A stretch of DNA of 10,924 nt. Source: Candidatus Undinarchaeales archaeon SRR5007147.bin71 (GTDB lineage Archaea > Undinarchaeota > Undinarchaeia > Undinarchaeales > Undinarchaeaceae). This document shows positions 1-10,924 of this stretch, in pieces. The stretch spans positions 1-10,924 of the forward strand of contig DVAE01000029.1 in the NCBI GenBank assembly GCA_014189675.1, in the 5' to 3' direction. The notes below the pieces were generated by a model. It had not been told where the DNA came from. It was given only the letters and a program-made list of their open reading frames with translations, and ran no database searches. Both the position numbers and the translations under genes were made by a program. Within the stretch, counting starts at the first letter, position 1, and each line of letters starts with the position of its first letter.

Positions 1-196
1 CGTTTATAATTTCCTGAATTCCGCTTAAATTATCTGGTAATATAGCACTAATATTTTCCGGAATCATGTCACTGATATTTTCTATCCCGCTTACAATATC
101 CCCAATCTCCGAAGATAATTCTGATGTATCTATTTGCCCCGTGCATCCAGCAATAATCACTGACAGAACAAGTGTCGCCAACACGAACCTTCCCAT
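1..196 (-). CDS. Putative lipoprotein, N-terminal part (cut by window edge)
   Basis: An open frame reads on the minus strand from an ATG at 196 off the left edge (65 codons, no stop). The protein begins MGRFVLATLVLSVIIAGC: a basic residue, a hydrophobic stretch and a lipobox (I-A-G-C) with the lipidated cysteine at residue 18, so it should be exported and anchored on the outer face of the membrane. The mature part is acidic and rich in Ser, Ile, Asn and Asp, with a repeating flavour (SEIGDIVSGIENISDMIPEN) that suggests an amphipathic helix or coiled coil rather than an enzyme domain. I recognise no family. The start is supported by a TATA element about 26 bases upstream, which would make the transcript leaderless. 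It diverges from the LplB-like gene. Confidence 0.7.
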   Translation of the reverse strand, partial: MGRFVLATLVLSVIIAGCTGQIDTSELSSEIGDIVSGIENISDMIPENISAILPDNLSGIQEIIN

Positions 197-216
197 ATTT
201 AAAATTATGTAGATAT

Positions 217-228
217 GTTTATATATTT
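217..228. promoter_or_regulatory. Shared divergent TATA element between the lipoprotein and LplB-like genes
   Basis: The sequence TTTATATATT (218-227) reads as a TATA box on both strands. Its centre is about 26 bases from the minus-strand ATG at 196 and about 31 bases from the plus-strand ATG at 253, the spacing expected for leaderless or nearly leaderless archaeal transcripts. On the minus strand it is preceded by a purine-rich ctggaaaa stretch that fits a BRE, so that direction may be stronger. No second A/T-rich TATA candidate is seen in the gap. Confidence 0.55.
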
Positions 229-252
229 TCCAGCGTTAGCCTGCTTGGGAAG

Positions 253-543
253 ATGGGTTCGATTTTGAAAAAACAGTTCAAAGTGGCAGGAGGCAAGCTC
301 CTGAAAGCATCATTTTCTGTTGATGACGGAAAACTGAAAGACGTAAAAATAACTGGTGATTTTTTTCTCTATCCTGAAGAAGCAATCGATGGTCTTATTT
401 CAATTCTCAATGGCGTGGAGTTCGCAGAAGAGTCAATAGTGGAAACAATTTCTGAGTATCTTAAAGTTAACAAAGCTGAGTTTGTTGGAGCTTCTCCTCA
501 AGACTTCGCGAAGCTGTTCACAGATGAGCCGGAGGGTTCCTGA
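253..543 (+). CDS. Stand-alone lipoate-protein ligase C-terminal-domain protein (LplB-like)
   Basis: A 96-residue protein. Near its start it carries KVAGGKLLKA, then DDGKLKDVKITGDFFLYPEE and ILNGVEF, the pattern of the small accessory domain of lipoate-protein ligase (K-x-x-G-G-K-L, an acidic turn, G-D-F-F-x-x-P-E-E, L-x-G). In Thermoplasma this domain is a separate protein (LplB) that the large subunit LplA needs to activate lipoate; in E. coli it is the C-terminal domain of LplA. No large subunit is encoded in the window, so a partner elsewhere is inferred. I chose the ATG at 253 because an in-frame start at 172 would run through the TATA element and overlap the divergent gene, adding residues unlike the family. 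The stop codon directly abuts the GHMP kinase ATG, so the two are probably co-transcribed. Family assignment comes from remembered motifs, not a search. Confidence 0.72.
   Translation: MGSILKKQFKVAGGKLLKASFSVDDGKLKDVKITGDFFLYPEEAIDGLISILNGVEFAEESIVETISEYLKVNKAEFVGASPQDFAKLFTDEPEGS
531..536 (+). promoter_or_regulatory. Shine-Dalgarno sequence for the GHMP kinase gene
   Basis: GGAGGG lies inside the end of the LplB-like gene, 7 bases before the ATG at 544. It supports that start and internal translation within a two-gene transcript, in contrast to the leaderless starts of promoter-proximal genes in this window. Confidence 0.7.
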
Positions 544-1530
544 ATGATAATCTCAAAAACTCCTCTTCGAGTAACTTTTGGCGGGGGTTGCACGGATTTC
601 CCTTCATATTATTCAGACCACGGCGGATTCCTCGTCAATGCCGCTATAGACAAATACACTTTTATTATTCTCCACAGAAAATTTGACAATAAAATAAGGG
701 CAAAATACTCTATTTGTGAAGTCGTCGACGACGTTGAGGATCTTAAGAATCCCATAATAAAGGAAGCCTTGAAATCAGTCGGCTCTCCCACAGGAATAGA
801 GATTGTAAGCCTTTCTGATATACCTAAAGAAACTCAGCTCGGTCAGACAGGAAGCTATACTGTTGGTCTCCTCGAGGCTCTCAATCAATGGAAGAACGAG
901 CATATCCCTACAGAAGAACTCGCGACCAAGTCCTGCAACATACTCATAGATATTCTGAAAAAACCGGTCGGAAAGCAGGATCCATATATCGCAGCTTATG
1001 GCGGAATCACATGTTTTGATATTTCAAAAGATGGGGAGGTTAAGGCATCTCCTTTGCAAATATCGAGCGAGACAACTGAGGACCTGGAGAAAAATATCCT
1101 CTTTTTCTTCACTGATTTTACCAAGGCATCTGCCGATATATTGGGCGAACAGCTAGGTAAGGGAGGAAAACTCAGCAAAGAGGTTACAGAAAATCTTCAC
1201 AAGGTTAAGGATGTCAGCTATAGAATAAAGGACGCTCTTGAAAAGGGAGACACCTCAGAATTCGGGAAGCTGTTGAGCGAGCACTGGAGGCTTAAAAAAG
1301 AGCGTTCTCCAAGTTCTACAACACCACAGGTTGACAAGCTCTATTCTTCCGCTCTTGAAAATGGAGCCATTGGGGGGAAATTAGTCGGGGCAGGTGGAGG
1401 TGGTTTCTTAATGTTTTATGCAGAAGACGCTGAAAAACTCAGAGAAACAATGGCCAAGGCTGGCGCCAGAGAAATGAAATTTGGCTTTGATTTTGAAGGC
1501 TCAAGAGTTATGCTCAACACTGAGAATTGA
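544..1530 (+). CDS. GHMP-family sugar kinase, related to D-glycero-D-manno-heptose 7-phosphate kinase
   Basis: A 328-residue GHMP kinase of the COG2605 (HddA-like) group, which phosphorylates sugars or sugar phosphates with ATP in the cytosol. Family marks are the N-terminal TPLRVTFGGGCTDFPSYY (residues 6-23), the I-D-K-Y segment near 35-38, the catalytic-aspartate motif PVGKQDPYIAAYGG (141-154, Asp146), and the C-terminal glycine loop GGKLVGAGGGGF (277-288). Length is normal for the group. Oddly, the phosphate-binding loop, usually G-L-G-S-S-S, reads QLGQTGSYTVGL (98-109); one serine and the glycines remain, so the enzyme may still be active. It follows the LplB-like gene with no gap and has its own Shine-Dalgarno. 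It is not close to the mevalonate kinase in this window, nor to phosphomevalonate kinases. The exact substrate cannot be told; no other sugar-nucleotide or heptose gene is nearby. Confidence 0.85.
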   Translation: MIISKTPLRVTFGGGCTDFPSYYSDHGGFLVNAAIDKYTFIILHRKFDNKIRAKYSICEVVDDVEDLKNPIIKEALKSVGSPTGIEIVSLSDIPKETQLGQTGSYTVGLLEALNQWKNEHIPTEELATKSCNILIDILKKPVGKQDPYIAAYGGITCFDISKDGEVKASPLQISSETTEDLEKNILFFFTDFTKASADILGEQLGKGGKLSKEVTENLHKVKDVSYRIKDALEKGDTSEFGKLLSEHWRLKKERSPSSTTPQVDKLYSSALENGAIGGKLVGAGGGGFLMFYAEDAEKLRETMAKAGAREMKFGFDFEGSRVMLNTEN

Positions 1531-1540
1531 AAGGGTTTAG

Positions 1541-1603
1541 TGTCTCAGACCGCCCATCATTCATCATCTGGTATCAGATCGATGTCGGATCTTCATCGAC
1601 TAC
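1541..1603 (-). ncRNA. Predicted box C/D guide sRNA (rRNA 2'-O-methylation guide)
   Basis: On the minus strand the intergenic stretch has the full C/D layout in order. There is a C box TCGATGA (1593-1599; the last five bases canonical, the first two not), a 15-base guide (1578-1592), and a D' box CTGA (1574-1577). Next come a 6-base spacer, a perfect C' box ATGATGA (1561-1567), a 12-base guide (1549-1560) and a D box CTGA (1545-1548). From C to D it is 55 bases, the normal archaeal size. The D guide ATGATGGGCGGT pairs with universally conserved 16S rRNA ACCGCCCGUCA (11 pairs, one G-U), placing methylation on C1402 (E. coli numbering) by the fifth-base rule. The D' guide pairs 10 bases with 23S UCGAUGUCGG, pointing to A2503. 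A TATA box is centred 27 bases before base 1600. Nop5 and fibrillarin, which would bind it, are encoded in the same window. rRNA sequences are recalled, not searched. Confidence 0.82.
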
Positions 1604-1622
1604 TTTTAGGTTCTTTTTATCA

Positions 1623-1631
1623 CTTATAAAG
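1623..1631. promoter_or_regulatory. Shared divergent TATA element for the C/D sRNA (minus) and small lipoprotein (plus)
   Basis: CTTATAAAG is nearly palindromic and reads as a TATA box either way. Toward the minus strand, a start about 27 bases on falls at about 1600, exactly at the edge of the C box of the predicted sRNA. Toward the plus strand the start would fall near 1654, giving the lipoprotein gene (ATG 1673) a leader of about 20 bases without an evident Shine-Dalgarno. Confidence 0.55.
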
Positions 1632-1672
1632 TTGCTGGAAAGTCTTAAGTAGAACCAAAGTAAAATTCTTTT

Positions 1673-2017
1673 ATGAAAAAAAGCAATATCTTACTTATCA
1701 TTTTGCTTGTTATATTCATTTCAGGCTGTCTTACTTATTCTAAATCAGAGAAAGTTAAATTCCTTGGCGAGGGTGATGAAATATCTCTTACAGGATATAT
1801 TTTTTCTGAGGGGAGTAAATTCTGCTTTGACAGCGAGGCTACTGATTGCTTTCCGGCTTCTTCCAACATTCTGAGTGAGGATATGTTCAGCACAGTCGAT
1901 TGCATAGTTGTTGTTGGCGTTGATGCGACTATGTCTGTGTCAGACGGGGAAAAAACACTTTTTCTCAATTCAGTTTCTATCATTGATGAAACAAGCTTCT
2001 GCAACGAAAGAACTTAA
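1673..2017 (+). CDS. Small cysteine-containing lipoprotein of unknown function
   Basis: A 114-residue protein starting MKKSNILLIILLVIFISGC: a short basic start, a strongly hydrophobic core and a lipobox (I-S-G-C) with the lipid-acceptor cysteine at residue 19. The mature domain of about 95 residues looks beta-rich, with alternating segments such as EISLTGYIF, IVVVGVDATMSV and TLFLNSVSII, and could be a small OB- or sandwich-type fold. Four further cysteines (51, 59, 77, 110) could make two disulfides outside the cell. I recognise no family and assign no function. It is the second lipoprotein in the window but does not resemble the one at the left edge beyond the signal. It sits between the C/D sRNA and the isoprenoid operon, with a TATA box about 46 bases before the ATG; nothing links it functionally to either neighbour. 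Confidence 0.75.
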   Translation: MKKSNILLIILLVIFISGCLTYSKSEKVKFLGEGDEISLTGYIFSEGSKFCFDSEATDCFPASSNILSEDMFSTVDCIVVVGVDATMSVSDGEKTLFLNSVSIIDETSFCNERT

Positions 2018-2023
2018 ATATTT
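2013..2023 (+). promoter_or_regulatory. Probable promoter of the isoprenoid operon
   Basis: CTTAAATATTT, preceded by purine-rich gcgaaagaa that fits a BRE, overlaps the stop codon of the lipoprotein gene. Its centre (about 2018) predicts a transcript start near 2045, some 10 bases before the mevalonate kinase ATG. A second A/T-rich stretch (tgtataag, 2034-2041) is too close to the ATG to be the TATA box. Confidence 0.4.
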
Positions 2024-2055
2024 CCAGCGACACTGTATAAGAATTCTGAAATACT

Positions 2056-2979
2056 ATGATTAGAGCTTCTGCACCGGGAAAATTAATTTTGTTCGGCGAC
2101 CATGCTGTGGTCTATGGAGAGCCTGGAATAGCCACTGCGATAAACAAGAGGGTTTACTCGACCGCATGCGAACTAGAGGGCCGAAAAATTATTATTGAGT
2201 CCAAAGACACTGGTGAGACCATAGAGTGTGGTATCAGAGATAAGTCCAAGAATCTAATAGTTGCCGCTGTCCAGGAGGCGCAAAAATTCGCAAAGAGTAG
2301 GTCAGGTGTAGGAGTTGAAATAAATTCACAAATTCCAATAGGTGCTGGACTCGGTTCATCTGCGGCCGTGGCAACTGCAACAATTGCCTCTGTGGCAACA
2401 CTTTTTAATGGAAAAGAGCCGTCAACTATGGAGATTGCGGAAATGGCTTACAAAGCGGACAAACTGGCTCACAAAACACCCAGTGGTATAGATACTGCCA
2501 TAACAAGTCTTGGTGGAACTATATTTTTCAAAAAAGGAAATATAAGCCAACTCGATTCCGAGCCACTTACTTTAGTTGTTGCAAACAGCGGCGTCAAGAG
2601 AAATACTAGTGACATGGTTTTGAGGGTCAAAAATAGTATAATGGATCCAAGAGTTGCCCTAAGTATGTTCAGCATAGGTTCCTTGACAAAGGAGGCGCGC
2701 ACTGTTCTTATAAATAAGCGTCCAGGAGATCTCGGTCCTCTGATGGACCGTGGACAGTCTCTTCTGAAGGATCTTGGAGTTAGCTCAACAGCTATTGAGG
2801 ATCTCGTTCGAATTGCAAAGGATTCAGGGGCAATTGGCTCAAAAATAACTGGTGCCGGGGGCGGAGGATGTATTATTTCACTATCAGAGGATCCAGAAGA
2901 CCTAATCAAAGCTTTCAGAGAGACTGGAGCTTCCGCATATTCTGTAAGGACAAATCAGCCTGGTGTTAGAATTGACTGA
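2056..2979 (+). CDS. mvk: Mevalonate kinase
   Basis: A 307-residue GHMP kinase that converts mevalonate and ATP to 5-phosphomevalonate, the first kinase step of the mevalonate pathway. The three family motifs are all present. The N-terminal one is SAPGKLILFGDHAVVYG (residues 5-21), the ATP phosphate loop is PIGAGLGSSAAVA (94-106), and the C-terminal one is KITGAGGGG (263-271). The catalytic aspartate is Asp146 in TPSGIDTAITSLGG. Length is typical of archaeal enzymes. One small departure is GDH where most family members have GEH (Asp15 for Glu), a conservative change near the substrate site. It is the first gene of the isoprenoid operon and its 3' end overlaps the next gene (isopentenyl phosphate kinase), which supports pathway membership and separates it from galactokinase or homoserine kinase. 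Confidence 0.93.
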   Translation: MIRASAPGKLILFGDHAVVYGEPGIATAINKRVYSTACELEGRKIIIESKDTGETIECGIRDKSKNLIVAAVQEAQKFAKSRSGVGVEINSQIPIGAGLGSSAAVATATIASVATLFNGKEPSTMEIAEMAYKADKLAHKTPSGIDTAITSLGGTIFFKKGNISQLDSEPLTLVVANSGVKRNTSDMVLRVKNSIMDPRVALSMFSIGSLTKEARTVLINKRPGDLGPLMDRGQSLLKDLGVSSTAIEDLVRIAKDSGAIGSKITGAGGGGCIISLSEDPEDLIKAFRETGASAYSVRTNQPGVRID

Positions 2980-3778
2980 AGATATCAAAGAAACAGTATT
3001 CGTCAAGCTCGGAGGATCTGCAATAACACATAAGGGAAAAGAATCCCAGGCAAATCTTCCTGTTATAGATTTATCCTCTTCTCAGATTTCAGAACTTTAC
3101 ACTAATTTCAAGCTGATTCTTGCTCATGGGGGTGGAGGCTTTGCGCATCCTGTTGCAGAGAGGCATAATGTGAATAAGGGAATAGAGAAATGCAAGCCAC
3201 TTGGTCTTTCTAATACAAGAAGGGCCATACAGGATTTAAATTCAATAGTTCTCACTTCCCTTCATTCAAAAGAAGTTCCGGCTCTTACAATTTCTCCTTC
3301 CGCTTGTTCAGAAATGGAAAATGGAAGATTCATAGATTTTAATCTTTCCCCAGTTCATCATGCACACAAACTAGGGGCAGTTCCTCTTCTTCATGGGGAT
3401 GTTGTGTATGATTCTGTTAAAGGGTGCTCAGTTGCATCTACGGAAATGATTTTTTCATATCTCTCTACGAGAATTAAACCGAAGCGTATAGTCATCGGAG
3501 CCAATGTAGACGGAGTTTTCTGGGACAATCCTGACAATGGAAAGCGAGAGCTTGTTGAGGAAATAAACAGCAGAAATCTTGAGGATGTCCTGTCTGCGGT
3601 CGAAGAACCAAAAACTAGTGATGTCACAGGCGGAATGAGGCACAAAATAGAGGAGCTCTACAATATTAGCAAGCATAAGATAGAAATATTCATAGTTAAT
3701 CTCAGCAAGAAAAACTACTTAAGGGGAGCCATACTCGGAAAACCAGAAGTAGGAACTAGAATAAAAGCGGGGGAATAG
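2963..3778 (+). CDS. ipk: Isopentenyl phosphate kinase
   Basis: A protein of about 270 residues from the amino-acid-kinase fold that phosphorylates isopentenyl phosphate to isopentenyl diphosphate with ATP, the final step of the archaeal variant of the mevalonate pathway. Visible marks are KLGGSAIT (15-22), HGGGGFAHP (55-63) with the substrate-binding histidine at 62, LHGDVV (143-148), GANVDGVF (179-186) and SDVTGGM (219-225). The usual S-G-D-D-I motif reads STEMI (159-163), so a glutamate stands where the phosphate-organising aspartate is expected. The start is GTG at 2963, overlapping mevalonate kinase by 17 bases; an in-frame TTG at 2972 would give a shorter overlap and is a fair alternative, as the conserved core begins only near residue 12. 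Overlap with mevalonate kinase and proximity to IPP isomerase make the pathway role secure. Confidence 0.9.
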   Translation: MLELTEDIKETVFVKLGGSAITHKGKESQANLPVIDLSSSQISELYTNFKLILAHGGGGFAHPVAERHNVNKGIEKCKPLGLSNTRRAIQDLNSIVLTSLHSKEVPALTISPSACSEMENGRFIDFNLSPVHHAHKLGAVPLLHGDVVYDSVKGCSVASTEMIFSYLSTRIKPKRIVIGANVDGVFWDNPDNGKRELVEEINSRNLEDVLSAVEEPKTSDVTGGMRHKIEELYNISKHKIEIFIVNLSKKNYLRGAILGKPEVGTRIKAGE

Positions 3779-3804
3779 GATCGTTAGTTTCGGTCAATTA
3801 GTAT

Positions 3805-4845
3805 ATGAGCACATCTGAGAGGAAACTCGACCATATCAAAATTGTTTCGAATGAGAGAGTCGAGGCAAGAGAAAAGACAACTCTTCTTGAGGAAGTTGAG
3901 TTTATTCACAATTCTCTACCTGATTTTGACAGAGACTCTGTGGATACTAGTACAGAGATTTTCGGAAAGAAATTAAAAATTCCTTTTTTAATAAGTGGAA
4001 TGACAGGGGGGCATCCTAATGCTGAGAAGCTGAATCTGGCCCTTGCAGAAGCTGCAGAGGCAGCAGGTCTTGCCTTTGGACTTGGCTCGCAGAGAGCAAT
4101 GCTGGAAGATAAGTCACTTTCGCAAACTTACAAAGTAAGATCTGTGGCTCCAAACACTCTTATTTTCGGAAACATTGGAATTCCTCAAATATCAGATTAT
4201 TCTCCTTCAGATATCTCGTCAATGCTTGATGATGTCGGAGCCGATGCCCTTGCAGTTCATCTAAATCCTCTCCAAGAATCTATTCAGCCTGAAGGTGATG
4301 TTGACATGGAAGGACTCGCCGGTTCACTGAAAGATCTCATTAAATCCCTGGGATTTCCTGTTCTAGCTAAGGAAACTGGAGCGGGAATATCAAAGGATGT
4401 TGCGAAAATTCTGATTGACTGCGGAGTTTCCGCTATCGATACTGGCGGAGCCGGAGGAACATCCTTCGCTGCTGTTGAGCTTTTCAGAAAAGAGGATTCT
4501 GAGCTCTCCGAGTTCTGGGACTGGGGAATTCCAACTGCCGCAAGCATTCTTGAGATAAGAGATTCCTCAAAAGAAATCCTGATTATAGCAACAGGTGGTA
4601 TAAGAACCGGTCTGGATGCTGCCCAGGCTCTTGCTCTAGGGGCAAATGCTGTCGGAATGGCCGGTCCCATGATAAAAGCAGCAGCAAAGGGAAGCTCTGA
4701 AGTTCTTATTGAAATCGAAAAGGTCCAGAAAAGCCTCAGAACTGCAATGTTTCTCTGCGGAGCATCCAAGGTTTCCGAAATTGGTCGTGATAAGGTAGTT
4801 CTAAATGGAGCTCTAAGAAGTTGGCAGAAGCAAAGGGGTCTCTAA
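3805..4845 (+). CDS. fni: Type 2 isopentenyl-diphosphate isomerase (FMN-dependent)
   Basis: A 346-residue TIM-barrel flavoenzyme that interconverts isopentenyl and dimethylallyl diphosphate using reduced FMN and Mg2+. Family motifs appear in order. RKLDHI is at residues 6-11, SGMTGGH at 64-70 and FGLGSQRAML at 91-100. VHLNPLQESIQPEGD (151-165) carries the catalytic Gln and Mg-binding Glu; GGAGGTS is at 214-220 and WGIPTAASI at 240-248. The phosphate-binding ATGGIRTGLDAAQALALGA spans 262-280. It follows isopentenyl phosphate kinase after 26 bases and precedes the prenyltransferase by one base, so it acts on the product of its neighbour and supplies the allylic starter for chain elongation. No Shine-Dalgarno or convincing TATA box is seen in the 26-base gap. 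Length and all key residues look normal. Confidence 0.95.
   Translation: MSTSERKLDHIKIVSNERVEAREKTTLLEEVEFIHNSLPDFDRDSVDTSTEIFGKKLKIPFLISGMTGGHPNAEKLNLALAEAAEAAGLAFGLGSQRAMLEDKSLSQTYKVRSVAPNTLIFGNIGIPQISDYSPSDISSMLDDVGADALAVHLNPLQESIQPEGDVDMEGLAGSLKDLIKSLGFPVLAKETGAGISKDVAKILIDCGVSAIDTGGAGGTSFAAVELFRKEDSELSEFWDWGIPTAASILEIRDSSKEILIIATGGIRTGLDAAQALALGANAVGMAGPMIKAAAKGSSEVLIEIEKVQKSLRTAMFLCGASKVSEIGRDKVVLNGALRSWQKQRGL
4834..4838 (+). promoter_or_regulatory. Shine-Dalgarno sequence for the prenyltransferase gene
   Basis: AGGGG inside the last codons of the isomerase gene, 8 bases before the ATG at 4847, supports that start and translation from within the operon mRNA. Confidence 0.5.
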
Positions 4846-4846
4846 T

Positions 4847-5707
4847 ATGGAAAAAAGAAGAGCACTTCCAAAACATATTCAAACACTTGATTCAGTTCTC
4901 AAAATGACCAGACCATCTGCAATAATTGCCTATGTTATTCTTGTTTTTGTAGCATTTCTTTCAACAGGTGGCCTTCCTTCTGCCGGACTTCTCTCTTCAA
5001 CCTTGATTGCAGTTCTGTCAGCTGCAGCAGGAGGTTTTCTTCTAAGTGACTATTATGACTTGTATATAGACAAAGTAAACCGCCCAGATAGGCCACTTCC
5101 AGCGGGAAAAATAACTCCGGCTGCCGTTTGGGTTTTCTCACTTTTTTTCTATGCTCTCAGCATTTGGGCTGCGTCAAGTCTTCCTCTGATAAGTTTCCTA
5201 TTTGTCTCAGGAAACCTCTTTCTTCTTTTTCTTTATGCAACTACTCTAAAGAAAGTTGGATTTCTTGGAAACATTGCAGTTGCTTATCTTACAGCTTCCG
5301 TCTTCCTTCTCACGACCTCAGTTGTCGGTGACATTGCAGCCGGAGCGGTTCCATCTGCCCTGATTTTTCTTTATATGGGTGCTCTTGAAGTTCTCAAGGA
5401 TATGGAGGATGTCAAAGGAGATTTTAAATTCGGAGCAAGAACTCTTCCTCTTACAGAAAAAGATCTTGGAAAATACGTTGCTATGGCATTTATGGCTCTC
5501 ACAATAGCCCTGAGCCCAATTCCATATTATTTGGGAATATTCTCGGTAAATTATATCATATTGATTCTTATCGTAGATTTATCACTGGTTATGCTTATGC
5601 ATTCACTTTGGAGAGATTCTTCACTGTCTTCCGCAATCTTCTATGTCAGAAGAATAAAGGCTTCAATAGTGCTTAGTATGGCTGCCTTCATCCTAGGAGT
5701 TCTGTAG
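4847..5707 (+). CDS. UbiA-family prenyltransferase, probably digeranylgeranylglyceryl phosphate synthase
   Basis: A 286-residue integral membrane protein with eight or nine hydrophobic segments. Both Mg-diphosphate binding motifs of the UbiA superfamily are present. The first is SDYYDLYIDKVNRPDRPLPAG (67-87; Asp68, Asp71, Asp75), the second KDMEDVKGD (184-192; Asp185, Asp188, Asp192). N-R-P-D-R-P-L-P-A-G matches the archaeal enzymes that transfer a second geranylgeranyl group onto geranylgeranylglyceryl phosphate, the committed double-ether step of archaeal membrane lipids. The usual N-D start of motif one is S-D here. The location one base after the isomerase, in a mevalonate-derived isoprenoid operon, favours the lipid role; quinone or other aromatic prenylation cannot be excluded from sequence alone. 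Confidence 0.8.
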   Translation: MEKRRALPKHIQTLDSVLKMTRPSAIIAYVILVFVAFLSTGGLPSAGLLSSTLIAVLSAAAGGFLLSDYYDLYIDKVNRPDRPLPAGKITPAAVWVFSLFFYALSIWAASSLPLISFLFVSGNLFLLFLYATTLKKVGFLGNIAVAYLTASVFLLTTSVVGDIAAGAVPSALIFLYMGALEVLKDMEDVKGDFKFGARTLPLTEKDLGKYVAMAFMALTIALSPIPYYLGIFSVNYIILILIVDLSLVMLMHSLWRDSSLSSAIFYVRRIKASIVLSMAAFILGVL

Positions 5708-5713
5708 CGGAAG

Positions 5714-5723
5714 GCATAAAAAC
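5714..5723 (+). promoter_or_regulatory. Probable promoter of the dph6 gene
   Basis: GCATAAAAAC, preceded by purine-rich cggaag, is centred about 31 bases before the ATG at 5750, so the transcript would be nearly leaderless. It lies in the 42-base gap after the prenyltransferase gene and suggests that dph6 can be transcribed apart from the isoprenoid operon. Confidence 0.45.
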
Positions 5724-5749
5724 GAAGAAGCAGACAGAAAAATCCTAAA

Positions 5750-6433
5750 ATGAGACTTGCGGCACTTTTCAGCGGAGGAAAGGACTCAACTGCATCCCTC
5801 TACAGGGCGATTCAGGACGGTCATGAAATAACTCATCTAGTTACTGCGGTGGCCGCAAATCCGGACAGCTATCTCTTTCATACGTCTGCGATAAATATGG
5901 CAGAGCTTGCAGCAGAAGCCATGGGTATACCTTTAGTGAAGGTTATTATTGAGAGCACTTTTGACACTGGAGAAGCTGAGGAGCTCGAAGAAGCCCTGTC
6001 GAAACTCGACATCGACGGAATTACCCTTGGAGGAGTAAGTTCCAACTATCAGGGAAATATTTTCACAGGAATCGCTAGTAAGCTCGGTCTTGAAGTTGTT
6101 GCTCCTTTCTGGGAAAAGCCTCATGAAGAGCTCATAGAATACGCGCTCGACTCAGGTTTCAAGATAATTTTTGTTTCTATTTCTGCAGACGGTCTGGATC
6201 AGTCATGGCTCGGTAGAGAACTCGACAGAGAAACTTATGAAGAACTCAAAAAAATAAGAGAAAAGCACCGGATAGACATAGGCGGAGAAGGCGGAGAATA
6301 CTGCACGCTCGTTCTCGATGGTCCTATCTTCAAGAAGTGTATAAAGATAGAGGATTCTGAAATTTCATGGAAAGGTATGGCAGGAAAGCTCATAATAAAT
6401 AAGGCAATTCTTTCTGAAAAAGCTACACAGTAA
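5750..6433 (+). CDS. dph6: Diphthine-ammonia ligase (Dph6 family)
   Basis: A 227-residue ATP pyrophosphatase-type enzyme. Dph6 performs the last step of diphthamide formation, amidating the diphthine on the conserved histidine of archaeal elongation factor 2 with ammonia and ATP. The PP-loop SGGKDS is at residues 8-13, GGVSSNYQGN at 93-102 matches the family's S-x-Y-Q segment, APFWEKP follows at 118-124, and the C-terminal signature GGEGGEYCTLVLDGP is at 178-192. Length fits the archaeal single-domain form (eukaryotic Dph6 carries extra domains). It lies between the lipid operon and the PhoU-like gene, apparently with its own promoter. Dph1/2 and Dph5 are not in the window. Confidence 0.9.
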   Translation: MRLAALFSGGKDSTASLYRAIQDGHEITHLVTAVAANPDSYLFHTSAINMAELAAEAMGIPLVKVIIESTFDTGEAEELEEALSKLDIDGITLGGVSSNYQGNIFTGIASKLGLEVVAPFWEKPHEELIEYALDSGFKIIFVSISADGLDQSWLGRELDRETYEELKKIREKHRIDIGGEGGEYCTLVLDGPIFKKCIKIEDSEISWKGMAGKLIINKAILSEKATQ

Positions 6434-6434
6434 G

Positions 6435-6444
6435 TTATTTAATT
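6435..6444 (+). promoter_or_regulatory. Probable promoter of the PhoU-like gene
   Basis: TTATTTAATT, directly after the dph6 stop codon, is centred about 25 bases before the ATG at 6465, consistent with a leaderless transcript. No Shine-Dalgarno is visible before this start. Confidence 0.45.
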
Positions 6445-6464
6445 GCCCTGTTAATACTTCTTAT

Positions 6465-7250
6465 ATGAATATTTTAAAGGGGATCTCACGGTCGTTCAAA
6501 GCACTCGGAGACATGTATTACATTTGGAAAGAAAGGCCGTTCAGCACATTCCGTGAGATATCTGATATATATCACAAACGTCCTCTTCTTGATTCTGCAT
6601 ACCTTTCAGCGCTTGAGATGCTAAAGCGTGATTCCTATATGTTCAGTGAAGCCTGCGCCGCCATTCTGGATGATGTCACTATTAGAACTCCAAAAAACAA
6701 GAGCTCAATAATAACAACTCTGGAGTCAGAGGACGAGAGGATAAACCTTTACGAGCGTGATATAAGAAAGCACATACTGAAATATCTCGCAGAAAATTCG
6801 GCTCCTGATGTGAAACGCTCTCTAGTTCTCACAAGCCTCGTTATAGACCTTGAACAACTCGGAGACTACACAGTTGAAATGGCAAGGCTGACACTTTTAA
6901 ATCCACACAATCTTGATAACAGCCTTCACATGAAGACTATGAGGAATTATCGCGACAGGCTGAATGTCATGTTTTCTCTTTCCATAGAAGCGCTTTCTGA
7001 AAAATCCAAGAAAAAGGCAGCGCAGGTCAGCAAGCTCAACCAAGGGATTTTAGAAGACTCCGAAAAATTCCTCAGAAAACTGGAGAAAGCTAAGAGTCTG
7101 CGCATGGCTGATGTCATGTTCTATATACTTCTTACAAGATATTTTAGAAGAGTCGGTGGCCATCTTGAAAACATATCAACTGGAATTTTTCAGCCTTTCC
7201 AATATGTAGGTTTTAAGAGACATACAAAACACAAGCCAAAAAAAGGTTAA
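6465..7250 (+). CDS. PhoU-domain protein, probable phosphate-related regulator
   Basis: A 261-residue, almost entirely helical protein. The first PhoU repeat is clear: EDERINLYERDIRK (90-103), then LVIDLEQLGDYTVEMA (125-140), matching the family pattern of an I-N-x-x-E helix followed by D-L-E-x-x-G-D, the metal-binding acidic cluster. The second repeat is recognisable in RYFRRVGGHLENISTG (225-240), but where family members have E-R-I-G-D-H it has R-R-V-G-G-H, so that cluster lacks its acids. PhoU proteins tune phosphate uptake or signalling; no transporter or histidine kinase gene is present here, so the partner is unknown. The first 80 residues (including many aromatic residues near 15-40) and the basic tail (KRHTKHKPKKG) are not typical PhoU sequence. 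The gene stands alone behind its own TATA box and ends one base from the oppositely oriented UMP kinase gene. Confidence 0.72.
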   Translation: MNILKGISRSFKALGDMYYIWKERPFSTFREISDIYHKRPLLDSAYLSALEMLKRDSYMFSEACAAILDDVTIRTPKNKSSIITTLESEDERINLYERDIRKHILKYLAENSAPDVKRSLVLTSLVIDLEQLGDYTVEMARLTLLNPHNLDNSLHMKTMRNYRDRLNVMFSLSIEALSEKSKKKAAQVSKLNQGILEDSEKFLRKLEKAKSLRMADVMFYILLTRYFRRVGGHLENISTGIFQPFQYVGFKRHTKHKPKKG

Positions 7251-7251
7251 A

Positions 7252-7938
7252 TCAAAAACCTACTCTGGTTCCTTTAAATTCCTTGCCGTCAAGAATTCTT
7301 CCAATATTTTCCAGGTCCTTTCCGTTGACGACCGCTGCTTTTATTCCTTTTTCTGAGAGTATTTTGGCTGCTACTGGATCCATAATTGTTGAAACATTTG
7401 CTTTGTGCTCTTCACTTCCTGCAAGCTTTTTCAGTTCGTCAAAGCTTACAGATTCAAGTTTTTTTGCATCCTCAAACTTGTTCGGATCCTTGTCATAAAT
7501 GTAGTCTACATCAGTACACTTTATGACCATTTCAGCTCCCCAGACTTCTGCTATCTCCGCGGAGACTGCATCTGTCCTCTGGCCTGGTCTAAAACCCCCA
7601 GCAACTATAACTTTTCTCGGATTTTTTCCAGAAATTTTAAGAAACTCTTCTTCTGACTTGGGTATCTCGTTTGCTGCCAAGTCTCCGAGCGCTGCAAGCA
7701 GAAGTGAAGCGTTTACTCTCGATGCCATTATTCCAACTGTGTCAAGAATATCCTCCTCGTTGGTGAACTTTCGTCCTAGTTCTCCATACTCTCTTGAGAT
7801 TTTACCTCCTCCAACAACGACTACAATTTGGTGAGATCCTGCCCATTCACTTATCTTTGAGGAAACAGTTTCCAAAAAATCCCCATCGACTCCTTCGGCT
7901 GAGAATACAGATCCTCCTAACTTCAAAACGGCTTTCAT
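7252..7938 (-). CDS. pyrH: UMP kinase, archaeal type
   Basis: A 228-residue amino-acid-kinase-fold enzyme that phosphorylates UMP to UDP with ATP in pyrimidine nucleotide synthesis. Motifs are KLGGSV (6-11), VVVGGGK (40-46), VAGGFRPGQRTDAVSAE (112-128) for nucleotide contact, CTDVDYIYDKDPN (141-153), and MDPVAAKIL (186-194), with VVNG and I-L-D-G-x-x-x-x-G-T near the C-terminus, as in archaeal UMP kinases. It is shorter than aspartokinases and lacks their regulatory domain. In the usual P-G-x-T/S-T-D segment an arginine stands before the threonine (Arg121), a mild departure. The ATG follows the eS17 stop codon by one base, so the two genes form an operon, and its end meets the PhoU-like gene tail to tail. 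Confidence 0.9.
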   Translation of the reverse strand: MKAVLKLGGSVFSAEGVDGDFLETVSSKISEWAGSHQIVVVVGGGKISREYGELGRKFTNEEDILDTVGIMASRVNASLLLAALGDLAANEIPKSEEEFLKISGKNPRKVIVAGGFRPGQRTDAVSAEIAEVWGAEMVIKCTDVDYIYDKDPNKFEDAKKLESVSFDELKKLAGSEEHKANVSTIMDPVAAKILSEKGIKAAVVNGKDLENIGRILDGKEFKGTRVGF

Positions 7939-7939
7939 C

Positions 7940-8146
7940 TTATTTGCTTCGTAGAACTACAGCTCTTGATACATATCCAGCTAGCCTATTCCTAATCCTC
8001 TTGCTGGGGCACTTCAGGTGTCCGCTTTCTATAATTTCATTAATAGCCACCTTGTTCTTGTCAAAATCAGTGCTATAGCTATCTGGACTCTTTTCCAGGA
8101 GTTCGTCGCCTACTCTTTTAACAAATGTTTGTATTATTCTTCCCAT
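7940..8146 (-). CDS. rps17e: 30S ribosomal protein eS17
   Basis: A 68-residue basic protein beginning MGRIIQTFVKRVGDELLEK, followed by YSTDFDKNK and RIRNRLAGYVSR, the standard archaeal/eukaryotic S17e pattern (M-G-R-I, F-x-x-N-K, R-N-x-x-A-G-Y). It is a structural protein of the small ribosomal subunit. The start at 8146 is chosen by alignment to this family N-terminus; an upstream in-frame ATG at 8197 would add 17 atypical residues, run through the shared TATA element and reach almost to the nop5 start. It is co-transcribed with UMP kinase downstream, with one base between them. Confidence 0.92.
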   Translation of the reverse strand: MGRIIQTFVKRVGDELLEKSPDSYSTDFDKNKVAINEIIESGHLKCPSKRIRNRLAGYVSRAVVLRSK

Positions 8147-8171
8147 GCTCTGTTTATTTGATTCAAAAAGA

Positions 8172-8179
8172 TTAAAAAG
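8172..8179. promoter_or_regulatory. Shared divergent TATA element between eS17 and nop5
   Basis: The only strong A/T element in the 54-base gap is TTAAAAAG, which reads CTTTTTAA on the other strand. Its centre is about 26 bases from the nop5 ATG (8201) and about 29 bases from the eS17 ATG (8146), so one element fits leaderless transcription in both directions. A purine-rich caaaaaga precedes it on the plus strand and tggaaag on the minus strand, either of which could be a BRE. Confidence 0.5.
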
Positions 8180-8200
8180 CTTTCCATACAGGTTCAATGC

Positions 8201-9166
8201 ATGTCAAAGCAGATAGTAGTCACTCCCTTTGGTATTTATTCCTCTGAAGGAGGTAAACTTAGTCTGGAGTCTGAGTTTTCAGCCAGTCCTGCTGAGGCTG
8301 CGAAAAAGCTGAGGGAATATGAAAAAACAGAAACTTTGCCTGAATTAGACTCCCTTCTTGAGTCTGGTGCCGAATTTTCAGCAGACAGCGAGGCTTCAAT
8401 AGACGCCAGATTGCGTCTCGATGAGCTAGCAAAGGAGCGCGGAATTGAGGCAAAGAAGTATATTCATGCTCTTAATCAGGAGCTTACAAAACTGAGGATG
8501 CACGAAGAGCTGTCTTCTCCTGACAGAAGAATTATACAGGCTGTCAACTCTCTTGAAGAGATGGACCCTCTTGTAAATGTTCTCTCTGAGAGACTCAGGG
8601 AATGGTCTTCACTGTATTCTCCGGAGCTAAGCCGTTCTGTCCAGAAGCACGATGATTTTCTTATAAAACTTTCCCAGCAAAAGGAAGTATCAAGCGAACT
8701 CGGAGCAGTTTTCGAAAGAGCTGACACTGAAGTTCCTAAAGATATAGCTCATTCCCTTTCAGACATGTATGAAACAAGAACAAAGCTTCGGGAATATCTT
8801 GAAAAAATGATGAAGGAACACTATCCAAACCTCGAAGCTGTCGCTGGAAGTCACATTGGGGCTCAGCTTATGGCTCTCGCCGGAGGTGCCAAGCGCCTGG
8901 CAACAAAGCCTTCGAGCACAGTCCAGGTTCTTGGAGCTGAGAAGGCACTATTCAGGCACGTCACAACTGGGGCAAAGCCTCCAAAATATGGAGTTCTTCT
9001 CCACCATCCTGTGATAAAGGACCTTCCTAAACACCTTCGGGGGAAGGGAGCTCGGATTCTTGCAGGAAAAATATCTCTTGCAATAAGGGCGGATTTCTAT
9101 GGCTCAGGGTTTTCAGCTGACAAACTCAATGAAAGTCTGGACAAGAGGATAAAAAACCTAAAATGA
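8201..9166 (+). CDS. nop5: Nop5 (Nop56/58-type) core protein of the box C/D RNP
   Basis: A 321-residue scaffold protein that binds L7Ae on box C/D RNA, dimerises by a coiled coil and holds fibrillarin for 2'-O-methylation of rRNA. The N-terminal third (1-100) is the fibrillarin-binding region. Charged helices from about 145 to 205 fit the coiled coil. The Nop domain (about 205-305) has AGSHIGAQLMALAGGAKRLA (215-234), then PSSTVQVLGAEKALFRH (237-253) and GAKPPKYGV (257-265), followed by RGKGARILAGK. It is shorter than many archaeal Nop5 proteins, which commonly carry a longer lysine-rich tail; here the protein ends soon after the Nop domain. The last four bases (ATGA) overlap the fibrillarin start, the classic archaeal pair. 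Confidence 0.95.
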   Translation: MSKQIVVTPFGIYSSEGGKLSLESEFSASPAEAAKKLREYEKTETLPELDSLLESGAEFSADSEASIDARLRLDELAKERGIEAKKYIHALNQELTKLRMHEELSSPDRRIIQAVNSLEEMDPLVNVLSERLREWSSLYSPELSRSVQKHDDFLIKLSQQKEVSSELGAVFERADTEVPKDIAHSLSDMYETRTKLREYLEKMMKEHYPNLEAVAGSHIGAQLMALAGGAKRLATKPSSTVQVLGAEKALFRHVTTGAKPPKYGVLLHHPVIKDLPKHLRGKGARILAGKISLAIRADFYGSGFSADKLNESLDKRIKNLK

Positions 9167-9816
9167 AACTTCTAAAAAAACTCGGAAAAGAGTATGCAAC
9201 TCTTAGCTTAGTTTCGGGCAGAAAGGTCTACGGAGAGCGTCTGAAAAAGATAGACGGAAAAGAATACAGATTCTGGGATTCTTACAGGTCAAAACTTTCA
9301 GCAGCTCTTACTCTTGGTCTCAAGAATATGCACTTTGAAGAGGATTCAAATGTTCTCTATCTTGGAGCCGCAAACGGAACAACTGCCAGTCACATCTCTG
9401 ACTTGGTTCCACGGGGAACAGTGTATTGTGTTGAGTTTTCCCCAAGAGCAATGGCAGACCTCTACCCACTCTGCAAAAAGAGGAAGAATATGGTTCCTAT
9501 ACTCGCTGATGCAAATCAGCCAATCCAGTACGCTCACCGCATCGGCCAAGTCGATATAGTTTACCAGGATGTTGCACAGCGCCACCAGGCTGACATTCTT
9601 ATCAAGAATGCAAAAATGTTCCTCAAGCCACGCGGCTGGACATATCTTATGGTAAAGGCTCGTAGTATAGACGTTTCTGAAAACCCAAATAAGTTATTTA
9701 ACATTCTCACAAATCAGCTTAGGTCAACATTCGACACGGAGGAAAAACTTAAGCTCGATCCCTACGAAAAAGACCATATGTGCATAGTTTCGAGGCTGAG
9801 AAAAACAATACGATGA
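9163..9816 (+). CDS. flpA: Fibrillarin, rRNA 2'-O-methyltransferase
   Basis: A 217-residue SAM-dependent methyltransferase, the catalytic subunit of the C/D RNP. The SAM-binding loop is YLGAANGTTASHISD (66-80), followed by VYCVEFSPR (87-95) and ILADANQP (113-120). The catalytic K-D-K-H set is visible as Lys44 in RSKL, Asp136 in DVAQ, Lys165 in KARSID and His205 in PYEKDH. As usual for archaea there is no Gly/Arg-rich N-terminal region. It overlaps nop5 by ATGA at its start and the COG1395-type regulator by ATGA at its end, implying translational coupling of all three. It would act with the predicted sRNA at 1541-1603. Confidence 0.96.
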   Translation: MKLLKKLGKEYATLSLVSGRKVYGERLKKIDGKEYRFWDSYRSKLSAALTLGLKNMHFEEDSNVLYLGAANGTTASHISDLVPRGTVYCVEFSPRAMADLYPLCKKRKNMVPILADANQPIQYAHRIGQVDIVYQDVAQRHQADILIKNAKMFLKPRGWTYLMVKARSIDVSENPNKLFNILTNQLRSTFDTEEKLKLDPYEKDHMCIVSRLRKTIR

Positions 9817-10751
9817 TTCCTGAGCGTTCCCAAAGGGAGAATCTTCTGGAAAGAGCCGCCGGACTTTTGGAAGCCCTCGGCTTTTCAGTAGCACGCCAGC
9901 TTACTCCAAGCTGTTTTGACCTTCTTGCCCGTGACGGCGATACAATATTCTTGCTTAAAATTCTTTCAAACGTAGACTCGCTTACAGAGGAGCAGTCTAT
10001 AGACCTCCGGCGCGTTTCCAATGTTATTGGGGCAACTCCAATGCTAATCGGCGAGTCCGCGCGTGGCGAGACAATGATGGAGCACACAGTCTACGAACGC
10101 TACAATATTGCCTGTGTCAGCTTCAAAACATTTGAAAATGCTCTGTCGGAACATCACTTTCCTTTCGTTTATTCAAAGAAAGGCGGATTCTATTCTCATC
10201 TGAATACGGACTATCTCCGGAAGCTGATGGAGAAGAACAATATCTCTGCCGGAGCTTTGGCGCGCGAAGCAGGTATCTCAAAAAGCTCTCTCTTGAATTA
10301 TGAGCGCGGGCAGGGAGCCAGCATCGAAAACATTGAAAGACTCCAGGAAGCGCTTGGCGATTTGGTTCTTGACCCTATAGATGTTTTCCGATTTGAAGAA
10401 GAAAGCCCGGAACTTTCTAGCGGAATAAGCAAAATTGAAAGGGTAGTAGAATCTCACTTCGGAGATATCGGCTTCAGAACAGCGGCCGTTACTAAAGCTT
10501 CTTTCAGCCTCGTTGGTAGGAGTAAGAAAGATATAATCTTCACAGGACTCAAGTCAAAATCTCTGGAAAAGCGAGCAGAGGATATAAGAGAGTCTTCAAA
10601 GGTGCTCGGACAGCACGGAATGTTCGTTCTCAAGAAAACAGAGGAGAGGCAGGTCAGCGGAGTGCCAGTACTCGGAGAGCAGGAATTCCAGGAAACAGTA
10701 ACTTCAAAACAACTTCTAAAGCTTCTGAGAGAGCTTGAGGAAGTCGATTAG
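9813..10751 (+). CDS. HTH transcriptional regulator of the archaeal COG1395 type
   Basis: A 312-residue protein with a central XRE-type helix-turn-helix (about 135-190): LRKLMEKNNISAGALAREAG, then ISKSSLLNYERG and LGDLVLDPIDVF. The N-terminal domain (1-120) has SCFDLLARDGDTIFLLKILS and ATPMLIG, the conserved layout of this archaeal family, which looks nuclease-like in fold but without an obvious catalytic set. The C-terminal third repeats the same layout (GFRTAAVTKASFSLVGRSKK, then DIIFTGLKSKS and MFVLKK), suggesting an internal duplication around the HTH. I chose the ATG at 9813, which overlaps the fibrillarin stop as ATGA, over a GTG at 9780 that would overlap fibrillarin by 37 bases. The DNA target is unknown; co-translation with nop5 and fibrillarin hints at a link with RNP or ribosome production, which is only inference. 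Confidence 0.8.
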   Translation: MIPERSQRENLLERAAGLLEALGFSVARQLTPSCFDLLARDGDTIFLLKILSNVDSLTEEQSIDLRRVSNVIGATPMLIGESARGETMMEHTVYERYNIACVSFKTFENALSEHHFPFVYSKKGGFYSHLNTDYLRKLMEKNNISAGALAREAGISKSSLLNYERGQGASIENIERLQEALGDLVLDPIDVFRFEEESPELSSGISKIERVVESHFGDIGFRTAAVTKASFSLVGRSKKDIIFTGLKSKSLEKRAEDIRESSKVLGQHGMFVLKKTEERQVSGVPVLGEQEFQETVTSKQLLKLLRELEEVD

Positions 10752-10924
10752 TTTCCGTTTTATTCTGGGTTCGATCCGACAATATTAGCAACTTCCAAAG
10801 AGGTCCAGCGTTTTTCAGGAAGCCCTATCCAGGTCCAAGGTAGTGTATTTATAATGCTAGTGTGGCTTGTAAAAGCCGTAGCTTCGGCCGAAGTCAAAGA
10901 CAAGGTATCTGCTTCTGTTATGTA
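10752..10924. other. Unresolved tail: possible end of a minus-strand gene, promoter-like element and hairpins
   Basis: No gene can be assigned with confidence. On the minus strand one frame is open from the right edge to a TAA at 10760-10762 (54 residues ending LEVANIVGSNPE); another runs from the edge to a TAG at 10857-10859 (22 residues ending VFDFGRSYGFYKPH). Either could be the C-terminus of a gene converging on the regulator. A TATA-like TTTATAAT (10848-10855; minus strand ATTATAAATA) sits inside the longer frame, which argues for the shorter one or for no gene here. The plus strand is also open through the tail, but without a well-placed start. A 5-base-pair hairpin (ggctt/aagcc, 10864-10877) and a 12-base palindrome CTTCGGCCGAAG (10882-10893) lie side by side. 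The heptamer AGGTCCA occurs at 10801 and again at 10831. Confidence 0.3.

Follow-up and report, generated by a model that had tools for sequence, protein, structure and literature searches.

The window, a 10,924-nt stretch of DNA from the marine Undinarchaeales MAG SRR5007147.bin71 (0.62 Mb in 39 contigs, PMC7414124 Table 1; 623,718 bases in 39 contigs as G000 in our collection), contains a GHMP kinase gene (stop at 1530) and a small lipoprotein-like gene (start at 1673) in the same orientation, with a 59-nt element located between them and antisense to both. On the minus strand from 1600 to 1542 the element reads GTC-G-ATGAAGA-TCCGACATCGAT-CTGA-TACCAG-ATGATGA-ATGATGGGCGGT-CTGA-GAC, in which the boxes C, D', C' and D follow the order of an archaeal box C/D sRNA with one change in C, and two guides of 12 nt each end at boxes D' and D (Table 1). 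The genes for the scaffold protein Nop5 and the methyltransferase fibrillarin overlap, in an apparent operon, within the same window, and an L7Ae-family protein is encoded outside it (G000:C32:51683-51955), giving all three proteins in the source genome. Three consecutive genes at 2056-4845, for a GHMP kinase, another kinase-like protein and what is probably an isopentenyl diphosphate isomerase, suggest a mevalonate-pathway gene cluster.

Table 1 Features of the sRNA locus, of the partner protein genes in the window and of a second sRNA in the source genome
Feature	Position	Strand	Remarks
Box C/D sRNA core with terminal stem	1542..1600	-	59 nt; boxes read in the sequence, identity in congeners, orthologues in two other families
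Terminal stem I, 5' arm GUC	1598..1600	-	pairs with GAC 1544-1542
C box ATGAAGA	1590..1596	-	register as in orthologues, Rfam sR2 alignment and second sRNA of the lineage
D' guide TCCGACATCGAT, 12 nt	1578..1589	-	predicted target 23S, N+5 = A2503 (E. coli numbering)
D' box CTGA	1574..1577	-	sequence
D'-C' linker TACCAG, 6 nt	1568..1573	-	sequence; length variable among orthologues
C' box ATGATGA	1561..1567	-	sequence
D guide ATGATGGGCGGT, 12 nt	1549..1560	-	predicted target 16S, N+5 = C1402 (E. coli numbering)
D box CTGA	1545..1548	-	sequence
Terminal stem I, 3' arm GAC	1542..1544	-	complement of 1600-1598
TATA box TTTATAAG	1623..1630	-	26 bases upstream of the C box; putative promoter element
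Nop5, C/D sRNP scaffold protein	8201..9166	+	Pfam Nop PF01798, E 2.9e-46
Fibrillarin, 2'-O-methyltransferase	9163..9816	+	Pfam PF01269, E 3.4e-80
Second box C/D sRNA	G000:C32:30104-30166	-	C box ATGAAGA

The original prediction had read the C box of this element as TCGATGA (1599-1593). This motif is present, but its use as a C box would give a 15-nt D' guide and lack the standard bulge. The orthologues align instead to ATGAAGA (1596-1590), which begins three bases downstream and agrees with RUGAUGA in all but one of the seven positions. The ATGAAGA register keeps both sheared G-A pairs, leaves a 3-nt bulge G-A-U (1597-1595), sets a GUC/GAC stem (1600-1598/1544-1542) directly against box D and gives each guide a length of 12 nt; with the tandem G-A pairs of GAAGA/CUGA, the bulge GAU and the stem GUC/GAC, the sequence is consistent with a k-turn. 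In G004, a genome of another family in the same order, the orthologue has the stem UGUCG/CGACA, the C box ATGAAGT and a 12-nt D' guide, and in G005, from a third family, it has the stem AUGCC/GGCAU, the C box ATGATGT and again a 12-nt D' guide, so that the terminal stem is compensated in both. The sub-threshold alignment to Rfam sR2 also pairs GUGAUGA with AUGAAGA of the element, and the second C/D sRNA of the source genome shares the C box ATGAAGA. Because the orthologues, the sR2 alignment and the second sRNA agree, the functional C box, as judged from these comparisons, is ATGAAGA and not TCGATGA. The other elements stood as first described, namely the D' and D boxes CTGA, the C' box ATGATGA, the 6-nt D'-C' spacer and the 12-nt D guide, whereas the D' guide of 15 nt is shortened to 12 nt; an upstream TTTATAA was also found at the place indicated.

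Comparison with close relatives, in which boxes and guides had been expected to persist while the flanks drift, gave this pattern. The 59-nt core is identical in both congeners (59/59), against 117/156 and 99/156 identical third codon positions in the adjacent kinase gene (63-75%). The promoter region holding the TATA box (1601-1640) is likewise kept (40/40 and 38/40), and TTTATA-type boxes occur at a similar distance in G004 and G005. In the congener G001, unrelated inserted DNA separates the lipoprotein gene from the sRNA promoter and the sRNA is unchanged, indicating that the conserved unit consists of promoter and sRNA. Moreover, the G005 orthologue is located on contig C15 and the GHMP kinase of G005 on contig C9, and the sRNA is therefore not tied to the kinase neighbourhood. 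These arrangements bear on the idea, prompted by the antisense position between two co-oriented genes, that the element acts on the GHMP kinase or lipoprotein genes, as a regulatory or antisense RNA or as a transcript k-turn bound by L7Ae; given the separation in G005, the unchanged sRNA beside the G001 insertion and the match of the guides to rRNA, we regard this as very improbable. The inserted DNA of G001 comprises about 200 extra bases after the position matching 1650 of the window and possibly contains a small reading frame.

G004 and G005, representing two other families, retain both guides, and the D' guide core CCGACATCGA persists there although linkers and C boxes have diverged. A scan of the genome collection for both guides together returned three contigs, from the two congeners (UBA55 and ARS1358 MAGs) and G004, and neither guide pattern was found in G003 (same order, 98% complete). 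In the G005 orthologue, box D is CAGA instead of CTGA and the C1402 guide is kept. The boxes are short and individually common, and chance assembly of such motifs in an AT-rich gap might be considered; however, one copy of the strict C-D'-C'-D pattern is present in the window, against none in 400 Markov-simulated windows, and a much looser box pattern has an expectation of 0.01 per window. The search pattern was composed with the element already in view, and conservation and guide matches are therefore stronger evidence than the simulation. Identity in the congeners and retention across families refute chance assembly, which we consider negligible, in line with the earlier judgement that a coincidence was very unlikely. 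The single-strand folding energy of the element was unexceptional (z -1.1), although C/D sRNAs by themselves form little stable secondary structure.

The 16S rRNA of the source genome breaks off before the 3' domain and C1402, and a 23S rRNA is absent from the assembly; guide targets were thus searched in the 16S and 23S rRNAs of G001, with pairing demanded at guide positions 2-11. Each guide found a single site in the two rRNAs: the D guide at 16S 1333, with nine Watson-Crick pairs and one G-U, and the D' guide at 23S 2582, with ten Watson-Crick pairs. A 10-bp duplex is reportedly the working guide-target length, as put forward by Yang et al. in 2016 (cited in PMC7089733). The fifth nucleotide from the box, which selects the target according to the rule stated in PMC7089733 and PMC4644070, is C for the D guide and A for the D' guide, and alignment to E. 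coli rrnB (rrsB 16S and rrlB 23S) identified these nucleotides as 16S C1402 and 23S A2503, respectively. Both N+5 targets thus lie at unique sites of the congener rRNA, and the claim of a match to universally conserved rRNA is more precisely put as one to these two positions. A random 12-mer would pass the same test in the G001 rRNAs with P ~0.004 (all Watson-Crick) or 0.025 (at most one G-U). Pairing of the D' core is also seen at the corresponding site in the 23S rRNAs of G002 and G005.

The C1402 guide is not confined to this lineage. A pattern of this guide plus D box, TGATGGGCGNNCTGA, was matched in 137 of 394 archaeal genomes, compared to five matches of the reversed control pattern, and several of the matches score at gathering level as sR1, sR2 or sR3 in Rfam. 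The guide occurs at D or D' in other archaea with different partner guides, consistent with the published reshuffling of guides among C/D sRNAs (PMC4644070). The element itself reached the gathering score of no Rfam family; the four best matches below that score are all to archaeal C/D sRNAs and cover the same span, and for sR2 (RF01139) it scored 24.7 bits against a gathering score of 42. The element resembles sR2, sR1 (RF01152) and sR3 (RF01133) in the C/D'/C'/D layout, and shares with their members in other archaea the guide TGATGGGCG to 16S C1402. It differs from them in its partner guide, its score below their gathering levels and its C box ATGAAGA, and sR1 and sR3 members carry the C1402 guide at D' whereas the element has it at D. 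Two other DNA matches, L018 and L028, lying towards the C end of the query, were judged by inspection not to be C/D sRNAs and were left out, and a pattern match in the source genome (G000:C21, L087) shows no C box in the sequence inspected and looks coding. In some archaeal genomes (G117, G228 and G023), two C1402-type guides lie about 100-200 bases apart, suggesting tandem duplication.

The boxes, the guide complementarity, the conservation and the three protein genes are directly observed. With unique rRNA matches at guide positions 2-11, conservation in relatives and Nop5, fibrillarin and L7Ae in the genome, the element is, as originally predicted, almost certainly a box C/D guide RNA gene of the minus strand, with two rRNA guides and a presumed role in methylation once transcribed. 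It is a previously unlabelled member of a well-known RNA class, not a new class, and adds an unannotated RNA to the small genomes of an archaeal lineage that has received little study. A TATA promoter of its own would drive minus-strand transcription of the sRNA, whose C/D ends would form a k-turn and whose C'/D' middle a k-loop, and L7Ae may bind both and recruit Nop5 and fibrillarin. In the assembled RNP, the D guide would pair with 16S rRNA and place C1402, in the P-site/decoding region, for 2'-O-methylation, and the D' guide would pair with 23S rRNA and place A2503, in the peptidyl transferase centre at the tunnel entrance, for the same modification.

2'-O-methylation of 16S C1402 is documented for E. 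coli, P. abyssi (Cm1369), yeast and human (PMC11542601). The D guide suggests that the lineage has kept guided methylation at this nucleotide, a modification common to all three domains. At the equivalent position, Arabidopsis At1gCDbox192 (18S Cm1645) also guides a fibrillarin C/D RNP (PMC11542601), but the eukaryotic C1402-equivalent snoRNAs are not compact archaeal dual guides with 12-nt guides, and the likeness noted here is one of target. For A2503, no report of 2'-O-methylation in archaea was found in the main texts of the open-access papers examined. Bacteria modify 23S A2503 on the base (RlmN, Cfr). We propose tentatively, as a possible rather than a probable reading, that undinarchaeal ribosomes carry an RNA-guided 2'-O-methyl group at 23S A2503, coupled by one sRNA to the 16S C1402 mark, in a lineage whose C box has shifted to ATGAAG[A/T]. 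Alternatively, only the D guide may work, the D' match to A2503 being incidental or an rRNA chaperone contact without methylation, as might be argued from C1402 being a known methylation site, from the literature search for A2503 and from the wide distribution of the D guide in other archaea with varying D' guides. We consider this unlikely, given the retention of CCGACATCGA in G004 and G005 despite diverged linkers and C boxes, the ten Watson-Crick pairs formed in G001 and the pairing of the core with the 23S of G005 itself. The proposed A2503 target is a specific prediction open to testing, and this guide and the C box ATGAAG[A/T] are the least expected parts of the finding. The column of E. 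coli 23S A2503 is usually A; the 23S of G003 and of G024 have C there, and G003 is also without the A2503 guide pattern, which could reflect real co-loss or an assembly matter.

The second C/D sRNA of the source genome carries a D' guide, AGTGAACACCCT, that pairs with 23S rRNA at positions 2-11 and places U2552 of the A loop at N+5; for its D region of 14 bases, no clear target in rRNA is apparent. It is conserved in G001, G002, G003 and G005, where the C box is ATGAAGA (G001, G002 and G003) or ATGAAGT (G005). ATGAAG[A/T] is the lineage-typical C box, which strict RUGAUGA searches would miss, a practical lesson for annotation. P. abyssi sR25 is a predicted guide for U2552 (PMC2584109), a site it has in common with the second sRNA and not with the window element; the likeness noted here is in the target site.
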